A stretch of 64,000 nt of DNA, taken from assembly GCF_010993745.1 (NCBI RefSeq), contig NZ_WOTN01000001.1:871235-935234 (forward strand), written 5' to 3'. Below, in pieces: positions 1 through 64,000 of this stretch (positions within the stretch are counted from its first letter, which is position 1; each line of letters opens with the position of its first letter). Both the position numbers and the translations under genes were made by a program. The notes under the pieces were generated by a model. That model saw nothing but the letters and a program-made list of their open reading frames with translations. It had not been told where the DNA came from and ran no database searches. This stretch comes from Fodinicola acaciae (GTDB lineage Bacteria > Actinomycetota > Actinomycetes > Mycobacteriales > HKI-0501).

Positions 1-192
1 CTTCAGCTGGTTGAGGAAGCCGGCCGGTGGGGTGTCCGGCTGAGCGCGACAGGCGGGGTGGAGCGAGACGAGCTGGGTCTGTGGATCTCACGTGACGAAG
101 GCGAAGCGCGGCGCCGGCTGGACTACCTGTTGGAGGTCTGCCCGGCGCCGGACGGCTGGCGGTTGACGGTGGAAAACACCAAATCGGGGTGA
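1..192 (+). CDS. C-terminal 63 residues of an unidentified protein (cut by window edge)
   Basis: An open frame runs from base 1 to a TGA at 190-192 and encodes 63 residues ending in VENTKSG. The composition (many Glu/Arg, two Trp-containing turns, a final beta-like stretch GWRLTVEN) is that of a real soluble protein end, and third codon positions are G/C rich like the neighbours. No family can be recognised from this fragment. It reads in the same direction as the stress protein gene that follows 132 bases later. Confidence 0.5.
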   Translation, partial: LQLVEEAGRWGVRLSATGGVERDELGLWISRDEGEARRRLDYLLEVCPAPDGWRLTVENTKSG

Positions 193-284
193 AGCACCCG
201 GCACATCGTCCGAACGGACAGCGGCGCCGAGGCCAAGGACCCGTCGCAGGCAAGGCATTGCACCCTGCTGGGCACGCGGATTTT

Positions 285-301
285 TCCCTAGCGTCAGGGG
301 A
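285..301. promoter_or_regulatory. Imperfect inverted repeat upstream of the universal stress protein gene
   Basis: The arms TCCCTA and TCAGGGGA face each other 24 bases before the ATG at 325. The geometry (CCC outward, GGG inward) is opposite to the DosR box, whose halves read GGGACT then AGTCCC, so this is not called a DosR site. The rest of 193-324 shows only the ribosome binding site GGGAGACGAG before the ATG. Function is unproven. Confidence 0.25.
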
Positions 302-324
302 TCGGGTGTCGTGAGGGAGACGAG

Positions 325-1209
325 ATGCTGGGGGAGCAAGCCGCTGGGGGGTCGGTAGTGGTGGCGGTCGACTCGTCCGCTCACCAGCTGCAGGCGGTGG
401 CCTGGGGGGCACTCGAGGCGGCCAGCCGGGGCATGGCGCTCCGGCTGGTCCGCAGCTTCGTGCCGGAGCCGCTGCGTACGCCGCTCGGCGCGGATTCCTT
501 TGCCGACGGCCACATAGCCCGAGCGGCGCGTAGGCTGTTGGCCAACGCCGCCGCGTACGCGCATGCCGTGGCGCCGTCCGTACGCGTGTCGGCGACGCTG
601 CCGGCCGGTTCCGCGACCCGGCAGTTTGCCAGCGCCGTCGGCAAGCCCGCGCTGGTCGTGGTCGGTCACACCGACGGCGACCGGCTCGGCGGCTCGCCTT
701 TCGGCTCGACCGGGATGGCGTTGATCGGCTGCACGACGTGTCCGATGGCCGTCGTACGCACGAGCATCGGCTGGGACCGGTCGGCGCAGGCACCGGTCGT
801 GCTGTCCCTCGGCGATGAATATCCACCGCCTGTCAACGAAGACGTGTTGGAATATGCCTTCCTTGCCGCCGAGCGGCGGAAAGTTCCTGTCGTCGCGGTG
901 GAAGCCGGGGAAAACTACGAGACGACCGCGATCCTGCGGACGGTTTCCGAGCGTTTCCCGGACATCAAGGTGTGCCGGCACATCGTCGGAGAGCACACCA
1001 GCCGCGCTCTTGTCGACTGGACAAGGGATGCGCAGCTTCTGGTGCTCGGCTCTCATCCCGATGAGGGTGTCGGTGAGCTGGCGCCGGGATCGGCGGCGCG
1101 TACGGCCGTCGATTTCGCGCGATGTCCGGTCGTGCTGGTCCGGCCACGGCCGGCCGAGGTGACCGACGCCGGCGACGTGTCGTTGGCGCCACGTAACATT
1201 ATGCGCTGA
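325..1209 (+). CDS. Universal stress protein with two tandem UspA domains
   Basis: The 294-residue product has two UspA folds. The first opens with VVVAVDSSAHQLQAVAWG and the second runs from about residue 155 to VVLVRPRP near the C-terminus. Both halves keep the late glycine-rich nucleotide loop in altered form (GGSPFGST and GELAPGSAAR) followed by the typical CPM/CPV-beta-strand ending. Tandem UspA proteins of this size are common in actinobacteria and several belong to the DosR dormancy regulon of mycobacteria. The gene lies directly before a DevS-like kinase and DevR-like regulator, as Rv3134c lies beside devR-devS, which supports a hypoxia or redox stress role. The start is an ATG with GGGAGACGAG in front. 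ATP binding is inferred, not visible as a perfect motif. Confidence 0.88.
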   Translation: MLGEQAAGGSVVVAVDSSAHQLQAVAWGALEAASRGMALRLVRSFVPEPLRTPLGADSFADGHIARAARRLLANAAAYAHAVAPSVRVSATLPAGSATRQFASAVGKPALVVVGHTDGDRLGGSPFGSTGMALIGCTTCPMAVVRTSIGWDRSAQAPVVLSLGDEYPPPVNEDVLEYAFLAAERRKVPVVAVEAGENYETTAILRTVSERFPDIKVCRHIVGEHTSRALVDWTRDAQLLVLGSHPDEGVGELAPGSAARTAVDFARCPVVLVRPRPAEVTDAGDVSLAPRNIMR

Positions 1210-1362
1210 AGAGATATAAATATGGCCTGTCGGTAAAATCGGTCTGGCTGTTCGGACGGACATTGTCGCCGCCACGGTGGACTGATCGCGGCCAAGGCTG
1301 CGTCGACCGCCGGAGCCTGCCACACTGTCATCGGCGCTGGCAGGATTTCGAGGCGGGTAACC

Positions 1363-2874
1363 ATGAACGTCCCACCTTTGGTGGACGCGATCACCGAGAT
1401 CGCCGGTGAAACGCGCCTTCCTGACCTTTTGCGCCGGGTCGTGAGCACCGCGCCGGCGATGGTGCCGGCGTCGTACGCGGCGCTGGAAGTGCTCGGGCCG
1501 GACGGAGATGTCGCCGACGTCATCCGCGTCGACGACGTGCGTACGCGGTCGTTGCCGGCGTCCCTTTTCGGCGTACCGGTGCCGGGCAGGGACGGGGTTT
1601 TCGGCACGCTTTATCTGGATCGCGAGCCCGACGAGGTCACCCCGGCCGAGGCGGAAATCCTCGCCGCGTACGCGAAAGCCGCCGGCGCGGCCATCGGTTT
1701 CGCGCAGGACCGCGAAGATCTCTGGCGCCGGGAGCAATGGCTCGACGCTTCGCACCGCGTCACCGCCGCGTTGCTGACCGGCGAAGGCGCGATGGCCGCG
1801 ATGCGGATCATCGCCGAGCGAGCCAGGCTGGTCACCGGTGCGCCGGCGGCGGCGATTTCCCGGCCGCTGCCGGACGATCGTTCTCAGTTGGTGTTCGAGG
1901 TGGTCGATGCCGGCGACATCCGCGGCGGCCCGGTCGCCGGCATCACCGTGCCGGTCGAGACGACCGCGACCGGATACGCGTTCACGCACGCCAAACGCGT
2001 GGTCGTACGCGACTACGGAAAACACGTGCTGGTGGACAAACTCAGTCCACAGCTGCTGAAGCTGGTCAGTCAGCTGGATTCCGCGGTGTGCATTCCGCTG
2101 ATGGTCGGTGCCGAGCCGATGGGTGTGCTGACGGTGGCGCGATACGTCGGCGATGTGCCGTTCACCGAGCATGAGGCGGATCTGGCGGAAATGTTCGCCA
2201 ACGACGCGGCGCTGGCGGTCGAGTTCGCGCGCGCCGAGGACGACCGCCGTCGGCTCGCGGTGCTGGAGGACCGCGACCGGATCGCACGCGACCTGCACGA
2301 TCTGGTCGTGCAGCGGCTGTTCGCGATTGGACTGGGGCTGGAGGGCCTGAGCCGGATGATCGTACGTCCGGAGATGGCGGCCAGGATGACCGGCTTCGTC
2401 AGGGACATCGACCGCACCATGGACGACCTGCGCGCGAGCATCTACAGCCTGCGGGAGTCGGTGCGGCGGCCCAGCAGTTTCCGGTCGGAGATGCTGCGCG
2501 CCGGCCTGGAGGCGGCGACCGCGCTCGGTTTCGAGCCACGGATCGACTTCGACGGGCCGGTCGACTCGGTCGTGCCGGCAGACCTGCGCGCCGATGCCAT
2601 CGCGGTGCTGCGCGAGGCACTGTCCAATGTGGCCAGACACGCCGCGGCCAGCTCGGTGCTGGTGGAGATTTCCGTTGATCGCGGCGGACATCGGCTGACC
2701 ATGGTGGTGGACGACAACGGCGAGGGCATAGCCGAGGACCGCAACCGCAGCAGTGGCCTGAGCAATCTGCGCGACCGGGCCGCGCGGCACGACGGCGATT
2801 TCTCGGCGTCCCGGGTGCCGGCCGGCGGCACCCGGCTGGTGTGGACCGCACGGATTCTCGGGGGACAGGCATGA
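1363..2874 (+). CDS. devS: DevS/DosS-like GAF-domain sensor histidine kinase
   Basis: 503 residues. Two GAF-like regions (about 1-125 and 140-290) are followed by a HisKA_3 dimerisation segment with the phospho-acceptor His312 in DRIARDLHDLVVQRLFAIGL, and a C-terminal HATPase domain with the ATP-lid motif DDNGEG at 450-455 and GLSNLRDRA. The H-box is nearly that of mycobacterial DosS/DosT. There is no transmembrane segment, so it is a cytoplasmic sensor. In the family the first GAF binds heme and senses O2, CO or NO; the proximal heme histidine cannot be confirmed by eye here. The stop codon overlaps the next gene as ATGA, giving a translationally coupled kinase-regulator pair. The 153-base gap before it is AT-richer but shows no recognised operator. 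Confidence 0.9.
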   Translation: MNVPPLVDAITEIAGETRLPDLLRRVVSTAPAMVPASYAALEVLGPDGDVADVIRVDDVRTRSLPASLFGVPVPGRDGVFGTLYLDREPDEVTPAEAEILAAYAKAAGAAIGFAQDREDLWRREQWLDASHRVTAALLTGEGAMAAMRIIAERARLVTGAPAAAISRPLPDDRSQLVFEVVDAGDIRGGPVAGITVPVETTATGYAFTHAKRVVVRDYGKHVLVDKLSPQLLKLVSQLDSAVCIPLMVGAEPMGVLTVARYVGDVPFTEHEADLAEMFANDAALAVEFARAEDDRRRLAVLEDRDRIARDLHDLVVQRLFAIGLGLEGLSRMIVRPEMAARMTGFVRDIDRTMDDLRASIYSLRESVRRPSSFRSEMLRAGLEAATALGFEPRIDFDGPVDSVVPADLRADAIAVLREALSNVARHAAASSVLVEISVDRGGHRLTMVVDDNGEGIAEDRNRSSGLSNLRDRAARHDGDFSASRVPAGGTRLVWTARILGGQA

Positions 2875-3533
2875 CGATCTCGGTTTTCCTGCTCGACGAC
2901 CACGACGTCGTACGGACCGGCCTGCGGATGGTGCTGGAGGCGACCGACGACCTGCGGGTCACCGGTGAGGCCGGCACGGCCGCCGAGGCGCTCGCGCGGA
3001 TCCCGGCCGTAAGGCCGGACGTCGCGATCCTGGACGTACAGCTGCCGGACGGCCTCGGCATCACGGTGTGCCGCGACATCCGCTCCAGCATCGACCCACC
3101 GCCGGCCTGCCTGATGCTGACCGCGTATTCCGACGACGACGCCCTCTTCGGTGCCATCATGGCCGGAGCGGCCGGCTATATCCTGAAAAAGGTGTCTGGC
3201 AACGACCTCGTCTCGGCCGTACGCACCGTCGCCAATGGCGGTTCCCTGCTGGACGCCCACCTGACCACCTCGGTGCTGCGCATGCTGCGTGGTGAGGACG
3301 GCCCGGCCGACCCGCGTTACGACCTGCTCAGTCCGCAGGAACGCCGGGTGCTGGACCTGATCGCCGCCGGACTGAGCAACCGGCAGATCGGCGCGCAGTT
3401 GCATTTGGCTGAGAAAACCGTGAAAAACTACGTCTCGTCGCTGTTGCACAAGCTCGGGTTCGCGCGGCGCACCGAGGCCGCCGTGTACGCGACGCGACTG
3501 CACGGCTCGCGCCACGGCGAGCTTGGGGTTTAG
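2871..3533 (+). CDS. devR: DevR/DosR-like NarL-family response regulator
   Basis: 220 residues: a receiver domain with acidic pocket D9-D10, phospho-acceptor D55 in AILDVQLPDG and Lys in YILKK, then a LuxR-type helix-turn-helix (LSPQERRVLDLIAAGLSNRQ) with the recognition segment AEKTVKNYVSSLL, which matches mycobacterial DosR almost exactly. The ATG at 2871 overlaps the kinase stop; a longer frame from GTG 2841 would add ten residues lying inside the kinase gene and is unlikely. It probably activates hypoxia/dormancy genes when phosphorylated by the kinase encoded just upstream. Gene order here is kinase then regulator, the reverse of devR-devS in mycobacteria. Confidence 0.92.
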   Translation: MTISVFLLDDHDVVRTGLRMVLEATDDLRVTGEAGTAAEALARIPAVRPDVAILDVQLPDGLGITVCRDIRSSIDPPPACLMLTAYSDDDALFGAIMAGAAGYILKKVSGNDLVSAVRTVANGGSLLDAHLTTSVLRMLRGEDGPADPRYDLLSPQERRVLDLIAAGLSNRQIGAQLHLAEKTVKNYVSSLLHKLGFARRTEAAVYATRLHGSRHGELGV

Positions 3534-3568
3534 AGGTCACTCCCCTAAATGCGCGGCCTCTTAGCCGG

Positions 3569-5386
3569 CTATTCCACCGTCACGCTCTTGGCCAGGTTGC
3601 GCGGCCGGTCCACCTCGCGGCCGAGCTGGTGAGCCCAGCACCAGGCCAAAACCTGCAGCCCGACGGACGGCAACACCGGGTCGAGCGCCGGCTCGGTCGC
3701 CGGCACCTCGATGGTGGCATCGGCCAGGCCGGCCGGAAGTCGCGCCGAGGTGACCGCGATGACCGGTCCGCCGCGCGCCTTGATCTCCTCGATGGTGGCG
3801 AGGTTGCGCGCGACCAGGTCATCGTCCGGCACGATCGCGACGGTCGGCATTTGTGGCGTTATCAGGGCGAGTGGGCCGTGTTTGAGCTCGCCGGCCTGAT
3901 ACGCCTCGGCGTGCAGATAGGAGATTTCCTTGAGTTTCTGTGCGCCTTCGCGCGCCACCGGCCAGCCGCGTACGCGTCCGACGTAGAAAAGGTGACGGGC
4001 GTCGCGATAACGCCGGACGATCTCGGCGATGTCGTCCTCCTGTTTGAGGACGGTCTCGATCTGGCCGGGCAACAGCCGCAGCGCGGTGATCAGCGCGGCC
4101 GCGCGGGTCGCCGGAAGGTCGCGTACGCGACCGAGTTTGACCGCGATCAAGGCGAATGCGACGACCATCGTGGTAAAGGACTTTGTCGCCGCCACCGACA
4201 TTTCCGTACCGGCGTGCAGAAACACCCCCGCGCCACACGCGCGGGCGATCGAGCTGCTGACATTGTTGACCACGCCGACGACATTGGCACCTTTGCGCTG
4301 CAGCTCGCGTACGGCAGCGAGCGTGTCGTGCGTTTCACCGGACTGGCTGACGGCAATGTAAAGCGTGTCCGGATCGACGACCGGATTGCGATAGCGAAAC
4401 TCCGACGCGGGCTCGGCGCGGGCCGGAATGCGCGCCAGGTCCTCGATCAGGTTGGCACCGATCTGTCCGGCATAGTACGCCGAACCGCAGCCGATCAGGG
4501 TGACCCGCTGGATCATCCGGCACTGCCGCGGATCCAGCCGTAAACCGTCCAGCCGCGCGGTGGCGGCGTTCTCGTCCAGCCGGCCACGGACACACCGGTC
4601 GACCGCGTCGACCTGTTCGTGCATTTCCTTGTGCATGAAGTCGGTGTGGTCGCCGAGCACGTCGTCGCCGGCCGGTGCCTCGATCACGGTGAGATGTTTG
4701 GTCGTACGCCGGTCGTCCAGCGTCCCGGTGCGAAACTCGTCCGGCCGTACGACCGCGAGCTCGTCGTCGTCGAGATAGACGACCTGTTGAGTGTGCCGCA
4801 CGAGCGCCGCGGTGTCGGATGCCACCAGCATCTCGTGGTCGCCGATCCCCAACACCACCGGGCTGCCGCGGCGGGCCGCGACGATTTCGCCGGGCCGGCG
4901 GGCATCGACAACCAGCAGTCCAAACGTGCCGTCGACCTGTCGCAACGCCTGGCGCACCGCGCTTTCCAGCGTACGCGCGGAAGTCAGCGCGATGAGGTGC
5001 GCGAGCACCTCGCTGTCGGTTTCCGACACGAGTCGTACGCCGGCGGCGGTGAGTTCGTTGCGAAGAGCCGTCGCGTTGTCGATCACTCCGTTGTGCACCA
5101 CGGCGATCCGACCGCCGGCATCGACATGCGGATGCGCATTTACCTCGGTCGGCGGACCGTGCGTGGCCCACCTGGTGTGCGCGATGCCGAGCGTCGCGGC
5201 CAGACCGTCCGGCACCAGCTGCCGCAGCCTCGCGACCCGTCCGGCGGTTTTCCTGACATTCAGCGAGAAGTCGTCCAGCAACGCGATGCCGGCCGAGTCA
5301 TAGCCGCGATATTCCAGCCGTTGCAGACCCTCCAGCAAAACCGGTGCGGCCGCTCGCGCACCCACGTAGCCGACGATTCCACACAT
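3569..5386 (-). CDS. glmS: Glutamine--fructose-6-phosphate aminotransferase (isomerizing)
   Basis: 605 residues, the usual GlmS length. The N-terminus MCGIVGYVG places the catalytic Cys2 of the glutaminase (Ntn hydrolase) domain, and residues about 285-425 and 455-600 form two SIS sugar-isomerase domains (SQSGETHDT, EISYLHAEAY, KSVTVE at the end). The enzyme makes glucosamine-6-phosphate from fructose-6-phosphate and glutamine in the cytoplasm, the entry to UDP-GlcNAc. It converges on the DevR-like gene and is divergent from the glycan locus that would use its product. No glmS ribozyme is expected in actinobacteria and none was recognised in the leader. Confidence 0.95.
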   Translation of the reverse strand: MCGIVGYVGARAAAPVLLEGLQRLEYRGYDSAGIALLDDFSLNVRKTAGRVARLRQLVPDGLAATLGIAHTRWATHGPPTEVNAHPHVDAGGRIAVVHNGVIDNATALRNELTAAGVRLVSETDSEVLAHLIALTSARTLESAVRQALRQVDGTFGLLVVDARRPGEIVAARRGSPVVLGIGDHEMLVASDTAALVRHTQQVVYLDDDELAVVRPDEFRTGTLDDRRTTKHLTVIEAPAGDDVLGDHTDFMHKEMHEQVDAVDRCVRGRLDENAATARLDGLRLDPRQCRMIQRVTLIGCGSAYYAGQIGANLIEDLARIPARAEPASEFRYRNPVVDPDTLYIAVSQSGETHDTLAAVRELQRKGANVVGVVNNVSSSIARACGAGVFLHAGTEMSVAATKSFTTMVVAFALIAVKLGRVRDLPATRAAALITALRLLPGQIETVLKQEDDIAEIVRRYRDARHLFYVGRVRGWPVAREGAQKLKEISYLHAEAYQAGELKHGPLALITPQMPTVAIVPDDDLVARNLATIEEIKARGGPVIAVTSARLPAGLADATIEVPATEPALDPVLPSVGLQVLAWCWAHQLGREVDRPRNLAKSVTVE

Positions 5387-5735
5387 TGGTTCCGCGTCTC
5401 CTCGACGGATGGGACGGTGACAGCTGCCGGTGATCCTGCGCCTGGTCGGCGCAACGGTCCAGAGACATAAGGCCCTATCGCCGCGGACGTTCGTTTGGTT
5501 GGTTTCACAGGAAAGTCATTGAGGTTCTTTTCGGACACCGAGCCGGAAAGCCAGACCTCACCAAGGTGAGCAGCCGGTGAACGGCAGATGTACGCCAGCT
5601 AGGGGCCTTGGTCCCCAGTCGCCGGCTGAGCGGGCCAAACAGTCGGCCCGGTCGTCCGAGCGCAGGAATGCGGGCGACAAGAGCATGCTCCATTCCATGA
5701 TTTCTCGCCGGAGTGCGAACGGGGCTCTGCTGCCT
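5387..5735. promoter_or_regulatory. Divergent intergenic region between glmS and the glycan locus
   Basis: About 350 bases separate glmS from the first glycan gene. The region carries a short palindrome, TCACCAAGGTGA at 5558-5569, and no recognised riboswitch or sigma-factor consensus. An in-frame extension of the downstream gene reaches back to 5577, but the residues it would add look like translated non-coding DNA. Promoters for both directions must lie here. Confidence 0.4.
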
Positions 5736-7052
5736 ATGGAAGTGAACGAGGCGGTACGCCGAATAGTCGGTGCGCATTGGCGAGTCCTCGTCGTTTGCCT
5801 GCTGCTCCCCATTGCCGCCGTTTCGACGATGGACATCAGCAAAACTCCGGAATACGTGGCGACTGCCCGAATCCAGGCGTCGAGTACGCCGCCTGGTTCG
5901 GACACCGAAGCCGATTCGGTTCTCAACCGGGTCAAGGGGATCGCCACCAGTGTGGCAATAGTCAAGGACGCGATTGGTAAAGCCGGCGTGACCAACCGGT
6001 CCGCGGTTGCCGTCGCCGCGCACGAGGTGAATGTGGCGCGGCTGGGAAGCTCGGCCATTTTCGATCTTTCCGTCACCGACCCCAGTCCCGCCGTGGCGGA
6101 GCGGTTGGTCAGCAGAATCGGCCTTTCCGTGGTGGTATTCCTGAACAGCTCCGGAAACCAGACGGCCGCGTTGATGACCCAACTGCTCGACACCCAGTCG
6201 GCCGCGGTCAAGAAGCGCGAGGACGTGGCGACCAAGCTGCAGCTCGCCACCGATCCTGTGGTGAAAGCCGGCCTCAGCGCGCAGCTCGCCACGCTGGACG
6301 AGGAAATCGGCAACGTCGCCTCGTCGGTCCGGCAGTTGCAGGTCACCAATGTCACCGGTGGGTCTGCGGCGGTCATTTCGCCGCCCTCGGGCAGCCTCCG
6401 GGTGCCGTCGGGATTGTCCACGGACGCCGGCCTGGCCGCCGTCGTCGGGTTGGTGGTCGGACTGCTTTTGGCCACGTTGCTGGAAGTCCTGCGGCCGACC
6501 GTGTCAGGTGCGCGACCGTTCGCGGAACAGATCGGCGCACCTTTGCTCGGTGTGATCCCGGGAAAACGCCGTCGTGACGGGACAGAACCGGACGTCCGGT
6601 CCACGACGGCACACGAGGCGATGGTACGGATCCGGCGAGCGGCCGCCAGGCGCGGCGTCAGCGCGCTGGTCCTCACCGCCGAAGCCGGTACGGTGCGGCT
6701 TGTCGACCTGGCCGCGATGCTGACCGAGCAACTCGGCAGCCGGCAACCGGCGGGGCTGGCTGTGACGAGCGACCGGCGACCATCTTCCAACGGCCGTCGC
6801 GAGACCGAGCTGAGCGACACCGCCGTGACCATGACGCTGCCGGTCGTCGCGGACATCGCGGCAGACCGACTGCGCGTGCTGACACTGTCCGAAGTGGACG
6901 GTGGTGCGGACACCGACCGGTATGGCCTGCTCGTACTGGTCGCCAAGCGAACGTCGTTCGCGGAGTTGCGTCGGGTGGCGGATCTTTCCGAGATCACCGG
7001 CTGGCCGGTGATCGGCGTACTCGGCGGCCCGACAGGCAGAGGAGTGACGTAG
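5736..7052 (+). CDS. Wzz-type polysaccharide chain-length/co-polymerase protein with degenerate BY-kinase tail
   Basis: 438 residues from the ATG at 5736. A first membrane segment (WRVLVVCLLLPIAAVSTM) follows a short cytoplasmic start, then an extracytoplasmic region with coiled-coil character (about 60-220), a second membrane segment (AAVVGLVVGLLLATLLEVL) and a cytoplasmic tail resembling a tyrosine-autokinase domain. Where active BY-kinases have the P-loop GEGKST, this protein reads TAEAGTVRLVD, so ATP binding is probably lost. Earlier in-frame starts (5577, 5685, 5697) exist; 5736 was chosen because it gives the usual dozen or so residues before the first membrane helix. It begins the glycan operon and would control chain length together with the polymerase encoded at 15408. 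It is followed two bases later by the next gene. Confidence 0.75.
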   Translation: MEVNEAVRRIVGAHWRVLVVCLLLPIAAVSTMDISKTPEYVATARIQASSTPPGSDTEADSVLNRVKGIATSVAIVKDAIGKAGVTNRSAVAVAAHEVNVARLGSSAIFDLSVTDPSPAVAERLVSRIGLSVVVFLNSSGNQTAALMTQLLDTQSAAVKKREDVATKLQLATDPVVKAGLSAQLATLDEEIGNVASSVRQLQVTNVTGGSAAVISPPSGSLRVPSGLSTDAGLAAVVGLVVGLLLATLLEVLRPTVSGARPFAEQIGAPLLGVIPGKRRRDGTEPDVRSTTAHEAMVRIRRAAARRGVSALVLTAEAGTVRLVDLAAMLTEQLGSRQPAGLAVTSDRRPSSNGRRETELSDTAVTMTLPVVADIAADRLRVLTLSEVDGGADTDRYGLLVLVAKRTSFAELRRVADLSEITGWPVIGVLGGPTGRGVT

Positions 7053-7054
7053 GC

Positions 7055-7966
7055 GTGACATCGGTGGGGGGAGTTTTACCGCGGGTATGCGTGGAAACCG
7101 ATGACGGAAGTCTTGGCGCGGCGGTGCGTCTGGCCGCCGGTCTGCTGGCCGGCGTCGGCCGGATCGAGTTCGCCGGGCCTGGCCGGCCGGCTGACATCGT
7201 CCACACGGTCGGCGACGTGACGACGCGGCCGGCGTCGGCGCACCGGGTGTACACCGTCGAGCGCGTGCCGCTCCGCTATGGCCGCCTGGTCGCGGACCGG
7301 TCGTGGGTCCGGCGACAACGCCGGCGCTGCGGCACCGACAGCATGTTGCTCGCACACGGCCGTACGGCGGCCCGGCTGGTCGTGGCCGCGCGGCTCGCGC
7401 TCGGCGAACGCGTGCACTGCGTACCGGTCGTGTCGCCGTTGTATTCCGACACGGCAAGGGAAAGCGCCAGCCGGTCGCAGGTCAGGGACCGGCTCGGCCT
7501 GCGGCCGGGCGTACGGCTGGTCGTGTGCGCGTCCGGGCCGGACGACGACTGGTGCGCGGCGATCGAGCGCCTCGACCGGCCGGACGTGATGGTGCTTCCG
7601 CTGCGAGACGAGCCGCTGGCCGGCCTGCTCACCGCCGCGGACCTGTTCGTGGCGACCGGCCGCGACCTGCTGGCCTGCAACCCGGCCGCCGCCGCGTTGG
7701 CGATGAACGTCCCGGTCGTCGCGGTGACCACGGACAGCGCCGCCGACCTGGTGATCCCGGGGCGGAACGGATACGTCGTGCCACCGCGGCCGGCGGCCGT
7801 CGCGCACGCGGTCGGCGCGCACCTGGACGCGTCGCCGGGCCGCACGACGGTCGTGCGCGGCGACCAGGCTCGCCGTGAGCTGCGGCGGCTCGCGCGCGGT
7901 CTGCTGCGCGTGTACGAGCAGGTGCTGACCTCCTCGATCGGTGGCCGCAGAGGTGGTCGGGGATGA
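7055..7966 (+). CDS. Glycosyltransferase-like protein (degenerate GT-B/GT4 fold)
   Basis: 303 residues starting at GTG 7055, two bases after the previous stop, with GAGGAG in front. The C-terminal half has the layout of a GT4 donor-binding domain: RLVVCASGPDDDWCAAIE, LLTAADLFVATGRDLLACNP and then GRNGYVVPPR, where GT4 enzymes have the EAMA and GE(T/N)G motifs. The catalytic EX7E motif is not preserved (ACNPAAAALAMNVPVV occupies that place), so it may be an inactive partner or a divergent enzyme. Position inside the operon suggests glycan assembly. The stop overlaps the aminotransferase start by four bases. Confidence 0.6.
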   Translation: MTSVGGVLPRVCVETDDGSLGAAVRLAAGLLAGVGRIEFAGPGRPADIVHTVGDVTTRPASAHRVYTVERVPLRYGRLVADRSWVRRQRRRCGTDSMLLAHGRTAARLVVAARLALGERVHCVPVVSPLYSDTARESASRSQVRDRLGLRPGVRLVVCASGPDDDWCAAIERLDRPDVMVLPLRDEPLAGLLTAADLFVATGRDLLACNPAAAALAMNVPVVAVTTDSAADLVIPGRNGYVVPPRPAAVAHAVGAHLDASPGRTTVVRGDQARRELRRLARGLLRVYEQVLTSSIGGRRGGRG

Positions 7967-9153
7967 CCCGGACGACCGAGCCGGAGCACGCAGAGGCCGG
8001 TGTTCCGTACGCCAACTGTCACATCTGTCCGGAGGCTCGGGACGCGGCGGTCCGGGTGTTGTCCAGCGGCTGGGTGACCGCCGGCGCGCAGACGGTCGCC
8101 TTCGAGCGCGAGCTCGGTGACTGGGTCGGCGCGGCGGAGACGGTCGCCGTCAGCTCCTGTACGGCCGCGATCGAGCTGTCCCTGCGCGCCCTCGGACTGC
8201 CGCCCGGCGCGCCGGTGCTGACACCGACGTTGACCTTCTGCGGAGCCGTCCACGCGATCGTCCACAGTGGACTGAGGCCGGTGCTGGTGGACACCGACGA
8301 GGCGACCCTCACGGTGAACGCCGAGACGGTCGCGGAGGCCGCGACGCGGGTACGCCCGGCCGCGATGGTGATCCAGCACATGGCCGGTTTTCCGGTCGAG
8401 GTAAGGGAAATCGCGGCCGCTGCCGGCCTGCCGCTGGACCGCGTGGTCGAGGACGCCGCGCACGGACTCGGTGCCGCGGTGGCTGGCGAGCCGGTCGGTA
8501 CGGTCTCGCGGGCGACCTGTTTCAGCTTCTACGCGACCAAAAACCTGCCGATCGGCGAGGGCGGCGCGGTCACCACGGCGGACGCCGACTTCGCCGGCCG
8601 GCTCCGCGAGATGCGCCAGCACGGCATGAGCCGGGACGCCTGGCGCCGCTATCACCCCGGCGGCGGCTGGCGTTACGCCGTCGACTCGGACGGGATGAAG
8701 GCCAACTTCACCGACCTGCAGGCGGCGATCGGCCGGGCCCAGCTGACCCACCTCACCGACTGGCAACGGCGTCGAGCGCGGCTGGCGGCCCGTTACGACG
8801 CGGCGCTGGCCGACGTGCCCGGCATTGTCCTGCCACCGCGCCGAAAAACTGGCGCACACGCCTGGCATCTGTACGTGATCAGGGTCGGGCCGGACTATGG
8901 GCGCAGCCGCGACGAGCTGATCGCTGGGCTCACCGAACGGGGCATCGGCACGTCCGTACATTTCGTGCCGGTCCACCAGTTCGACCACTTCCGGCGGATC
9001 CTCGGCCGACCGCGGCTGCCGGTCGCCGACCGGGTGGCCGACCAACTTCTTTCGCTGCCACTGCATCCGCAACTGTCCGATGTGGACGTTGACCGGGTCG
9101 TGGCCCATGTCGCGGCGCTGGGGCGCCGGACAGGAGGTCATCATGGTGCCTGA
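7963..9153 (+). CDS. DegT/DnrJ/EryC1-family PLP-dependent sugar aminotransferase
   Basis: 396 residues with the family pattern: the N-terminal region with GWVTAGAQTVAFERELGDWV, VAVSSCTAAIELSLRALG for cofactor phosphate binding, VVEDAAHGLGA, and the PLP Schiff-base lysine K193 in FYATKNLPIGEGG. These enzymes transaminate the keto group of nucleotide-linked 4-keto or 3-keto deoxysugars using glutamate. The next gene encodes a dehydratase-type enzyme that can make such a keto sugar, and a formyltransferase sits further down, so the locus can build an amino and possibly N-formylamino sugar. It overlaps the preceding gene (ATGA). Confidence 0.9.
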   Translation: MTRTTEPEHAEAGVPYANCHICPEARDAAVRVLSSGWVTAGAQTVAFERELGDWVGAAETVAVSSCTAAIELSLRALGLPPGAPVLTPTLTFCGAVHAIVHSGLRPVLVDTDEATLTVNAETVAEAATRVRPAAMVIQHMAGFPVEVREIAAAAGLPLDRVVEDAAHGLGAAVAGEPVGTVSRATCFSFYATKNLPIGEGGAVTTADADFAGRLREMRQHGMSRDAWRRYHPGGGWRYAVDSDGMKANFTDLQAAIGRAQLTHLTDWQRRRARLAARYDAALADVPGIVLPPRRKTGAHAWHLYVIRVGPDYGRSRDELIAGLTERGIGTSVHFVPVHQFDHFRRILGRPRLPVADRVADQLLSLPLHPQLSDVDVDRVVAHVAALGRRTGGHHGA

Positions 9154-10633
9154 CCGTTGGTGGCGGCGCCGGCCGGTCACCCAGCCGCGGGGAAGCCGCA
9201 CGCTGATCCTCGGTGCCGGTGACGCCGGCCGCACGCTGACGCAGGATCTGTTGCGCAGCCCCGAATACGGACTGTCGCCCATCGGTTTTCTCGACGACGT
9301 AGAGAAGTCGCGGGTCGACCGGTTGCCGGTGCTCGGCACGCTCGGCGAGGTGGAGCGGGTCGTACGCGCGCACGGCGTCGACGTGGTGATCGTCGCGATC
9401 CCGTCTCTGCCGCCGATCGAGCTCGGCGAGCTGATGCGGTCGGCGGTCCGCAGCGGCTGCCGGGTCCGCTATCTGCCCTCGTTCCACGCCGCCGTCCAGC
9501 GGGAGACCAGAGGCGGTGACCTGTGCGAGGTCCCACCGGCCTCGCTACTGGGCCGCGACGAGGTGCACGTCGTACGCTCGGCGACCCAGGCCACCGTCCG
9601 TGGCCGGCGGGTCCTGGTGACCGGCGCCGGCGGGTCGATCGGCAGCGAGCTGTGCCGGCAGATCCGGTCCTATCGGCCGGCCGCGCTGTTCATGCTCGAC
9701 CACGACGAGTCCAACCTGCACCGGTTGCAGCTGGAGGTCAGCGGCGAGGCGTTGCTCGACACCGACGAGCTGATCGTCGCGGACATCCGGGACCAGGCGC
9801 GCGTACGGCAGGTGTTCGCGACCTTCCGGCCGCAGGTGGTTTTTCACGCGGCGGCGCACAAACACCTGCCGCTGTTGGAGCGCCATCCCTGTGAAGGAGT
9901 GAAATCCAACGTCCTCGGCACGGCCCACCTGATCGACGCGGCGGTCGAGCACGGCGCCGAGCGGTTCGTGCTGATCTCGACCGACAAGGCGGCGGCGCCG
10001 ACCTCGGTGCTGGGGGCCACCAAAAGGCTGGCCGAGCTGCTGGTACGCAGCCGCGCCGGCGGCGCCACCAGCATCGCCTCGGTCCGCTTCGGCAACGTGC
10101 TCGGCAGCCGCGGCTCCTTCCTGCACACGCTGGCGCACCAGATCGCGACGCACCAGCCGGTGACCGTCACCGACCCAGACGTCGACCGGTTCTTCATGAC
10201 CGTCGAGGAGGCGGTCGGGCTGGTGCTGGAGGCCGGCGCGATGGCCGAGGCCGGCGAGACTTTCGTGCTGGACATGGGAGATCCGGTGCGGATCGTCTCA
10301 CTCGTCGAGGCGTACGCGATGCATGTCGGCGTGTCCGACGTACGGATCCGGTTCACCGGTCTGCGGCCCGGCGAGAAGCTCAACGAGGACCTGTTCAGCG
10401 ACGCCGAGGAACGGATCCCGACCGGCCATCCGCGGATCTCGGCCACCCAGGGGGTGGCGCTGCCGCCCGACTTCGCCGACCAGCTGGCCAGGTTGTACGA
10501 CGCGGCCGCCAGCAATCTGCCGGACGACACGCGCAAGCTGCTGGCGGACCTGGTGCCGGAATACACACCACCGACGCTCGCGGTCCCGGCGGCCAGCGGA
10601 CTGTTCGGCGACTTCTACCCGGACGACTTCTGA
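9143..10633 (+). CDS. FlaA1/EpsC/CapD-type nucleotide-sugar 4,6-dehydratase or epimerase
   Basis: 496 residues. An N-terminal Rossmann domain (LILGAGDAGRTL) of the CoA-binding/PglD type precedes the main extended-SDR domain with GAGGSIGSELCRQI and the family signature STDKAAAPTSVLGATKRLAE. Related proteins (PglF, WbpM, CapD) are membrane anchored by four N-terminal helices; this one lacks them and begins at the first Rossmann domain. The ATG at 9143 has CAGGAGG ideally placed; a longer frame from 9080 lies inside the aminotransferase gene. The likely reaction is conversion of UDP-GlcNAc to a 4-keto-6-deoxy sugar, the substrate for the aminotransferase just upstream. Confidence 0.88.
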   Translation: MVPDRWWRRRPVTQPRGSRTLILGAGDAGRTLTQDLLRSPEYGLSPIGFLDDVEKSRVDRLPVLGTLGEVERVVRAHGVDVVIVAIPSLPPIELGELMRSAVRSGCRVRYLPSFHAAVQRETRGGDLCEVPPASLLGRDEVHVVRSATQATVRGRRVLVTGAGGSIGSELCRQIRSYRPAALFMLDHDESNLHRLQLEVSGEALLDTDELIVADIRDQARVRQVFATFRPQVVFHAAAHKHLPLLERHPCEGVKSNVLGTAHLIDAAVEHGAERFVLISTDKAAAPTSVLGATKRLAELLVRSRAGGATSIASVRFGNVLGSRGSFLHTLAHQIATHQPVTVTDPDVDRFFMTVEEAVGLVLEAGAMAEAGETFVLDMGDPVRIVSLVEAYAMHVGVSDVRIRFTGLRPGEKLNEDLFSDAEERIPTGHPRISATQGVALPPDFADQLARLYDAAASNLPDDTRKLLADLVPEYTPPTLAVPAASGLFGDFYPDDF

Positions 10634-11610
10634 TGCGCGCGTCGATGGTCCAGGCCGGGTCGAGACTGGTCGTGCAGTGCACCGACCGCTCGCTGACGCG
10701 GCTGCTGCTGGAGGCCGGCGACGGCGCGTGGCGGCCGGTGCCGTACCTGACCGACGCCGACATCCGCGTGACCGTGTCCCACGACCGAGCCGCGTTCGAC
10801 ACGACCGGATGGGAACCGCTCACCCGTGGCGCATACCGGCGAGAGGGCCGGGTGGTCCTGCACAACGCCTGCGGATCCGGCTTTGACCTGCATGTCTGCG
10901 CCGATACGGAAGAACTCGCAGTGCAGGCGCGATGGCGACCGCCGCATCGCGAACGGCTCGCGGCGTTGCTGTTGCGCTCGAGATTTCACCTGCTGGCACG
11001 GGCCGTCCTGCTGCAATATCCGGCGATGTGGTGGGCCGGACGCGCCGGCGCGGTGCCGCTGCATGCGGCCGCGGTGACCGTCGGTGCGGCGACACCGCTG
11101 CTGGTCGGCCCCGGTGGTGTCGGGCGTTCGACACTGTTGTTGCAGGCCGTCGAAAACGGTGGCCAGGCATGTTCGGACAACCTCTGCGTCAGCGCCGGCG
11201 ATGAGGCCTACGGCGTGGTCGAGCCGGTACGCGTGGCCGGTGGTGGCGGTCGGCGGATGGCGTACGGCCGCGGCGAGCTCTCGCTGCCGGGCCGGGTCGA
11301 CGGTCTGTGGCCGGACCGGATTGTCGTGCTGCGTCGGGGAAACAGCGCGTCGCCGGTGGTACGCGACCTGGCGCCGGAGGCGGCGGCCGGCGTCCTGACC
11401 GCCGGCACGTACATGGCCGGTGAGCTGCGTCGCTATTGGGCGTTCGCGGCGACTTTGGCGATGGGGACCGGCGTCGGTCCGGTCCATCCGCCGGTGGCCG
11501 CGGTCGCCGCCGGATTGGCCGATCGCTTGCCAGCCACCGAAATCACGCTGGCGGCGAGTCCAACCATCGGACTGGGCGAGCTGCTGGCCGGGTCGGGAGT
11601 GCCGGCATGA
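10633..11610 (+). CDS. HprK-like P-loop protein with altered Walker A lysine
   Basis: 325 residues starting inside the previous stop codon (TGATG). The C-terminal half resembles the HPr-kinase-like P-loop proteins: the strand AVPLHAAAVTVGAATPLLVG leads into GPGGVGRST at 159-167. The residue normally Lys in GxxxxGK(S/T) is Arg165, so nucleotide handling may be changed. The N-terminal 150 residues have no recognised domain but include a segment rich in Arg and hydrophobics (RFHLLARAVLLQYPAMWWAGRAG) similar to that found before the P-loop in other HprK-like proteins of glycan and peptide clusters. It overlaps the next glycosyltransferase by four bases. A phosphotransfer or regulatory role in glycan assembly is inferred only from context. 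Confidence 0.65.
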   Translation: MRASMVQAGSRLVVQCTDRSLTRLLLEAGDGAWRPVPYLTDADIRVTVSHDRAAFDTTGWEPLTRGAYRREGRVVLHNACGSGFDLHVCADTEELAVQARWRPPHRERLAALLLRSRFHLLARAVLLQYPAMWWAGRAGAVPLHAAAVTVGAATPLLVGPGGVGRSTLLLQAVENGGQACSDNLCVSAGDEAYGVVEPVRVAGGGGRRMAYGRGELSLPGRVDGLWPDRIVVLRRGNSASPVVRDLAPEAAAGVLTAGTYMAGELRRYWAFAATLAMGTGVGPVHPPVAAVAAGLADRLPATEITLAASPTIGLGELLAGSGVPA

Positions 11611-12767
11611 GAGTGCTGCGCGTCGCCACCGTCGTGACCCGGTTCGAGGCCGGCGCAGGTGTCGTCGCACTGCGTGGTGCGCGGTCGCTCGACCCGGACC
11701 GCTATCAGGTGAGCATCATCGCCGGCAGCGGCGACCGGCTGCTGGAGGAGGCCGCCGACGCCGGCCTGGACGTCATCGTCGAGCCCAGCCTGCGCGCGCC
11801 GATCTCACCACGCGACGACCTGCGGGCTCTCGGCCGGCTGACCGAGGTGATCGGTCGCGAAGGCTACGACCTGGTGCACACGCACAGCGCGAAAGCCGGC
11901 GCGATCGGCCGGCTGGCGGCACATCGCGCCGGCGTGCCGCGAATTGTCCATACGTTCCACGGTTTTCCGTTCCACGAGTTCCAGTCGGCCGCGCGGCGGT
12001 CGGCGTACGTCCACATCGAGCGCCGGCTCGGCCGGTTCACCGACGTGGCGCTGTGCGTCGGTACGAACGTGGCGGTCGAGGCGATCCGCCGCCGGCTCGT
12101 CGCACCGGAGCGGATACGCACCATCGGCGTGACCGTGGACGTCACGGCACCGGTCCGTACGCCGGCATCCACGGCAAGAGCGCGTGCGGCGTTGGGACTG
12201 CCGGTCGGCGTGCCCGTCGTTGGCGCGGTCGGCCGGCTGGCCTATCAAAAAGCGCCGGAGGATTTCGTAGCGGCGATGGTCGCGCTCAACCGGCCGGGCG
12301 TACGCGGCGTGTGGATCGGCGGCGGCGAGCTGGCCGAGAAAGTCCGCCGGCTGGCCGAAAAGGCAACCGCCGGCGTCACTTTCGTCGGCGAGCGCGCAAA
12401 CGTGCCGGAGCTGCTGCCGGCCTTCGACGTTTTCGCTCTGCCGAGCCGATACGAGGGCCTGCCGGTGGCGATCGTGGAGGCGATGGTCTGCGGGATCCCG
12501 GTGGTCGCGACCGCGGTCAACGCGGTGTCCGACGTGGTCGTCCCCGGTGAGACGGGCCTGCTCGTACGGCCGGAGGATCCGCGCCAGCTCGCCGCGGCTT
12601 TGGCTTACCTGCTGGATAATCCGGCCGCTGCGGCCAGGATGGCCGGCGCCGCGAAGGCCCGGCTCGGCGAGCGCCACACCGGGCACAGCCTCGCCGACGT
12701 GCTCGTCGAGGCCTATGCAGCCGGCCGGAGTCGGGTGCATTCGATCAAGGAGCCAACATGCGCGTAG
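11607..12767 (+). CDS. GT4-family glycosyltransferase
   Basis: 386 residues from the ATG at 11607 that overlaps the upstream stop. The N-terminus MRVLRVATVVTRFEAGAG, the middle VHTHSAKAGAIGRLAAHRAG and PRIVHTFHGFPFHEFQS are acceptor-domain features, and the C-terminal domain has GAVGRLAYQKAPEDFVAAM, the donor-binding EX7E region RYEGLPVAIVEAMVCGIPVV and GETGLLV. The enzyme should add a nucleotide-activated sugar to the lipid-linked glycan at the inner face of the membrane. It is the best-preserved glycosyltransferase of the operon. Its last codons overlap the start of the RtcB-like gene by ten bases. Confidence 0.9.
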   Translation: MRVLRVATVVTRFEAGAGVVALRGARSLDPDRYQVSIIAGSGDRLLEEAADAGLDVIVEPSLRAPISPRDDLRALGRLTEVIGREGYDLVHTHSAKAGAIGRLAAHRAGVPRIVHTFHGFPFHEFQSAARRSAYVHIERRLGRFTDVALCVGTNVAVEAIRRRLVAPERIRTIGVTVDVTAPVRTPASTARARAALGLPVGVPVVGAVGRLAYQKAPEDFVAAMVALNRPGVRGVWIGGGELAEKVRRLAEKATAGVTFVGERANVPELLPAFDVFALPSRYEGLPVAIVEAMVCGIPVVATAVNAVSDVVVPGETGLLVRPEDPRQLAAALAYLLDNPAAAARMAGAAKARLGERHTGHSLADVLVEAYAAGRSRVHSIKEPTCA

Positions 12768-14188
12768 ACATCATCGGCCGGCCCAACCGGCCGGACGACC
12801 TGACCGTGTTCGACAGCGCTGTCATGCCGGCCGACCCGGCGCTGCTCGACCGGCTCCGCGACGGCACGGCCACCGCCGACCTGGCCGCGCCACCGGTCGT
12901 ACTTCCGGACTTCTGCCACAAAAACAAGTCGGAGATGCCGTCCAGCATCGCGGTCGCGACTCGCGGCTCGATCCGGCCGACGCTCACCGACGCCGCGCTC
13001 AACTGCGGCATGGCGCTGGCCACGCTGGACATCCCGAAGCCGGCGGTGGCCGCGGTCAGCGACTTCTATCGCCGTGTACGCGAGCGGTTTCCCAATCCGC
13101 CCGGCTGGCGGTTCGAGCTGAGCCGCAAGGAGGTCCTGCGCGCGGCCGTCGAGGGCGCCGACTTCGCGGTCGAGCGGTTCGGCATCGACCGCGCAGACCT
13201 GGACCGGGTCGAGGAGTTCGGCCGGCTGCCGGTCGACGAGCTCGGCGGTGCCGTACGCGCTCGCAAGGAGCTGCCGTGGATCTGCGTTCAGCTGGCCCGG
13301 CTGCGCTTCGGCACCATCGGTCCGAGCACGCACTTCCTGGAACTGCAGGAGGTCGAGGAGATCCTCGAGCCGGAGATCGCCGGCCGGCTCGGCCTGCACG
13401 CCGGGCAGGTCACGATGCAATACCACAACGGCGGCGGCGTGCTGACCGGCCAGATCGGCGAGATGTACGCCCGTCGCAAGTCCGCCTCGCGGATGCTCCG
13501 CACGGAGATGGCGCTGGCCAAGCCGCTCGCGCACCTGCGCGCCGGCGGCCTCGCGGACGCGCGGCGGCGATACGAGACGTACTTCCGCGCCGGCTGTCCG
13601 TCGATCCCGGTCGACGGCGACGAAGGCCGCCGCATCCTGCTCGCACAGCGCCTGTCGATGAACTACGGCTTCGCCTACCGGTTGGCGACCTACGCCATGC
13701 TGCGGCAGTTCGCGCGCGAGGCTTTCGGCGCGCGGATCAGGCTGGTCGTCGACTCGCCGCACAACTCCGTCTACGAGGAGACGGTCGGCGGCGAGACGGC
13801 GTACGTCCACCGGCACAACGCGGCACGCGCCTGGACGCCGGAGCTGATGACCGGCCATCCGGCCTTCGCCGAGACCGGCCAACCGCTGCTGGTGCCCGGT
13901 ACGAACCGCACCTCGTCGTTCATCTGCGTGCCGGCGCCGCGGGCACACCGCAGCCTCTACACCGCCTGCCATGGCACCGGCAGCATCATCAGCGCCTTCG
14001 AACGGGACGGTCGATCGGGTCTGGATCCGTATGGCCGGCGCACGATGAACTTCGGCTATTCCGACGCCGACCACCAGGACGTGCCACAGCTGGACGACAA
14101 AGGCGTCGACGAGGCCCTCGGCATCCTGTCCGGCAACGGACTGGTCCGTCCGGTCGCGCGACTACGTCCGTTCGCGGTGTTGCGATGA
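12758..14188 (+). CDS. Divergent RtcB-family (RNA 3'-phosphate ligase fold) protein in a glycan operon
   Basis: 476 residues aligning along their length with RtcB ligase. Motif pairs against E. coli RtcB: LNCGM for DIGCGM, GTIGPSTHFLELQ for GTLGTGNHFIEI, QYHNGGG for LHSGSRG, SPHN for HHN, PGTN for PGSM, and ACHGTG for CSHGAG. Kept are the manganese ligands C83, H192, H223 and H335 and the guanylated histidine H405. Lost are the metal-binding Asp (Ala here), the Asn before the HF motif (Thr here) and the Arg of HGAGR (Ser here). RtcB normally joins RNA 2',3'-cyclic phosphate to 5'-OH through a GMP-histidine intermediate. This copy sits in a run of overlapping glycan genes, between a glycosyltransferase and an APH-fold kinase, so a non-RNA substrate is plausible but unproven. 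No archease gene is nearby. Confidence 0.8.
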   Translation: MRVDIIGRPNRPDDLTVFDSAVMPADPALLDRLRDGTATADLAAPPVVLPDFCHKNKSEMPSSIAVATRGSIRPTLTDAALNCGMALATLDIPKPAVAAVSDFYRRVRERFPNPPGWRFELSRKEVLRAAVEGADFAVERFGIDRADLDRVEEFGRLPVDELGGAVRARKELPWICVQLARLRFGTIGPSTHFLELQEVEEILEPEIAGRLGLHAGQVTMQYHNGGGVLTGQIGEMYARRKSASRMLRTEMALAKPLAHLRAGGLADARRRYETYFRAGCPSIPVDGDEGRRILLAQRLSMNYGFAYRLATYAMLRQFAREAFGARIRLVVDSPHNSVYEETVGGETAYVHRHNAARAWTPELMTGHPAFAETGQPLLVPGTNRTSSFICVPAPRAHRSLYTACHGTGSIISAFERDGRSGLDPYGRRTMNFGYSDADHQDVPQLDDKGVDEALGILSGNGLVRPVARLRPFAVLR

Positions 14189-15405
14189 CCGCCACCGTGG
14201 CCGCACCACAGGTGTGGCGTGGTGTGCTGCCGGACCGGCCTTTCGTCACGCTGCCGTCCCGGCGCCGGCCGGTGGTGATCGCCGAGAACCAGCGCCAGGT
14301 GCGGTCGTACGTCCGCACCGCTCTGTTGACAGCGCCGCCGGGATCGCGGCTGCCGGGCTGGGTTTTCGGTGCCGCGCAACAGGTGATGCGCGCGCCGGCC
14401 AGCTGGCGGCTGATGCCGGCGCTCGACAGGCACGCCGCCGTACGCAGTGAGTTCGCCGAGTTCGTGGCCGCGCTTGGGGTCAGCGTCGCGGTGCTGAACC
14501 ACAGCCACGACCCCGACACCAGGTGCGTGGTCCTGATGTTCGACCACGACCAGCGATGGCCGGTGCTCGCGGCGAAACTGCCGTCTGGGCCGGCGGCGGC
14601 GAGCCGCGTACGGCGCGAGGCCGACCGGCTGGCCGCGATCGCGCGGCTGTCGCTCGGCGACCTTCGCCGTCACGTGCCTGCCGTGGTGGAGGTGCTGGAT
14701 CACGACGGCCTTCCGGTGCTGGTCACGACCGGCCAACCCGGGGTGCCGATGCTTGTCCACTATCACCGGGCCGGTCACACGGCCGATCCGCGCGCCGTAC
14801 GCGCCGACTTCGCGGCCGCCGGACGCTGGCTGGCGGCCGTACGCGCCGCCACCGCCGACGGCGCCGCGCCGATGGGCCTTCCCGACGACACGGTCCAGGC
14901 GCTGCGCGACCGTCACGGTCTGGCAAAGCTCGACGCCCTGCAGTCCCGGATGGGTCGCTACGGCGTGCCGCGGACAGTCGTGCACGGCGACTTCTGGCCC
15001 GGCAACATTCTGCTCACCGCCGGCCGAGTGTCCGGTGTGGTCGACTGGGAATGGTCGCGGGCGGCTGGCAACCCGGTCCGCGACCTGGCCCGCTTCGCCG
15101 TCGGCTACTCGTCCTACCTGGACCGTCACACGCGGCCCGGCCGGCGCGTACGCGGCCATCCGGGGCTGGTGGCGGGGGAGTTCGGCGCCGGTGTGGCGTA
15201 CGCACTGGACGGCTCGGGTTGGTATCCGGACCTCGTGCGCCGCTTCCTCACGACCGGACTGCGCCGCTTTGGCGTGCCGGCCGAGCTTGGTCGCGACGCC
15301 GCGCTGGCCGAGGTCGCCGCGATCGCCGCGGAGTCCGCCGACCCGGATTTCGCCAGCCGCCAGATCCAGCTGTTCAACCGGCTCGCCGAAGCGAAGGCGG
15401 CCTGA
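14185..15405 (+). CDS. APH-fold phosphotransferase
   Basis: 406 residues from the ATG at 14185 overlapping the RtcB-like stop (ATGA). The C-terminal kinase lobe has the catalytic loop VVHGDFWPGN (H267, D269, N274) and metal-binding D287 in GVVDWEWSRA, the aminoglycoside-phosphotransferase/choline-kinase signature. The N-lobe lysine is likely in PVLAAKLPSG. The first 110 residues carry no recognised domain. Such kinases phosphorylate hydroxyls of sugars, choline or antibiotics. Between an RtcB-fold gene and a polymerase, the likely substrate is a sugar or polyol used in the glycan rather than an antibiotic. The frame stays open far upstream but that part belongs to other genes. Confidence 0.8.
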   Translation: MTATVAAPQVWRGVLPDRPFVTLPSRRRPVVIAENQRQVRSYVRTALLTAPPGSRLPGWVFGAAQQVMRAPASWRLMPALDRHAAVRSEFAEFVAALGVSVAVLNHSHDPDTRCVVLMFDHDQRWPVLAAKLPSGPAAASRVRREADRLAAIARLSLGDLRRHVPAVVEVLDHDGLPVLVTTGQPGVPMLVHYHRAGHTADPRAVRADFAAAGRWLAAVRAATADGAAPMGLPDDTVQALRDRHGLAKLDALQSRMGRYGVPRTVVHGDFWPGNILLTAGRVSGVVDWEWSRAAGNPVRDLARFAVGYSSYLDRHTRPGRRVRGHPGLVAGEFGAGVAYALDGSGWYPDLVRRFLTTGLRRFGVPAELGRDAALAEVAAIAAESADPDFASRQIQLFNRLAEAKAA

Positions 15406-15407
15406 CG

Positions 15408-16673
15408 ATGCTGGACGTACGTCCTCGGCCGGAGCTGCTCGCGCCGCGTGGCACGGCCGAGCGGGCCGCGCTGCTGGCCGTGACGGCGTCGGTCGTGTTC
15501 CAGCCGATCCTGCATCCGGCCGGGCCCGGCAACAGCTCGCCGGTCGACGTCTTCCTGCTCCTCGCCTTGCTCGCCACCGCGGTGTGGGCCAGCACCAGCG
15601 GCCTGCGGCTGCGCGCGCCGTATGTGCTGCCGGTCGCTGTCTCGATCCTGGCCGGCGCACTGTCCGGCCTGTTCGGCCCACTGCCGCAGGTCACCATCCT
15701 GCCGCTGGTCCAGGACGCCGTACTCGTGGCGTGGTGCGTCGCGATCGTCAATGTCGCCCGACAACCAGGTGCGCTCCGGGTGATCAGCAGGGCCTGGGCG
15801 GTCTCCGCGACGATCTACGCCGGCGTACTGGTCGGCGCCTCGCTGCTGGGATTGACGGCGATCGAGGGAATCGTTGCCAGAGAAGGAAACCGAGCGTTGT
15901 TCACCTTCGGCGACCCGAACTACGCCGCGACGTACTGGGTCAGCTCGATCTTCCTCGTCTTCGCCACCGGCTATCCGGCCAACCGGTGGCTGCGGCGGCT
16001 GAGCTATCTGCTGCTGGCCTGGTCGTTGGTGCTGACCGAGTCCAACGGCGGCATGATCGAGCTCGCGGCGGGTGCCGGCCTGCTCCTGCTGGTCACGATC
16101 TATCGCCGCCGTGGCCTCGTGCCGGTGATCGCCGTGGTGCTCGCGGCCGGCATGGCCGCCGGCGGACTGATCGCCTCGCTCGGCCAGATCCAGGTCTGGG
16201 CCCGCGACTCCGGCCAGCCGCTGCTGGTCAACTCGCTCGGCCGAAGCAACGCGAGCAGCGCGCAACGGACCGCGCTGATCACCGAGTCGCTGCAGCTGTA
16301 CGCCACTGCCGGCCTGCTCGGATCCGGTCCTTCGACGACCAAGCAGCTGCTGGCCGACCGGCAGTATCCGTACGCGAAGGAGGCGCACGACGACCTGCTC
16401 GCGGCGCTGATCGAACGCGGACCGCTCGGCGCCTTCGCGTTCGTCCTGCTGGCGGCAGTCGCCGCGTGGCGCGCGACCGTGGCGTTGCGGGCTCCGCCGA
16501 CGGAGATCCCGCGGCCGGTCGGCGTGGTGGCCGGGCTGCTCGCGATGGCGGTGGCCAGCGCGTACTACGAGGTGCTGCATTTCCGATACGTCTGGCTGCT
16601 GCTCGCGCTGGTCGCGGTGCTCGCGATGCCACTGGATCCGCGCCGTACGCCGGCACCTGGAGGCCCGCGATGA
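15408..16673 (+). CDS. Wzy/O-antigen-ligase-like polytopic membrane protein (glycan polymerase)
   Basis: 421 residues with about ten hydrophobic segments (for example VDVFLLLALLATAVWASTS, VPVIAVVLAAGMAAGGLIAS, FAFVLLAAVAAW, YVWLLLALVAVLAMPL). A longer extracytoplasmic region between about 260 and 350 contains TFGDPNY-type upstream loop residues and Arg/His-containing EAHDDLLAALIERGPLG, the usual place of the Wzy_C motif. The protein should polymerise lipid-linked repeat units or ligate the chain outside the membrane. ATG 15408 follows two bases after the kinase stop; the stop overlaps the flippase start. Assignment rests on topology, the ERGPLG segment and context. Confidence 0.8.
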   Translation: MLDVRPRPELLAPRGTAERAALLAVTASVVFQPILHPAGPGNSSPVDVFLLLALLATAVWASTSGLRLRAPYVLPVAVSILAGALSGLFGPLPQVTILPLVQDAVLVAWCVAIVNVARQPGALRVISRAWAVSATIYAGVLVGASLLGLTAIEGIVAREGNRALFTFGDPNYAATYWVSSIFLVFATGYPANRWLRRLSYLLLAWSLVLTESNGGMIELAAGAGLLLLVTIYRRRGLVPVIAVVLAAGMAAGGLIASLGQIQVWARDSGQPLLVNSLGRSNASSAQRTALITESLQLYATAGLLGSGPSTTKQLLADRQYPYAKEAHDDLLAALIERGPLGAFAFVLLAAVAAWRATVALRAPPTEIPRPVGVVAGLLAMAVASAYYEVLHFRYVWLLLALVAVLAMPLDPRRTPAPGGPR

Positions 16674-17956
16674 GCCATCGCGCCGAAGCCGCGCCCCGAC
16701 CGGTCTCCACGCTGGGTCGCCGGTCGGCCCTAGCCAATCTCGTCGCGCAGGGTGCCGCGCTGCTCTGCCTGTCGCTGGCGAGCCTGCTGGTCGCCAGGCT
16801 GGCCGGCGCGGCCGTGGTCGGTGAGTACGCCCTGCTGCGCGTGCTGCCGTGGCTGACCGGCGTCGTGGTCAGCGCCGGCCTGCCGGTGGCCTCGGCGTAC
16901 TTCCTGTCCGGAAGACGTGGTGAGGACCGGCGGCTGCGGCCGACGCTCACCGTGCTGGCGGTGGCCGGCGCCGCGTTGGGTCTGCTGGTCTGGCTGGCGG
17001 CGGCGCCGCTCGCGCACCGGCTGTTCTTCTCCGCCGTACCGCTCTGGCTGCTGGCGCTGGCCGGCGCGACCGTCGTGACGCAGCTGCTGACCGTCTGGGC
17101 CAAGGCGTGCTGCCAGGGGATGGCCGACATGCGCGGCGCCAACCTGGTGATCGTCGGCGAGGAGCTGGTGTTTTTGCCGGCGTATGGTGCCGCGCTACTG
17201 CTCGGTTTCAGTGGCATCACCGCGGTCGTCGGCGGCATGCTGCTCGGCGGCGTAGTCGCGACCATCGTGTCGGTCGGACGGCTGGGACAGACCGGATTCT
17301 TCGACGACTGGGCCAAGCCGTCGGCGCGGCTCGGTGGCGACGTGGTGGCCTTCGGCGCGCGCGGCCAGCTCGGCAACCTGCTCTGGCTGGTCAACCTGCG
17401 GCTGGACTTCCTCGTCCTGGACGCCATCGCCGGACCCGCCGTACTCGGGATCTATGCCATCGCCTCGAAGTTCGCCGAGCTGATGCGGCTGCCGGCGACC
17501 GCGTTGAACTACGTGCTCTATCCGCGGTTCGCACGTGCCGAGCCGGCCGCCGCCAGCCTCGACCTGCGGCGGCTGCTTCCGCGCGCGACCGGGCTCACGG
17601 TGGCCGCGACCCCCGTACTCGCCGTCACCGCGGTGATCGCTCTCCCCATCCTGTACGGCGACGCCTTCCGGCCGGCGGTCCTCCCCGCCTGTCTGCTGCT
17701 GATCGGCCTGACCGTCGAAGGCGCCGCGGCGGTGTCGTCGGCTTTTCTTTGTGGCACCGGCCGTCCTGGTGCGAACTCGTGGGGGATGGGCGTCGGGGTC
17801 GTCGTCACGGTGGCGCTCGATCTTCTGCTGATCCCCCGGTACGGCGCCGTCGGCGCGGCCGTCGCCTCCAGCGTCGCGTACGCCGTCACCACCACGCTGC
17901 TCTCGATCCTGAGCTATCGATTTGCGCATCACAGAACGAAAGAAGCAAGGACATGA
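16670..17956 (+). CDS. Wzx-like flippase / polysaccharide transporter (MOP superfamily)
   Basis: 428 residues and about 12-14 membrane helices, starting ANLVAQGAALLCLSLASLLVA after a short charged N-terminus. The layout of two six-helix bundles, the central segment GNLLWLVNLRLDFLVLDAI and the following ALNYVLYPRFA are typical of the oligosaccharide flippase/lipopolysaccharide export family. It would move the lipid-linked repeat unit across the cytoplasmic membrane before polymerisation. It starts at an ATGA overlap with the polymerase and its own stop overlaps the secreted phosphoesterase start, so the three are translated as one coupled unit. Confidence 0.87.
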   Translation: MSHRAEAAPRPVSTLGRRSALANLVAQGAALLCLSLASLLVARLAGAAVVGEYALLRVLPWLTGVVVSAGLPVASAYFLSGRRGEDRRLRPTLTVLAVAGAALGLLVWLAAAPLAHRLFFSAVPLWLLALAGATVVTQLLTVWAKACCQGMADMRGANLVIVGEELVFLPAYGAALLLGFSGITAVVGGMLLGGVVATIVSVGRLGQTGFFDDWAKPSARLGGDVVAFGARGQLGNLLWLVNLRLDFLVLDAIAGPAVLGIYAIASKFAELMRLPATALNYVLYPRFARAEPAAASLDLRRLLPRATGLTVAATPVLAVTAVIALPILYGDAFRPAVLPACLLLIGLTVEGAAAVSSAFLCGTGRPGANSWGMGVGVVVTVALDLLLIPRYGAVGAAVASSVAYAVTTTLLSILSYRFAHHRTKEART

Positions 17957-20900
17957 CGCTCAGGAAGCTGGCGTTCGCCGCCGTGGTCGGACTCGCGCTG
18001 GTGACGCTGCCGGCCGCCTCACCGAGCGCCGCGGCGACACCGACCTGCGGGACGACCGCGGCGCCGGCCGGATTCAGCGTGACGCTGTGCATCACCGCTC
18101 CGGCCAACAACGCGGCGGTCACCGGCAAGGTCGCGGTGACCGCCACCGTGCAGATCAGCGGGACCGCGCCGTCGGTCAACGGGATCACGTACACGATGGA
18201 CGGCAAATACCTTCTCTTCGATGCGCAGAGCCCGTATTCGTTCACTCTGCACACCTATCTGTACGGCTTCGGCGGCCACACGCTCAGAGGTGCGGTGGCC
18301 TTCAGTGGTGGCTACACCGCCAACCCGGTCGCGTTGCGGCTGTCGGTCGGTTTGCAGCTGCCACCGCCGGGTCCGGCGCCGTTCCGGCCGACCAGCGGCA
18401 CGACTCCGCCGGTCGGCAAGCCACTCGTGATCGCCTCGACCGGCGACGGCGCCTCCGGCCTGACCGCGGAAAAGCAGGTCGCCACCCTGATCGGCGGCTG
18501 GAACCCCAACCTGTTCCTCTATCTCGGCGACGTGTACGGCCACGGCGCCACCGAGGAATATCCCAACTGGTATGGCGAAAACGGCAGCTTCTATGACAGG
18601 TTCCGGTCGATCAGCAACCCGGCCATCGGCAACCACGAATACGAAACCGACCCGACGGCGAAGCCGTATTTCACCTACTGGGGCGGCATTCCGCATTACT
18701 ACAGCTACAGCATCGGCAACTGGCATTTCGTGAGCCTGGACAACACGGGGGAGTTCAACCAGGGCGCCACGACGTCCGCGCAGTACCAGTGGCTTTCCAA
18801 CGATCTCAGTAAAAACACCAAGCCGTGCACACTCGTCTACTTCCACCGGCCGTTCTACAGCGGGGACACCGACGAGGAAGCGACCGACTATCGGGCCTAT
18901 TGGCAGCTGCTGGCGACCTACCACGTGCCGATCGTGCTGAACGGCCACTCGCACAACTACCAGCGCTGGCAGCCAATGGACGGCGACGGCAACGTCACCC
19001 CGACCGGCGTCACCGAGCTGGTCGCCGGCACCGGCGGACAGTGGATCAGCCCGCTGGTCACGCACGATCCGCGGCTGGCGGCCTATCTGGACACCACGGC
19101 CAACGCCTGGGGTGCGATGAAGCTGGAGCTCAACCCGGCTGGCGCGACGTACCGTTTCACCGACGTCTCCGGCGTGACCGGCGACTATGGCGCACGTGCC
19201 TGCGGCACCGACACGGCAGCGCCGACCGCGCCGACCGGCGTACGCGCCACCGCGCCGAGCGGTCGTGAGGTGGACCTGTCCTGGACCGCCGCGACCGACA
19301 ACGCCGGCGTCGCCTCGTACGAGGTCCTCCGCGACGGCGTCGCGGTCGGCACCGCACGCGGCGACCAGACCTCGTACGTGGACACCACCGTGCCGGCGTC
19401 GACGACGATGGCGTACACGGTCGTCGCGATCGACGGGTCCGGCAACCGGTCACCGGCCTCGGTGGCCGCGTCGGTCACCACGCCGGCACCGGCACCGACG
19501 TACGTGCAGTCGGCGGTCAACGCGACCGGCGGTCGCGCGACCTCGCTGACGGTCGGCCTGACCCAGCCCGTGCGGGCCGGTGACGTGCTGATCGGCTGGT
19601 TCGGCCAGTACGACTCCACCGGGCCCGTCGATGTCAGCGACAGCGTCAACGGCGCCTGGACACGGATCGCCGGCCAGACGTTTTCCAATGGCTCCGGCGA
19701 TGTGGCGCTCTACTACGTGAAAGCCGCCAAGGCCGGGCCGGCCGGCCTGACGGTCAACGTGACCGCGGACTCCGCCACGTATCTGGAGGGGACGGCGTCC
19801 GAATACTGGGGGACCGCGGTCGCCGGCGCGTTGACGACGTACGCGCTGGGGAAAGGCAACAGCACGGCCGCCGACTCGGGTCCGACGGCGACCGCGCCCG
19901 CCGGATCGCTTGTCTACGGCGCGATGATCACCGGCGGCACACCGGGCACGGTTACGGCCGGCGGGACGCTGACCGTACGCGCCGCACGAGCCGGCAACTC
20001 GGTGCTGACCGCCGACACCATCGCGACCACGACCGGTCCGCAGCGAGCCGCGTTCACGCTTGGCACGGCGACCGACTGGTACGCGGCCAGCGCGGTCCTC
20101 CTGCCCGCTTCCAACGCAGACAGCACCGCGCCGTCGGCACCGACCGGGGTGACCGCGACCGCCACCAGCGCCAGCTCGGTGAACGTGACCTGGTCGGCGG
20201 CCGCCGACGACACGGCCGTGACCGGCTACAGCGTCTATCGGGACGGCGTCCTGCTCGGCGACACCGGCGCGTCCCAACTGTCCTATGTGGACAACACGGT
20301 GGCCGCCGGCGCTAGTTATTCGTACACGGTGGTCGCTTTCGACGCGGCGAACAACCGGTCGGTCGCGTCGGCGCCGGCCGGAGTCACCGTCCCGGCGAGT
20401 TCGGCCAGCTTCGTCCAGGCCGCGATGTTCAGCACCGGCAGCCGGGTAACCTCGGCGACGACCCGGCTGGCCGCGCCGGTGCGTGCCGGCGACCTGCTGG
20501 TCGGCTGGTTCGCGCAATACGACTCGTCCGGGCCGGTGCAGGTGACCGACGACGTCAACGGCGCCTGGACGCGGGTCCCCGGCACCACGTTCTCCTCGGG
20601 TTCCGGGGACATTTCTCTCTACTACAAGGAAAACTCGGCGGCCGCGGCCAGCGGTGTGACGGTGACGGTGTCCGCGGACTCGGCGACCTACCTGCAAGGC
20701 GTGGTGAACGACTACGGCGGGGTGGCCACGAGCGCCAGCCTGCTGGCCTCGGCGTCCGGCGGCGGTCGCGGCACCGCCGTCGACTCCGGCGCGGCGGCCG
20801 CACCGGCCGGCGCGCTGGTCTTCGCGGCCGTCACGACCGGTTCCAGTCCCGGCACCATCACGCCAGGCGCGAGCAACGGCGTCGGCCTGACGATGCGTAC

Positions 20901-21027
20901 GCCCTCCGGCGCGAGCGCGTCGGCCGACGTGATCAATGCCGCCGCCGGTGACCAGAACGGCCTGTTCACCCTCGGCACGTCCACCGACTGGTACGCGGTC
21001 TGCGCCGTCTTCCGGTCAGCCGGCTGA
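17953..21027 (+). CDS. Large secreted metallophosphoesterase with duplicated FN3-plus-unknown modules
   Basis: 1024 residues. A Sec signal peptide (LAFAAVVGLALVTLPAAS, cleavage near SAAA) is followed by an Ig-like region (about 35-135) and a purple-acid-phosphatase-like metallophosphoesterase domain (about 150-410) with STGDGAS, YLGDVYGHG, IGNHEYE, VYFHRPFY and NGHSHNYQ supplying the metal ligands. Then come two copies of a 300-residue module (420-722 and 723-1024), each a fibronectin type III domain plus a beta-rich domain of unknown family containing VRAGD-LIGWF-QYDS and FTLGTATDWYA. It should act outside the cell on phosphate esters, perhaps trimming or binding the exported glycan. Its ATGA overlap with the flippase ties it to the glycan operon, unusual for a secreted phosphatase. 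Confidence 0.85.
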   Translation: MTLRKLAFAAVVGLALVTLPAASPSAAATPTCGTTAAPAGFSVTLCITAPANNAAVTGKVAVTATVQISGTAPSVNGITYTMDGKYLLFDAQSPYSFTLHTYLYGFGGHTLRGAVAFSGGYTANPVALRLSVGLQLPPPGPAPFRPTSGTTPPVGKPLVIASTGDGASGLTAEKQVATLIGGWNPNLFLYLGDVYGHGATEEYPNWYGENGSFYDRFRSISNPAIGNHEYETDPTAKPYFTYWGGIPHYYSYSIGNWHFVSLDNTGEFNQGATTSAQYQWLSNDLSKNTKPCTLVYFHRPFYSGDTDEEATDYRAYWQLLATYHVPIVLNGHSHNYQRWQPMDGDGNVTPTGVTELVAGTGGQWISPLVTHDPRLAAYLDTTANAWGAMKLELNPAGATYRFTDVSGVTGDYGARACGTDTAAPTAPTGVRATAPSGREVDLSWTAATDNAGVASYEVLRDGVAVGTARGDQTSYVDTTVPASTTMAYTVVAIDGSGNRSPASVAASVTTPAPAPTYVQSAVNATGGRATSLTVGLTQPVRAGDVLIGWFGQYDSTGPVDVSDSVNGAWTRIAGQTFSNGSGDVALYYVKAAKAGPAGLTVNVTADSATYLEGTASEYWGTAVAGALTTYALGKGNSTAADSGPTATAPAGSLVYGAMITGGTPGTVTAGGTLTVRAARAGNSVLTADTIATTTGPQRAAFTLGTATDWYAASAVLLPASNADSTAPSAPTGVTATATSASSVNVTWSAAADDTAVTGYSVYRDGVLLGDTGASQLSYVDNTVAAGASYSYTVVAFDAANNRSVASAPAGVTVPASSASFVQAAMFSTGSRVTSATTRLAAPVRAGDLLVGWFAQYDSSGPVQVTDDVNGAWTRVPGTTFSSGSGDISLYYKENSAAAASGVTVTVSADSATYLQGVVNDYGGVATSASLLASASGGGRGTAVDSGAAAAPAGALVFAAVTTGSSPGTITPGASNGVGLTMRTPSGASASADVINAAAGDQNGLFTLGTSTDWYAVCAVFRSAG
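19210..20118 (+). repeat. First FN3 + unknown-domain module of the secreted phosphoesterase
   Basis: Residues 420-722 of the protein. The unit begins with a fibronectin type III domain (PTGVRATAP to ASVAASVTT) and continues with about 210 residues of a beta-rich domain marked by SVNGAWTR, ADSATYL and TLGTATDWYA. The same order recurs in the next 300 residues at clear sequence similarity, showing an internal duplication. Confidence 0.75.
20119..21024 (+). repeat. Second FN3 + unknown-domain module of the secreted phosphoesterase
   Basis: Residues 723-1024. It repeats the first module: PTGVTATATS to GVTVPASS for the FN3 part, then VRAGDLLVGWFAQYDSSGP, DVNGAWTRVPG, ADSATYLQGVV and FTLGTSTDWYA. 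The similarity is high at the protein level, with many synonymous changes, so the duplication is not recent. Confidence 0.75.
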
Positions 21028-21043
21028 ATCCTTGGAGGATCTT

Positions 21044-22060
21044 GTGGAAGACAACAGAAAGCCGGGTCGGATCGTGTTCGTCGGGGCCGTACACGAGGCG
21101 CGGCCGGCGTTGGCGGCGCTGCTCGGCTCGCCGCTGGCGGAGGTGGCCGCCGTGATCACGGCGACCGACGCCGGCCGCGCCAGGCTCGCCGGTGCGGTGG
21201 ACTTCGACGGCCTCATACCGGACTCCGTCCCGGTGCTGCGTACGGACAACGCCAACGCGCCGGAGATGGTCGACACCGTCCGCCGGCTCCGGCCCGACCT
21301 GCTCGTCGTGGTCGGCTGGACGCGGCTCATCGGCCGCGCGCTGCTGGCCGTGCCACGCCACGGCACCGTCGGCTTCCACGCCTCGCTGCTGCCTCGCAAC
21401 CGCGGACGCGCGCCGGTGAACTGGGCCATCCTGCGCGGTGAGAAGGTCACCGGCAACACGATGATGATGCTCGACCCCGGCGTCGACACCGGAGACATCG
21501 TCGACCAGCGGCCAGTGCCGATCGGCCAGGACGACACCTGCGGCTCCGTCTATCTGCGGTTGGCGGCGCTCGGCGCCGACATGCTTCTGGCCCATCTCCC
21601 GGCACTGCTGGCCGGCACCGCTCCGCGGCGCCGGCAGCCACCAGCTCTCGGTGACCCGCTGCCCAAACGTACGCCTGAGATGGGCGTCCTGGACTGGGAC
21701 CGGCCGGCGGCCGCGGTGCACGACTGGATCCGCGCGCTGACTTTTCCCTATCCGGGAGCGTTCACCAGCGTCGGCGGTCGCCGCGCGATGGTGCTGGCGT
21801 CCCAGTTGCCGGCGGTCGGGACGCGCCGAGGTGAGCCAGGCACGATCCTCGGCTTCCAGGACAGCGCGATGCTGGTCGCGACTCGCGACGGCGGCGTGCT
21901 GGTGACCCGGATGGCGGTGCCTGGCGAGGAATCCCGGTCGGCGCGCGGCTGGTGCGAGCGGACCGGCACCGCGGTCGGTACGCGGTTCGACGCCGTACCC
22001 ACGGCCATCTCCAGGTGGGCCCTCGGCCTGGGCCCGCACCCCGCGCGGCTGCCGGCCTGA
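21044..22060 (+). CDS. Formyltransferase of the methionyl-tRNA/sugar formyltransferase superfamily
   Basis: 338 residues from GTG 21044 with GGAGGA seven bases before it. The core carries VVGWTRLIGRALL, then GFHASLLPRNRGRAPVNWAI with catalytic H112, and DPGVDTGDI with catalytic D148. The Asn usually two residues before the His is Gly110; the GFH...RGRAP form is, as far as recalled, seen in a subgroup found in surface-polysaccharide loci. N10-formyl-tetrahydrofolate would be the donor and an amino sugar nucleotide the acceptor, fitting the aminotransferase and dehydratase upstream. Housekeeping tRNA-Met formylation is less likely because there is no adjacent def gene and the context is glycan synthesis. 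Confidence 0.82.
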   Translation: MEDNRKPGRIVFVGAVHEARPALAALLGSPLAEVAAVITATDAGRARLAGAVDFDGLIPDSVPVLRTDNANAPEMVDTVRRLRPDLLVVVGWTRLIGRALLAVPRHGTVGFHASLLPRNRGRAPVNWAILRGEKVTGNTMMMLDPGVDTGDIVDQRPVPIGQDDTCGSVYLRLAALGADMLLAHLPALLAGTAPRRRQPPALGDPLPKRTPEMGVLDWDRPAAAVHDWIRALTFPYPGAFTSVGGRRAMVLASQLPAVGTRRGEPGTILGFQDSAMLVATRDGGVLVTRMAVPGEESRSARGWCERTGTAVGTRFDAVPTAISRWALGLGPHPARLPA

Positions 22061-22088
22061 CGTTTCCGACGAAAGGAGTGTCGAATCG

Positions 22089-22754
22089 ATGAGCATCGTC
22101 GCGGTCCTCGCGGCCCATCCGGACGACGAACTGCTCGGACCGGGAGGGACGCTGGCATTGTGGGTGCGTCGAGGCGACGACGTACACGCGATCATCGTCG
22201 CGGATGGAGCGACCAGCCGGTACGAGCACGGAATGGCCTCGGTCCTGGCCAAGTCGTCGCGGCGAGCCGGTGACGTTCTCGGCCTGTCCTCCGTACGCGA
22301 TCTGGCGCTGCCGGACCAGCGCCTTGACGCCATCCCGCTCATCGACGTGACCCAGCGAATCGAAGCGGTGGTCGACGAGCTCAGGCCAGACATCGTCCTC
22401 ACGCACTTTCCGCAGGACGTCAACGCCGACCACTGCGTCGTCGCGCGCGCCACCTGGACCGCCTGCCGGCCGTACGTCCTGCCGCGGCTCAAGCGGTTCG
22501 CGGTCTTCGAAACGCCGTCGTCCACCGAATGGGCGTGGCCGGCCGACGCCGCCGCGTTCGCGCCGACGGTTTTCGTCGACATCAGCGAAACACTCGAGGA
22601 CAAGCTGGCCGCGATGGAGTGCTACGAGAGCGAGTTGCGCGACTATCCGCATCCGCGGTCGCTGCGTGCCCTGCGCGAGCGCGCCGGTTTCTGGGGAAGC
22701 CGGATCGGCCGTGCCGCCGCCGAGCCTTTCCAACTTCTGCGAGAGGTGACCTGA
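22089..22754 (+). CDS. PIG-L/LmbE-family zinc deacetylase
   Basis: 221 residues. Zinc-binding motif AHPDDE at 9-14 and the second ligand site DVNADHCVVA (H115) are intact, as is the phenotype of LmbE proteins that remove the N-acetyl group from GlcNAc-type sugars. An AAAGGAG ribosome binding site lies 9 bases before the ATG. It lies between a sugar formyltransferase and the initiating sugar transferase, so it may free the amine that is then formylated, or act on the first lipid-linked HexNAc. Mycothiol-type MshB roles are possible for the fold but not suggested by the context. Confidence 0.88.
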   Translation: MSIVAVLAAHPDDELLGPGGTLALWVRRGDDVHAIIVADGATSRYEHGMASVLAKSSRRAGDVLGLSSVRDLALPDQRLDAIPLIDVTQRIEAVVDELRPDIVLTHFPQDVNADHCVVARATWTACRPYVLPRLKRFAVFETPSSTEWAWPADAAAFAPTVFVDISETLEDKLAAMECYESELRDYPHPRSLRALRERAGFWGSRIGRAAAEPFQLLREVT

Positions 22755-23396
22755 ATGGATCCTTCGTTGCGCATGGACACCGCGTCGCGGCGCTGTGTCG
22801 ACGTCATGATCGCGGTGATCGGTCTCGTCGTGCTGTTTCCGCTGTACGTCGTGCTTGCCGTGGGGGTGAAGCTCTCCAGTCCGGGGCCGGTGATCTATCG
22901 GCAGTGGCGGGTCGGACGTGACGAGCGGCTTTTCCAGATCTGGAAGCTGCGCAGCATGACGGTCGGCGCCGACCGGATCGGTCCGCTGGTCAGCGGCACG
23001 GCCGATCCGCGGGTGACGCCGTTCGGCCGTTGGCTGCGCGCCGCGCGGCTCGACGAGCTTCCGCAGCTGGTCAACCTGCTGCGCGGCGAGCTGACGGTTT
23101 TCGGCCCCCGGCCGGAGGTCGAGCGGTTCATCGGCTATTACACGCCGGCCGAACGCATGCTCCTGCGCGTACGGCCCGGCGTACTCGGACCAGGTGCGCT
23201 GCTCTTCGCCGACACGCAGTCCGAGGACCTCAACCTGGCGGCCGATCCGGAGCAGCATTACGTACGCAGCCAGCTGCATCCCAAGCTCCGGCTCGACTTG
23301 GACTACCTGGCCGCGCGCGGGCCGTGGCGCGACCTGATGCTGCTGGGCCAGACCGGCCGGATCCTGTTGCGTCGCGGCCGGTCGGTCAGGGATTGA
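22755..23396 (+). CDS. Initiating sugar-phosphate transferase (polyprenyl-phosphate glycosylphosphotransferase)
   Basis: 213 residues, the short form of the bacterial sugar transferase family with one N-terminal reentrant membrane helix (VDVMIAVIGLVVLFPLYVVL). Family motifs follow: SSPGPVIYRQWRVG, FQIWKLRSM, TPFGRWLRAARLDELPQL with the catalytic Asp-Glu pair, and GELTVFGPRPE. It transfers a sugar-1-phosphate (HexNAc, Gal or a modified amino sugar as in PglC) from UDP to undecaprenyl phosphate, the first membrane step of glycan assembly. It directly follows the PIG-L gene with no gap and ends 11 bases inside the convergent glycosidase gene. Confidence 0.92.
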   Translation: MDPSLRMDTASRRCVDVMIAVIGLVVLFPLYVVLAVGVKLSSPGPVIYRQWRVGRDERLFQIWKLRSMTVGADRIGPLVSGTADPRVTPFGRWLRAARLDELPQLVNLLRGELTVFGPRPEVERFIGYYTPAERMLLRVRPGVLGPGALLFADTQSEDLNLAADPEQHYVRSQLHPKLRLDLDYLAARGPWRDLMLLGQTGRILLRRGRSVRD

Positions 23397-24210
23397 GCCG
23401 GCCGAGCACCGCCAGCAGATCCGGATGGTCGCGCAGCGAGCCGCCGGCGTACGACCAGGAGAAAGTCAGCTCGCCGATCCAGTCGGACCGCTGCCACTGC
23501 GCGATCATCCTGGTCAGCTCGGCCGCGGTCGGCCAGCGCCAGTCTCCTCCGGAAAACGCCTGCAGCATCCCCATGTAGCGCTTCACGCCGGCAGCGCGCA
23601 ACCGGTTGACGTAGTCCGGAATCTGCGACCAGTCGCAGGGTTTGCCGACGTGGCACGGATACGGGTCGGTCGACAGCACGTCGGTGCTGTCGCGGAAGGC
23701 ACCGAACTGGGTCGGGTCGTCGACATTGACCAGCGTGAAATGCGTCCGGTCGGGGTCCAGTGCGCGTACGAGTGCGGACCGGGTCTGGACCTGCCGTGCG
23801 GCGGCGGGACAGTGGCCGTCGCTGTTGGGTTCGTCCGCGACGAAATAGCCGGCGACTCGGGCATCCTTTGGCAAGTTCGCGAATGTCGTTCGCAGCTGCG
23901 TGTCGGTCCAGTTCCAGGCACAACGGCTGTCGTCGTATCCGCCGAGCCACACGAGCGCGCGCTGACCGGTCGACACGGCGGACAGTTGCGACGGCGTGGC
24001 GTCGACAAATGTGTATCCGTATCGCTTTGTCGCCGGATCGACGGTGTCGATGATGGCCGCGAGAAAACCGGGCGGTGCCTTGCGAAATGCCGGAAGTGCG
24101 CTCGCGGACGGTGGCGTCCGGGACGGCCCGTGCGCCGGCGCGGGCCACAGCATGACGACGGCGCCGGCCACGGCGATCGCCGGCACCGCCCACCACCAGC
24201 GTGCGGCCAT
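23386..24210 (-). CDS. Secreted TIM-barrel glycosidase-like protein
   Basis: 274 residues with a signal peptide or membrane anchor (WWWAVPAIAVAGAVVMLW) followed by a segment rich in Pro and Ser. The catalytic-looking motif VAGYFVADEPNSDG resembles the acid/base strand end of clan GH-A barrels, and GELTFSWSYAG a late barrel strand. Residue VLSTDPYPC and the aromatic-rich WNWTDTQ support a sugar-binding cleft. Similar small proteins are often found at the ends of exopolysaccharide loci, where they may trim the product. The gene converges on and overlaps the sugar transferase gene by 11 bases. Family number is not assigned. Confidence 0.65.
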   Translation of the reverse strand: MAARWWWAVPAIAVAGAVVMLWPAPAHGPSRTPPSASALPAFRKAPPGFLAAIIDTVDPATKRYGYTFVDATPSQLSAVSTGQRALVWLGGYDDSRCAWNWTDTQLRTTFANLPKDARVAGYFVADEPNSDGHCPAAARQVQTRSALVRALDPDRTHFTLVNVDDPTQFGAFRDSTDVLSTDPYPCHVGKPCDWSQIPDYVNRLRAAGVKRYMGMLQAFSGGDWRWPTAAELTRMIAQWQRSDWIGELTFSWSYAGGSLRDHPDLLAVLGRLNP

Positions 24211-24221
24211 GGTCCCTCGTC

Positions 24222-24743
24222 TCAGTGCAGCAGCATGACGGCCATCCCGGCGGCCATGACCACCTCGCATCCGGACACCACACGCGGTCCGAGTACGCCG
24301 GTGGCGCCGCCCGCGACGGCGGCCCGGAGGCCGACCACAGGCAGCATCGACCAGCCGGCGACTGCCAGGAAATAGGCCGCGAGCAGCACGCTGACCACGG
24401 GTGGCCCTGACATCACCTGCCCGTGGTGTGTGCCGGTGGTGACCAGCATGTAGAGCATGGCGGCTGCCGCGACCGCCTGTCGCAGCCAGAGCAGCGGCTC
24501 CGACCGGCAGGCGGCGACCAGCGACCAGCCGAGCGCCACGACGAACGCGGTTTCCCAGCCGGCGAGCGGAATCGGGCCGCCGACCGGAGACACCATCGCG
24601 GCCATGCCGGCCGCCATCACCGCGTCGGCGACCCAGTGCGTCCGCGCGGCACCGCCATCGCGTACGACGGACAGCCGGGCCACACAGTGGCCGGCCACCG
24701 CCAGGAACGCGAGAGTCCACACCCATTCGATGAGCATGACCAT
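24222..24743 (-). CDS. DUF5134-like integral membrane protein
   Basis: 173 residues and five to six hydrophobic helices (VWTLAFLAVAGHCVARL, AVMAAGMAAMVSP, LLAAYFLAVAGWSMLPVV, CEVVMAAGMAVMLLH). The pattern of Met- and His-containing helices (VADAVMAAGMAAM at the start and EVVMAAGMAVML at the end) matches the actinobacterial DUF5134 family, which has no known function. A second in-frame ATG six bases downstream is an alternative start. It lies 11 bases upstream of the glycosidase gene on the same strand and may share its transcript. Confidence 0.7.
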   Translation of the reverse strand: MVMLIEWVWTLAFLAVAGHCVARLSVVRDGGAARTHWVADAVMAAGMAAMVSPVGGPIPLAGWETAFVVALGWSLVAACRSEPLLWLRQAVAAAAMLYMLVTTGTHHGQVMSGPPVVSVLLAAYFLAVAGWSMLPVVGLRAAVAGGATGVLGPRVVSGCEVVMAAGMAVMLLH

Positions 24744-24776
24744 ACCGACCGGCGGCGGCCGGGAAAATCATCGGAG

Positions 24777-25628
24777 TCAGCCGACAGACTTCACGATCTC
24801 GGCGACGGTTTCGGCGTACGGGGTGGTCGGCCGGCCGATCAGCCGGCGCAGGTCACCGCTGGTCTCACCGAGCAGTCCGTCGGCGGTGTTGCCATCCAGC
24901 GCGACCACGAAGCCGGCGACCTCGGCCGGCAGGCCGGCCTCGACCAGCGCGGCGCGGTGCTCGTCCGAAGTGAGGTTGCGATAGGTCACCGGACGGCCGG
25001 CGGCGGCGCCGATGGCGTCGGCGAGATCCGCGTACGTCCAGGTCTGGTCGCCGGACAGCTCGTAGACCTTGCCTTCGTGACCGTCGGTCGTCAGCACGGC
25101 GACGGCCGCCTCGGCGTAGTCGGCGCGCGTCGCGCTGGCGATCCGACCGTCACCGGCACTGCCGGCAAACGACCCGTCGCGCACCGCCTGCTCGATCTTT
25201 TCCTGGTAGTTCTCGGTGTACCAACCGTTGCGCAGGAACGTGTAGGGCAGACCGGACGCGCGGATGGCCTCCTCGGTCGCCTTGTGATCCGGCGCCAGGA
25301 CGAGCGCGGTGTCGTCGGCTTTGGGAGCGCTGGTGTAGATCAGGTGTCGTACGCCGGCCTGCTTCGCGGCCTCGACCGCGGCGGTGTGCTGCGCGACCCG
25401 GTTGCCGACCTCGTTGCTGGAGACCAGCAGCACCTTGTCGGCGCCGGCGAACGCGGTGGCCAGCGTGGCCGGGTCGTTGTAGTCGGCGTGCCGCACCTCG
25501 ACGCCGAGGCCGGCGGCCTTGTCGGTGCTGCGCGCGGCGGCGACGATCTGGTCGGCCGGCAACTTGGCTCGCAGGCCCTGGACGACCAGCCGACCGAGTT
25601 GGCCGCTGGCTCCGGTGACGACGATCAT
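24777..25628 (-). CDS. qorB: NmrA/QorB-type NAD(P)H:quinone oxidoreductase
   Basis: 283 residues with the atypical-SDR Rossmann motif TGASGQLG at the N-terminus, VLLVSSNEVGNR, LIYTSAPKADDT, FLRNGWYTENY and the C-terminal NTADGLLGETSGDLRRLIGRPTT that mark the QorB (YtfG) family. The enzyme reduces quinones with NAD(P)H in the cytoplasm. The ATG has GAGGAG before it. It is divergent from an HxlR-type regulator with an 87-base gap containing a clear operator, the same arrangement as qorB/qorR in other actinobacteria. Confidence 0.88.
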   Translation of the reverse strand: MIVVTGASGQLGRLVVQGLRAKLPADQIVAAARSTDKAAGLGVEVRHADYNDPATLATAFAGADKVLLVSSNEVGNRVAQHTAAVEAAKQAGVRHLIYTSAPKADDTALVLAPDHKATEEAIRASGLPYTFLRNGWYTENYQEKIEQAVRDGSFAGSAGDGRIASATRADYAEAAVAVLTTDGHEGKVYELSGDQTWTYADLADAIGAAAGRPVTYRNLTSDEHRAALVEAGLPAEVAGFVVALDGNTADGLLGETSGDLRRLIGRPTTPYAETVAEIVKSVG

Positions 25629-25660
25629 GTGGACTCCTCAGCTCGATGCTTGCGTCTGGA

Positions 25661-25692
25661 TAGTACTAACTATTGGAAAGTACTAGCTAGTC
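25661..25692. promoter_or_regulatory. Operator between qorB and the HxlR regulator
   Basis: Two direct copies of AGTACTA(A/G)CTA start at 25662 and 25679, 17 bases apart. The second contains the perfect 10-base palindrome ACTAGCTAGT and the first the palindrome TAGTACTA. The AT content stands out from the surrounding GC-rich DNA. Location between a divergent oxidoreductase and its HxlR-type regulator makes binding by that regulator very likely. Confidence 0.65.
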
Positions 25693-25715
25693 CGCCGCGA
25701 GGTAACCTGGATCGC

Positions 25716-26099
25716 ATGGAAGAGTTCGACCGGCTCCTTTTCGACGTCTTCGCGCGTGGCTGTCCGTCGCGGAAGGCGCTGGAGGACGTCACTGGACGCT
25801 GGGGGATCCTGGCGATGGTCGCGCTGCGCGACGGCACGCTCCGCTTCAACGCATTGCGCCGCCGCGTCGACGGCGTGAGCGAGAAGATGCTGGCGCAGAC
25901 CCTGCACGCGCTCGAGCGCGACGGGTTCGTACGCCGGGACGCCCAACCGGTCATCCCGCCGCGCGTCGACTACAGCCTGACCGAGCCGGGACGGCGGCTC
26001 GCCGACAAGCTGATCGAGCTGATCGAGCTCACCGAGTCGTTGATGCCAGGAGTTCTCGACGCACAGAATGCGTACGACACAGCCAAAGCTGCCTCCTGA
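25716..26099 (+). CDS. HxlR-family winged-helix regulator (QorR-like)
   Basis: 127 residues. The HxlR pattern is clear: CPSRKALEDVTGRWGILAMVAL at the start with the redox-type Cys15, LRFNALRRRVDGVSEKMLAQTL as helix-turn-helix, LERDGFVRRDAQPVIPPRVDYSLTEPG as wing, and a C-terminal dimer helix. QorR uses the N-terminal Cys to sense diamide-type oxidants and represses qorB and itself. The frame is open for 1.3 kb upstream but the ATG at 25716 gives the family's usual N-terminus. It should bind the operator at 25661-25692. Confidence 0.88.
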   Translation: MEEFDRLLFDVFARGCPSRKALEDVTGRWGILAMVALRDGTLRFNALRRRVDGVSEKMLAQTLHALERDGFVRRDAQPVIPPRVDYSLTEPGRRLADKLIELIELTESLMPGVLDAQNAYDTAKAAS

Positions 26100-26179
26100 C
26101 CGGGGCGGTGGTGGTGGGTGTTGAGGCCGTGTCGGGTTTCGCGGGGGCGATAGATGTGGCGGGGACGTGGTGCGTCTCC

Positions 26180-26265
26180 TGTTGTGTTGGGGTAGTTGAG
26201 TTTCTGATTTGTTGCGTTGGGGTGGGTTTTCTGGTTGTTGCGTGGGTGGATGGTTGGGTTTTCGC
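26180..26265. repeat. Three imperfect tandem copies of a roughly 28-base G/T-rich unit
   Basis: Copies start near 26180, 26210 and 26236. Each begins TGTTG then (T/C)GTTGGGGT or CGTGGGTGG and ends in TTTCTG or TTTTC. They share roughly two thirds of positions. Nothing links them to a known element. Confidence 0.45.
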
Positions 26266-26479
26266 CTGCGCGGCGGGCGCTCCTGCGCGGAGGGCGACCT
26301 CAAGGGAGGGGGCGCGGGAACGCCAATCGGTGTGCACGAGGGGTGCGGGCGGCGGTTTGCGGGCGAGGCCGGGCTCTCCAGGTCACGTATGGGAAGCAAC
26401 CCGTCAGGCTGGATGCCAACGGTCGTGCTGTAGCGCTAAATGACCGTCTTGTCGGTTTGTGTTTTTGGTAGTAGGGACG

Positions 26480-26506
26480 CCATGCGTGCGTCTGACGCAC
26501 GTATGG
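26480..26506. repeat. Degenerate copy of a palindromic intergenic repeat
   Basis: The arms CATGCGTGCGTC and GACGCACGTATG flank a single T, with one mismatch, and GGCCATGCG follows. The core and the trailing GGCCATGCG match the perfect palindrome at 32202-32250. The outer part of the left arm is lost here. Confidence 0.7.
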
Positions 26507-26792
26507 GGGCCATGCGAACATTGAGCGGCGGCTGGGGTGGTGCTGGTGTGACAACTGTGGCTGACAATGCAGGTGAGGTGGCTTGATCGCGTAATACTTG
26601 TCTGACAAGACATCAAGCTAGGGTATTTTGCCGAGTCTGAGTCATCGCTCACAGTCGGCCTTTCTCGTTGCGCTGACCTGTGGAAACGCGAGTGTCTCCG
26701 GTGTCACAAATGCTGAGTGCATGAGGTCACTGACCGCGTGGCACGGGCTTCTTACCATGAAAAACAAAATTGCGGATGAGTGGAGTGACCGG

Positions 26793-27389
26793 ATGCGGCG
26801 TGTCCTGTTGTCGGGCCTACGAAGATTGGGCATCGGCCGCAGTCAGCTGCGCCGCCGCTCGGACCGTGTGGAGAGCATGTTCCTGCGGTGGGCCGTTCTT
26901 GGCGTAATCGTGGCGATTGTTTTGGCTCCATCGTTGGCGATCGACACCTATCAGCGAGAAATGCGTACGGTCGCGCAGCAGGCTGCGAGCCGCCACGAGG
27001 TGCAGGCGGTCGTCTTGCAGGACGCGCTGGCCAGTCCGAGCAGCGCCGAACCGTCGGGACTGACGCCGGCGCAGGCGCACGTACGGGGACAGTGGAAATC
27101 GCCGGACGGCGTCGTGCACACGGCCTCGATTGAGGTCGACAGTGGTACGAAGGCCGGCGCGCACGTGCCGATCTGGGTCGATCGCGCCGGACATCAGGTG
27201 TCGGCGCCGGAGACCGCCGGCGGTGCGCTGATCGGCGCGATTCTGGCGGCGCTGGGCGCGGTGATCGCGGTCGTCGCGTTGTTCATCGCGCTCTATTGGC
27301 TCGTACGCTGGCCGCTCGACCGCATCCGGCTGGCGCGCTGGGACGCCGAATGGCGCCGCGCCTCGGCTGACTGGGCCAGCCGCTCCTAG
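26793..27389 (+). CDS. Rv1733c-family transmembrane protein
   Basis: 198 residues from the ATG at 26793 (TGGAGTG ahead of it); ATG 26757 is an alternative. The order is Arg-rich cytoplasmic start, a helix (WAVLGVIVAIVLAPSLAI), an extracytoplasmic domain with GQWKSPDGVVHTASIEVDSG, TKAGAHVPIWVDRAGHQVS, and a second helix (GAILAALGAVIAVVALFIALYWLV). This copies mycobacterial Rv1733c, including the KxGxxVxIWVDxxGxxV signature and final Arg/Trp-rich tail. Rv1733c is a DosR-regulon membrane protein of unknown function. A DosR/DosS-like pair is present at the start of the window, although no DosR box was found upstream of this gene. Confidence 0.8.
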   Translation: MRRVLLSGLRRLGIGRSQLRRRSDRVESMFLRWAVLGVIVAIVLAPSLAIDTYQREMRTVAQQAASRHEVQAVVLQDALASPSSAEPSGLTPAQAHVRGQWKSPDGVVHTASIEVDSGTKAGAHVPIWVDRAGHQVSAPETAGGALIGAILAALGAVIAVVALFIALYWLVRWPLDRIRLARWDAEWRRASADWASRS

Positions 27390-27439
27390 CCTCGGGCTTT
27401 CATCTGTTGGCCGGTGACACGGCCTAGAAATGCACGGAA

Positions 27440-27503
27440 GTGCCTGTCCAGTGCGGGAAACTTGGGATTGCGACGTCTCAAGGGTCACTGCACTGGAAGG
27501 CAC
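27440..27503. promoter_or_regulatory. Long inverted repeat before the IS1380 transposase
   Basis: GTGCCTGTCCAGTGC at 27440-27454 pairs with GCACTGGAAGGCAC at 27490-27503, 14 pairs with one bulge, enclosing 35 bases. It ends seven bases before the GTG start. In RNA the right arm would cover the area just upstream of the transposase start, which has GGAAGG within the arm as its only ribosome-binding-like sequence. A role in limiting transposase translation is an inference. Confidence 0.45.
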
Positions 27504-27510
27504 TCCGTAG

Positions 27511-28911
27511 GTGAAGGTTAACAGGGTTGGCGGGTTGGTTCTGGATCCGGCTCGCGAGTCGTTGGTGTCCTCTGCTGGCGGACTGTTGTTACGGCAGACG
27601 ATCCGGTTGTCAGGTGTGCGGCGAGCGTTGTCGGTAGCCCTTGATCCGTGGCGTGGTCGCCGGGTCCGCCACGGTCCGGGGAAGATCGTTTGCGACCTGG
27701 CGACCGCGGTTGCGCTCGGCGGTGACTGTTTAGCGGATGTGAGCGTGGTCCGGGCGCAACCTGGACTGTTCGGGCCGGTGGCCAGCGATCCGACGATATC
27801 GCGGCTGGTCAGCACGTTGGCTGGCGATGTTGATGCTGTCCTGCCGGCGATCCGGTCCGCGCGGGCTCAGGCGCGGTGCGCGGTCTGGAAGCGGCGCCGG
27901 CCGTTGGCCGGCCGTGCGGGTAGTCGCGACGGCGGCCAAGTCATCATCGATCTGGACTCGACATTGGTGACCGCGCACTCGGACAAAGAACGTGCCTGCG
28001 CTACCCACAAACGCGGGTTCGGATTCGCGCCGATGTGCGCGTTCGTCGACCATGGCCAGTACGGGACCGGAGAAAGCCTGGTGCTGCAACTGCGTCCTGG
28101 CAACGCTTCACCGTGGAACAAGCAGGACCATGTCCAGGCTCTGGATCTGGCGCTGGCCCAGCTGCCCGAAGGCGAGCGCGCGCAGGTGTTGGTCCGTGCC
28201 GATTCCGGCGCGTGTTCCAAGGCGTTCCTGCATCACATCACCGATCTGGGGTTGGAGTATTCGATCGGATTCCCGGCCCATGAAACGGTCAAAGCCGCGA
28301 TGGAGGCTATCCCGCCGCAGGCCTGGAGACCGGCTGTTGACGGTGACGGCCAGCCGCGCGAGGGCGCGCAGGTCGCCGAGCTCACGCGATGGATGCCCGA
28401 CCCGACCCCGGCAACCCGACCCGGTCCTCAACAATGGCCAGCCGGGATGCGGGTGATCGCCCGCCGGGAACGACCACACCCCGGCGCGCAACTACGCCTC
28501 ACCGACCAGGACGGGTGGCGCATCACCTGCTTCGCCACCAACACCCACGGCCCCGGCTGGACACTGGACACACTGGAAGTACGCCACCGGCAACGAGCCC
28601 GTTGCGAGGACCGTATCCGCGCGCAGAAAGACACCGGCATGCGCAACCTGCCCTTCCACGGATACGCCCACAACCAGATCTGGCTGGAAATCGCCGCACT
28701 AGCGGCGGACTTGCTGGCCTGGACCCAAACCCTGGCCTGGGACACACACCAACCCGCCAGACGCTGGGAACCCAAACGCCTACGGCTACGCATCCTGGCC
28801 GTCGCCGGCCGCATCATCCACAGCGGCCGACGACGACGCCTACGACTACCCCGCAACTGGCCCTTCAACCACCTCATCGACAACGCCTGGAAATCCCTAC
28901 AACCCAGCTAA
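27511..28911 (+). CDS. IS1380-family DDE transposase
   Basis: 466 residues, full family length, with a GTG start. The catalytic acidic residues fall in QVIIDLDSTLV, LVRADSGACSKAFL and the late ARCEDRIRAQKDTGMRNLPF, and FLHHITDLGLEYSIGFPA and WLEIAALAADLLAWTQ are further family segments. No frameshift or stop interrupts it, so it may be active. The last third of the gene prefers A-containing codons (many ACC, CAA, AAC), unlike the host genes. Confidence 0.93.
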   Translation: MKVNRVGGLVLDPARESLVSSAGGLLLRQTIRLSGVRRALSVALDPWRGRRVRHGPGKIVCDLATAVALGGDCLADVSVVRAQPGLFGPVASDPTISRLVSTLAGDVDAVLPAIRSARAQARCAVWKRRRPLAGRAGSRDGGQVIIDLDSTLVTAHSDKERACATHKRGFGFAPMCAFVDHGQYGTGESLVLQLRPGNASPWNKQDHVQALDLALAQLPEGERAQVLVRADSGACSKAFLHHITDLGLEYSIGFPAHETVKAAMEAIPPQAWRPAVDGDGQPREGAQVAELTRWMPDPTPATRPGPQQWPAGMRVIARRERPHPGAQLRLTDQDGWRITCFATNTHGPGWTLDTLEVRHRQRARCEDRIRAQKDTGMRNLPFHGYAHNQIWLEIAALAADLLAWTQTLAWDTHQPARRWEPKRLRLRILAVAGRIIHSGRRRRLRLPRNWPFNHLIDNAWKSLQPS

Positions 28912-29048
28912 AAACGACGAACCAACCCCACAACCAGGACCGGAGAACCGGCGACACAGCGCCGGAAACCAGCCCTGCCACAAACAAACACACAGACCCC
29001 ACAACCAGCCAAACAGTCACTCAACTCCCACGCGAAAGATCGAGGCTA

Positions 29049-29224
29049 GGGTCTGTCTCCATATTCCGCGGGGCGATAGCCGAGCCGCTGTCACATCTTT
29101 CTCGGGCCGCCTGACGGCACGGCGAAACCGCCCATGTGGCGCTGCCACGCCGGGCGGCTCCGCCGCACCGCCAGACGACATTTGGATCTCGACTCTCATC
29201 CCCCCGGAATATGCAGACAGGCCC
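29049..29224. mobile_element. Small TA-flanked inverted-repeat element (MITE-like), copy 1
   Basis: 176 bases bounded by TA on both sides. The left end GGGTCTGTCTCCATATTCCG pairs with the right end (inverse GGGCCTGTCTGCATATTCCG), 18 of 20 matching. The inside encodes nothing. Reading from its right end, GGATGAGAGTC begins 23 bases in, exactly as in the element at 35201-35279. The right boundary falls in the recQ stop codon: the TAG is TA from the target plus the first G of the element. A non-autonomous transposon with TA target duplication (as in IS630/mariner-type elements) is the best reading. Confidence 0.7.
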
Positions 29225-31062
29225 TAAACCACCTCGGCCAACACGGCGAGGATCTGGTCGCCGTATTTCGCCAGCTTGTTCTCGCCGACACCGCTGATCG
29301 TGCCGAGCGCCTCCAGCGACGACGGCAGCTCGGTGGCGATCTGTTTCAGCGTGGCGTCGTGGAAGATGACGTACGCCGGCAGGCCGAGCTCGCGAGCGGT
29401 CTCGCCGCGCCAGCTCCGCAGCCGCTCGAAAATCGGCTCCGCCTCGGCGGTGAGCTCGATCGCCGCCTTGGCCTTCGCGGACGACTTGGCCGCCTTCGGC
29501 GCGCGCGTACGCTCCGGCTCGCGGCGCAGGCGCACCTGGCGCTGCTCGAACAACACCTGGTTGCTGCCTTCGGTGAGCACCAGCGTGCCGAAGTCGCCCT
29601 CGACGCCGAGCAACCCCTGCGCGAGCAACTGCCGTACGACCCCGCGCCACTCGGTGTCGCGCAGCTCGCTGCCTTTGCCGAAGACGGTGAGCTGGTCGTG
29701 CCGGTGCTGCCGCACCTTGTCGGTGGTCTTTCCGAGCAATATGTCGATAACCTGACCGGCGCCGAACTTCTGGCCGCGTTCCTTACGGAGCCGGAACACG
29801 GTCGAGAGCAGCTTCTGCGCGGCGATCGTGCCGTCCCAGGCCTCCGGCGGAGTCAGGCAGCTGTCACAGTTGCCGCAGTTTTCCTCCTGCGACTGGCCGA
29901 AGTAGGCGAGGAGCTGGCCGCGCCGGCACTCCACCGTCTCGCACAGCGCGAGCATCGCGTCGAGGTGGATGTTGAGCCGGCGGCGGTGCGCGTCGTCGCC
30001 TTCGGACTTGTCGATCAGCTGTCGCTGCTGCACCACGTCGGCCAGGCCGTACGCCAGCCAAGCGGTCGACGGCAGGCCGTCACGGCCGGCGCGACCGGTC
30101 TCCTGGTAATAACCCTCGACCGACTTGGGCAGGTCGAGGTGCGCGACGAACCGTACGTCCGGCTTGTCGATCCCCATCCCGAACGCGATGGTGGCGACCA
30201 TGACCAGGCCGTCCTCGCGGAGGAACCGCGCCTGGTTGGCCGCCCTCGTGCGGGAATCCAGGCCGGCGTGATAGGGCAGCGCCTCGATCCCGTTTTCCAC
30301 CAGGAAATCGGCGATCTTCTCCACCGACGCGCGGGACAGGCAGTAGACGATGCCGGCGTCGCCGGCATGCTCGGTCTGCAGCAGCTTGAGCAGCTGCCGC
30401 TTCGGCTCGTTTTTCGGCACGATCCGATACTGGATGTTGGGCCGGTCGAAGCTGGCCACGAAATGCCGCGCCTCGGTGAGGTTGAGCCGGTGCGCGATCT
30501 CCTCGCGGGTCGCGTCGGTCGCCGTCGCGGTCAGTGCGATCCGCGGCACGTCCGGCCAGCGCTCGTGCAGCGCGGACAGCTCCAGGTAATCCGGCCGGAA
30601 GTCGTGGCCCCACTGCGCCACACAGTGCGCCTCGTCGATGGCGAACAACGACACCTTGCCGCGGTCGAGCAGCCGCATGGTGGCCTCGACCCGCAACCGC
30701 TCCGGCGCCAGGTAGAGCAGGTCGAGCTCGCCGTCCAGGAAGGCCTCCTCGACCTCGCGGCGGGCGTAGGAATCCTGGGTGGAGTTGAGAAAACCGGCGC
30801 GTACGCCGACCGTACGCAGCGCGTCGACCTGGTCCTGCATCAGCGCGATGAGCGGCGAGATGACCACACCGGTGCCGGGCCGTACGAGCGCGGGGATCTG
30901 GTAACACAGCGACTTGCCGCCACCGGTCGGCATCAGCACGAGCGCGTCGCCGCCGCCGACCACGTGCTCGATGATGTCCTGCTGGTTGCCGCGGAACGCG
31001 TCGTATCCGAAGACGCGCTGCAGGACTTCGGTCGCTTCGCTGACTGTCCCGAGGCTTCCCAC
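29224..31062 (-). CDS. recQ: ATP-dependent DNA helicase RecQ
   Basis: 612 residues if started at GTG 31062; an ATG at 31131 and a frame start at 31164 are alternatives, the last reaching into the divergent gene's leader. Helicase motifs are complete: motif 0 [13 protein letters not shown], Walker [16 protein letters not shown] with [19 protein letters not shown]-type ALTATAT, motif [13 protein letters not shown] RecQ zinc site follows (CETVECRRG...CGNCDSC), then the winged-helix RQC region and a C-terminal HRDC domain ([26 protein letters not shown]). It unwinds DNA during recombination repair. Its stop codon abuts the MITE-like element. Confidence 0.93.
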
Positions 31063-31175
31063 CCGACGATCGTACGGTCCAGGGCCGACGATTCCGCGCG
31101 CGACGTGCGGAGCGGCGTCGGCTGTCCGCATCCACACCCTTGACCGGTGAGTCTTCTTACGCAACCGTGGTGCTT

Positions 31176-32201
31176 ATGAAGCTGGGATGGACGATGGGTT
31201 ACTGGGGTGCCGGGCCGGCGCCGGGGACCGACGAGGTGATCGACGAGGCTGACGCGCTCGGCCTGGACTCGATCTGGACCGCCGAAGCGTACGGGTCGGA
31301 CGCGCTGACTCCGCTGGCCTGGTATGGCGCGCGTACGACGACACCGCGGCTGGGCACCGGCATCATCCAGATGAGCGCGCGCACGCCGACCGCCACCGCG
31401 ATGGCGGCGATGACCCTCGACCACCTGTCCGGCGGCCGCGTCATCCTCGGCCTCGGCACCTCCGGTCCGCAGGTCGTGGAGGGGTGGTACGGCCAGGAGT
31501 ATGGCAAGCCGCTGGCGCGTACCCGCGAATACATCGACATCGTACGGAAAGTCGTCGCGCGCGAGAAGCTGACGCATGACGGCGCCTTCTACCGCGTGCC
31601 GATCGAGGGCGGCACCGGGCTCGGCAAGGCACTGCGCTCGACGATCCGGCCATACCGGACCGACATCCCGATCTTCCTTGGCGCGCAGGGACCCAAGAAC
31701 GTCGCTCTCGCGGCCGAGGTCGCCGACGGCTGGCTGACGCTCTTCTTCGGACCGAAGCTGAACGATTACTACAAGGACGTGTTGGCTGAGGGGTTCGCTC
31801 GTCCGGGCGCGCGGCACACCGCGGAGTCGTTCGAGGTCGCCGTGTCGGTGACCGCGGTGATCGACGACGACGTGGAGGCCGCCGCCGACCGGATCCGTCC
31901 GCTGCTGGCGCTCTACATCGGCGGCATGGGCGCGGTGGAGGCCAACTTTCACCGCAACATGTTCCTGCGGCTGGGATACGAGCAGGAGTGCGACAAGATC
32001 ACCGAGCTCTACCTGTCCGGCCGCAAGGAGGAGGCGATCGCGCAGGTGTCGACCGCGATGGTCGAGGAGGTCGCGCTGATCGGCCCGAAGGCCAAGATCG
32101 CCGACGACCTCGCGGCGTGGCAAGCGACCATCGCCACCAGCCTGGTGCTGATGGGCGCCGACCTGCCGACCCTGCGTACGCTCGCCGAGCTGCTCGGATG
32201 A
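31176..32201 (+). CDS. LLM-class F420-dependent oxidoreductase
   Basis: 341 residues from ATG 31176, which yields the family start MKLGWTMGYWGAG; the open frame from 31140 has no better signal. Luciferase-like features are GTGIIQMSARTPTATAMAA, LDHLSGGRVILGLGTSGPQVVEG with the G-rich flavin phosphate loop, FLGAQGPKNVALAAEVADGWL, and the C-terminal IGPKAKIADDLAAW. These TIM-barrel enzymes use deazaflavin F420 for hydride transfer; the particular substrate cannot be told. Divergent from recQ, with no obvious ribosome binding site. A perfect palindrome lies directly after its stop. Confidence 0.9.
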   Translation: MKLGWTMGYWGAGPAPGTDEVIDEADALGLDSIWTAEAYGSDALTPLAWYGARTTTPRLGTGIIQMSARTPTATAMAAMTLDHLSGGRVILGLGTSGPQVVEGWYGQEYGKPLARTREYIDIVRKVVAREKLTHDGAFYRVPIEGGTGLGKALRSTIRPYRTDIPIFLGAQGPKNVALAAEVADGWLTLFFGPKLNDYYKDVLAEGFARPGARHTAESFEVAVSVTAVIDDDVEAAADRIRPLLALYIGGMGAVEANFHRNMFLRLGYEQECDKITELYLSGRKEEAIAQVSTAMVEEVALIGPKAKIADDLAAWQATIATSLVLMGADLPTLRTLAELLG

Positions 32202-32250
32202 CCGCATGGCCACCATGCGTGCGTCTGACGCACGCATGGTGGCCATGCGG
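32202..32250. repeat. 49-base perfect palindrome after the LLM oxidoreductase gene
   Basis: Two 24-base arms match perfectly around a single T at 32226; the core reads CATGCGTGCGTC T GACGCACGCATG. It begins one base after the TGA at 32199-32201. There is no T-tract after it, so a simple rho-independent terminator is doubtful, although an RNA hairpin of this size may still stop transcription or protect the 3' end. A degenerate second copy lies at 26480-26506, so it is a dispersed repeat. Confidence 0.8.
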
Positions 32251-32339
32251 CCAAACCGACACGTAAGTGGGACGAGCGAGGGTGTGTCGGGCAGAACCGG
32301 CGGCACCCGCCTACGATCGGCGGCGCGCCAAGGAGGGGA

Positions 32340-35201
32340 GTGGGCTTGCGCCGAGCGTACTGGTGGGTTGCTGGCTGTGTGGCGGTCGTTCTGGCCGCGA
32401 CTGTCGGGACGGTGATCCTCACGATCAACCTGTCGACCGGCGGCCCGCGGCCGTCGATCGTGCTGAAGAAGATCACCGACAAGGACGAACGCGACCGGTT
32501 CAACGCCGCCCGCGAGATGGTCGAGAAGCTGGTCGCCGGTGACGTGTCGGCGCTGCTGCCGGGGGTGAGTCTCGACCTGAGCAAGCTGCTGCCGACCGGG
32601 GCCAAGCTCGTCCTGGAAGCGGCGAGCTGGAAACGCGCCGGCCGCGGCGCGACCGTCGACGGCAAGGTCGGCGACCGGCGCGTACGCGTGATCCTGGTGG
32701 TCACCGACGACGGCTGGCGCGTCGTCGACGTACGACCGCCAACCGACACACCGCCGCAGCAGCCGGAGCCGCATCCGAGTACGTCGCCATCGCCGCAGCC
32801 GAGCAACACGCCTGGTCCGAAGGCGATGCTGACGACCTCGCAGTGTGCCGGCGTACAGGTCGCGCGCGGCGCCAAAGCCGGCCCCATCCCGGTGCTGTTG
32901 GTGCCAGGTCCGGACGGAGTCGCCGGCCTGACCGCCTCGGTTGGTACGGCCGCGGTCGCCGGAGCGACGCCGGTGGCCACCAGCCTGGTCAGCCGCTTCG
33001 CCGAGATCCCCGGCGTGACCGCGTACGTGCTGGCCAAGGGCGACGGCAGTCACTGGGTCGGCGACCGCGACGCCACTGGTCCGGCCGTCGCCGACGCCAT
33101 CGACTGCCTCCACAAGGGCGGCCAGAAGGTGGCTGTCGTCGGTGTGTCGACCGGCGGCCTGGCGGTGAGGTGGGCCCTCACCGGTGACCGCGCCAAGGCG
33201 GTCGGCATGGTCGCGACGATCGGCAGTCCGTTCGGCGGCGCGTACGCCGTGGACGTCGCGCGCGTACTCAAGGACGACGACCCTGGCTCGCTGCCGAAGA
33301 CCGACGCCGCGCAGGCTCGCCGCGACAGCCTCGTTCTCGAGACAGCGATGGCCGACCTCGCGGTCTGCCCGAACGCCGGTGGTCCCAAACAGCACACCGA
33401 GCCGGCCTGCCGCCGCCTCGACACGCTCGCGGCGCTGGCCGGCGGCCTCGGTGACTCGCTGCGGCCGAACGCGGTCGGGTCGCTGCCGGCGTGGCCGTCC
33501 GGCCTGCCGGTGCTGCAGATCGCCGGCACCGCACGCGTTGGTCAGATCGACGTCGGTGACGGCATCGCGACCACAGCGTCGGCGCTGGCCGACGCGAGCC
33601 GCAAGGCGACGCACACCTGCCTCGACACCAAGGTCGTCGCGAGCGCACCGGCCCGTTGCTGGAACAGCGACCTCGCAGTGCTGACCGAGGCTGCGGACGA
33701 CGCCGTCGGTGCGGTGCGCGCGTTCGTACATCCGACCGCGGCGGCATTCGTCGACAAGAACACCGCCAGCGTCATCGAGAACGGCAAGGTCGGAGCGAGC
33801 ATCACGGCCACCAGGTACGGCTTCAGCAAGGCCGCGTTCAGCGCCGACGGCCGCTATCTGGTCGCGGTCGGCTCCGGCGAGATCGGTGTGCTCGACGTCG
33901 ACACGGGCGCGCACCGGTCGGCCGCCTGCGACTGCGGCGAGATGGCGGTCGTCGGCCGCCAGGCGTACGTGGCCAACGGCTATTCGTCCCGCACGATCAA
34001 CGCGTACGAGCTGCCTGACCTGCGGCCGCGGCCGAGCGGCTTGGGCGAGTTCGGCAAGCCGGGATCGTTCGCCGGCCCGAAGGCGGCCTACGGCGAGCAG
34101 CTGATCGTCGCCATCCTGGAGGACGCCGGCGCCAGCAACGGCACGCCGTCGCTGGTGGCGGTCGGACCCGGCGGCGCGCGCTCCAAGGTCGTCAAGCTGC
34201 CGGAGCCGTCGGTGCCGCTGGACGTGACCGCCGACCCGTACGACCCGACCGGACCGGTGATCGCGCTGACCAGCTCGCACGTGTCGGCCTGCAGCTTCTT
34301 CGGCAAGGCCTCGATCGTGAACTTCACCGCGGGCACACGGAAAGACGTCGACGGCAAGGCCTTCGGCGAGTCGGCTCCGGACACCGAGTCGATCGACATC
34401 GCCGACGTGCATCGCGGTGGCGACGGCCGCTATTACGCGGCTGCGCACGCCGGTTCGTGCGACGACAGCCTCAACCCGACCGAGACCGTGCCGTGGAGCC
34501 TGTGGCGGCTCGACGGCACGCGATGGGCGAGCGTGGACGGCGGCGTCAAAGGCCCGGACCGCTACTTCGGACCGGCCGGCCGGCTCAGTGTCACACTGAC
34601 CTCCAGCACCGACGGCACACTGACCTGGAAGCACGGCTCGGATTCGCAGTCGTACGGCAAAAACGTGACGGCGATCGCCTCGCCGCCGGGGTCGGCGATC
34701 GTCACCGACCCGTCGCTCGCGCCGCCGGCCGGCAGCAAGGTCACGCCGCCGAAGCCGCTGCTGGCCAGCCCGGACGGCTTCGGGCCGCTGCGGATCGGCG
34801 CGCCGTTGGACAAGCTGGTGGCCGACGGCCTGCTGAAGAACGACAAGCCGGCTGGCACACCCGGCTGCCTCGCCTACTCGGGCGCCGGCCGGCTGAAAGG
34901 CCTCGTCTACGTGCAGCAGCAGGGCGGCTCGACCCTGCAGGCCGTGAGCGTCAGCTCGGCGAAGTTCGGCACCGACGCCGGCCTGCCGCCGAACGCGACT
35001 CTCGACCAGGTGAAAAAGGCCTACGGCTCAGCGTTGCACACCGAGCGCGTGCTCAAGCAGAACGAGCCGGTGATCCATTACTACGTCGCGAAGGGCCCGA
35101 ACATCCTGCTTTTCCAGGTTTACCAAGACAAAGTAGGCGGCTATCTGATCGGCGAGAAGAGCGCGGTGGACTTCTACGCGAGCCTTGGCGGGCTCTGCTA
35201 G
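32340..35201 (+). CDS. Membrane-anchored protein with alpha/beta-hydrolase and beta-propeller-like regions
   Basis: 953 residues. One N-terminal membrane helix (WWVAGCVAVVLAATVGTVIL) is followed by a small lipoprotein-like alpha+beta domain to about 135, a Pro/Ser/Thr linker, an alpha/beta-hydrolase-like region (about 155-450) with nucleophile motif VVGVSTGGLAVRWAL, a WD/PQQ-like repeat region (FSADGRYLVAVGSGEIGVLDV, about 485-800) and a C-terminal domain with FGPLRIGAPLDKLVADGLL found in secreted actinobacterial proteins. GTG 32340 has AGGAGG only three bases away, while TTG 32346 has nine, so the latter may be the real start. Role unknown; an outer-face esterase or lipase with a binding propeller is possible. 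Its TAG stop is formed at the border of a MITE-like element. Confidence 0.7.
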   Translation: MGLRRAYWWVAGCVAVVLAATVGTVILTINLSTGGPRPSIVLKKITDKDERDRFNAAREMVEKLVAGDVSALLPGVSLDLSKLLPTGAKLVLEAASWKRAGRGATVDGKVGDRRVRVILVVTDDGWRVVDVRPPTDTPPQQPEPHPSTSPSPQPSNTPGPKAMLTTSQCAGVQVARGAKAGPIPVLLVPGPDGVAGLTASVGTAAVAGATPVATSLVSRFAEIPGVTAYVLAKGDGSHWVGDRDATGPAVADAIDCLHKGGQKVAVVGVSTGGLAVRWALTGDRAKAVGMVATIGSPFGGAYAVDVARVLKDDDPGSLPKTDAAQARRDSLVLETAMADLAVCPNAGGPKQHTEPACRRLDTLAALAGGLGDSLRPNAVGSLPAWPSGLPVLQIAGTARVGQIDVGDGIATTASALADASRKATHTCLDTKVVASAPARCWNSDLAVLTEAADDAVGAVRAFVHPTAAAFVDKNTASVIENGKVGASITATRYGFSKAAFSADGRYLVAVGSGEIGVLDVDTGAHRSAACDCGEMAVVGRQAYVANGYSSRTINAYELPDLRPRPSGLGEFGKPGSFAGPKAAYGEQLIVAILEDAGASNGTPSLVAVGPGGARSKVVKLPEPSVPLDVTADPYDPTGPVIALTSSHVSACSFFGKASIVNFTAGTRKDVDGKAFGESAPDTESIDIADVHRGGDGRYYAAAHAGSCDDSLNPTETVPWSLWRLDGTRWASVDGGVKGPDRYFGPAGRLSVTLTSSTDGTLTWKHGSDSQSYGKNVTAIASPPGSAIVTDPSLAPPAGSKVTPPKPLLASPDGFGPLRIGAPLDKLVADGLLKNDKPAGTPGCLAYSGAGRLKGLVYVQQQGGSTLQAVSVSSAKFGTDAGLPPNATLDQVKKAYGSALHTERVLKQNEPVIHYYVAKGPNILLFQVYQDKVGGYLIGEKSAVDFYASLGGLC

Positions 35202-35279
35202 GGCCTGTATCGGAGTCCCACGTGGATGAGAGTCGGCGTTTGGGGTCGGCTGTCGCCGCGTGGGACTTCGAAACAGACC
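35201..35279. mobile_element. Small TA-flanked inverted-repeat element (MITE-like), copy 2
   Basis: 79 bases between TA dinucleotides at 35199-35200 and 35280-35281. Ends GGGCCTGTATCGGAGTCCCA and the inverse of the other end, GGTCTGTTTCGAAGTCCCA, match apart from a few changes and one base of length. The box GGATGAGAGTC starts 23 bases from the left end, as in the 176-base copy. Both flanking genes converge on it, and each has its TAG stop completed by the element's terminal G, so it sits inside what was probably one shared CTAG. Confidence 0.7.
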
Positions 35280-35785
35280 TAGCGCGGTTGCCTGGCGAAC
35301 CGTTCGCGTATGTCCGGACGATTCGCCAGCTTTTCCGGATATCCGGGGCCGATCCGAAACCGTACGTCGTCAGAGGCCAGCTTTTCGCCGCATCGCTCGC
35401 ACACCACCAAGGCATGGGTGTCGTGGCCGCACCGCTGGTGATGGAAGGTGATCGGCGAGGTTTCGCTGTCGTAGAGCCAACGGTCGCCCCATGCGGCCAT
35501 CGCCGCGAGCACCGAGAAGAAGTCCTTGCCCTTGGCGGTCAGCCGGTATTCGTGTCGCACCGGCTCGCTCTGATAGCGCACCTTTTCCAGCAGTCCCTCG
35601 GAAACCAGCCGGCTGAGCCGCTCGGCCAGGGTGTTGCGGGCGATGCCGAGCGCCGACTGGAACTCGTCGAACCGGCTGATGCCATAGAACGCCTCGCGCA
35701 GCACCAGGGGCGTCCACCAGTCGCCGAGCATGTCGACGGTCGTGGCGATCTGGCACGGCCAGTTGGCGAACGACGTGCGTCTCAT
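35279..35785 (-). CDS. HxlR-family regulator with C-terminal cysteine motif
   Basis: 168 residues from ATG 35785 (MRRTSFANWPCQIATTVDML), preferred over a frame start at 35839 because it gives the usual HxlR N-terminus with its conserved Cys. The winged helix is LVLREAFYGISRFDEFQSAL through SEGLLEKVRYQSEPVRHEYRLT. The C-terminal extension has CGHDTHALVVCERCGEKL, a possible metal or redox site seen in a longer HxlR subgroup. The inverted repeat CTCAGT...ACTGAG just upstream is a candidate operator. Target genes are not evident; it converges on the large hydrolase/propeller gene. Confidence 0.85.
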   Translation of the reverse strand: MRRTSFANWPCQIATTVDMLGDWWTPLVLREAFYGISRFDEFQSALGIARNTLAERLSRLVSEGLLEKVRYQSEPVRHEYRLTAKGKDFFSVLAAMAAWGDRWLYDSETSPITFHHQRCGHDTHALVVCERCGEKLASDDVRFRIGPGYPEKLANRPDIRERFARQPR

Positions 35786-35797
35786 GCTGCCAGCATA

Positions 35798-35820
35798 CTC
35801 AGTTGCGTTATGAGACTGAG
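35798..35820. promoter_or_regulatory. Inverted repeat upstream of the HxlR regulator
   Basis: CTCAGT at 35798-35803 and ACTGAG at 35815-35820 are perfect inverse arms 11 bases apart, 13 bases before the regulator's ATG. The right arm lies in the last codons of the Lrp-type gene. Self-binding by the HxlR protein is inferred. Confidence 0.45.
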
Positions 35821-36311
35821 CTGTCCGCGGGCTCGTCACAGAGGCGGCGGAGCAACGGCGAGATGCGATAGTCGACCAGCTCGCGCATCACCAGCGCCGT
35901 ACTCGTCCGCTCGACACCGGGGATCGCCAGGATCTCGCCGGCGACCCGATAGAGGTCGTCGCCGTCGGTGGCCACCACCTGCACCATCAGGTCGGTCTGG
36001 CCGCTGATGCCCTGCACCTGCAACACTTCCGGGATCTGCGCGAGCGCCGCGCCGACCTCGTCCAGCCGGCGCTGGGTGACCTGCGTCGTCACGTACGCGC
36101 TGAGCGGATATCCGAGCGTACGCGGCGCGATCCGGCGCTCGAACGACTCCAGCAGCCCGTCGCGTTCCAGGCGCGACAGCCGAGCCTGCACGGTGTTGCG
36201 GGACATGCCGAGCCGCTCGGCGAGCGCGATCGTGGTGGCGCGCGGCTGGTCGGTGAGCGCGCGCAGCAGCCGCGCGTCGGTCTGGTCGAGGCGATCAGGG
36301 TTGTGCACCAT
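35808..36311 (-). CDS. Lrp/AsnC-family transcriptional regulator
   Basis: 167 residues from ATG 36311, which has TGGAGTG in front; GTG 36317 would put the Shine-Dalgarno directly on the start. The N-terminal helix-turn-helix is LDQTDARLLRALTDQPRATT...LAERLGMSRNTVQARLSRLE, and the RAM effector-binding domain begins near residue 75 (YVTTQVTQRRLDEVGAALAQ) with the GxxDLMVQVVA-type strand GQTDLMVQVVATDGDD. It is divergent from an E1-type alpha-keto acid dehydrogenase, the classic arrangement for an amino-acid- or keto-acid-sensing Lrp regulator and its target. Repeated TTGTGC motifs fill the gap between them. Confidence 0.88.
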   Translation of the reverse strand: MVHNPDRLDQTDARLLRALTDQPRATTIALAERLGMSRNTVQARLSRLERDGLLESFERRIAPRTLGYPLSAYVTTQVTQRRLDEVGAALAQIPEVLQVQGISGQTDLMVQVVATDGDDLYRVAGEILAIPGVERTSTALVMRELVDYRISPLLRRLCDEPADSSVS

Positions 36312-36418
36312 GCTCACTCCAGCTGCGCGTCCAATGGCTTGGTTCGTGCACTATGGTCAACGCTATCTCATCATGTTGTGCAGATCTTGAAGTCGTGTTG
36401 TGCTTCTGGCAACGAATT
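36301..36418. promoter_or_regulatory. Repeated TTGTGC(A) motifs between the Lrp regulator and the E1-type gene
   Basis: The 127-base divergent gap and regulator start hold TTGTGCAC (36301), TTCGTGCAC, GTTGTGCAG, GTTGTGCTT and ATTGCGCAG. The last lies just before the AGGAG of the dehydrogenase gene. Multiple degenerate sites over 100 bases are what Lrp octamers wrap, so control of both genes by the Lrp protein is likely. Confidence 0.5.
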
Positions 36419-36438
36419 GCGCAGTTCAGGAGATCAGC

Positions 36439-38754
36439 ATGACGAGCGTCGCCGCGGCCGGTGCATTGTCGGACACGAGCGTTCTTCGCGAGGTGGAGCG
36501 CCGGATCCTGTGGCTGTCCACCGCGATGGTGCACCACGCCAACCGCGTACGACCCAACCCCTCCGGCCTGAAGGTCGGCGGCCATCAGGCGTCGTGCGCG
36601 TCGATGGTGTCGATCATGACCGGGCTGTGGTTCGGCCACCTGCGGCCGGAGGACCGCGTGTCGGTCAAGCCGCACGCGTCGCCGGTGCTGCACGCGATCA
36701 ACTACCTGCTCGGCGAGCTGGACCAGCCGTATCTGGAGTCGCTGCGCGCTTTCGGTGGCCTGCAAAGCTATCCGAGCCGGTCGAAGGACCCCGATCCGGT
36801 GGACTATTCGACCGGGTCGGTCGGGATCGGTGCCACCGCGCCGATCTGGGGCGCGGTCGCGCGTCGCTACGTCCAGCAGAAGACCGGTGTCGGCGGCACC
36901 GGCCGGCAGTTTTCCCTTGTCGGGGACGCCGAACTCGACGAAGGCGCGGTCTGGGAGGCGATCCTGGACCCGGCGGTGGCCGAGCTGGGCGAGCTGGTGT
37001 GGATCATCGACCTCAACCGGCAGTCGCTCGACCGCGTGGTGCCCAACATCGCCGCCGACCGGCTGGAAGGCATGTTCGCGGCGGCCGGTTGGCAGGTCGT
37101 CACGCTGAAATATGGTCAGCTGCTGGAAAAGCTGTTCACCAGGCCGGGCGGCGCGGCGCTGCGCACGCGGATCGACGCGATGTCCAATCCGGAATACCAG
37201 CGGCTGCTTCGATGCGACGCGGCGCAGCTGCGCGAGCGGCTGCCTGGTGACGGCGCCATGGCCGCCGGCATTTCGACGCTGATCGCCGACCTCGACGACG
37301 CGGTTTTGCTCGATGCCATCCGGAATCTCGGCGGCCACGACCTTGGTGCGCTGGACGCCGCGTACGCCTCGATAGACGACACGCGCCCGACCGCCATTTT
37401 CGCGTACACGGTCAAGGGTTATGGCCTGCCGATCCAGGGCCATCCGCAAAACCACTCGTCGTTGCTGACCGTCGAGCAGATGGCCGAGCTCGCCGGGCAA
37501 CTGGGGACCGACCTCGCGGATCCGTGGCGTCCGCTCGAAAACGACAGTCCGGCAGCGCGGCTGTGTGCGGCCACCGCCAGTCGGCTGGCGCGTACGCCGG
37601 AAAAGGTGTCGCCACCGCCGAAAATTCCGGTGGACATCGGCCGTACGCCGTCCGGCACCGCCACGACGCAGGCAGCACTCGGCCGTGTTTTGCTTGATCT
37701 GACCAGAGAAGCACCGGACGCCGCCGCTCGGGTGGTGACCGTCAGTCCGGACGTGAGCTCGTCGACCAACCTCGGCGGCTGGGTCAACAAGGTCGGCGTG
37801 TGGTCGTCGCGAGAACGCGTCGACTGGTTTGCCGACGACCGCGAAACCATCCTGCACTGGCGCGAAAAACCGTCCGGCCAGCACATGGAGCTCGGCATCG
37901 CCGAGACCAACCTGGTCGGGCTGTTGGGAGAGTTGGGGGCCACCTGGAGTCGGTGGGGACAGCCACTCTTCCCGATCGGCGTCCTCTATGACCCGTTCGT
38001 GGAACGTGCGCTGGAACCGTGGTCGTTCGGGATTTACGCTGGTGGACAGTCAATTCTGGTGGGCACGCCGTCGGGTGTCTCGCTGGCGCCGGAAGGCGGT
38101 GCTCATCAGTCGATCACCACACCGTCCATCGGCATCGAGCAGCCGGGGTGTATCACGTACGAGCCGGCATTTGCCATCGACGTGGAATGGACACTGCTGG
38201 CAAGCCTGGCACGACTGGGAAAGCCCGATGGTTCGTCGGCCTACCTGCGGCTCTCGACGCGGCCAGTCGACCAGAGTTTGGCCGCTGTGCCAACGGATCC
38301 GGCCGCGCGCGAACGCCGTCGCCGGCAGGTCGTGGCCGGCGCGTACCCGCTGCGCCGCGCCGACTCGCCGGACGTGACGATCGCCGCGATGGGTGCGATG
38401 CTGCCGGAAGCGATCGCCGCGGCAGATCGCCTGGAGCAGGCCGGCCTGTCCGCCGATGTCGTATGCGTGACCAGTCCTGGACTGCTTTTCGCCGCGTTGC
38501 GTGCGAAACAGGGACGTGCGGAGGGATCGACCTGGATCCTCGACCAGGTCTTTCCGGCCGACCGAGCCGCGCCGCTGGTGACCGTACTCGACGGACACCC
38601 GCACACGTTGTCGTTCCTGGCCACCGTCAACCGCGTCGTGAGCACGTCGTTGGGGGTCACCGGATTCGGCCAGTCAGGCGGGCTGGAAGACGTTTATCGT
38701 TACCACGGCATAGATGCCGACGGCATCGTACGTGCCGCGTTGGACGCGGTGTAG
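36439..38754 (+). CDS. AceE/transketolase-like thiamine-diphosphate dehydrogenase E1 component
   Basis: 771 residues from ATG 36439, with AGGAG seven bases before. The ThDP-binding motif starts at G162-D163 (VGDAELDEG) and ends at N193 (IDLNRQSLD), as in AceE. Upstream, SASMVSIMTGLWF and KPHASPVLHAINYL and downstream, TVKGYGLPIQGHPQNHSSLLT are also AceE-like, and a transketolase central and C-terminal domain follow (GIAETNLVGLLGELG, GVTGFGQSGGLEDVYRYHGID). It is about 130 residues shorter than homodimeric pyruvate dehydrogenase E1. No E2 or E3 gene is adjacent, so it either uses distant partners or acts alone on another keto acid. Lrp-type control is expected from the divergent neighbour. Confidence 0.85.
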   Translation: MTSVAAAGALSDTSVLREVERRILWLSTAMVHHANRVRPNPSGLKVGGHQASCASMVSIMTGLWFGHLRPEDRVSVKPHASPVLHAINYLLGELDQPYLESLRAFGGLQSYPSRSKDPDPVDYSTGSVGIGATAPIWGAVARRYVQQKTGVGGTGRQFSLVGDAELDEGAVWEAILDPAVAELGELVWIIDLNRQSLDRVVPNIAADRLEGMFAAAGWQVVTLKYGQLLEKLFTRPGGAALRTRIDAMSNPEYQRLLRCDAAQLRERLPGDGAMAAGISTLIADLDDAVLLDAIRNLGGHDLGALDAAYASIDDTRPTAIFAYTVKGYGLPIQGHPQNHSSLLTVEQMAELAGQLGTDLADPWRPLENDSPAARLCAATASRLARTPEKVSPPPKIPVDIGRTPSGTATTQAALGRVLLDLTREAPDAAARVVTVSPDVSSSTNLGGWVNKVGVWSSRERVDWFADDRETILHWREKPSGQHMELGIAETNLVGLLGELGATWSRWGQPLFPIGVLYDPFVERALEPWSFGIYAGGQSILVGTPSGVSLAPEGGAHQSITTPSIGIEQPGCITYEPAFAIDVEWTLLASLARLGKPDGSSAYLRLSTRPVDQSLAAVPTDPAARERRRRQVVAGAYPLRRADSPDVTIAAMGAMLPEAIAAADRLEQAGLSADVVCVTSPGLLFAALRAKQGRAEGSTWILDQVFPADRAAPLVTVLDGHPHTLSFLATVNRVVSTSLGVTGFGQSGGLEDVYRYHGIDADGIVRAALDAV

Positions 38755-38765
38755 ACGCGCGCGTA

Positions 38766-38790
38766 CCCGGCGCTGGGCCGCAACGCCGGG
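38766..38790 (+). terminator. Terminator-like hairpin after the E1-type gene
   Basis: Arms CCCGGCG (38766-38772) and CGCCGGG (38784-38790) enclose 11 bases, followed within ten bases by TATTTTGTTGT. It lies 12 bases after the stop and before the convergent CsbD gene end, so it could serve the plus-strand gene. Confidence 0.55.
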
Positions 38791-38812
38791 CACGGCTCGT
38801 ATTTTGTTGTCG

Positions 38813-39013
38813 TTACTCGTCTTTTTTGCCGGTCATGCCGTCGACGAAGCCTTCGACGCGGTCCCGAGTCGCATCCAGGGCGTCCTTTGTCTTGGCCTTG
38901 AGCTGCTGACCCTGGCCCTCGGCCTCGGTGCCGCGGTCGCCGGTCACCTTGCCGATGCCTTCCTTGGCGCGACCGGCGAGCTCGTCAGCTTTGTTCTCCA
39001 TGCGGTCGTTCAT
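38813..39013 (-). CDS. CsbD-family stress-response protein
   Basis: 66 residues, highly charged, with the CsbD pattern NKADELAGRAKEGIGKVTGD near the start and KAKTKDALDATRDRVEGF after it, predicted to form amphipathic helices. A strong AAGGAG precedes the ATG at 39013. CsbD proteins are general-stress proteins of unknown mechanism, in many bacteria under sigma-B-type control. It stands alone between the E1-type gene and the pentapeptide protein. Confidence 0.88.
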   Translation of the reverse strand: MNDRMENKADELAGRAKEGIGKVTGDRGTEAEGQGQQLKAKTKDALDATRDRVEGFVDGMTGKKDE

Positions 39014-39083
39014 CCTGATCTCCTTCCGCCTGTGTTGGGAAGGGTTCCCGGCATACCGTCGCGCTAATCGCCGCAGATGTGGT

Positions 39084-39893
39084 TTACGCCACCCAATGGC
39101 CCGGCCGCGTCATCGCCGGCGGCAGCTTCGTACGCGCATCGCCTCGTGCCGCGTCAAGCTGCGACTGGATCAGGAAAATCGCGCCGGTGAGATCCGCGCC
39201 GCGCAGATCGGCCGTACGAAAGTCCGCACCGGTCACATCCGCCTGCCGCAGGTCCGCGCCGCGCAGATCGGCGCCGATCAGATATGCACCGCGCAGGCTC
39301 GCACCGCGCAGGTCCGCTTTTCGTAGGTCCGCGCCGACAAAATCGGCGCCGCGATGCTCTTTTTTCTTGGTGCCTTCGCGCGCCAGGTCGCTGGTTTTCA
39401 GCAGGAGCGCGTTGACTTTCTGCCAGTGCTCGTTGATGTCGAGCCGGAGGAGGTCATCTGGCGGCAGGTCGGCGAGTTGTGCCGTCTCGTCCGACAGTTG
39501 GCGCAGGTCGGCATGAACCGGCTTGGCGGCACGGATGGTCACGGCCTCGGCGAGATACCAGAGCAGTTGGTGAATGTCGCGCATGACAGGGAAGACCGCG
39601 AACATCTGCTGCCGGGTCCGCGGCGCCGCGCGCCAGTCGACGCCGCGGTAGGTCTGTTGCGCCACCTGCTGGCCGGCACCGAAGCAGTCGTAGACCGTGC
39701 AGCCGGGGAAGCCTTTTTCGCGGAGGTCGCGATGGATGCCGCAGCCGAAGTCGTCACGCAGGTTGCGGCACGGCTGTCCGGCCGGCTTGTCGACCGCGAA
39801 GTCGGCCGACTTCGCGAATGCCGGCACCACACAACAGAGACCGAAACAGCGTTCGCAGTCGGCCACCAAGTCGAGCCGCTTCCGCTCCACCAC
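39084..39893 (-). CDS. Pentapeptide-repeat protein with N-terminal cysteine-rich domain
   Basis: 269 residues from GTG 39893 (AGAGGGA ahead); frames from 39947 or 40028 extend into unrelated sequence. The first 70 residues hold many Cys and His ([38 protein letters not shown]), suggesting a metal site. The C-terminal part is a right-handed quadrilateral beta-helix of A(D/N)LRxAD repeats ([32 protein letters not shown]). Homologues occur across actinobacteria without known function; DNA mimicry as in Qnr is not supported by anything here. Confidence 0.85.
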
Positions 39894-40169
39894 GTCGGTC
39901 CCTCTCTGCGCGCTCGACAACCTCAAACACACTACTTCACGCTGCATGCGGTCGTACGCCGTGACGGCCGGTGGTCGGTCGGTCGCCAGCATCCAGTCGA
40001 TCGGCGCACATGGCATGTCCGACGCCACGCCGGGGGACTCCGGACGATGCGTTTATCCGTTCGCGGACGCGTACGGTTTGGAAGCCGCAGCCATGGGTTG
40101 TTTAACGGCGGGAGAACGGCAGTCGGCGCGTCGTTGGTCTTATGAGACTCGCGAGGGAATCCGACGCTT

Positions 40170-40373
40170 GTGTCGCCAGTACAGAGCCAGTTGTTGGGTG
40201 GCGTACGCGCGCGTGCGCTCAACGACGCGCGGCCGCGCCGTGAGTTGCATCTGCACACTGGCCGTGATGGCCGTCTCGCGCTGCGCGGCATCCTGGACGC
40301 GGAGACCGGTTGTTCGTCGACGTGGATTTTTGAGCAAAAGCCGCTTCGAAATACCTACCACCTGTTCGGGTGA
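40170..40373 (+). pseudogene. Probable fragment of a DUF222/13E12-family protein
   Basis: The frame encodes ALNDARPRRELHLHTGRDGR followed by LALRGILDAETGC, which resembles the middle of DUF222 (13E12 repeat) HNH-endonuclease proteins (xxNDARRRRxLxL...DGxxxLxGxLDxExG). Before and after this core the similarity stops; there is no HNH motif. The 67 residues end in KPLRNTYHLFG. Such proteins are multi-copy in actinobacteria and often mobile. The match is from memory of the family pattern and is tentative. Confidence 0.4.
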
Positions 40374-40439
40374 CCGGGCAGGTGGACCCCAACCAACAAC
40401 TGTACGGACGCTTCGTCTGAGCTTCCCTCGTGAAGGGTT

Positions 40440-40463
40440 GACTATGCTGTGCCCAGCATAGTC
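40440..40463. terminator. AT-rich hairpin at the end of the IS3 remnant
   Basis: GACTATGCT and AGCATAGTC form a perfect nine-base stem with a six-base loop, followed on the plus strand by ATGTTTTCG. The stem is far lower in GC than local DNA. It sits at the downstream edge of the transposase remnant and may be its terminator or part of the element end. Confidence 0.4.
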
Positions 40464-40464
40464 A

Positions 40465-40806
40465 TGTTTTCGTAGTTTACCGGGATATCTGCCCGCAGAT
40501 GGAGCGTTGGCGGCGGTTGTTGTAGAGGTCGCAGATCTACGACACTACGACCGAGCGGGCGTGCGCTCGGGTACGGAACTGGCGACGAGATCGTACTTCG
40601 TGTTCGAGGGTGGAGAAGAACGATTCGGCGGCGACGTTGTCGAAGCAGGACCTGACGCGTCCCATGGACGGGAGGCCATCCGGATCCCCGCGGAGGCCAG
40701 GTCGGCGTTGGGATGCTCGCTGGTGCCGCGCGCAGCACTCGCCGGAGTGCAGGTCGATCACCATAGGGAGATAGAGTTCCCCTTTGTCGGTAACGATTTC
40801 GGTCAT
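40465..40806 (-). pseudogene. IS3-family transposase remnant (orfB C-terminal part)
   Basis: The minus strand encodes YLPMVIDLHSG, then after a deletion SMGRVRSCFDNVAAESFFST and LEHEVRSRRQFRTRAHARS, the typical rve-domain end of IS3 orfB. An in-frame TAG interrupts it where a Trp codon is expected (before ICDLYNNRRQRS), and a one-base shift follows before PVNYE. About 50 residues between the first and second segments are missing, including a catalytic Asp. It is clearly non-functional. Confidence 0.75.
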
Positions 40807-40925
40807 GTCGCCTCCTTCCGCAGCGTCTGCTCACACATCCCGAGGCCCGGCCGGTTTCGGCGGCGCGGCAGGAGGATGTGTAATTGTGTTGAGTCCGAGC
40901 CCGAGCTGGTGATGGAGTGGCCGGC

Positions 40926-41384
40926 ATGGATTTCCGCACTGACCGGCTGGTCCTGCATGCGATCGATGTGCCGGAGGCGCAACGCATCCACGACCAGGCA
41001 CCGCAACCAGGCGACGCCTGGGCCGCCGACTTTCCGTTCACCGGCGACCTGATCGCGATCACCAACTTCCTCCGCGACACCACATTCGGCCACTACCTGA
41101 TCCGGCGGCGGGTGGACGGCCTGGCGATCGGAGGCGCCGGCTTCAAAGGTTGTCCGGCCGGCGGCGCCGTGGAGATCGGCTATGGTCTGGTCCCGTCCGC
41201 GCGGGGCCACGGCTACGCGGCGGAAGCGGTCACAATGCTGGTACGCATCGCCGCAGACCGTGGCGTGACAACCGTTGTCGCTGAGACCGAGCCGGACAAC
41301 ATCGCGTCGCAACGGACCCTCGAACGCGCGGGTTTTCGGCAGGTCGACGCCGCCGAGTCGTGCCGGTACGAGTTTCGCATCTAA
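40926..41384 (+). CDS. GNAT-family N-acetyltransferase (RimJ/RimL type)
   Basis: 152 residues from ATG 40926 with GGAG seven bases before. The pattern is MDFRTDRLVLHAI, IGGAGFKGCPAGGAVEIGYGL, the acetyl-CoA loop PSARGHGYAAEA and the final NIASQRTLERAGFRQV, as in RimJ/RimL and ribosomal-protein or small-molecule acetyltransferases. The substrate cannot be predicted. It converges on the HTH-Clp_N gene, overlapping by four bases. Confidence 0.88.
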   Translation: MDFRTDRLVLHAIDVPEAQRIHDQAPQPGDAWAADFPFTGDLIAITNFLRDTTFGHYLIRRRVDGLAIGGAGFKGCPAGGAVEIGYGLVPSARGHGYAAEAVTMLVRIAADRGVTTVVAETEPDNIASQRTLERAGFRQVDAAESCRYEFRI

Positions 41385-42073
41385 CGGCGAAGGAGGTCGC
41401 GTACGACCGAGCGTGTCGACTCGATGGTGACGCCGTACGCGGCCAGTGGCTCGGCGATTGTCGGATCCTTCAGCAGAGCCAACAAGAGATGCTCGGTGCC
41501 GACATAGTTGTGGCCAAACTCCAGCGCTTCGGCCACCGACGCCTCCATGGCACGCCGAGCCGCAACGTCGATCGGCAAGTCGGTCGGCGATGACACACCT
41601 CGTGCAGGTGACGTCAAAACGGACCGCAAGGCGGCCAGATCGACGCCGAGAGCCTGCAGCGCCTTCACCGCAAGGGTTTGCCGATTTTCCAGGATGCCGC
41701 GCATGAGGTGCCGCGCGTCCACTGCGGCAGCCTTTTCCTTGCGGGCAAACCGTTCGGCATGGCCAAGAGCGGCGCGGGTACGCTCGGTGAGCCGGCTGAG
41801 TGCGCCGGACTGTGCGAGGTCGGCGAGAGTGAGGCTGGACCAGCGCGGCGTGTAGCGCTGTTGTGCCGCCTGCCGGCTGACCCCGACATGGGCGCCGATA
41901 TCGGCCCATGACAAGCCTTCCGCCCGCGCCTGCTCGATGTAATAGCCGACCAGGCGATCGCCGAGATGCGCCAGCTGTCCGGCCAACCGTTCGGCGACGG
42001 CGAGCCGTTCCAGCGGCGTATCGGCTTGGTCGGCGATCGCCACCAGATCGGCCAGCGCAGGAAGGTCGTCCAC
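41381..42073 (-). CDS. Helix-turn-helix protein with Clp N-terminal (double Clp_N) domain
   Basis: 230 residues, GTG start. The first 75 residues hold a helix-turn-helix (EGLSWADIGAHVGVSRQAAQ) after a coiled region; residues about 85-230 are a Clp_N domain with two repeats (ARHLMRGILENRQTLAVKAL and NYVGTEHLLLALLKDP). The AAA modules of ClpA/C/B are absent. Proteins of this build are thought to be transcription factors that use the Clp_N module for adaptor or substrate sensing. It is divergent from a beta-lactamase-fold gene, with two matching palindromes in the 65-base gap, so it likely represses both. Confidence 0.82.
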   Translation of the reverse strand: MDDLPALADLVAIADQADTPLERLAVAERLAGQLAHLGDRLVGYYIEQARAEGLSWADIGAHVGVSRQAAQQRYTPRWSSLTLADLAQSGALSRLTERTRAALGHAERFARKEKAAAVDARHLMRGILENRQTLAVKALQALGVDLAALRSVLTSPARGVSSPTDLPIDVAARRAMEASVAEALEFGHNYVGTEHLLLALLKDPTIAEPLAAYGVTIESTRSVVRDLLRR

Positions 42074-42088
42074 TCCGTCAGTGTCTCA

Positions 42089-42137
42089 TGTCAAGGATTG
42101 CCTTGACAACGGGACGATGTCAAGGCATAACTTGACG
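42089..42137. promoter_or_regulatory. Two TGTCAAGG operators and an overlapping promoter
   Basis: The first palindrome is TGTCAAGG ATTG CCTTGACA (42089-42108, perfect eight-base arms). The second is TGTCAAG GCATAA CTTGACG (42118-42137). A promoter for the plus-strand gene overlaps them: TTGACA at 42103-42108, 17 bases, then CATAAC at 42126-42131, which would start RNA close to the ATG at 42139, giving a leaderless message. The minus-strand gene starts 15 bases to the left. The HTH-Clp_N protein is the obvious candidate to bind. Confidence 0.65.
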
Positions 42138-42138
42138 C

Positions 42139-43563
42139 ATGCGACTGAAGCATTTGACGCAAGCCCTGGACGAGTACGTGCCAGTGATCCTCGACCACTG
42201 CGAGGCGCCGGGCATGACCATTGCGATCGGCGCTGGCGATCGCGTCGTGTGGACGTGCGGCTACGGCCTTGCCGATGTTGCGGAAAACCGGCCGATGACG
42301 GCGGAAACCGTCGGCCCGACCGGCTCCGACGCCAAACCTTACACCGCTGTCGCGGCGATGCAGCTGGTCGAGCGCGGCATCATCGGCCTGGACGATCCAG
42401 TGAACCACTACCTCGACGGGTGGCGGATCAAGAATCCGTACGGCGACAGGGAAATCACCCTTCGGGACCTGCTCACCCACCGCAGCGGCCTCGGCACCGG
42501 CATGGGCAACTGCGACCGTGTGCCGCCGGGACCGCTTGGTGAGCATCTGCGGAAAGTGTTCGAGGAGCAGCGATCCGACGCGTACGGTGGCATGCTTCCG
42601 TTCTGGGGGACCAAAGTCGACGTGAACTACCAGTACAGCAATGTCGGCATCGCGCTGGTTGGTTATCTGGTCGAGCTGCTCAACCCGGAGCGGCTCACGT
42701 TCTCCGACTACGTCGACCGGCATATTTTCCAGCCGCTACGGATGACCTCGACGGCATTTCCACCGGCACAACATCCGGACCATGTGTCCGCGGAGCTGCT
42801 GGCGCGACGGTCGACCGGATACGCGACGCTGCCTGGCCTGCGATGTCAGTTGCCACCGGTGTATCCCGCCGACTATCCGGCCGGCACCGCGCTGACTACG
42901 CCGGGCGACCACGTACGGTTTTTGCTGGCGATGACGGCAAAAGGCGGCCGCATCCTGCAACCGCGGACGGCGCGGCGGATGCTGACCCCGCAGGCCGGCC
43001 GAGGCCCCGACCCGAGCGCGACGATCGGGCTGGTGTGGAGCCTTTTCCACCACGGCGAGGAAAATGCGTACTTCGGCCATGGCGGTGAATACATGTGGGG
43101 ATGGAACCAGGTCTCGCGCTGCTGGCCGCGGCAGCGGATCGCGGTCACCGCCAACACCAACCAGTGGGACCTCGGCGACCTCGGCACATCGGAACGGCCG
43201 AGCCATCTCGCCGGCCGGCTCGTGCTCGGCATCGTGACCGCCTGGGTCGAAGGCCGCGACCCGCGGCCGGCGCGCTGTCCGGCCGCGGGCCTCGGCTATC
43301 TGGCCGGGGTGATCGTCGCGGACCGGCTCACCGCCAGGCTCGGAATCCGTACGCCACCGACAAAATCCGAGATCGACGAGATCGCCAGGTCGGCGCACCT
43401 GGCCGGGGACCGCGACGCGTTCCGGCAGGGAATGGTTGATCTCGTCGCCACCGACGGCACGCTGCCGGCACTGGTCGAGCTCAGCCGCCGAGAGTTGCCC
43501 GACCACGAGATCGATGTGCTCAAGCGCCAACTCGGCGTCCCCAAGCTCGGCATCATGGTGTGA
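42139..43563 (+). CDS. Serine hydrolase of the beta-lactamase/class C fold
   Basis: 474 residues. Active-site motifs: SxxK as S63-D-A-K66, YxN as Y166-S-N168 in NYQYSNVG, and the third motif HGG in FGHGGEYMWG. The Ser lies in GPTGSDAKPY, slightly unusual beside the common SxTK. There is no signal peptide, so it is cytoplasmic or leaderless-secreted; esterase, D-amino-acid peptidase or carboxypeptidase activity is as likely as drug hydrolysis. About 100 extra C-terminal residues follow the fold. No Shine-Dalgarno precedes the ATG, consistent with a leaderless transcript. It overlaps the convergent S9 peptidase gene by 11 bases. Confidence 0.85.
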   Translation: MRLKHLTQALDEYVPVILDHCEAPGMTIAIGAGDRVVWTCGYGLADVAENRPMTAETVGPTGSDAKPYTAVAAMQLVERGIIGLDDPVNHYLDGWRIKNPYGDREITLRDLLTHRSGLGTGMGNCDRVPPGPLGEHLRKVFEEQRSDAYGGMLPFWGTKVDVNYQYSNVGIALVGYLVELLNPERLTFSDYVDRHIFQPLRMTSTAFPPAQHPDHVSAELLARRSTGYATLPGLRCQLPPVYPADYPAGTALTTPGDHVRFLLAMTAKGGRILQPRTARRMLTPQAGRGPDPSATIGLVWSLFHHGEENAYFGHGGEYMWGWNQVSRCWPRQRIAVTANTNQWDLGDLGTSERPSHLAGRLVLGIVTAWVEGRDPRPARCPAAGLGYLAGVIVADRLTARLGIRTPPTKSEIDEIARSAHLAGDRDAFRQGMVDLVATDGTLPALVELSRRELPDHEIDVLKRQLGVPKLGIMV

Positions 43564-45631
43564 GCGTACGAGCCAAAAACTCCGCCTGCAGTGCGGAAAG
43601 ACTGCACAACGTCACGCGGTCGCGCGGCATGTGTGTGAGACCGGACAGGATGATCGTCGTGTGCGGCCGAGCGGCGGCCGTCAACGCGGCGGACAGTTTG
43701 AGCGTGTGTACGGGAAGGACGTTGTCGTCGGCCAGGCCGTGGATCAGCATCAGCGGCCGGTCCAGATTCGGCGCGTCGGACATGATCGAGCAACGCTCGT
43801 AAACGTCCGGATATTCGTCCGGATGACCGAGATAACGCTCCTGGTAATGCGTGTCATAGATCCGCTGGTCGGTGACCGGCGCACCGGCGACCGCGACGTG
43901 GAAGACATCCGGACGACGCAACACGGCGAGCGCCGAGAGAAATCCACTGTACGACCAGCCGCGGATGCCGACACGGCTCAGGTCGAGATCGGGGAACTTC
44001 TCGGCGGCCGCGTGCAAAGCGACGATCTGGTCGGTGAGCGACAGCGGTCCCTTGTCGCGGTGGATCGTCCGGCTCCAGTCCGGATCACGTTCCGGCGTGC
44101 CGCGGCCGTCGGCGACGATCACCGCGTATCCCTGGTCGGCCCACCATTGCGAGTCGGTGAAGGCGCCGGCGGCGGCGAGCACACGCCGGCCGCCGGGCCC
44201 ACCGTACGGGTTGAGCAGCACCGGAAGTTTTCCGCTGCCGGCAACATGACCGGTCGGAAACAGCACCGCCGTGCGGATCTCGTGCTCACCGGCGTGGAAG
44301 AAGACCGGCCGCGGGTCGACCAGTGGTGTCTCGACCAGAGAGCGCAGCTCGGCGATTTCTTTTCCGTCTCGCCGTACGGAAAACCGTGGCGTCGCGCGGT
44401 CGAGCGTACGGCTCGCCACGACCGTCGTGCCGCCGCCGGCCGCTCCACTGTGGACACCTGGGACGGAGGTGATCGCCTGCGGACCGGTGTCCGGCGCGTA
44501 CGACCACAGATGGTCCTCGGTTTGTTCGGTGGACGCGACGAAGAGTACGGTGTCGCCGTCGATGTCCAGGACCGTGCGGATCTGCAGGCCGACCGGCGTC
44601 ACCGGCCGGTCGCCGATGACCAGCCGGCGAGTGTTGTCGCTCTCGGCGACCCACACCAGCTCGCCGTCGGTCGTCCGCCCCGGCACGCCGGTCGTGATCG
44701 TGGTCCACGCCGAGTCGCGGTCTTCGCGGACGACGGAGGTTTTCCCGGTGTCTGGGTCGATCGCGAGGATCGTCATCGTCGTCTGCGACCGGTTTTGCAC
44801 CACGGCGAGCACATCGTGCTTCGTCCACGCGACCGTCACCACATACTCGTACGCGTCGTCCCAGTCGACCTCGACGCGTTTTCCATCCGTGCCGAAGATG
44901 ACCAGTCGCACCTCGGCGTTTGCGGTGCCGGCCAACGGATAGCGCCGCGAGGACGGCGCCGCCTCTGGATTGCCAGGATCGGCGAGGAAAATCGTCGCCA
45001 CCGGCGAGGTGTCGACTCTGGTGGCGATCAGCCGGTCGCCGTCAGGAGACCACCAGTAAGCGCGGAAGCGGTCCATCGACTCACCGGCCACGTGTTCCGG
45101 CACGCCGTACGTGATGTCCCCGGACTCCGGTTGGGCCAAAGCCCGATCCGCTCCGGTGGCCACGTCGAGGACGTGCAGCGCGCCACCGGTGACGTAGGCG
45201 ATCGCGGTGAAATCGTTGTTAGGAAAGGCCGTGTCGACCGGTCCGGCGACCGGCAGCTCACCGGTGTTCCCGCTGCTTACCTCGACTGTCCACAGTCGAC
45301 CGGAGAGTGGGAAGACCGCATGCGCGGCGTCCGTGTCGGTCGCGTACGTCGTGATGCCGGTCGACCGCTCTCGCGCGCGTTCGCGGCGTACGAGCTCCTC
45401 GGCGGTGGGATTGTCGGCCGCGTCGCCGAGCAGGTCGGCAGGGTCGGCGAGCAGTTTCTCCCTGCCGGTGCCGACGTCCAGCTTCCACAGGCAGCTGACC
45501 GGGTCGCGGCCCGCGCGCGTGCGGGTGAAGAGCACGGTGTGGCCGTCCGCACTGACGGTGGGATTGCGCGGCAGGCCAAGAGAAAACCGGCGCGTGTCGG
45601 CTTCCTGGACGAGAAACGGGTCGAGGTCCAT
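43553..45631 (-). CDS. S9-family prolyl oligopeptidase / dipeptidyl-peptidase IV-like
   Basis: 692 residues from ATG 45631. The N-terminal part (to about 430) is a beta-propeller (PTVSADGHTVLFTRTRAG, YWWSPDGDRLIATRVD, the DPP-IV-like DxWV sites reduced). The C-terminal catalytic domain has PYGGPGGRRV, the nucleophile S560 in RGWSYSGFL, the Asp near 635 in HGLADDNVLP and H667 in SGLTHMPRD. There is no signal peptide, so it is probably cytoplasmic. It overlaps the beta-lactamase-fold gene at its end and lies eight bases downstream of the DUF885 gene on the same strand, so two peptidases form an operon. Confidence 0.9.
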   Translation of the reverse strand: MDLDPFLVQEADTRRFSLGLPRNPTVSADGHTVLFTRTRAGRDPVSCLWKLDVGTGREKLLADPADLLGDAADNPTAEELVRRERARERSTGITTYATDTDAAHAVFPLSGRLWTVEVSSGNTGELPVAGPVDTAFPNNDFTAIAYVTGGALHVLDVATGADRALAQPESGDITYGVPEHVAGESMDRFRAYWWSPDGDRLIATRVDTSPVATIFLADPGNPEAAPSSRRYPLAGTANAEVRLVIFGTDGKRVEVDWDDAYEYVVTVAWTKHDVLAVVQNRSQTTMTILAIDPDTGKTSVVREDRDSAWTTITTGVPGRTTDGELVWVAESDNTRRLVIGDRPVTPVGLQIRTVLDIDGDTVLFVASTEQTEDHLWSYAPDTGPQAITSVPGVHSGAAGGGTTVVASRTLDRATPRFSVRRDGKEIAELRSLVETPLVDPRPVFFHAGEHEIRTAVLFPTGHVAGSGKLPVLLNPYGGPGGRRVLAAAGAFTDSQWWADQGYAVIVADGRGTPERDPDWSRTIHRDKGPLSLTDQIVALHAAAEKFPDLDLSRVGIRGWSYSGFLSALAVLRRPDVFHVAVAGAPVTDQRIYDTHYQERYLGHPDEYPDVYERCSIMSDAPNLDRPLMLIHGLADDNVLPVHTLKLSAALTAAARPHTTIILSGLTHMPRDRVTLCSLSALQAEFLARTLTP

Positions 45632-45639
45632 CGAGTTCT

Positions 45640-47223
45640 CTACCTTTCCGGAGCGAGGCGGTCGGCGGCGGCGAGCTGGCTCGGGTCGCCGAGCAGTTCC
45701 CAGCGTTGCAAGGCGATCGGGACGTTGCCTTCCGACCATAGGCGATCATGAAACCGGCGCAGGTCGAAGGAATCGCCGAAATGGACCCGAGCCGAGGCGA
45801 GCAGGTCGAGGATCTGCTGCTTGCCGGCCTGGTAGCTGAGCCGCTGGCCGGGACGGGCCGCGAGGCCGGTGGCGTCGTGAAAGGCCATCTCGCGGTCCAC
45901 CGGTACGAGCCGGAGCAGCCGGTCGGCGGCCTCGTCGAGGCTGATCGATCCCAACGCCAGCTCCACGTCGAGCTCCGCGCGAATGGCGCGTAGCCGGAGA
46001 AAGTTGGCGATCTGCCGCATGCTGTCCGGCCGGTCGGCGAAAAGGCCGGCCTGCAGTGTCATCTCCTCGTGATAGAAGGCGATCCCCTCGCTCGGCAGCG
46101 AGTCGTAATAATGCCGGCGGACCGGATCGGGATGCTGCCAGGAAAGTGCCGCCTGCTGCGCGTGTACGCCCTCGTGGATGAGGCCGCCGCAGAGCGGATC
46201 GTAGGCCTTGGCTCGCTCAAAGTACGGCAGGTCGTCACGCGGCGCCGGGACGTAACGGATCGCGTCCTCGCCGGCGCGGCGCAGGCTGGTCAGGTCGTCC
46301 GGCACGGCGAGCCAGGCCAGGGGAGCGAGATATGCCGGCATTGGCGCGAAAAGATAGCGGCGCAGGTCGTCCGGCTGGCTGAGGATGGCGTTTTCGGCGT
46401 AAAACCGGCGAAGGCGCTTCTCGTCGGCGTCTTCGGTGGCGACCTGGTCGGCGATGCTTGCCGCGAGCGGTGCCGGTGGCACATGCCGGAATCGTTGTGC
46501 GAACACGGCTTCCATGGCGACGGCACGCTGCCACTCCGACCGTGCCAGCTGGACGATGTGGTCGGCCGGCTGGGGATAGAGCGCCACCCGATGCAGGAAA
46601 AAGCCGAAGGCGTCAGCACCGACCGCCGCGCTGGCACCGAAAGTCGGCAGGCGCTCGACCAGCCAGTCGCGATACGACTCCAGCGCGTCGACCGCATCCG
46701 TTGCCAGCAGTGAAAGCGCGGCCATGGACGCCGGCAGATCGCGTACGAGCCGGTCGAGCTGGTCGATCGCGAGCCGCGCGAACGGGGCGGCGACATCCGC
46801 CAGATTGGTTTTCGCCTGGTCGATGATGACCGGAATGTGCCGCAAGTATGCCGAAACAGTCGCCGCGCGATCCGGCGACTCCAGCGGAAGCATCGCCTCG
46901 AAAATCGGAATGACCGCCTGGTCGACGTAGAAGCCGGGGTGCCGTTGCCAACCGCGCAGCAGGTCGTTTTCCCAGTGCACGCGGTCGATCGCGGACCTGA
47001 GCAGTCGCGCGTCGACACGTACGGCGACCGGCTCGCCTGACACGTCGATGGAATCCAGGCGGCGGGTGAAATCCGCCGCCTTCGCCCGCAGGTCGGACAC
47101 GGCGCGGTCCGACCAGTCGGCGAGCCAGCCGGCCGGTCGCTCCATCCGTGTGAGGTCGTCACCGTTGTCCGGCCGGGTGGCGGCTCGCCAGGTCCAGAAA
47201 TCGGCGGCCAGTTGCCGCAGCAT
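45640..47223 (-). CDS. DUF885-family metallopeptidase-like protein
   Basis: 527 residues from ATG 47223. The zinc motif HEGVHAQQ lies at about residue 345 with the downstream Glu in SEGIAFYHEEMTLQAGLF, a DUF885 hallmark. The C-terminal AGKQQILDLLASARVHFGD and IALQRWELLGD are also typical. The fold is alpha-helical and soluble, and related proteins are assumed to be carboxypeptidases. It is the first gene of a probable two-gene operon with the S9 peptidase and is divergent from a GntR regulator with a palindromic gap. Confidence 0.85.
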   Translation of the reverse strand: MLRQLAADFWTWRAATRPDNGDDLTRMERPAGWLADWSDRAVSDLRAKAADFTRRLDSIDVSGEPVAVRVDARLLRSAIDRVHWENDLLRGWQRHPGFYVDQAVIPIFEAMLPLESPDRAATVSAYLRHIPVIIDQAKTNLADVAAPFARLAIDQLDRLVRDLPASMAALSLLATDAVDALESYRDWLVERLPTFGASAAVGADAFGFFLHRVALYPQPADHIVQLARSEWQRAVAMEAVFAQRFRHVPPAPLAASIADQVATEDADEKRLRRFYAENAILSQPDDLRRYLFAPMPAYLAPLAWLAVPDDLTSLRRAGEDAIRYVPAPRDDLPYFERAKAYDPLCGGLIHEGVHAQQAALSWQHPDPVRRHYYDSLPSEGIAFYHEEMTLQAGLFADRPDSMRQIANFLRLRAIRAELDVELALGSISLDEAADRLLRLVPVDREMAFHDATGLAARPGQRLSYQAGKQQILDLLASARVHFGDSFDLRRFHDRLWSEGNVPIALQRWELLGDPSQLAAADRLAPER

Positions 47224-47239
47224 GCCGCACCTCCGTAGA

Positions 47240-47262
47240 ATTGGGTGACCCAGTGGTCCAAT
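47240..47262. promoter_or_regulatory. FadR-type operator between the DUF885 and GntR genes
   Basis: ATTGGGTGACCCA begins a compound palindrome: TGGGTGACCCA is perfect around one G, and TGGTCCA, a standard FadR-subfamily site, follows directly, with ATTGG and CCAAT as outer arms. ATCATAGCC is repeated at 47261 and 47274. The adjacent GntR/FadR protein is the likely ligand. Confidence 0.6.
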
Positions 47263-47296
47263 CATAGCCGCTGGATCATAGCCAGAGGGAGCCGCC

Positions 47297-47974
47297 GTGC
47301 CGGAAGACCTTTTCCGCGAACTGACCCCGGTCCGCACGTACGAGCTGGTCGTCGAGCAGATCGCCGGCCTGATCAGCAGCGGCGAGATCGCTCCCGGTGC
47401 GCGGCTGCCGCCCGAACGTGAGCTGGCGCAGCGGTTTCGGGTCAGCCGCAACGTGTTACGCGAGGCGTTTCGCGTACTCGAAGCGCGTGGCATCGTCTGG
47501 TCGCGCGCCGGCGGCGGTCGTTTTGTCCGCGACGCCAACATTTCCGCGCGGCTCTCACCGGCGGGTGTGGTGCTGCGGCTGGAAAATGCCGCGATCCTCG
47601 ACATCCTGGAGGCGCGCGAGCTGCTGGAGGTGCAGGTCGTACGGTTGGCGGCCGAGCGCACCGACGAGCGGCGCGGCGCGGCCGTGCTGGCGGCCGCCGA
47701 GGTGTCGACCGGGGGATGGCAGGCGAACGCGGCATTCCACCGCGCGCTCGCGGCGGCGACCGGCAACTTCATGCTGGAACACCTGGTCGGCCTGCAACTC
47801 GACTTGCTGAGCGACATCCGGCAACGCGCGCATTATTCGCAGGAGTCCGCGGAGGCTGGACTCGCCGAGCATCGCGCGATCGCCGAAGCGGTCGTACGCG
47901 GCGATGTCGACGCGGCCGAGGCGGCGATGCGTGATCACCTGACGCACACGCGAAAGGCTGTCGCGGATGGCTGA
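47297..47974 (+). CDS. GntR-family regulator of the FadR subfamily
   Basis: 225 residues. The N-terminal winged helix is IAGLISSGEIAPGARLPPER, LAQRFRVSRNVLREAFRVLE, GIVWSRAGGGRFV, and residues about 95-225 form the all-helical FCD domain with metal-ligand positions in ILEARELLEVQ, FHRALAAATGN, EHRAIAEAVVRGD and DHLTH. FCD proteins bind carboxylates such as lactate or amino-acid-derived acids. It is divergent from the peptidases and overlaps the FAD oxidoreductase start by eight bases, so it may regulate both peptide breakdown and the oxidase. Confidence 0.9.
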   Translation: MPEDLFRELTPVRTYELVVEQIAGLISSGEIAPGARLPPERELAQRFRVSRNVLREAFRVLEARGIVWSRAGGGRFVRDANISARLSPAGVVLRLENAAILDILEARELLEVQVVRLAAERTDERRGAAVLAAAEVSTGGWQANAAFHRALAAATGNFMLEHLVGLQLDLLSDIRQRAHYSQESAEAGLAEHRAIAEAVVRGDVDAAEAAMRDHLTHTRKAVADG

Positions 47975-49088
47975 CACGGTGATCGTCGGCGGTGGCGCGA
48001 TTGGCTGCGCGACGGCCGTCTATTTGTTACGGGATGAGCCATCGCGAGATGTGGTCGTGCTGGAACCGGATCCGACGTACGCTAAAGCCGCCACGCCGCG
48101 CGCGTCCGGTGGCGTACGACAACTGTTCAGCTGTCCAGAAAACATCGCGCTCTCGCGTTATACGCTCGAGGTCACCAAGACCGACACCTGGCATCGCAAT
48201 GGCTATCTTTTCATCGCCAGCGTGGCCGACACGGACGCGCTCCGAGCGAATTTCGAAACTCAGCTGGCGATGGACGTACGCGCCGAGTGGCTGGAGCCGG
48301 CGCACCTTGCCGAGCGTTTTCCGTTGCTGGCAACCGACGATCTCGGGGCGGCGGTCCTGTCCGCTGACGACGGATGGCTCGATCCGCACACCTTCCTCAT
48401 GCGGCTGCGCTCCGAGGCGGAGTCGCTCGGTGCGCGGTTTCTTCGTGATCGAGCCGTGGACTTCGCTTTCAAAGGACGGCTGGTCTCCGAGGTCGTGCTC
48501 GCTTCCGGCGACCGGCTGCCGGCCGAGCACGTGGTGAACGCGGCCGGATGTTGGTCGCCGGAGCTGGCGGCCAGAGCCGGCGTGCCGATTCCGGTGGAGC
48601 CGATGCGCCGCTACGAGCATTTCGTGGAGGCCGACGGCGATTTCGGCGCGCTGCCGTTCGTCAAGGACCCGGCCGGACTCGCGCTGCGGCCGGAAGGCGC
48701 CGGACTTTCCGTCGGCCTGGTGGACTTCGGTCATCCAGGCGGCTTCGACGAGACGATCGACTCCAGCTATTTCGACAAGGTGGTGTGGCCGGCGCTGGCA
48801 CATCGCGTGCCGGCGCTGGATCGCGCGCGGTTACGGTCGACGACCGTCGGACACTATGACCAGAACCGGCTCGACGGCAACGCCATCATCGGAAACTGGC
48901 CGCAGGCCAGGGAAAATTTCTATTTGGCCAGCGGATTCTCCGGCCACGGCCTGATGCACGCGCCTGGCGTCGGACGCGCACTGTCCGAGCTCATCGCCTA
49001 CGGCGAGTTCCGCACGATCGACCTCGGCAGGCTCGGCTATGGGCGGATCGTGAAAAACCAGCCGTACGCGGAGCGCGGCATCAGGTGA
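47967..49088 (+). CDS. FAD-dependent oxidoreductase (DAO/glycine-D-amino-acid oxidase family)
   Basis: 373 residues with the dinucleotide motif VIVGGGAIGCATAVYL at 5-20, followed by the acidic end of the ADP-ribose strand in VVVLEPD, the substrate-binding region RYEHFVEADGD and the FAD-closing motif LASGFSGHGLMHAPGVGRAL. It should oxidise an imino or amino acid (for example sarcosine, glycine or a D-amino acid) to the imine, passing electrons to oxygen. It overlaps the GntR gene by eight bases and its end overlaps the convergent MocR gene by eight bases. Confidence 0.87.
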   Translation: MADTVIVGGGAIGCATAVYLLRDEPSRDVVVLEPDPTYAKAATPRASGGVRQLFSCPENIALSRYTLEVTKTDTWHRNGYLFIASVADTDALRANFETQLAMDVRAEWLEPAHLAERFPLLATDDLGAAVLSADDGWLDPHTFLMRLRSEAESLGARFLRDRAVDFAFKGRLVSEVVLASGDRLPAEHVVNAAGCWSPELAARAGVPIPVEPMRRYEHFVEADGDFGALPFVKDPAGLALRPEGAGLSVGLVDFGHPGGFDETIDSSYFDKVVWPALAHRVPALDRARLRSTTVGHYDQNRLDGNAIIGNWPQARENFYLASGFSGHGLMHAPGVGRALSELIAYGEFRTIDLGRLGYGRIVKNQPYAERGIR

Positions 49089-50463
49089 GCCACGCGGCAG
49101 CGACCAGAGAAATGCCCTTGTCGATGGTCGTTGCGCTCAGATGGCTGAAACCAAGGACAAAGCCGGGTCCGGTGCCGCCATATCGGCCAAACGGCACGAC
49201 GTTGACGCCAACGTCGGCAGCGGCGCGTACGAGCTCGTCCTCGGCGCCGAAGGATGCCGGCAACGTCACGACGGCATGCAGGCCGGCGGCAACCCCGGTG
49301 ACGCGCGCTTCGGGCAGCTGGTCGGCGAGTGCGCGCACCAGCGTGTCGCGTCGTTCTCGGTACGTACGCTGGCAAAGTCGCAGCTGCCGGTCATAGCGGC
49401 CGGATCGCAGGAAGGCGGCGAGTACGGCCTGGTCGAGCACCGGCCGGCCGCGATCGTCGCCGTGTTTGAGCGCTGCCAACGGTTCGAGCAGCCGCGCCGG
49501 CGGCAGGAGCCAGCCAAGCCGCATCCCCGGCGCGAGCGACTTGCTGACCGATCCCGCGTACGCTACGAGATCCGGTGCTGTCGACTGCAGAGCGGCCAGC
49601 GGCGCGCGGTCATAGCGAAACTCGCCGTCGTAATCGTCCTCGATGATCAGCCCGCCGGTGTCGCGAGCCCACTCCAGCAGCTGTTTTCGGCGCGGCGGTT
49701 GATAAACGATGCCGGTCGGAAACTGGTGCGTCGGCGTGACGAGCGCCGCATGGCAGCCGCTGGCGGCCAGCGCGTCGACATCCATGCCGTTCTCGTCGAC
49801 CGCGATCGACACTGACGACACACCGGCGGGACCGAAGATCGAGCAGCCTTTCGAGTCGCCTGGCAACTCTTCGCCAATGAGAGTTTTGCCCTGAGTACGA
49901 AGAAACCTGGCCACCAGACTGAGCGCCTGCGCGAAGCCGCCGCAGATGATGATCCGTTCCGGATCCACGACCACGCCGCGCCGCCGCGACAGCAGCGCAG
50001 CCAATTCCGTACGCAGCGGCAGAAAACCGCGAGAGTCGCCGTAGTCGAGCACGGCGTGCGGCATCTCGGTCAGCACCTTGCGGCACAGGTTGGCCCACGC
50101 CGCGCGAGGAAACAGCGACAGGTCGGGCGAGCCGGGCTTGAAGTCGACCAGCGGCGCGGCGGCTATCGGGGCTGGCGGTGGTGCCTGGCGAGGCAGATCG
50201 ACGACCCAGGTGCCGGCGCCCTGCCGGCCGACCAGGTGACCTTCGGCGACCAGCCGGCCATAGACCTCGGTCACCACACCGCGCGAAACGCCGAGGTCAG
50301 CGGCCAGCTCGCGGCTCGACGGCAGCCGCGTGCCGGCGGCGATGTGGCCGGACCGTACGGCCTGGCGCAGCGCGTCCTCCAGCATCCGGCCACGCGCACG
50401 GCGGGGGCTGCGCGCGGCCGTGACCAGCAGCTCCCACGCGGCAGTGGTCCATGAACTCTCCAT
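49081..50463 (-). CDS. MocR/PdxR-type GntR regulator with aminotransferase domain
   Basis: 460 residues from ATG 50463; a frame start at 50499 is possible. An N-terminal GntR helix-turn-helix (LRQAVRSGHIAAGTRLPSSR, LAADLGVSRGVVTEVYGRLV) is joined by a short linker to a fold-type I aminotransferase domain (about 105-460) with the PLP lysine in YAGSVSKSLAPGMRLGW and FRYDRAPL for phosphate binding. MocR proteins sense PLP or amino compounds. It is divergent by 47 bases from an EamA transporter, its likely target. A second, related MocR protein is encoded at 58000-59349. Confidence 0.9.
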   Translation of the reverse strand: MESSWTTAAWELLVTAARSPRRARGRMLEDALRQAVRSGHIAAGTRLPSSRELAADLGVSRGVVTEVYGRLVAEGHLVGRQGAGTWVVDLPRQAPPPAPIAAAPLVDFKPGSPDLSLFPRAAWANLCRKVLTEMPHAVLDYGDSRGFLPLRTELAALLSRRRGVVVDPERIIICGGFAQALSLVARFLRTQGKTLIGEELPGDSKGCSIFGPAGVSSVSIAVDENGMDVDALAASGCHAALVTPTHQFPTGIVYQPPRRKQLLEWARDTGGLIIEDDYDGEFRYDRAPLAALQSTAPDLVAYAGSVSKSLAPGMRLGWLLPPARLLEPLAALKHGDDRGRPVLDQAVLAAFLRSGRYDRQLRLCQRTYRERRDTLVRALADQLPEARVTGVAAGLHAVVTLPASFGAEDELVRAAADVGVNVVPFGRYGGTGPGFVLGFSHLSATTIDKGISLVAAAWLT

Positions 50464-50510
50464 CGGAATGGACCTTATCCGCGACCCGTCCCGCCTCATA
50501 GCGTCGGCAC

Positions 50511-51416
50511 ATGATCAGCGACAAGGTGCGTGGCGGCCTGCTCTGCACGGCCGCGATGATGCTGGTCGGCAGCTCGTTTCCGGCCTCCAGCCTGCTCGTC
50601 GGCTTCCCGTACGCCGGCGGACAGGCGATGCGTTACGCCGTCGCCGCGGCGATCCTGCTGCCGCTCGCGTTTCGGCGCGGAGCGCCCCTGCCGGCGCGCG
50701 TACGACCGCGCGACTGGCTGCTGCTCGTGCTGCTCGCGGCGACCGGCCTGGTCGGCTTCAACTTCGCCGTACTCGCCGCGCTGCGCACCGCCGAGCCGGC
50801 CGTCGTCGGCGTGATCGTCGGCTGCGTACCACTTCTGCTCGCGGTGATCGCACCGTTGACCTCGGGAAAGCGGCCGTCCGTCCGCATGCTCGCCGCGTCG
50901 GCGGTCGTCGTCGCCGGTGCCGCGGTGGTGCAGGGGTTTGGCCGCAGCGACCTCGCCGGACTCGGCTTCTCGTTGCTCGCGCTCGCCGGCGAGGCGGCGT
51001 TTTCGCTGCTGGCGGTGCCGTTGTTGCCGCGACTCGGCGCGATCGGTACGTCCGCCTACAGCACGGTGGTGGCCGCGCTCGAGGCGTACGTCATCGCGCT
51101 CGTCGTGGACGGTTTTCCGGGCGTACGCGTGCCGACCTTCGTCGAGCTGCTGGCGTTGCTGTGGATCGCCTTGCCCGTCACGGTCGTGGCCTTCATCTGT
51201 TGGTATGGCGGCCTCGTCCGCATCGGCGCAGCCAGCGCCGGCTTGTTCGCCGGCGTCCTGCCACTGACCACAGCGGTCGTCGCGCCACTCGTCGGCACCG
51301 GCACGTTTGGCGTCTGGCAGCTGGTCGGCGGACTGACGGTGGCCGGTGGTCTCGCGGTCGGCCTGGTGGGCCGGAGCCGCGCGGCTAAACCATTGGTGAC
51401 TGAGACTACTCCCTAA
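50511..51416 (+). CDS. EamA/DMT-superfamily transporter
   Basis: 301 residues with ten predicted helices in two five-helix EamA repeats (GGLLCTAAMMLVGSSFPASS, LVGFNFAVLAALRTAEPAVV, AGLFAGVLPLTTAVVAPLVG, WQLVGGLTVAGGLAVGLVG). Such carriers export amino acids, metabolites or drugs. The divergent MocR-type neighbour suggests control by an amino compound. Its stop codon lies within the first of the TCCCTA motifs before the next gene. Confidence 0.9.
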   Translation: MISDKVRGGLLCTAAMMLVGSSFPASSLLVGFPYAGGQAMRYAVAAAILLPLAFRRGAPLPARVRPRDWLLLVLLAATGLVGFNFAVLAALRTAEPAVVGVIVGCVPLLLAVIAPLTSGKRPSVRMLAASAVVVAGAAVVQGFGRSDLAGLGFSLLALAGEAAFSLLAVPLLPRLGAIGTSAYSTVVAALEAYVIALVVDGFPGVRVPTFVELLALLWIALPVTVVAFICWYGGLVRIGAASAGLFAGVLPLTTAVVAPLVGTGTFGVWQLVGGLTVAGGLAVGLVGRSRAAKPLVTETTP

Positions 51417-51454
51417 CCTTCCCTATTATTCCCTATCGCGTGTTAGTTTAGGGA
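51410..51454. promoter_or_regulatory. TCCCTA repeats at 10-base spacing before a small HTH gene
   Basis: TCCCTA occurs at 51410, 51420 and 51430, exactly one DNA turn apart, and its inverse TAGGGA at 51449-51454, three bases before the ATG at 51457. The AT-rich run between them (TGTTAGTTTA) could hold the -10 box. Autoregulation by the downstream excisionase-like HTH protein is likely. Confidence 0.6.
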
Positions 51455-51456
51455 AC

Positions 51457-51894
51457 ATGGAGGAAGAACTGTACTCGGTTGAGCAGGTGGCCAACCTGCT
51501 CGGCCTGCATGTGAAGACGGTCCGCGGCTATGTCCGCGACGGCCGGTTGAAGGCCGTACGGATCGGCAAGCAATACCGGATCGCACGCGCCGACCTCGCC
51601 GACTTCACCGGCGGGGCGACGCCTGCGCCGATCCGCGAGTCAACGGTGCGCCAGCGGCGGTCAGAGGTGTCCAGTGTCGTGCAGATCGACGCCATCGGCA
51701 CCGCCTCCGCCAACCGGATCAGCCTGTCGCTGACCGGCGCAGCCAACACGCGTACGCACGACGGCACGCGGTTGCGCATCGACGCCATCTACGACGAGGA
51801 ACGCGCCAGCCTGAAGATCATCCTGCATGGCGATCTGGAAAACGTCGCGGAGTTGCTCAAGCTGATCAACATGATTCTGGAGGACGAACGATGA
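51457..51894 (+). CDS. Small helix-turn-helix (excisionase/MerR-like) regulator with C-terminal sensor domain
   Basis: 145 residues. An HTH_17-type winged helix (YSVEQVANLLGLHVKTVRGY, VRDGRLKAVRIGKQYRIARADLADF) is followed by a linker and about 75 residues with two beta-rich segments (SANRISLSLTGAANTRTHDG, ASLKIILHGDLENVAELLKLINMI) of unknown family that may bind a ligand. Message overlaps the hydrolase start as ATGA, forming a three-gene operon with an alpha/beta hydrolase and a DUF4180 protein. Confidence 0.8.
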   Translation: MEEELYSVEQVANLLGLHVKTVRGYVRDGRLKAVRIGKQYRIARADLADFTGGATPAPIRESTVRQRRSEVSSVVQIDAIGTASANRISLSLTGAANTRTHDGTRLRIDAIYDEERASLKIILHGDLENVAELLKLINMILEDER

Positions 51895-52757
51895 CGGGGA
51901 TCTGGCGCTCGACGGCCGGCGAGCAAGCGGTCAAGGAGCAATATCGGGCGATCCTGGGGCACTGGCCGGTGCCGGCCGAGCAGCGTATCGTCGCGACCGG
52001 CTTCGGCGACACGTTTGTGCTGGTCAGCGGCCCAGCGGAGGCGCCGCCGGTGGTCCTGCTGCACGGCTCGGCCGGCAACGCCGTCACCTGGATGGGGGAT
52101 ATCGCCGCGCTCGCGCAGCGGTTCCGCGTCTACGTCGTGGACATGATCGGCGAGCCTGGTCTCAGCGCGCCGACCCGGCCGGGGCTGGAGTCCGGAGCGC
52201 TCGCCGCATGGCTCGCCGAGGTGTGGGACGCGCTCGGCCTCGAGAAGGCCGCGCTGGTCGGCATGTCGCTCGGCGGCCTGGTCTCGCTGCAGTTCGCGAC
52301 CAGATATCCGGAGCGCCTCGAGCGGCTCGGCCTGCTGTGCCCAAGTGGCATCGGCCGCCAGCTGATCGGCAAGGTCCTGCTGGCACTTTTGGTGCGGCCA
52401 TTCGGAAAAGGGGGCCGGCGCAAGGCCGCCGAGCTCATCCTCGGCGCGGTCATCGAGGCGCCGGACGGTCCGGCCAGGGTGATCGCCGATTTCTTCGCCC
52501 TGGTCAACAAGAACTTCAAGCCGCGGATGGGAAAGATGCCGCCGCTCACCGACGCGGAGCTGCGCCGGCTGGCGATGCCGGTGCTGGCGATCGTCGGTGG
52601 CCGCGACGCGATGCTCGACTCCGCCGAGACCAAGCGGCGGCTGGAGGCCAACGCGCCGCACGCGAAGGTGTTGCTGCTGCCGGAGCGGGGCCACCTGCTG
52701 ATCGGCTTGACCCAGCAGATCGAGGAGTTCCTGACCGCGGGGAGGGCCCATGCCTGA
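51891..52757 (+). CDS. Alpha/beta hydrolase
   Basis: 288 residues. The oxyanion strand LLHGSAGNAVTWMG, the nucleophile elbow LVGMSLGGLVSLQFA with Ser in GMSLG, Asp in GGRDAMLDSAE and His in PERGHLLIGL form a complete triad. The cap region (about 150-215) is basic. The substrate is unknown; the overlap with a ligand-sensing HTH gene suggests it breaks down the ligand. It overlaps the next gene by eight bases. Confidence 0.9.
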   Translation: MTGIWRSTAGEQAVKEQYRAILGHWPVPAEQRIVATGFGDTFVLVSGPAEAPPVVLLHGSAGNAVTWMGDIAALAQRFRVYVVDMIGEPGLSAPTRPGLESGALAAWLAEVWDALGLEKAALVGMSLGGLVSLQFATRYPERLERLGLLCPSGIGRQLIGKVLLALLVRPFGKGGRRKAAELILGAVIEAPDGPARVIADFFALVNKNFKPRMGKMPPLTDAELRRLAMPVLAIVGGRDAMLDSAETKRRLEANAPHAKVLLLPERGHLLIGLTQQIEEFLTAGRAHA

Positions 52758-53115
52758 CCAGCTGCGACAGATCCACGGCGTCCCGGTGTACGTGTGCGCG
52801 CCGGACGGTGCGCTCATCGGCGGCGAACGGGATGCCGTGGACCTGCTCGGTGACATGGCGGCCGGTCGCGCGGAAATGATCGCGATCCCGGTCGAGCGGC
52901 TGGTGCCGGACTTCTTCCGCCTACGCACGGGGATCGCCGGCGCGGTCGTACAGAAATTCGTCGGCTACCACACAAAAGTGGCGATTGTCGGCGACGTTTC
53001 CGCGTACGCGGTGGAAAGCGGACCGCTGCGCGACTGGATCCGTGAGAGCAACAACGGCCGCGACCTGTGGTTCACCGCCGATCTGGCGGAGCTGGAGAAA
53101 CGGCTCGGCGGTTAG
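52750..53115 (+). CDS. DUF4180-family protein
   Basis: 121 residues. The conserved strand IPVERLVPDFFRLRTGIAGA, KFVGYHTKVAIVGDVSAY and the final NNGRDLWFTADLAELEKRL match DUF4180, which is usually found beside HTH regulators or SAM-dependent enzymes and has no known activity. It is the last gene of the operon with the HTH protein and hydrolase. Its TAG stop starts a 15-base block bounded by TA and resembling an element end. Confidence 0.82.
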   Translation: MPDQLRQIHGVPVYVCAPDGALIGGERDAVDLLGDMAAGRAEMIAIPVERLVPDFFRLRTGIAGAVVQKFVGYHTKVAIVGDVSAYAVESGPLRDWIRESNNGRDLWFTADLAELEKRLGG

Positions 53116-53128
53116 GTGCGAAACAACC

Positions 53129-54133
53129 CTAGGGGCGATCCAGCAGAGGCAACAACGGATTCCAGGCGTCACCGTCGCGCCGCCGCCGCGCGATGGCGCT
53201 CAGTGCCTCCAACACGACGCGGTTGGCGAGCGCGGCGGTGATGTCGGCGTGGTCGTACGGTGGACTCACCTCGACCACGTCGACGCCGGCGATCGGCAGC
53301 TCCAGGCAGCACCGGCGTACGGCGTCGAGCAGCTGCCGCGCGCTCAACCCGCCCGGCTCCGGCGTGCCGGTGCCAGGCGCGTGACCGGGGTCGGCCACAT
53401 CGATGTCCACGGACAGGAAGACACCGTCGCACTCGTCGGTGGCGATGCCGAAGGCCTCGGTCAGGCAGTCGTCGAGGCCGCGATGCACGATCTCGGTCAT
53501 CTCGTACGACCGCATGCGCTGCTCGGCCATCCAGTCCAGCGTCGCCGGCTCCGGCCAATAGCCGCGCAGGCCGATCTGCAGGAACCGGTCGCCGCGCAGC
53601 GCACCTGACTCGATGAGCCGGCGCATCGGCGCGCCGTGGCCCCACAATGAGCCAAACTCGATGTCGCCGGTGTCGGCGTGTGCGTCGAAATGCACCATTG
53701 AGACGCGACCGTGGCCGACGACGTTGGCGACGCCTTTGGCGTCCGGAAAGGCGATCGCGTGGTCGCCGCCGAGGATCATCGGGATCGCGCCGGCGCGTGC
53801 GACCTTCTCGACCGCGACCTCCAGGTCGGCCAGAGATTTCGCCGCGTCGCCGGAAAACATCTCGACGTCGCCGGCGTCGACGACGCGCAGGTCGCGCAGG
53901 CCGTCGGCGCGCAGCGCGAGGCTCGGCCGCGATCCGTCGTGCGGCAGGTAGTCGGTGCCGCGGATGGCCTGCGGTCCAAACCTGGTGCCGGGCCGGTGCG
54001 AGGTGCCGCCGTCAAAGGGAGCGCCGACGATCACGACGTCGGCGTCGGCGTACGTCTCCGGCGCGTCCAGATCGCACCGGTCGACGCCGAGGAAGGTGAT
54101 GTCCGGACCGTACTGCGCGCCATAGCGGGTCAT
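53129..54133 (-). CDS. Agmatinase/ureohydrolase-family enzyme
   Basis: 334 residues. The binuclear manganese motifs are complete: GGDHAI, DAHAD in MVHFDAHADTG, and SVDIDVADP. The N-terminal GAPFDGGTSHRPGTRFGPQA is typical of the agmatinase subgroup, which also includes guanidinobutyrase and guanidinopropionase. The enzyme should release urea from a guanidino compound. Neighbours (TetR, DUF3703) do not fix the substrate. It is convergent with the DUF4180 gene, 13 bases apart. Confidence 0.9.
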   Translation of the reverse strand: MTRYGAQYGPDITFLGVDRCDLDAPETYADADVVIVGAPFDGGTSHRPGTRFGPQAIRGTDYLPHDGSRPSLALRADGLRDLRVVDAGDVEMFSGDAAKSLADLEVAVEKVARAGAIPMILGGDHAIAFPDAKGVANVVGHGRVSMVHFDAHADTGDIEFGSLWGHGAPMRRLIESGALRGDRFLQIGLRGYWPEPATLDWMAEQRMRSYEMTEIVHRGLDDCLTEAFGIATDECDGVFLSVDIDVADPGHAPGTGTPEPGGLSARQLLDAVRRCCLELPIAGVDVVEVSPPYDHADITAALANRVVLEALSAIARRRRDGDAWNPLLPLLDRP

Positions 54134-54143
54134 GATCCAGACC

Positions 54144-54752
54144 CTAAAGGCCGCGCGCGAGGAGGTCGAACGCGTCGTCGATCAGCGCCTCGATGTCTTT
54201 CTCGGATGTACGCGACCGCTGCTCCGCGGTCTGCATCGCGGCGAACGCGGCGCCGACGACCAGATGTGGATATTGGTCGGTTTCCGGATCGGTGCCGATG
54301 CGCGTCGCCAACTCGTTGGCCATCGCCAGCATCGCCGCGTCGATCTGGTCGCCGAGCCTCATCCGGGCGAAAAGCTCGGGATGACGCTCGTACAACTGCT
54401 GGAGCAGCTGGGTTTCCTCGTGCAGGTTGGCGAAGTTCGCGGCGACCGCCATCGCCTTGACGACCGCGCGCATCGACTCAAGCGGCGCCTCTTTGGCCGG
54501 TCGCGCACGCAGCTCGGCGAGGATCTCGTCCTCGGTCCACTGGAACGGCTCGATCGAGTAGACGTCGTCTTTGCTGGCGAAATAGTTGAAAAACGTGCGC
54601 GGCGCGATGTCGGAGGCCTCGCTGATCTCCTCGACGGTGACCGAGTCCGGTCCCTTTTCCAGCGCCAGCCGCACGGCCGCGGCTCTGATCAGCGCGCGGC
54701 GAGCGACCTTGCGCCGCTCGCGCCGAGCCGCGGTCCTGTCCATGGGATGCAT
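54144..54752 (-). CDS. TetR-family transcriptional regulator
   Basis: 202 residues; M4 (54743) is an alternative start. The DNA-binding helices are RRALIRAAAVRLALEKGPDS, VTVEEISEASDIAPRTFFNY, FASKDDVY, and the rest is an all-alpha ligand domain (TQLLQQLYERHPELFARMRL, HLVVGAAFAAMQTAEQ). It is ten bases upstream of the agmatinase-like gene on the same strand and divergent from a DUF3703 gene, with a near-perfect 20-base palindrome in the gap. Confidence 0.9.
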   Translation of the reverse strand: MHPMDRTAARRERRKVARRALIRAAAVRLALEKGPDSVTVEEISEASDIAPRTFFNYFASKDDVYSIEPFQWTEDEILAELRARPAKEAPLESMRAVVKAMAVAANFANLHEETQLLQQLYERHPELFARMRLGDQIDAAMLAMANELATRIGTDPETDQYPHLVVGAAFAAMQTAEQRSRTSEKDIEALIDDAFDLLARGL

Positions 54753-54783
54753 CGTATCTGTTCTTGCGATAGGTGCTTACTTT

Positions 54784-54803
54784 GCATAGAGTGCACTTTA
54801 CGC
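54784..54803. promoter_or_regulatory. TetR operator between the TetR and DUF3703 genes
   Basis: GCATAGAGTGCACTTTACGC is a 20-base palindrome centred on AGTGCACT, with eight of ten half-site positions matching. It lies 31 bases from the TetR frame start and 19 from the DUF3703 ATG, so it could block both promoters. Confidence 0.6.
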
Positions 54804-54822
54804 ATTCGATGAAAGGAACACG

Positions 54823-55077
54823 ATGACGTACGAGGATGCGATGGACGCCGGACGTACGGCGTTGGCCGCGGGGGACTGGCGGACCGCCTATCGGCATTTC
54901 GGCAAGGCTCACGGACTCGGTCACGATGTGCTGGCGCAACACCTGGCCGCGCATCGCGGGATGTTGCGGTCTGCGGTGCGTGGCCTGCGGCCGGTCAAGG
55001 TCGTGACGCAGCTGTTTCTGATGGCCGGCGCGTACGTTTTCGACCGCGGCCCTCAGGGACGCTCGGTCGTCCAGTAG
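54823..55077 (+). CDS. DUF3703-family small protein
   Basis: 84 residues: MDAGRTALAAGDWRTAYRHF, GKAHGLGHDVLAQHLAAHRG and a hydrophobic C-terminal stretch VVTQLFLMAGAYVFDRGP, with GAAAGGAA before the ATG. The His-containing helix pair matches DUF3703, a family seen near heavy-metal or regulatory genes without known function. The last 25 bases overlap the convergent MFS gene. Confidence 0.8.
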   Translation: MTYEDAMDAGRTALAAGDWRTAYRHFGKAHGLGHDVLAQHLAAHRGMLRSAVRGLRPVKVVTQLFLMAGAYVFDRGPQGRSVVQ

Positions 55078-56228
55078 GTCAGCGCCAGGATCGGCAGCAG
55101 GGCACCGAAAACCGCGACACCGGTCCAGCCGCCAAGGTGGTATGCGTAGGCGCCGAGCTGCGAACCGATCGCGCCGCCAAGGAAAAACGTGGCCAGGTAG
55201 ACGCTGTTGAGCCGCGACCGCGCGGCTGGATCGAGCGCATAGATGGTGTGTTGTCCGAAAATCAGCGACCCTTGTACGGCCATGTCGATCAGGATCGCCG
55301 CGACAGCAAGAAAAATGACGTTGTGCGCGCCGAATCCGGCGATCCCGAAGGCGACCGCGGCGGTCACGAAGGCCGCGGCGGTCAGTGGACGCGACAGCCC
55401 GCGGTCGGCCAGCCGGCCGGCTATTGGCGCGACCAATGCTCCGCCGGCGCCGACCAGCGCGAAAATTCCCACTCCCAGCTGGGAAAAGCCGAACGGTGGC
55501 GCGGTCAGCACGTACGACACCGTCGTCCAGAAAGCGCTGAACGCGCCGAACATGGCGGCCTGGTAGAGCGCGCGGCGCCGCAGCGGCTGGTGCTGGCGCA
55601 CCAGTCGTACGGTCGACAGCAACAGCTCTGCGTATGGCACACGTGTCGTCGGTTCGCGGCGCGGCAGGGCGAACCGCAGCGCGACGGACAGGACGGCCAT
55701 CATGCCTGCCGCGACAAGGAAAACCACCCGCCAGTTGGTCGCCTCGGCGAGCAGACTGCCGACCGTACGCGACAGCAGCACGCCAAACAGCAGGCCGCTG
55801 ACCACCTGGCCGACGATCCGTCCGCGCAGGTGGTCGGGGGACAGGCCGGCCGCGTACGGCACCAGGATCTGCACCACGACCGAGGTCGCGCCGCTGATCA
55901 GCGCGCCGGCGAGCAGCAGCGGATAGGTCGGCGCGATGCCGGCGACGGTAAGACCGACCGTCGTGACGACGAGCAGGGTCGATACCAGGCGGCGCGTCTC
56001 GGCGCGGTCGCCGAGCGGCACCAGCAGGATCATGCCAGCGGCGTAGCCCAGCTGCGTGGCGGTGATCAGGCCGCCGGCCGCCACCGGGGTGATCTTGAAC
56101 GTGTCGCCGAGCAACGACAACAGTGGCTGGGTGTAATAGAGATTCGCGACGGTCAGGCCGCAGGCCACCGCCAGCAGCAGGACGAGCCAGCCGGGCGGTG
56201 CCTCGGTACGACGATCGGTGACGGTCAC
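55053..56228 (-). CDS. MFS transporter, copy 1 (drug/metabolite efflux type)
   Basis: 391 residues from GTG 56228, chosen because GAGGAG lies just in front; a TTG at 56240 is possible. Twelve helices with the loop motif LGDRAETRRL after helix 2 and GGAIGSQLGAYAYHLGG near the end. It resembles the sugar-efflux/NepI-like branch of MFS. It is divergent from a CGNR zinc-finger gene with a large operator between, and shares the layout ANLYYTQPLLSLL with the paralogue encoded at 56686-57957. Confidence 0.88.
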   Translation of the reverse strand: MTVTDRRTEAPPGWLVLLLAVACGLTVANLYYTQPLLSLLGDTFKITPVAAGGLITATQLGYAAGMILLVPLGDRAETRRLVSTLLVVTTVGLTVAGIAPTYPLLLAGALISGATSVVVQILVPYAAGLSPDHLRGRIVGQVVSGLLFGVLLSRTVGSLLAEATNWRVVFLVAAGMMAVLSVALRFALPRREPTTRVPYAELLLSTVRLVRQHQPLRRRALYQAAMFGAFSAFWTTVSYVLTAPPFGFSQLGVGIFALVGAGGALVAPIAGRLADRGLSRPLTAAAFVTAAVAFGIAGFGAHNVIFLAVAAILIDMAVQGSLIFGQHTIYALDPAARSRLNSVYLATFFLGGAIGSQLGAYAYHLGGWTGVAVFGALLPILALTYWTTERP

Positions 56229-56243
56229 TGGACTCCTCAAACG

Positions 56244-56287
56244 GAACCGATTTAACTGGTTCCTGAACGTACCAGTTAAACCGGTTC
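56244..56287. promoter_or_regulatory. Large inverted-repeat operator between MFS and CGNR genes
   Basis: GAACCGATTTAACTGGT (56244-56260) faces its inverse at 56271-56287 with 16 of 17 bases matching and a ten-base spacer. Within each arm GAACC and GGTTC form shorter palindromes. The right half lies directly in front of the CGNR gene and the left in front of the MFS start. The CGNR zinc-finger protein is the likely binder. Confidence 0.65.
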
Positions 56288-56297
56288 TTGGAGTACG

Positions 56298-56843
56298 GTG
56301 ACGTACATGACAGCGCGTTTTCGCCAGGGTGCCGGCCGGCTGAGCCTGGACTATGTCCGTACGCTGCGCCGGCGCGGCAAGCCAGGCGCCGTCGAGGAAC
56401 TGCCGGATCCGGAAGCACTGGCCGCCTGGATCACCGAGTGCAGTCCGATCCCGGTCTCGACGCTGCCGACGCCGGAGCAGGTGGCTGTCGCGCAGGACCT
56501 GCGCGAGGCGGTGTATGGGCTGCTCACCGGCTCAGACGGCGCGGCGGGGCGACGGCTGGTCAACGCCGCCGCGGCGCGTCCGACGCCGGCGCCGGAGCTG
56601 GACTCGGCCGGCGGCTTGCGGTGGCGGGCCGACGACACGGTCGAGGCGACGCTGTCGCTGGTCGCGCGGGACGCGGTCGACCTGGTCAGCTCGCCGGCGA
56701 TCCACCGCGTACGTCCGTGTGCCGATCCGGACTGTTCGGCGCTGTTCCTGGACAGTTCGCGGCCCGGCAGGCGCCGCTGGTGCTCGATGGACACCTGCGG
56801 CAACCGTGCGAAGAAGGAGTCGCTGCGCGCGCGTACGGGATGA
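56298..56843 (+). CDS. CGNR zinc-finger (ABATE-domain) regulator
   Basis: 181 residues (GTG 56298; ATG 56307 also possible). The N-terminal ABATE-like region begins GAGRLSLDYVRTL and the C-terminal zinc finger reads RPCADPDCSALFLDSSRPGR, RRWCSMDTCGNRAKKE with four Cys, the family's hallmark. These proteins are predicted stress-linked transcription regulators. It is divergent from one MFS gene and its last 158 bases are overlapped by the other on the opposite strand. Confidence 0.87.
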   Translation: MTYMTARFRQGAGRLSLDYVRTLRRRGKPGAVEELPDPEALAAWITECSPIPVSTLPTPEQVAVAQDLREAVYGLLTGSDGAAGRRLVNAAAARPTPAPELDSAGGLRWRADDTVEATLSLVARDAVDLVSSPAIHRVRPCADPDCSALFLDSSRPGRRRWCSMDTCGNRAKKESLRARTG

Positions 56844-57957
56844 GTGCGGCGGCGAGACAGCCGGCGCTGGCGAGGCACACCGCCGGCCAGCCAGCCATCC
56901 GGTAGACGATGGAAGCTATACCCGCGCCAAGTACACCCCCGGATGTATACGCCGTCATGTACACAGCGGCGATACGCGCGCGAGCGCCCGGCACCAGCGC
57001 GTACGCGACGCTCATGTTGAGCAGGTGCACGCCGCCGGCCGAGATCTCGCCGGCGACCAGGCCGGCGATCAACCACGGCAGGCTCGCGCCGCCGAGCCAC
57101 AACATCAGGAACGCGGCCACGCCGAGGCCGAGCAGCAGCCCGGTGAGCGGTCGCTCGAGGCCACGGTCGGCGGCCCGCCCCGCCACCCTTGCGGCGACCC
57201 CGCCAAGCGCTCCGAGCAGCAGAAACAGGCCGATCGTCGCCGGCAGGAAGTGGTACGGCGGAGCGGCGAGCAGAAACGCGATCGTGGCCCAGAAGGCGCT
57301 GCGCGTGCCGAAGACGCAGGCGCCGATCGCCGACCGCCTACGCAGCACCGGCTCGGTCGCCGCCAGCCGTACGGTCTCGCGAAACTGCCGCCGATAGCCG
57401 ATCGCGACCTCCGGCGGCGACGGCGGCATCGTCCGCGAGACGACCATCATCAGGACGAATGTCACGACCGCGGCGACCAGGAACAACGCGCGCCAGCCGA
57501 TGACCTGCGCGACCAGGCCGGCGACCGTACGCGAGAGCACGACACCGGTCAGTGTGCCGCCGAGCACGGTGCCGACCGCGCGGCCCCGCTCGCCGTCCGG
57601 GGCCAGCGTCGCCGCGTACGAGACGAGGATCTGGACGACGCCGGCGGTCGCGACGCCGAGTGCCACGCCGGAGACGAGCAGCACGGCGACGCTCGGCGCG
57701 GCCGCGGTCGCCAACACCGCGACGACCTCGACACCGAAGAGCGTACGGATCAGCGGCCGCCGGCTGACGATGTCGCCGAGCGGCACCACCAACACCAGCG
57801 CGAGCGCGTATCCGACCTGGTTGAGGCTGGTCAGCGCGCCGACCCACGGGTCGCCGGCGAAGGTCGCCGCCATCAGCGGCAACACCGCCTGGCAGTAGTA
57901 GAGGTTCGCGGCGGTCAGTCCGCAGACGACGGCGAGCAGGCTTTTCGGCACGTCCAC
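56686..57957 (-). CDS. MFS transporter, copy 2
   Basis: 423 residues with twelve helices and the loop motif LGDIVSRRPLIRTLFG. It is a paralogue of the MFS protein encoded at 55053-56228 (shared starts ANLYYCQAVLPLMAATF and NQVGYALALVLVVPLGD). The helices end near ALIPYARAAT, and about 50 further residues with many Ser, Cys and Arg are encoded antisense to the CGNR gene; they look like read-through rather than conserved sequence. It is divergent from a MocR regulator, with an inverted repeat in the 42-base gap. Confidence 0.85.
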   Translation of the reverse strand: MDVPKSLLAVVCGLTAANLYYCQAVLPLMAATFAGDPWVGALTSLNQVGYALALVLVVPLGDIVSRRPLIRTLFGVEVVAVLATAAAPSVAVLLVSGVALGVATAGVVQILVSYAATLAPDGERGRAVGTVLGGTLTGVVLSRTVAGLVAQVIGWRALFLVAAVVTFVLMMVVSRTMPPSPPEVAIGYRRQFRETVRLAATEPVLRRRSAIGACVFGTRSAFWATIAFLLAAPPYHFLPATIGLFLLLGALGGVAARVAGRAADRGLERPLTGLLLGLGVAAFLMLWLGGASLPWLIAGLVAGEISAGGVHLLNMSVAYALVPGARARIAAVYMTAYTSGGVLGAGIASIVYRMAGWPAVCLASAGCLAAALIPYARAATPSSHGCRRCPSSTSGACRAANCPGTAPNSPDRHTDVRGGSPAS

Positions 57958-57972
57958 GAACGGTACGGCTCG

Positions 57973-57996
57973 AATGGGTCCGTTCTAAGATCCATT
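57973..57996. promoter_or_regulatory. Inverted repeat between the MFS and MocR genes
   Basis: AATGGGTC (57973-57980) and GATCCATT (57989-57996) match at seven of eight positions around eight bases. The whole gap between the two divergent start codons is only 42 bases, so one bound regulator would cover both promoters. The MocR protein is the natural candidate. Confidence 0.5.
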
Positions 57997-57999
57997 TTC

Positions 58000-59349
58000 G
58001 TGACGGATTCCTGGCCCATTTCCGGCGTCGATCTGCATCTTGAGCTGGACCTGTCGCGCGGCCGGCGCGACGCACTGGAGCAGGCGTTGCGTGCGGCCGT
58101 ACGCGATGGCCGGCTCGCGCCGGACGCGCGTTTGCCGGCGACCCGGAGGCTCGCGGCCGACCTCGGCCTGTCGCGCGGCACGGTCCGCGGCGCGTACGAC
58201 CAGCTCATCGAGGAGGGATATCTGACCGCGCGACAGGGCTCCGGGACGGTCGTCGCTCGGCTTCCCGCAGCCGGCTCGGTCGCCGCCGATCCGCGGGTCG
58301 TCGCGCCGCGCCACGATCTGCGGCCGGGAAGTCCGGACGCGACCGCTTTTCCGGTCTCCGCCTGGCTTCGCTCGGCGCGGCGAGCGCTGACGGCGGCGCC
58401 GGCGGAGGCATTCGGCTATGGCGACACGCGTGGCCGGATCGAGTTGCGAACGGCGCTCGCCGACTATCTCGGCCGCACCCGAGGCGTGCTCGCGAGGCCG
58501 GAGTCGATCGTCGTCACCAGCGGATACGTGCAAGCGCTCGGCCTGCTCAGCCATGTCCTTGGCGGCCGGATCGCGATGGAGGACCCTGGCGTGCCGCACC
58601 ACCGCGAGGTCGTACGACGAAATGGTGCAGAGGTCGTGCCGTTGCCGGTCGACGAACGCGGCGCGCGTACGGATCTGCTGGAGGGCGTGGACGCGGTCGT
58701 TGTCACCGCAGCGCACCAAAACCCGACCGGTGTGACGCTCCATCCGGCTCGCCGCCGGTCACTGGTTTCGTGGCCTGGCCTGGTCATCGAGAACGACTAC
58801 GACGGCGAGTTCCGCTATGACCGGCAGCCGGTCGGCGCGATCCAGGGGATGGATCCGGAGCACGTCGTCTATCTCGGCAGTGCCTCGAAATCGCTGGCTC
58901 CGGCGCTGCGGCTGGGGTGGATGGTGCTGCCGCCCCGGCTGGTCGAGCCGGTCGTCGACGCGAAGCTGCACGACGACCGGCAGACCGAGACGCTCGGTCA
59001 GCTGACGCTCGCGGATTTCGTCACCAGCCACGCGTACGACCGGCACATCCGGTCGTGCCGGCTGCGCTACAAACGCCGCCGCGATCTGCTGGTTTCGCGG
59101 CTCGCGCGGGTAAACGGCATCGCCGCCGGCCTGCACGCACTGGTGCCGCTGCCGGCAGGTGGCGAGGCGACCGTACGCGCGGCGGCTCTTGACCTGAATC
59201 TCGCGGTCGGCTTTCTGGGGGATCGCTGGCATTCTCGCGGCGACCGTCCCGAAGGCCTTGTCGTCGGCTACGGAACGCCGGCCGAGCATGCATATCCGGC
59301 CGCGCTCGACGCGCTCAGTCAGGCGCTATCTTCGTGTCCGCCTGTGTAA
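58000..59349 (+). CDS. MocR-type GntR regulator with aminotransferase domain
   Basis: 449 residues from GTG 58000. The winged helix is LRAAVRDGRLAPDARLPATR, RLAADLGLSRGTVRGAYDQL, EEGYLTARQGSGTVV, and the aminotransferase domain spans about 100-449 with NDYDGEFRYDR and the PLP lysine in YLGSASKSLAPALRLGW. The frame is open far upstream across the MFS gene, but no part of that has regulator features. It is divergent from the MFS transporter and overlaps the convergent SIS gene by 35 bases. It resembles the MocR encoded at 49081-50463. Confidence 0.9.
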   Translation: MTDSWPISGVDLHLELDLSRGRRDALEQALRAAVRDGRLAPDARLPATRRLAADLGLSRGTVRGAYDQLIEEGYLTARQGSGTVVARLPAAGSVAADPRVVAPRHDLRPGSPDATAFPVSAWLRSARRALTAAPAEAFGYGDTRGRIELRTALADYLGRTRGVLARPESIVVTSGYVQALGLLSHVLGGRIAMEDPGVPHHREVVRRNGAEVVPLPVDERGARTDLLEGVDAVVVTAAHQNPTGVTLHPARRRSLVSWPGLVIENDYDGEFRYDRQPVGAIQGMDPEHVVYLGSASKSLAPALRLGWMVLPPRLVEPVVDAKLHDDRQTETLGQLTLADFVTSHAYDRHIRSCRLRYKRRRDLLVSRLARVNGIAAGLHALVPLPAGGEATVRAAALDLNLAVGFLGDRWHSRGDRPEGLVVGYGTPAEHAYPAALDALSQALSSCPPV

Positions 59350-60298
59350 AGAGGAAGTCGTTGATGTCCAGGCCAAAGAGCTTCGCAAGCTCGCCGGCGA
59401 GCAGCTGGACCGGCAGGATCTCCAACACGGCCTGCGAGATGCCAGTCGTTTTCGGGATGGTGATGGCGTTTGGCCGGCTCTCGGTGGTGATGACGGTGGC
59501 CGGAATGCCGGCCTCGGTCAGATAGCCGGCGAGGCGGAGCTCGCGGTCGTCGCCGAACAGCACACAGGCGCGGGTCGAGGTCAGCGACTCCATCGGACCG
59601 TGCAGATACTGGTAGGTCTCATAAGCTGTCGCGGTGATCCTGGTCGACTCGCGGATCAACAGGGCACCTTCCGCTGCCGATGCTCTGGCAACACCGGCGC
59701 CGACGAAGTCGATCGACGTCACGTCTTTCCACGCCTCGGCCAGATCCCGTGCCTGCTGAGCCGAGTTTTCGAGCGTACGCGCGACAAGCTCCGGCAGCGT
59801 GTCGGATTCCTCGCGTACGCCGTCGATCGCGGTGGCGAGCAGGCCGAATGCCTGCAGCGTCGCGGTGTATCCCACCGAGTAGACGCGGCTGTCCCTGCCG
59901 TGGCCGAGGTCGACGATCGCGTCGACAACCTCGCCAAGCGGTGCGTTTGCGTCGTTTGTCAGGCCCAGCCGCGCGCCGCCGACCAGCCGTGCCGCCTCGA
60001 CTGTCTCGCGGCTGCGGCCGCTTTCCGACACGAAGACATACGCGTCGGCGAGATCGCGCCGGCCGAGTGCCAGCAGCTCAGACGCGTCCACATTGGACAC
60101 CCGACGACCGTGCCTGGCCAGCCGGTGCACCAGTGCGTGCGCCGCATGCGAACTCGCACCCATCGAAACGACGGCGAGATTTCCTTGTCGCCATGGCGAA
60201 AGATCGATGGTGTCGAGCGCGTGCCGAACGCTCACGGCCGACTGTTTGAGACGGGCCGGCTGCGCGGCGACCGCCTCGTCATAGTCCAGGTGGTCCAT
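59315..60298 (-). CDS. SIS-domain sugar-phosphate isomerase/deaminase-like protein
   Basis: 327 residues with two SIS folds: VVSMGASSHAAHALVHRLAR for the first phosphate loop, VFVSESGRSRETVEAARL as the SxS/T-type sugar-phosphate site, and DFVGAGVARASAAEGALLIRE for the second. ETYQYLHGPMES is the Glu-His-containing loop of the GlmS isomerase and AgaS families. It lacks a glutaminase domain, so it probably deaminates or isomerises an amino-sugar phosphate. It lies nine bases downstream of a BadF-type kinase gene on the same strand, forming a catabolic pair. Confidence 0.85.
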   Translation of the reverse strand: MDHLDYDEAVAAQPARLKQSAVSVRHALDTIDLSPWRQGNLAVVSMGASSHAAHALVHRLARHGRRVSNVDASELLALGRRDLADAYVFVSESGRSRETVEAARLVGGARLGLTNDANAPLGEVVDAIVDLGHGRDSRVYSVGYTATLQAFGLLATAIDGVREESDTLPELVARTLENSAQQARDLAEAWKDVTSIDFVGAGVARASAAEGALLIRESTRITATAYETYQYLHGPMESLTSTRACVLFGDDRELRLAGYLTEAGIPATVITTESRPNAITIPKTTGISQAVLEILPVQLLAGELAKLFGLDINDFLFTQADTKIAPD

Positions 60299-60307
60299 CT
60301 CGACTCC

Positions 60308-61189
60308 TCAGGCTAGACCGGACGCGATGGCGAGTGCGCCGACCACCGGCGGCCGGTCGAGGACGTACGCGGTGAGCCGCGGACAGAGTTTCTCCAACGT
60401 GCTCAGGAAAGCCTCACGCAGCTCCGGCTGCGTTTGGATGACGCTGCCGCCGGCGACCACCGCAGTGGCGGGGATGCCGCGGTCGACCAGGCGGCGTACG
60501 ACCGCCGCCAGCTGCCGTCCACCATCGGCGATGGTGGCCGCCGCGATGACCGATCCTTCCCGCGCCGCGGCGAAAACCTCGCCGGCATAGCTTCCCCAGA
60601 CGTCGGCGGAGTTGGCGTGGGTGAGGGCCATCGCGAGCTCCGGTCCGTTGTCCACCGCGAAACTGGCCAGCAGCCGGTGGGTGAGTGGATCGCTCGTCTC
60701 GCCGGTGTCGAGGTCGGCGAGCACCGCGCGGACCGCCTCTCGGACGAGGCCGGAGGCGCTGCCCTCGTCGCCGAGAACCCATCCCCAGCCGCCGGCGATC
60801 ACCAGCTGGTCGGCCGCGTCGCGTACGACGGCGATCGAACCCGTGCCGCAGACAACACCGATCGCATGAGGCACTTGCATCGCCGCCGGCATCAGTTCGG
60901 CGTCGTTGACGACCCGCACCGGACCGGTGACACGCGTCCGTAGTTGCCGCTGGAGATCGAGACATTGCTCGGTCGTGTCACAGCCGTGCGCGCCGACGGC
61001 GATCGCGTTTTTCGTCGCTTCCGAGCCGAAACTCTCGGTGACGAGCCGGGCCAGTGCGGTCGCGTCCTCGACCGGGGAACGTCGGCGCCAGGTCGACGTA
61101 CGCACCACCCGCTCGTCGGTCACCACGTCACCGCTGCCAGTCGCGAGGTGCGTCTTGGTCGCGCCGATGTCGATGCCGATGACGGTGAT
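60308..61189 (-). CDS. BadF/BadG-type N-acetylglucosamine-kinase-like protein with non-standard ATC start
   Basis: 293 residues in the ASKHA fold: TVIGIDIGATKTHLA (phosphate 1), VVCGTGSIAVVRD, GWGWVLGDEGSASGLVREAV and the adenosine motif AVVAGGSVIQ. Members phosphorylate GlcNAc or related sugars. A textbook GGGAGGAGG lies at 61196-61204 on the minus strand, and six bases later, where the family's Met is expected, the codon is ATC (61189-61187), giving (M)TVIGIDIG. No ATG, GTG or TTG is in frame at a workable distance; the nearest is a TTG upstream of the Shine-Dalgarno. The gene may use ATC, may carry a start-codon mutation, or the base may be a sequence error. It leads the operon with the SIS gene. 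Confidence 0.8.
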   Translation of the reverse strand: MTVIGIDIGATKTHLATGSGDVVTDERVVRTSTWRRRSPVEDATALARLVTESFGSEATKNAIAVGAHGCDTTEQCLDLQRQLRTRVTGPVRVVNDAELMPAAMQVPHAIGVVCGTGSIAVVRDAADQLVIAGGWGWVLGDEGSASGLVREAVRAVLADLDTGETSDPLTHRLLASFAVDNGPELAMALTHANSADVWGSYAGEVFAAAREGSVIAAATIADGGRQLAAVVRRLVDRGIPATAVVAGGSVIQTQPELREAFLSTLEKLCPRLTAYVLDRPPVVGALAIASGLA

Positions 61190-61203
61190 GGCCAGCCTCC
61201 TCC

Positions 61204-61226
61204 CGAATGTTTTGGAGGCTAACAAA
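61204..61226 (-). promoter_or_regulatory. Putative ROK-repressor operator upstream of the kinase-SIS operon
   Basis: On the minus strand TTTGTTAG, five variable bases and AAAACATTCG. The same sequence, 18 of 18 fixed positions identical, lies in front of the divergent Gfo/Idh operon at 62460-62482. The TGTT and AACA parts form an inverted repeat as in NagC-like sites. It overlaps the Shine-Dalgarno edge of the kinase gene. Confidence 0.65.
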
Positions 61227-61235
61227 CTGCCTGGG

Positions 61236-62378
61236 TCACGGCAACAGCATCCGGTCGAGCGCACGCGCGATGGCGATGTGTACGGCGCCGAGCACGGTCG
61301 CGCTGTGGCCGAGCGCGCCGACCGTGACTTCGGTGTCCCAGGCCAGCTCGCGCAGCGTACGGTGGACTTCGGGCAGCACGAGCTGGTTTTGGCCGACACC
61401 GCCGCCAAGCACGACCAGACCGGGGTCGATGACGCCGAGGACCGCCACGGCGAGCCGACCGATGTCACGGGCGTGCTGGTCGACGACGCGGCGGGCCGCG
61501 AGGTCACCGCGGACGGCCGCGGTGAACAGCGCTTCGGCGTCTTTCGGCGCCGCGCCTGCCGAAGCTGGCCAGCTGGCCGCGCAGCGCCGCATCAGCGCGT
61601 CCGACCCGAGATGGGTCTCCAGGCCGGCGTGTCGCGGACTTTCCCTCTCGCTCCACGGAAACGGCAGCATCGCCACCTCGCCGGCGGCTCCGTGGGCGCC
61701 GTGCAGGAGCTTGCCGTCGATCACGATGCCGACGCCGATCTTCACGCCGACCTGCAGATACGCGAACGTGCGCTGACCGCGTGCGACGCCGATCCGATGC
61801 TCGGCGATGGCCGCGCAGTTGACGTTGTTTTCCACGACCACCGGCACTTCCGGCGGCACCGGCAGTGCGCGGAGTTCGGCACCGTCGATGCTCATGCTGG
61901 CAGCGTCGTCGGTCGGCTTCGTCGGAGCCGCGACCACGACGTCCCGCAACGGGCCGGCGCGGTTGCCGACATCTGCGCGTACCTTTTTGGTCAATTCCAG
62001 GGCTATCGCGGTCGCCGACGTGGTCACGCGTCGCCGGCGTGGCGACATTTTCTCCTCACGCGAGGAAAGTTGGGTGCCGTCCATCGAGTGCGCCGCGACG
62101 CGTACGCGCGTCGACGCGACCTCGACGCCGAGCACGTGACCGGCGCTCGGCGCCACCGAGTAGAGGACCGCGCTGCGGCCGGTCGCACCTTGTGTGGACC
62201 CCAGCTCGGCCACCAGGCCGAGCCTGGCCAGCTCGGCGATCGCCACCGACATCGTCGGCCGGGACAGGTCAAGCGACTGGCCGAGCTGCGGCCGGGTGGC
62301 CGGTCCATCGGTGACCAGCGCACGCAAAACGGCGCGAGCGCTCTCCGGCAGGTCGAGCCGACCGACTGACTGTGCCAT
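61236..62378 (-). CDS. ROK-family transcriptional repressor (NagC/XylR type)
   Basis: 380 residues from ATG 62378. The N-terminal winged helix is ARAVLRALVTDGPATRPQLG, QSLDLSRPTMSVAIAELARL, followed by the ROK sugar-kinase-like domain with VLGVEVASTRVRVAAH, GVGIVIDGKLLHGAHGAAGE for the sugar site and the late VLGGGVGQNQ. The ROK zinc motif CxCGxxGC is not present (GLETHLGSDALMRRC stands there), so the metal site is lost. ROK regulators with a sugar effector control amino-sugar catabolism. The flanking operons carry the same putative operator, consistent with control of both. Confidence 0.9.
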   Translation of the reverse strand: MAQSVGRLDLPESARAVLRALVTDGPATRPQLGQSLDLSRPTMSVAIAELARLGLVAELGSTQGATGRSAVLYSVAPSAGHVLGVEVASTRVRVAAHSMDGTQLSSREEKMSPRRRRVTTSATAIALELTKKVRADVGNRAGPLRDVVVAAPTKPTDDAASMSIDGAELRALPVPPEVPVVVENNVNCAAIAEHRIGVARGQRTFAYLQVGVKIGVGIVIDGKLLHGAHGAAGEVAMLPFPWSERESPRHAGLETHLGSDALMRRCAASWPASAGAAPKDAEALFTAAVRGDLAARRVVDQHARDIGRLAVAVLGVIDPGLVVLGGGVGQNQLVLPEVHRTLRELAWDTEVTVGALGHSATVLGAVHIAIARALDRMLLP

Positions 62379-62459
62379 CCTGCTGGCCTTTCCAGATGCG
62401 GACACGGAGGACCAGTAAACCGCAAAGTCGTCCGACCGGCCTTGTGAGGGCAGAACCAC

Positions 62460-62482
62460 TTTGTTAGGTTGCAAAACATTCG
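62460..62482 (+). promoter_or_regulatory. Putative ROK-repressor operator upstream of the Gfo/Idh operon
   Basis: TTTGTTAG, five variable bases (GTTGC) and AAAACATTCG, matching the site at 61204-61226. It is 20 bases before the GTG start of the first Gfo/Idh/MocA gene and eight before its AGGAGG, so binding would block that promoter or initiation. The 60 bases between it and the ROK start must hold the repressor's own promoter. Confidence 0.65.
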
Positions 62483-62502
62483 AGGCTCTAAGGAGGCGTT
62501 TC

Positions 62503-63540
62503 GTGGCCGTCATCCGGGTTGCGCTCGTCGGACTGGACCACTGGTATTCGGCGATTCCGCTGGCCGAAGGCGTCGCGGCCAGAGACACCGTCAGGCTGGT
62601 CGGCATCGCCGACGCGGAGCCGGAACGCGCCGCCGAGGTCGCGCGGCGGTGCGGTGTCGACCGCGTCGAGACGCAGTGGGCCGCCTTGGTGGAGGACCCG
62701 GGTGTCGACGCGGTGCTGAGTTTTCTCAGTCCTGACCGCAATGCCGAGGTCTGCCAGGCGGCGGCAGCGGCCGGAAAGCACATCATCTCCACCAAACCGA
62801 TGGCGCGTACGCTCGCCGACGCCACCGCCGTCGTGGATGCCGTACGCTCGGCTGGCGTGTGTTTTCTGCCGGCGGAGTCACGGCAACGGCTCGGGCCGCG
62901 CAGCCAGTTCCTGAAAAGCTGGGTCGAACAGGGCCGGCTCGGCCGGCTGGCCAGCGCGACGCAGACGATCTGGGCCGGTCTGCCGCGGCGCTGGCCGGAC
63001 GATCCCGATCCTGGCTGGTTCGCCGATCCGGCGCGTACGGTCGGCGGCGCGTGGATCGACCACTCCGTCTATCAGCTCGACACGTTGCGTTGGCTGCTGG
63101 GCGAAGAAGTCGTCTCGATCACCGGAACCGTCGGCAACGTCAGGCATCCGGACCTGCCGGTCGAGGATATCGGTGTGGCGGTCGTGACATTCTCCGGTGG
63201 CGCGATCGCCACGCTGGAGGACACCTGGACGGCGCCTGACGGTGGATTTCAGATGAGCGGCACGTACGTCGGCAGCGAGGGCGCCGTGCGGGTCGACGGC
63301 ATCGAGAAACGTACGCACGTCCTGGCGGATTTTCCGCCGTTCCAAGGATGGATCCAGACCGCCACGCCGGCCGGCCACGACCAGGCCGCCGACATCGACC
63401 ACTGGGTCGCGGTGATCCGCGAGGAGGCCGAGCCGATCGCGACCGTGGCCGACGGCTGGCGCAATTTGGCCGCCTGCCTCGCTTTCTACGACGCCGTTCG
63501 GACCGGACAGCACGCCACGCCGGAGGTGGCGCCATGGTGA
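62503..63540 (+). CDS. Gfo/Idh/MocA-family NAD(P)-dependent sugar oxidoreductase
   Basis: 345 residues from GTG 62503 with AGGAGG six bases before. The Rossmann part (IRVALVGLDHWYSAIPLAEG, VGIADAEPERAAEVARRCGV) lacks the usual GxGxxG (it reads GLDHWYS), the EKP motif is STKPMARTLAD, and the C-terminal beta-sheet has GGAWIDHSVYQLDTLRWLLG for substrate binding. It likely oxidises or epimerises a cyclic sugar or inositol derived from the amino sugar. It overlaps the following paralogue by seven bases. Confidence 0.87.
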   Translation: MAVIRVALVGLDHWYSAIPLAEGVAARDTVRLVGIADAEPERAAEVARRCGVDRVETQWAALVEDPGVDAVLSFLSPDRNAEVCQAAAAAGKHIISTKPMARTLADATAVVDAVRSAGVCFLPAESRQRLGPRSQFLKSWVEQGRLGRLASATQTIWAGLPRRWPDDPDPGWFADPARTVGGAWIDHSVYQLDTLRWLLGEEVVSITGTVGNVRHPDLPVEDIGVAVVTFSGGAIATLEDTWTAPDGGFQMSGTYVGSEGAVRVDGIEKRTHVLADFPPFQGWIQTATPAGHDQAADIDHWVAVIREEAEPIATVADGWRNLAACLAFYDAVRTGQHATPEVAPW

Positions 63541-64000
63541 CCGCGCCGCTGCGGCTGGGCATCCTTGGTGCCGGCACGATCGCGACCTCGGGGATCGGCC
63601 TGTTGCCTTACCTGCCACAGATTTCCGACAAGGCCGCTGCCGTCGCCATCGCGGATGTCGACAAAGATCGCGCACAGTCGGTGGCCACGTCGTACGGCAT
63701 TCCCCAGGTTTTCGCCGATCTGGACGAGATGCTCGACGGCGCCGAGATCGACGCCGTGGTCAACCTGACGCCGATCCCGGTGCACGGCGACACCTGCATT
63801 CGCATCCTGTCCGCCGGAAAGCACCTGGCGACCGAGAAACCACTGGCCACCACGATGGCCGATGCGGACCGGATGTGCGCTCTGGCGGAGGAAAACGGCC
63901 TGATCGTCGTCTGCGCGCCGTTCAACATCCTCTATCCGGACCGGCTGGCCGCTCGACGGCTGATCCGCGACGGTGCGATCGGAAAAGTCGCGTTCGCCCG
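63534..64000 (+). CDS. Second Gfo/Idh/MocA-family oxidoreductase (cut by window edge)
   Basis: At least 155 residues from ATG 63534 with GGAGG eight bases before; GTG 63537 is also possible. The Rossmann domain is intact (LRLGILGAGTIATSGIGLLP, AVAIADVDKDRAQSVATSYG) and the lysine motif is ATEKPLATTMADADRM. Unlike the preceding gene it keeps GxGxI. It reads off the right edge at FNILYPDRLAARRLIRDG. The two are likely partners in a two-step sugar oxidation within the amino-sugar regulon. Confidence 0.85.
   Translation, partial: MVTAPLRLGILGAGTIATSGIGLLPYLPQISDKAAAVAIADVDKDRAQSVATSYGIPQVFADLDEMLDGAEIDAVVNLTPIPVHGDTCIRILSAGKHLATEKPLATTMADADRMCALAEENGLIVVCAPFNILYPDRLAARRLIRDGAIGKVAFA

Follow-up and report, generated by a model that had tools for sequence, protein, structure and literature searches.

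A 79-bp hairpin between two convergent stop codons in Fodinicola acaciae belongs, as a deletion derivative, to a non-autonomous, MITE-type family

In the window analyzed here, a 64,000-nucleotide stretch of the Fodinicola acaciae genome, a plus-strand and a minus-strand gene converge on a 79-bp hairpin that supplies the G of the TAG stop on both sides, as the first-pass annotation had described. This raises the question of what the hairpin is and how it came to lie exactly between the 2 stops. The junction reads T35199 A35200, G35201...C35279, T35280 A35281, that is, an element framed by TA on either side, and taking out the 79 bp leaves a single CTAG common to both convergent stops (Table 1). 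The predicted fold of the element has −56.8 kcal/mol (z −8.8) on the plus strand and −37.6 kcal/mol on the minus strand. Pfam confirms the minus-strand gene as HxlR (E 1e-21), while the label of "hydrolase/propeller" initially given to the plus-strand gene was not borne out, with no match at E 0.001. A search for relatives of its 953-aa product returned none, and no counterpart of the gene turned up next to HxlR in F. feengrottensis.

Table 1. Positions of the element, its 2 host genes and nearby repeats within the window.
Feature	Position	Strand	Remarks
Inverted-repeat element, 79-bp short form, type A ends	35201..35279	+	core strand = +
Left TA target duplication	35199..35200	.	first two bases of TAG of the + gene
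Right TA target duplication	35280..35281	.	with C35279, TAG of the − gene
Left terminal inverted repeat	35201..35223	+	
Right terminal inverted repeat	35257..35279	+	
GGATGAGAGTC box	35224..35234	+	left arm of the conserved core; GAGATCC bulged-base part absent from short form
Plus-strand ORF	32340..35201	+	TAG completed by first element base, G35201; no Pfam match
HxlR-type regulator gene	35279..35839	−	TAG completed by complement of last element base, C35279
Full-length 176-bp copy, type B ends	29049..29224	−	core strand = −; TA at 29047-29048 and 29225-29226
recQ	29224-31164		adjoins the 29049 copy
1656-bp IS, PF13701 DDE transposase	27390..29045	+	CTAG duplication at 27386-27389 and 29046-29049, at the border of the 29049 copy

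F. acaciae carries a non-autonomous, MITE-type family of such elements, of which the 35199 copy is a deleted form. Since the element region has 84 matches within its own genome and the end pattern, allowing at most 2 mismatches, has 106 matches versus 1 for the reversed pattern, the family is not due to chance. We delimited 100 full-length copies of 156-182 bp with TA on both sides. In a set of 114 delimited elements, the T..A edges are identical left and right in 108, a count to be read knowing that TA or TNA at each end defined the set and that a T..A edge was demanded by the script. Many of the counted elements were gathered with a covariance model, and in a 75-locus set the 59 with acceptable boundaries were kept and 16 were dropped. 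The delimited elements (22-182 bp) are non-coding, their arms pair inward from the termini, and the copies are dispersed and carry a target-site duplication, all of which are MITE features. Eight short forms of about 80 bp have A or B ends and are without the GAGATCC part (the window copy at 35199, L009, L010, L011, L015, L025, L073, and L084), and a core-less 22-bp palindrome consists of 2 element tips inside CTAG (L057:3865-3890), which suggests that insertion may be possible without the core. The idea that the hairpin is native intergenic DNA and was never inserted would fit the lack of an empty site at the 35199 junction, but it is hardly credible in the face of dozens of dispersed TA-flanked copies and of an orthologue at another locus that ends in CTAG and has no element.

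The first-pass annotation had proposed that the element arose by inserting at the central TA of a shared CTAG, and this is supported by its match to the rule of the family: among the sites reconstructed for the 114 elements, 65 are CTAG, 13 TTAG, 9 CTAA, 4 TTAA, 15 TNA, and 8 other. With gene stops called using codon usage from Fodinicola DNA alone, 65/114 elements coincide exactly with the stop codon that closes a coding frame, and 18/114 with convergent stops of both strands. The remaining CTAG sites of these flanks, a control that may take in borders of other repeats, are stops in 26/76 and double stops in 4/76 cases (Fisher p 0.003 for stops and 0.036 for double stops), and an earlier CTAG control gave 14/36 and 0/36. 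CTAG is thus frequently a stop anyway, and the double-stop excess is modest. A control based on all TA sites was dropped as it counted tyrosine codons as stops. The gene flanks of the 114 elements converge in 38 cases versus 5 that diverge. No interrupted genes were seen among an earlier set of 62 elements; a type F copy lies within a NUDIX gene that is broken with a deletion (L177 273). The elements of L149-L161 and L205-L217 have ends GAGCCTGTTGG, GAGACTGTTGG, or GAGGTCGC and are flanked by TGA or TAA; their TNA target can be a stop codon in its own right.

An element near C2:~564380 of genome G000 splits the TAG of a gene (...GCGAGC-TA-element), and the F. feengrottensis orthologue of this gene ends in ...TTCCTAGACG with no element and with CTAG as its stop, a comparison that is one-sided in that the upstream gene aligns and the downstream flank does not. 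Empty sites comparable on both sides were sought and none was found: the orthologue at L177 4806 ends differently, and the flanks of both L178 sites are not comparable. At the recQ junction of the 29049 copy, the genes of the orthologous pair overlap and have neither an element nor CTAG between them. The location at gene ends, and at convergent ones, could also be explained if the host retained the hairpin as a mobile signal, be it a transcription terminator, an insulator, or a site of RNase III processing, for which ERIC and NEMIS offer precedents (PMC2229807). The orthologous recQ junction without an element argues against this, as does the orientation of the core relative to the gene that stops there, which is near even (26 sense-only and 21 antisense-only, p 0.56) and on the ground of which we rejected a role in the host 3′-UTR as the main force.

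Comparison of the 2 copies in the window shows how the ends and the core behave separately. The GGATGAGAGTC box follows after 23 bases in both the 35199 copy and the 29049 copy, the latter read on the minus strand, just as had been noted at the outset. The end sequence that the 2 copies were said to share holds for the outermost 8 bases (GGGCCTGT) but differs further in, where the left end at 35199 follows the type A consensus GGGYCTGTTTCGAAGTCCCACG and that at 29049 is of type B, GGGYCTGTCTCCATATTCCGGG, and in each type the left end is paired by its own right end. In total we distinguished 7 end types in F. acaciae, with 4 unlabelled among its 53 delimited copies, and 6 in F. feengrottensis (34 copies). 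Of 493 full-length pairs whose cores reach 85% identity, 41 have both 20-base ends at most 60% identical, with a background identity of random 20-mers of mean 0.59 as drawn from a GC-rich toy alphabet. One core common to many unrelated end types amounts to end swapping. Hybrid ends also occur, with a left B and a right A end in L034/L131 and a left D and a right E end in L126, and these look like recombination intermediates.

IS5 groups duplicate TA or TNA at their target, and the TA or TNA duplications of the elements at CTAG-like targets are of this type. We infer that an IS5-family transposase probably moved the element. An IS with matching ends had been suggested as its mobilizer, and the genome does contain TA-flanked IS whose ends are related, but none that is identical over the whole end. 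There are 10 DUF4096 loci, 8 of them above the cut-off, and several have TA-flanked paired ends: L095 has GGGCGTGTTTCC/GGCCGTGTTTCT, L104 has GGGCGTGTCTCC, and L101 has GGGCCTGTTTCAAGTC at one end. Over the outer 12 bases, L101 agrees with type A at 11/12 and L104 with type D at 12/12. The L095 protein matches Pfam DDE_Tnp_1 and DDE_Tnp_1_2, L104 matches the same 2 below cut-off only, the L101 fragment has no Pfam match, and the reading frames of L101 and L104 look degraded. The hairpin elements are like the IS5-family IS of this genome (DUF4096 with DDE_Tnp_1) in their TA flanks within CTAG and in 11 to 12 of the 12 outer bases (types A and D), and unlike them in that they encode no transposase. 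The core model gave only a weak match in the 10 DUF4096 loci (E 0.013, L103). We also considered an IS630-type partner and rejected it, as the 3 PF13358 loci of the genome are without paired matching ends.

The stem of the element is polarized by strand. When arms were paired with an equal penalty for G.T and A.C and copies were oriented by the core motif, the 100 full-length copies had 1021 G.T versus 67 A.C pairs, with G.T ahead in 100/100. Split by region, the ratio is 168:15 for the ends, 366:27 for the motif block, and 487:25 for the central stem. The bias also holds for 7/7 representatives below 70% identity (79:2 in total). As a control, 12 other hairpin windows, taken from fetched DNA and including 2 in the f33 locus L279, gave 27:10 for the larger versus the smaller class where 26.3:10.7 was expected, on small numbers. 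In 8 clusters of close copies, the ratio of G.T to A.C is 41:36 for private changes, 33:9 for shared changes, and 84:2 for consensus pairs, and 2 tighter thresholds gave 37:32 and 34:24 for private and 24:6 and 18:2 for shared changes. Since the private changes are unpolarized, mutation is not the likely source of the bias and selection at resident sites is weak. The gradient from private through shared to consensus appears instead to reflect a filter between copies, that is, on propagation. From these ratios we infer that selection has probably acted on one folded strand, either RNA or single-stranded DNA, during propagation and not at resident sites.

This gradient also bears on 3 other explanations. 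If transcription-coupled change or deamination of one strand had left a mutational footprint, C to T and A to G changes on that strand would yield G.T pairs; this is very unlikely, since the private changes are unpolarized, their bases run in the direction opposite to that required (61 G to A or T to C versus 42 C to T or A to G), and orientation to genes is near even. Retention for the host would likewise not predict resident copies with unpolarized private changes, nor is wobble polarity expected from a bidirectional terminator, and we regard a host function as improbable. MITEs are usually thought to require their ends only, and an ordinary MITE, in which the ends alone matter, the interior is a passive palindrome, and the location at CTAG and stops reflects target choice and survival, would account for the TA target, the ends resembling those of local IS5-type IS, the deletion derivatives together with the 22-bp core-less form, the covariation that is trivial in a palindrome, and the fact that other CTAG sites are also stops in 26/76 cases. 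It does not predict an excess of G.T over A.C on one strand in 100/100 copies, the private/shared/consensus gradient, or a constant core with changing ends, and the 12 other hairpin windows are unpolarized as a group, small as those numbers are. We consider it a somewhat unlikely explanation.

Both sides of 44/55 stem pairs change among 27 diverse copies, and the covariation score is 0.645 versus 0.226 when shuffled and at most 0.123 when slid. One of the alignments used, A3, was fitted to the model and contains one antisense row (L145). Since arm-to-arm copying keeps a DNA palindrome symmetric and would by itself produce covariation, the claim of a selected fold rests on polarity. The core contains a near-invariant bulged base, usually A, with GATCC in 90/100 left arms. 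The bulged base is followed by U.G, C-G, and C-G, the U.G being present in 26/27 copies, and tandem U.G/G.U pairs occur in 19 and 24 of the 27. Such a strand-specific fold with conserved bulges is characteristic of structured RNA, and a fold of single-stranded DNA would look alike. No Rfam family matched the window at gathering score; the only Rfam match in L191, L238, L220, L208, L159, and L177 was a ribosomal leader away from the element, and L132, L016, L044, and L118 gave only miRNA models far below the cut-off.

Taken together, we think it probable that the element is an IS5-type MITE inserted in CTAG with interchangeable ends, whose propagation needs a folded core strand. A non-autonomous IS5-type hairpin would enter the central TA of the CTAG common to 2 convergent TAG stops, and the insertion would duplicate TA and restore the lost G on each side. 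Since the G is given back on both sides, both proteins would be unchanged. New ends would be gained, probably, by recombination within the common core, yielding hybrids, after which one arm would be copied onto the other. One core strand would form a long hairpin, rich in wobble pairs and with its bulges conserved, as RNA or as single-stranded DNA, and would be needed in this form at propagation, such that A.C-bearing lineages die out while resident copies decay freely. A bolder version, which we advance tentatively as a serious possibility, is that a mobile module of structured RNA or folded single-strand DNA rides several IS5-type transposases via end exchange and that its spread depends on the fold. 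We know of no MITE whose propagation depends on the fold of one core strand.

The element is part of a large hairpin family in soil actinobacteria. A core covariance model built from 15 copies finds 97 matches in the F. acaciae genome and 89 in that of F. feengrottensis, with some copies counted on both strands, and no match in G002, a genome of the same family as Fodinicola. In a 150-genome draw of the order, the core model also matches 9/148 others, 8 of them in family f14; the ninth (G044, locus L196) is unlike the f14 ones, and totals pooling it with f14 were not used. A second model, run against 394 genomes of the class at E 1e-8, matched 8 genomes: F. acaciae, G015, and 6 genomes of one genus (g74) in f33, which belongs to another order. 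The 13 f33 hairpins (loci L278-L292) have TAG-type tips on both sides in 8/13 cases and are wobble-polarized on the model-chosen strand in 13/13. Their homology is uncertain since the GATCC bulge motif is not evident in them.

A literature search, in which coverage of subscription journals was thin, returned no description of this hairpin family. End swapping, strand polarity, and recurrence in another family of the order take it beyond an ordinary MITE. The TA-targeting MITEs ERIC/RU-1, Correia (NEMIS), and RUP are 100-200 bp long with terminal TA, and their transcripts would fold as long stem loops (PMC2229807). The Fodinicola elements resemble these in size, in terminal TA, and in the long stem-loop fold, and differ from them, as described there, in that one core bears many unrelated ends, in that most targets are CTAG or TNA stops, and in that private and shared changes are unequal in wobble polarity.

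The passage from unpolarized fresh mutations to near-perfectly polarized fixed ones is a population-genetic sign that the interior fold of one strand matters for amplification. If so, a single-stranded intermediate or an element-borne RNA would help to spread what is apparently a plain DNA transposon, and end swapping would explain how one core outlives a given transposase. By targeting stop codons and bearing a terminal G on either side, a parasite can enter gene-dense genomes with genes unbroken, and such stop-codon-preserving insertion would keep the module harmless there.

The borders of the hairpin elements are themselves the site of further insertions. Seven copies of the PF13701 IS have intact ends and are flanked by CTAG duplications, or TTAG in one; 5 of these 7 adjoin a hairpin element and 1 adjoins a DUF4096 IS, so the borders seem to serve as landing sites. 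REP palindromes have been described as IS targets (PMC1525189), and the hairpin elements are like them in that this second IS inserts at their border in 5/7 copies, and unlike them in that it lands in the CTAG (once TTAG) at the border and not in the hairpin. The window also contains a perfect 49-bp palindrome of a different repeat family at 32202-32250, immediately 3′ of the TGA of ORF 31140-32201, which has at least 10 matches in F. feengrottensis and a relative near 26480. Another short palindrome, approximately CCCGA(C/G)TCGGGACAC, adjoins several of the elements (in the flanks of L035, L037, L041, L076, and L085).
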